A program made the translations under genes and the position numbers. The notes beneath the pieces are model-generated. The model saw only the letters and a list, made by a program, of their open reading frames with translations. It was not told the DNA's origin and made no database searches. This document shows positions 1 to 5,194 of a DNA stretch of 5,194 nucleotides, piece by piece; the stretch's first letter is position 1, and each line of letters opens with the position of its first letter. Source of the DNA: a bacterium (GTDB lineage: Bacteria; UBP6; JAFGXH01); the NCBI GenBank assembly GCA_027064085.1, contig JAMOQH010000191.1:1-5194 (forward strand), written 5' to 3'.

Positions 1-1
1 A

Positions 2-3000
2 ACTCAAAAAGAGATTAAATGCCTTGAATATGAAACTATTAAAGAGATAAATACAACTCTAAAAACTTGTGAAACAACAGCAAAAGAAAGCAAACATTCA
101 GTAAATGCAAATATTACAGAAAAAGATATATATCAAACAGACCCTAATTGTATTAGAATGAATAATATAGTTGATGCAAGACCAGATGAAGAGATAAATT
201 TATTAGTTACACAGCCAGGAAATGTAAAAACACTAATAACATATAATTATATAGATAATTACAGCACTAATACAACAGATAGTAATATTTCAAATATCTA
301 TTTTTCGGACAATTCTAACATTGTAGATAAATATATAAATTTAGGAATAAAAACAGTAGAAAATACAAGAGAAATAAAAACTTCTTTAAAAAAAGAGCCA
401 GATTTATTATCTGAAAAATGGTTTGTTAATAGAATAGATTTATTTTCAGGAGATGAAGAAAGCGATTCTTTAAATCCAAATGTATTAGCAGAAATAAAAA
501 GAAAAGATAATAAAAATGTAAAACAATGTTCAAATCCAAATGATATTTTAATGAGTAATGATAATTGTTATTTATCAAAAGATGATACTTATAAGGTTTT
601 TAATGCAAAAATTTATAATAAAAGCGATTACTCTTTTATTACAACTCTTTTAGATAAAAATCATATAAAAAATGTTTGTTATGATGAAAATGATAGCGAT
701 ACTCAATATATTGAAAATGAAAAATTATGTATGGGTAGTTATTTATGTTCAGGAGAAAAATGTCCAAATAATGCTGTTGTAGATGGAACTTGTCCTTATC
801 CAGATTTAACTCCATTTAATGCACAAACAGGAATGTGTGAATCTACTTCATCTGCTATTGTATTTAATAAATGGAAAAGTTATGGAGATGGGAATTGGAC
901 TTTAAGTGATGATGGTAGTTATGTTTTTCAAAATATAAATGGAAAGAAAACTGCTTTTGTTAGTGATTTTTTAATAAAAGGAAAATTTACTATTTCTGGG
1001 ACTATGAATGTTAATAAAGATAGTTGGGATGATAACGACTTTATTGGATTAGTATTTAATTTTAAAGATATGAATAACTATTATGTAGTAGATTGGGATA
1101 GAAGTAGTGATGATTGGCATAACTATACAGGTTGGAGGCTAATTAAAGTTAAAAATGGTAAAAAAACTTTATTAAAACAAACTGATAGTGATGGTTGGCA
1201 ATTTGAAACTGATTATAATGTTAAGGTAATAGTTGATGAAGAAAAAACAAGAGTATTTATCGATGATTTAGAAGTTTTAACTTATAAAGGAGATTTAACA
1301 TCTTCAACAGGTGGGAAAGTAGGGTTTTATAATTATTCTCAAGGTAAAGTGGCATATAGTAACTTTACACTAAAAACTTTACCTATTTGTGAAGATGGAT
1401 ATAATTTAGCACCAAATGGACAATGTGTAATGGGGGATTTAAGTTGTGTAAGTAAAAATTATACTTTTAATGTTTTAACTCAAAGATGTGAAGCTAATAT
1501 TACAAAATGTCCTGATGGATATGCAATAGATGAAAAAGGATTTTGTAAAAATAGTTCAAACAACAAAGTTGATATTAAAAAAGGAGAATATTTATTTATA
1601 ACAAAAGATAAAGTAGATAGTGATACTATTACAAAATATTCTTTAACAGAGATAAGTGATGATAAAAAACAAGAATATCTAATCAATTATCCTTTTGATT
1701 ATTTAGAAGATGAAAATGTTACATTAAGTAACATTGATAGTTATAATTTATATTTAAGTGATAAATTAGTAGCTCCTGATGAATTTGCTGTTTATGAGAA
1801 TAAAGGGGATTATCTACTAATTAAAAGTAAAAATTTAGTTTTAAGTAATGAATGTAAAGATTATGCAAAAGATTTAGATGACTCAAATTGGACTATATCA
1901 GATACCGATGGATGTGTAATTAAATATGGAGAAGATAAAAAATTAGAAGCAGTTGCTCCAACTAATATGGTTATTTCTACATTAGATGGAGATTTTATTC
2001 CTATAAAAACAAATGGATATAATAAAATATTCGCAATTCAAAATTATTTAGAAAATGATAAGATGAATTGGTTTTCTACATATACTATGCCTCCAATAAA
2101 GGGTAGTGAAGTAATAGATAATGATACAAAAGAAAAAATTATTCCTATGAGTGAATATCCTTATGTTTTTGATAATTTAACATATAAAGCAACTATTACA
2201 CAAAAAACAATTAGAACAAAAGTTTCTCCACCAAAAATACCAGAATATAGATATGAAAATTCTATATGGGTTAATATTTTAAGTGGAAGTTTAAATGATG
2301 GTAGTTATTATAATAATAACTTTATTGAAAACATTTACCAACAAACAACAGGAGCAATAAATTTATTAGCAAGTAGTTTTGATATTCCTCCTATTATTTT
2401 ATCTTCTTTTATTGTAAAAGGGGCTTTAGGAGCAACATTAGAGCCTATGGCTTATGTAATAAATATTTTTAGAAAAAGTGCGAAATTTGCTGATTATAAA
2501 ATTGAATGGGAAGTATATAAAGATGGAAATAGTAAATATTATACAAATAAAGATTTATCTCCAAAAAGAGAAGCTATTCATAATGAAAATGAATATCTAA
2601 CTAAAATCCTTTATGAAAAACAAAAATATGAATCTGGATTAGTAAAAAGTAAAGATATAAATAAAAAAATTGCTGAATATTACAACTATAAAAACTTCTC
2701 TTTAAATTTACTTGGAGTTGATAATGATTTAATAAAATCTTTTAAAGATTCTTATGAAGAAAAAATTTCAATCGGATTTAAAAAATGTAAATGGTGGAAA
2801 AGTTGTCATAACAAAACAAAAACTTCAACTCATACAGTAAAAAAAGTATTTAAGAAAAAAGTTACAACAGCTTGGAGTAATAGTGTGAATAATTTAACAA
2901 TTTATGTGCCTTATTTAGGAGATTATACAGTAGAAGCTTATGATAAGTATAATAATCTTTTAGCAAGAAAAACTATTTATGCTAAAAACTTCGATAATTC

Positions 3001-3376
3001 AAGCACTCATTATGCTTATCAAAGAGTAAATTTAGCATCAGCTGATAATTTTAATATTGATTATTCTATAAAAGATGGAAACACTACAAATGCTTGTAGA
3101 TATTCTACAGAAGTTGAGTGGGGTGGTGGAGTTAGTGGAATAAATTATGAAATATCAGACCCTATGGGATTTAAGTGTGATAAAAGTAATGATTCTTATG
3201 TAAAACTTCACTCAGCAACACTAATAAAAATAAAACCTGCTAATTTCACTCATTGGTTTGAGATACATTTAATTAAGCCAATGCCATATGCAAATAGAAT
3301 TATAGTAATTACAGGTGGAGAATTAGAAAATAGGGAGTATAAATGTTATCAAGAAAACAACTGCACGGTTCAATAA
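2..3376 (+). CDS. Large Cys-rich exported protein with a thrombospondin-C-like domain, probable conjugation surface protein (5' end outside window)
   Basis: The frame is open from base 2, so this is a 3' fragment of at least 1124 residues (numbered here from base 2). The ATG at 158 (residue 53) is internal: it has no Shine-Dalgarno sequence and open codons precede it. I see 25 cysteines. Paired-Cys modules lie at about 176-189, 243-279 and 463-515, for example C463-C475 (CEDGYNLAPNGQC) and C503-C515 (CPDGYAIDEKGFC). Between them, residues 288-457 resemble the thrombospondin C-terminal domain: an acidic DDNDFIGLVF segment, then NNYYVVDW, then a closing GKVGFYNYSQGKVAYSN strand pair. Residues 784-822 are hydrophobic. 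Residues 927-953 are basic with a CKWWKSC loop. The end looks beta-rich with four more cysteines. Overlap with the following TraN-like gene suggests a role at the donor surface in mating-pair contact. This is inference; it could be a general adhesin. The signal peptide, if present, lies outside the window. Confidence 0.6.
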   Translation, partial: TQKEIKCLEYETIKEINTTLKTCETTAKESKHSVNANITEKDIYQTDPNCIRMNNIVDARPDEEINLLVTQPGNVKTLITYNYIDNYSTNTTDSNISNIYFSDNSNIVDKYINLGIKTVENTREIKTSLKKEPDLLSEKWFVNRIDLFSGDEESDSLNPNVLAEIKRKDNKNVKQCSNPNDILMSNDNCYLSKDDTYKVFNAKIYNKSDYSFITTLLDKNHIKNVCYDENDSDTQYIENEKLCMGSYLCSGEKCPNNAVVDGTCPYPDLTPFNAQTGMCESTSSAIVFNKWKSYGDGNWTLSDDGSYVFQNINGKKTAFVSDFLIKGKFTISGTMNVNKDSWDDNDFIGLVFNFKDMNNYYVVDWDRSSDDWHNYTGWRLIKVKNGKKTLLKQTDSDGWQFETDYNVKVIVDEEKTRVFIDDLEVLTYKGDLTSSTGGKVGFYNYSQGKVAYSNFTLKTLPICEDGYNLAPNGQCVMGDLSCVSKNYTFNVLTQRCEANITKCPDGYAIDEKGFCKNSSNNKVDIKKGEYLFITKDKVDSDTITKYSLTEISDDKKQEYLINYPFDYLEDENVTLSNIDSYNLYLSDKLVAPDEFAVYENKGDYLLIKSKNLVLSNECKDYAKDLDDSNWTISDTDGCVIKYGEDKKLEAVAPTNMVISTLDGDFIPIKTNGYNKIFAIQNYLENDKMNWFSTYTMPPIKGSEVIDNDTKEKIIPMSEYPYVFDNLTYKATITQKTIRTKVSPPKIPEYRYENSIWVNILSGSLNDGSYYNNNFIENIYQQTTGAINLLASSFDIPPIILSSFIVKGALGATLEPMAYVINIFRKSAKFADYKIEWEVYKDGNSKYYTNKDLSPKREAIHNENEYLTKILYEKQKYESGLVKSKDINKKIAEYYNYKNFSLNLLGVDNDLIKSFKDSYEEKISIGFKKCKWWKSCHNKTKTSTHTVKKVFKKKVTTAWSNSVNNLTIYVPYLGDYTVEAYDKYNNLLARKTIYAKNFDNSSTHYAYQRVNLASADNFNIDYSIKDGNTTNACRYSTEVEWGGGVSGINYEISDPMGFKCDKSNDSYVKLHSATLIKIKPANFTHWFEIHLIKPMPYANRIIVITGGELENREYKCYQENNCTVQ
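3332..3337 (+). promoter_or_regulatory. Ribosome binding site of the TraN-like gene
   Basis: AGGGAG lies five bases before the ATG at 3343, inside the end of the upstream gene. It fixes the start of the TraN-like gene: the peptide from this ATG begins directly with a signal sequence. Ribosomes finishing the upstream gene at 3376 would already be past this site, so translational coupling is likely. Confidence 0.75.
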
Positions 3377-4917
3377 TTTTTTTGTTAGTTTTTGGAATAA
3401 GTTTATTCGCACAAGAAAAGTGTGTATTAAAAGAAGTTCAGAATTTAGACCCAATAGGAGATGTAGGTGGTAAGTTAATTTTTACTAAAAATCGTTTTGT
3501 TTATGAGTGTAATGAAACAAAAGAAAGAAAAGGTAGATGTTTAAAAGAAGAAGTAAAAATTAAAGAACTATCAGCTCAAATAGAACAAAATATTACACTC
3601 TCAACAATAGATGAAACTTTTAGTGGAAGTTTAGGCGAATTAACTTCTATGTTTGGAGCTGCTAATCAAATTAAATTTTTATTTAGTGGTTGGAAAGGGT
3701 ATTGCGAAGAGGGAATGAAAATGGATTTTTCCTGGTTACAAGACCCTTATATGTGGGCAAATTTTGCTATGACTGCTGCTTTAGGAAGTGGTGATAATGC
3801 AGGAACATTAGGTAAAGATTTAAGTGAACAAGCCTTAAAATATGCAAGATGTGCAGCAGTTGCTGGAATAAATACAGCAAGAACTATTGACCAATATGTA
3901 AATGGAATGGGTTATAGTTGCGACCCTGTTGATGAATTTTGTGATGGGGAAGAAAGCTCTTCTGCTGATACACAAACATTTACTTTAACAAAAAATCAAT
4001 ATAAAGATATGCTAAATCAATATACGGATATTGCTCAATATTTAGAAGTTATTAAAGAAGATGATGGAGTTGTTTTAGTTAGAATAAAACCTATAAATCC
4101 AGATATTGATTCAAGTTCTAATTATGACAAAGCAAAAGATGCCATTGATAGAATGAAAAAACTTCAATTAATAATAAATAGTGTTATGACTACAGCAGCA
4201 ATAGCTACTTGTTTAGCAACTGATGGAAAAAGCACAGGAACAAGTGCGACAGATGCACAAGCTACAAGTTTAGCTAATATAGCAAGTATGACTATTGGGT
4301 ATTTACCAACAGACCCATTCACAAAAATAGGTTTACAATTAGGTTTAAATTTTGCTACATCTTTTGAGAGAGTAAAAAGTTGTAAGAGTTATACTAATGC
4401 TAAAAAACAAGGAGAAAGACATCAAAAAACATATGAATCAAAATCGAATGGAATGTGTCATTTTATAAATAAAGAGTGTGTAGATGGAAAAGGTTATCTA
4501 TCAAGTATGTATCAACTAACAGGAGCTGGTGTATTAACAGGAAATGGTATGTCTTTAAATACAGGTTGTGCTTTATATGCTCGAAACTATTGTTGTTATG
4601 ATAGCCCTTTATCAAAGATTTTGACAGAACAGATAAAAGCTCAATTAGCAAGAGATTGGACTCATTGCACAGACATATCTTTAAAAGAGTTACAAAATGT
4701 AAATTTAAGACAATGCACAAAATCAGAAATGGCTTCAGCTCCTGATGGTGTTAAAATGCCTTATGATGCTTCGCCAGAAGAAAGAATAAAAGCCTTTCAA
4801 TATAAATATAAATGTGTAGATTTAAGGGAATATAAAGATTTAATATCTAAACAAGTTGGAAAGAATATTCCGATGGATGAGTTTAACGATGCTTTGAAAG
4901 GGATTGGGGAAGAATAA
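3343..4917 (+). CDS. traN: TraN-like mating-pair stabilisation protein, F-type conjugation
   Basis: The 524-residue product is probably an outer-membrane or periplasmic protein that stabilises donor-recipient contact in conjugation. Residues 1-23 form a signal peptide: MLSRKQ, then a hydrophobic core, then LFA before a likely cleavage at Q24. The mature part has 17 cysteines, as expected for a disulphide-rich TraN. Residues about 345-460 match the TraN C-terminal pattern I know from F-like systems: GMCHF with a second Cys at 379, C409, then NYCCYDSPLSKILTEQ (417-418 CC), AQLARDW, and a Cys followed by a 'sxkELQNvN' segment at 442-455. Family members describe this last part as C-x-G-[FL]-T-x-[ED]-x-L-x-x-L. 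The N-terminal half is not recognisable; residues 134-148 and 276-290 are Ala-rich and hydrophobic. The gene overlaps the preceding one by 34 bases in another frame. The length is slightly below that of F TraN (about 600). The symbol rests on the C-terminal block only. Confidence 0.75.
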   Translation: MLSRKQLHGSIIFLLVFGISLFAQEKCVLKEVQNLDPIGDVGGKLIFTKNRFVYECNETKERKGRCLKEEVKIKELSAQIEQNITLSTIDETFSGSLGELTSMFGAANQIKFLFSGWKGYCEEGMKMDFSWLQDPYMWANFAMTAALGSGDNAGTLGKDLSEQALKYARCAAVAGINTARTIDQYVNGMGYSCDPVDEFCDGEESSSADTQTFTLTKNQYKDMLNQYTDIAQYLEVIKEDDGVVLVRIKPINPDIDSSSNYDKAKDAIDRMKKLQLIINSVMTTAAIATCLATDGKSTGTSATDAQATSLANIASMTIGYLPTDPFTKIGLQLGLNFATSFERVKSCKSYTNAKKQGERHQKTYESKSNGMCHFINKECVDGKGYLSSMYQLTGAGVLTGNGMSLNTGCALYARNYCCYDSPLSKILTEQIKAQLARDWTHCTDISLKELQNVNLRQCTKSEMASAPDGVKMPYDASPEERIKAFQYKYKCVDLREYKDLISKQVGKNIPMDEFNDALKGIGEE

Positions 4918-4952
4918 AATATTTTTTATAGAATGGGGAAATTTTAGTTTTT

Positions 4953-4981
4953 TTGCTTTTGTTTGGAATATATGATATAAT
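4953..4981 (+). promoter_or_regulatory. Promoter for the downstream ATPase gene
   Basis: A perfect TATAAT lies at 4976-4981 with a TGA just before it (4973-4975), giving an extended -10. A weak -35-like TTGCTT (4953-4958) is 17 bases upstream. The region 4942-4964 is dominated by T runs, as in Campylobacter-type sigma-70 promoters that lack a conserved -35. Transcription would start near 4988, about 30 bases before the ATG at 5017. The promoter implies that the ATPase gene can be expressed independently of the transfer genes. Confidence 0.7.
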
Positions 4982-4995
4982 CGTATATGATTATA
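4976..4995. repeat. Inverted repeat over the -10 box, candidate operator
   Basis: TATAATC (4976-4982) and GATTATA (4989-4995) are perfect 7-base inverted arms with a 6-base spacer. The left arm contains the whole -10 hexamer and the right arm covers the expected transcription start. The octamer TATATGAT also occurs twice in direct orientation (4969-4976 and 4984-4991). A repressor bound here would block the promoter. In such AT-rich DNA a 7-base AT-rich dyad can arise by chance, so this is a candidate only. Confidence 0.35.
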
Positions 4996-5006
4996 AACAT
5001 TTACAA

Positions 5007-5011
5007 AAGGA
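5007..5011 (+). promoter_or_regulatory. Ribosome binding site of the ATPase gene
   Basis: AAGGA ends five bases before the ATG at 5017 and supports that start codon. Confidence 0.7.
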
Positions 5012-5016
5012 AAAAT

Positions 5017-5194
5017 ATGTTTGAAACTATAAAAAAATACCAAAAAAGACTTCTTAAAAATTTTAATATAACTTATAAAAGATATTTGTTTAATGAGATT
5101 GATTTTGATGATAAAATGATTGCTATTTTTGGAGCAAGAGGTGTAGGAAAAACTACTATGCTTTTTCAACGACTAATTGAGCTTCAAGAACAAA
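5017..5194 (+). CDS. ATP-binding protein, probable AAA_14/DUF4143 type (3' end outside window)
   Basis: Only the first 59 residues are visible; the frame is open to the window edge. Residues 39-47 (GARGVGKTT) form a textbook Walker A P-loop after the beta strand MIAIF (34-38). The lead-in KRYLFNEIDFDD followed by the P-loop and a MLFQRLIE helix resembles the AAA_14 ATPases that usually carry a C-terminal DUF4143 domain. That domain cannot be checked here. The cellular role of this family is poorly defined. The N-terminus is short and Lys-rich with no signal peptide, so the protein is cytoplasmic. It has its own promoter and ribosome binding site, and starts 99 bases after the TraN-like gene. 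It may be a cargo or accessory gene rather than part of the transfer apparatus. Other P-loop ATPases cannot be excluded from this short piece. Confidence 0.7.
   Translation, partial: MFETIKKYQKRLLKNFNITYKRYLFNEIDFDDKMIAIFGARGVGKTTMLFQRLIELQEQ

Follow-up and report, generated by a model that had tools for sequence, protein, structure and literature searches.

In F-type conjugation the tip of TraN binds outer-membrane proteins of the recipient, and swapping the tip changes specificity (PMC9246713, PMC13104618). The tips determine to which bacteria a plasmid is transferred; the receptors identified in these two studies are all outer-membrane proteins. A plan of a base plus a variable tip is common to the short, medium, long and V-shaped forms of TraN (F, RA1, R27, A. 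baumannii); in the medium and long forms the tip is a beta-sandwich, and a form with two tips exists (PMC9246713, PMC13104618). For the R27-type TraN the tip was placed at residues 305-457 (PMC13104618). Sugars are known as ligands from another type of pilus, in that the PilV adhesins of IncI2 plasmids bind core sugars of LPS (PMC10654706). The 2026 survey of TraN mentions neither lectins nor thrombospondin, and a literature search, mostly without subscription journals, found no paper joining TraN to thrombospondin.

The window analysed here is an entire contig of 5194 bases and holds, according to the list of open reading frames, two genes (B and C, overlapping by 34 bases at 3343-3376; Table 1) and, incomplete at its end, an ATPase-like frame. 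The product of gene B is a large, Cys-rich protein of the exported type. We propose that genes B and C together encode a TraN-like protein in two pieces. It would belong to an F-type (MPF_F) system carried by a mobile replicon, the host of which is probably campylobacterotal. Gene B, as the N-terminal piece, would display binding modules, probably on the surface of the donor cell, and gene C would be the TraN base. The thrombospondin C-terminal domain (TSP_C) of gene B would be a self-contained, Cys-free, lectin-like beta-sandwich, placed in the variable middle between Cys modules of the disulphide type, and exchangeable as a whole. Taken as a whole, this proposal seems to us moderately probable.

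Table 1. Features of the window, with positions in nucleotides
Feature	Position	Strand	Remarks
Gene B	2..3376	+	open reading frame; 1124 aa visible; 5' end missing, as the contig begins inside the gene
Gene B, variable middle	344..1897	+	residues 115-632; holds TSP_C and the flanking Cys pairs
TSP_C / CBM66-type lectin-like beta-sandwich (predicted)	about 848..1378	+	residues 283-459; up to 848-1396, residues 283-465; from Pfam, profile and model
Gene B, conserved C-terminal part	1898..3373	+	residues 633-1124; from L074 and pAMYT alignments
Gene C	3343..4917	+	524 aa; candidate TraN C-terminal base; CCYDSPLSKI-type motif

In the preliminary description a TSP_C domain had been recognised by eye at residues 288-457; the domain is real, but its best boundaries are slightly wider (Table 1). 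The landmarks used are in place in the frame that starts at base 2 (DDNDFIGLVF at residues 343-352, nt 1028-1057; NNYYVVDW at 358-365, nt 1073-1096; GKVGFYNYSQ at 438-447, nt 1313-1342), the cysteines C264, C279, C463 and C475 are all real, and the domain, which is Cys-free between C279 and C463, does sit between Cys-rich stretches. The family assignment also held when the Pfam model PF05735 (TSP_C; curated cut-off 25.6 bits) was applied, with a match above cut-off to the excised domain in two stretches (E 1.5e-15, 58 bits) and to the whole gene B protein (47.8 bits). A genome-wide scan placed the matches at 887-1123 and 1133-1375 and found no second copy in the genome of the window. In a phmmer comparison with the PDB, COMP, TSP-1 and TSP-2 were found at 2e-5 to 4e-4, and a PF05735-type profile of eight relatives reached the same three proteins over nearly the full domain (1e-17 to 2e-14, COMP being best at 1.3e-17) and the CBM66 modules of levanase at 5e-4. 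Across 13 proteins (TraN, plasmid adhesins and phage-type proteins) 19 positions of the domain are invariant, including W17, Q28, N31, D62, D64, W83, N162, S164 and Q165 (domain numbering); the set also covers the GF.N.SQ motif, and D62 and D64 are acidic loop residues. Chance similarity to TSP_C is ruled out by the PF05735 score together with the structure match.

An AlphaFold2 model made from nine natural sequences (pLDDT 89.8, pTM 0.87) was used, a two-sequence model (pLDDT 58) having been set aside; it is all-beta and predicts the beta-sandwich that the assignment calls for. In the structure comparison the thrombospondins scored Z 22.3, 21.3, 21.1 and 20.2, for instance TSP-2 (2rhp; Z 22.3, 2.2 Å, 176 residues) and COMP (3fby; Z 21.1). 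The CBM66 modules scored Z 20.0-20.8, and the predicted fold is of the CBM66 type (4azz; Z 20.8, 2.3 Å, 161 residues) and an L-type-lectin-like beta-sandwich; the next group, at Z 16-17, comprises the galactocerebrosidase lectin domain and L-type lectins. With the C-terminal domains of COMP (3fby), TSP-1 (1ux6) and TSP-2 (2rhp/1yo8) the module has the family (PF05735) and the fold (Z 20-22) in common at 23-25% identity, but it differs from the animal proteins in a shortened inter-strand loop (183 residues versus about 220). EGF-like and type 3 calcium-binding repeats were not recognised by Pfam in gene B, TSP_C being its sole Pfam family over the cut-off. The CBM66 of the Bacillus subtilis levanase (4azz, 4b1m) shares the fold (Z 20-21 over 158-161 residues) at 16% identity and is itself attached to an enzyme. 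Since the fold is equally close to CBM66 and to the animal thrombospondins, nothing in it points specifically to a role of the thrombospondin type, and calcium binding by the TSP_C of gene B is putative.

In animal thrombospondins the C-terminal domain lies packed within a unit rich in calcium, which is established knowledge and is in line with the title of the 1ux6 entry, and the TSP_C of gene B might likewise be a structural spacer or folding scaffold that lends length and calcium-dependent stiffness and takes no part in recipient binding. A Cys-free, globular domain between Cys modules, which some relatives manage without, would suit such a role. A spacer, however, need not keep the residues listed above invariant (these may be core residues), and the recurrence of the domain in other surface-contact proteins also argues against it, so that we consider a purely structural role unlikely.

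The gene that carries TSP_C had been described as conjugation-linked and compared with TraN. Its link to an F-type system is supported through homologues in L074, L079 and pAMYT, which are found near TraU and/or TrbC, but similarity to TraN can be detected only in the downstream gene that overlaps it (3343-4917). Gene C matched the NCBIfam TraN models at E 2e-6 to 3e-5, below their curated cut-offs, and PF06986 at E 9.6e-4, likewise below (19.3 bits versus a cut-off of 23); gene C of L079 reached 23.0 bits with PF06986, at the cut-off. In a single comparison by hhalign, a four-member profile of gene C matched six proteobacterial TraN proteins with a probability of 95.3 (E 6.5e-9). Gene C also carries the motif of the CC[FY] type known from the TraN base, NYCCYDSPLSKILTEQIKAQL, or CCYDSPLSKILTEQIKAQL in another writing. 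These profile and motif matches make gene C a homologue of the C-terminal base of TraN. Gene B had no match to PF06986 in the Pfam scan and no detectable homology to proteobacterial TraN in the profile comparison; a role of gene B in mating rests, therefore, on the fusion found in pAMYT and on gene order.

In L074, from a Campylobacterales genome, B and C are separate genes as in the window, and the pair follows a TrbC_Ftype gene (E 1.2e-10), a TraU-like gene (E 1.7e-4, below cut-off) and a gene for a further Cys-containing protein. In L079, where B and C are again two chains, genes of this B-C kind follow TraU (E 1.6e-40). In pAMYT of Malaciobacter mytili (NZ_CP031220), on the other hand, B and C are fused into one protein of 1576 aa (WP_114843297), which belongs to a cluster starting with TraU. 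This protein is homologous at the N-terminus, in the C-terminal part of gene B and in gene C, its residues 4-1524 being tiled in order by the N-terminus of gene B as found on contig L025, by its C-terminal part (residues 958-1120 against 592-755, E 1.5e-14) and by both ends of gene C. Because a relative has B and C in a single chain, gene B counts as the N-terminal partner, and the two proteins of the window may well act jointly; family names and the mating role are carried over by homology.

The comparison with L074 also located the variable part. Gene C aligned over its full length (31%, E 1e-92), and gene B aligned at residues 6-114 (37%, E 3.6e-17) and 633-1123 (30% over 542 columns, E 5e-58), whereas for residues 115-632, between these two stretches, nothing in the L074 protein aligned significantly. 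This middle measures 518 aa in the window versus 350 aa in L074, and the difference of 168 aa would be about the size of the TSP_C domain. No match to TSP_C was found in the proteins of L074 and pAMYT, that is, the flanks are conserved in relatives from which the domain is absent, as was to be expected of a swapped domain. Among 398 Campylobacterales genomes searched, two had TSP_C, namely the one to which L025 belongs and one with an adhesin-like protein (L036).

Another finding was a second copy of the module in the neighbourhood of gene B. L025 is a contig of a Campylobacterales metagenome bin, and its positions 1860-3338 represent the N-terminus of gene B that is missing from the window; its last 130 bases (3209-3338) match window 1-130 at 99.2%, with one mismatch. 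The ends of the two contigs meet exactly, as if both assemblies broke at one place. Just upstream of the start of gene B, L025 has a Cys-rich gene (gene A) with the same TSP_C module. From the abutting ends, both module copies are likely to lie on one replicon; the contigs were assigned to different genome bins. Window 856-1367 and L025 663-1171 are 81% identical in DNA and 68% in protein, and the 30-90 bases flanking the copies are 28-33% identical, which is the random level. The dN of the pair (0.22) is lower than the dS (0.41), and the copies have thus diverged with more constraint on the protein than on silent sites. Judged from sequence, this TraN-like mating protein carries TSP_C as an exchangeable module, one that would have been acquired, lost and copied from gene to gene in one piece. 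A C-type-lectin-like domain on L025 1860-3338 (residues about 85-230 of gene B; 23.6 bits versus a Pfam cut-off of 22.6) is weak in L074 (12563-13015) and absent from the pAMYT protein, and would be a second module that comes and goes.

TSP_C was also found in TraN proteins proper. A plasmid search with the domain alone gave nine places on Vibrio plasmids (V. parahaemolyticus, V. vulnificus, V. alginolyticus, V. cholerae and V. fluvialis), eight of them annotated as TraN and one as hypothetical. These TraN proteins have PF06986 (6e-18) and TSP_C (3e-12) in a single chain, and the TSP_C-bearing genes adjoin TrbC and TraU. The TraN of IncC-like large Vibrio plasmids (pVb1182-tet, WP_305803735; pNDM-116-14, WP_154715325) resembles the proteins of the window in its F-type cluster (TrbC, TraU, TraN), its richness in Cys and a TSP_C of about 175-190 aa between Cys-rich stretches. 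It differs in being one protein (1434-1445 aa) that scores on PF06986, in a TSP_C that is just 30% identical, and in keeping a separate tip homologous to that of IncHI TrhN. In the alignment with IncHI TrhN, residues 311-688 and 899-1431 of the Vibrio protein align, and residues 689-898 (210 residues, with TSP_C) face only 15 residues of TrhN (485-499). As this gap lies just after the published tip (305-457), the Vibrio TSP_C would be an extra module behind a homologous tip; by this alignment it is an addition beside the tip and no replacement, an arrangement much like that of A. baumannii TraN with its two tips. Homology of TSP_C to the IncHI/Vibrio TraN tip was not detected (hhalign probability 0.2), and a single origin of the TSP_C of Vibrio TraN and that of the window was neither shown nor rejected by the tree (p-AU 0.26). 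In two Vibrio plasmids (L004 10403-11953, L042 8415-9953) traN is followed by a gene for a Fic-family protein, which the others examined lack.

Domains related to this TSP_C are found in tail proteins of phages and in adhesins as well; no relatives of gene B were found in viral contigs. One viral contig (L052) encodes at 1361-3745 a phage tail protein (phrog_469, E 2.6e-104) with an inserted TSP_C, and the module thus recurs in a second machine for recognising partners. The presence of the domain in proteins unlinked to conjugation counts against a role in mating, and gene B could instead be a general adhesin whose TSP_C binds something other than a recipient, such as a polysaccharide of the matrix, the surface of a eukaryotic host or an adjacent tra protein. 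In line with this, the closest folds include CBM66 (fructan-binding) and eukaryotic L-type lectins, and the domain is found in Ig/cadherin-type adhesins of Vibrio plasmids and in the adhesin-like protein of L036. Yet a single protein of pAMYT corresponds to B and C, the pair follows TrbC/TraU in L074, and gene C is TraN-like, all of which points to mating, and we regard a general adhesin as improbable.

The lectin-like fold of the module, the C-type-lectin-like stretch and the occurrence of TSP_C in phage tails and adhesins together suggest binding to the surface of a partner. Within the proposed two-piece TraN-like protein, TSP_C most likely helps the donor to hold the recipient by such surface binding, with an LPS- or capsule-type glycan as a likelier ligand than a porin; binding of the recipient surface, probably of a glycan, is the role that we infer as best fitting the domain. 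A more general and more tentative suggestion, possible but held with less confidence than the proposal itself, is that some F-type systems choose their recipients by glycan, through TraN-like proteins carrying lectin folds, and not by porin binding alone, with cassettes of the TSP_C/CBM66 type and the C-type-lectin-like type being exchanged among neighbouring conjugation genes, adhesins of plasmids and tail proteins of phages. If so, a lectin-type module in TraN would widen the receptor range to surface sugars, as with PilV in the other pilus type (PMC10654706). The presence of TSP_C in TraN of several lineages of Vibrio resistance plasmids, including pNDM-116-14, makes the question of the ligand testable in culturable bacteria.

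With regard to the host, no tra genes besides B and C are present on the contig, and no homologue of gene B was found in the two other genomes of the family/order of the window (the order of the bin is represented by three genomes in the search set). The close relatives of genes B and C all come from Campylobacterota, and the contig may thus belong to an organism other than that of its bin; it may have been wrongly binned, or be a lone trace of a plasmid. That the gene is a stranded remnant outside any working conjugation system might be read from the shortness of the contig and from a bin in which TraU, TraH and TraC were not found, but both frames are intact across 4.9 kb (ORF list), the module pair has dN below dS, and a plasmid is often largely absent from metagenome bins, which leaves this explanation very improbable.

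No relatives of gene C were found on typed plasmids. In PLSDB, pAMYT is typed as non-mobilizable despite its TraU and TraN-like protein. It seems that plasmid typing overlooks divergent F-type systems of Campylobacterota, and the lectin-type module of TraN could serve as a marker for those that are missed. At the far end of the window (4987-5193) the start of a frame with the Walker A motif GARGVGKTT is truncated by the end of the contig; its best weak match is AAA_14 (E 5e-5, below cut-off).
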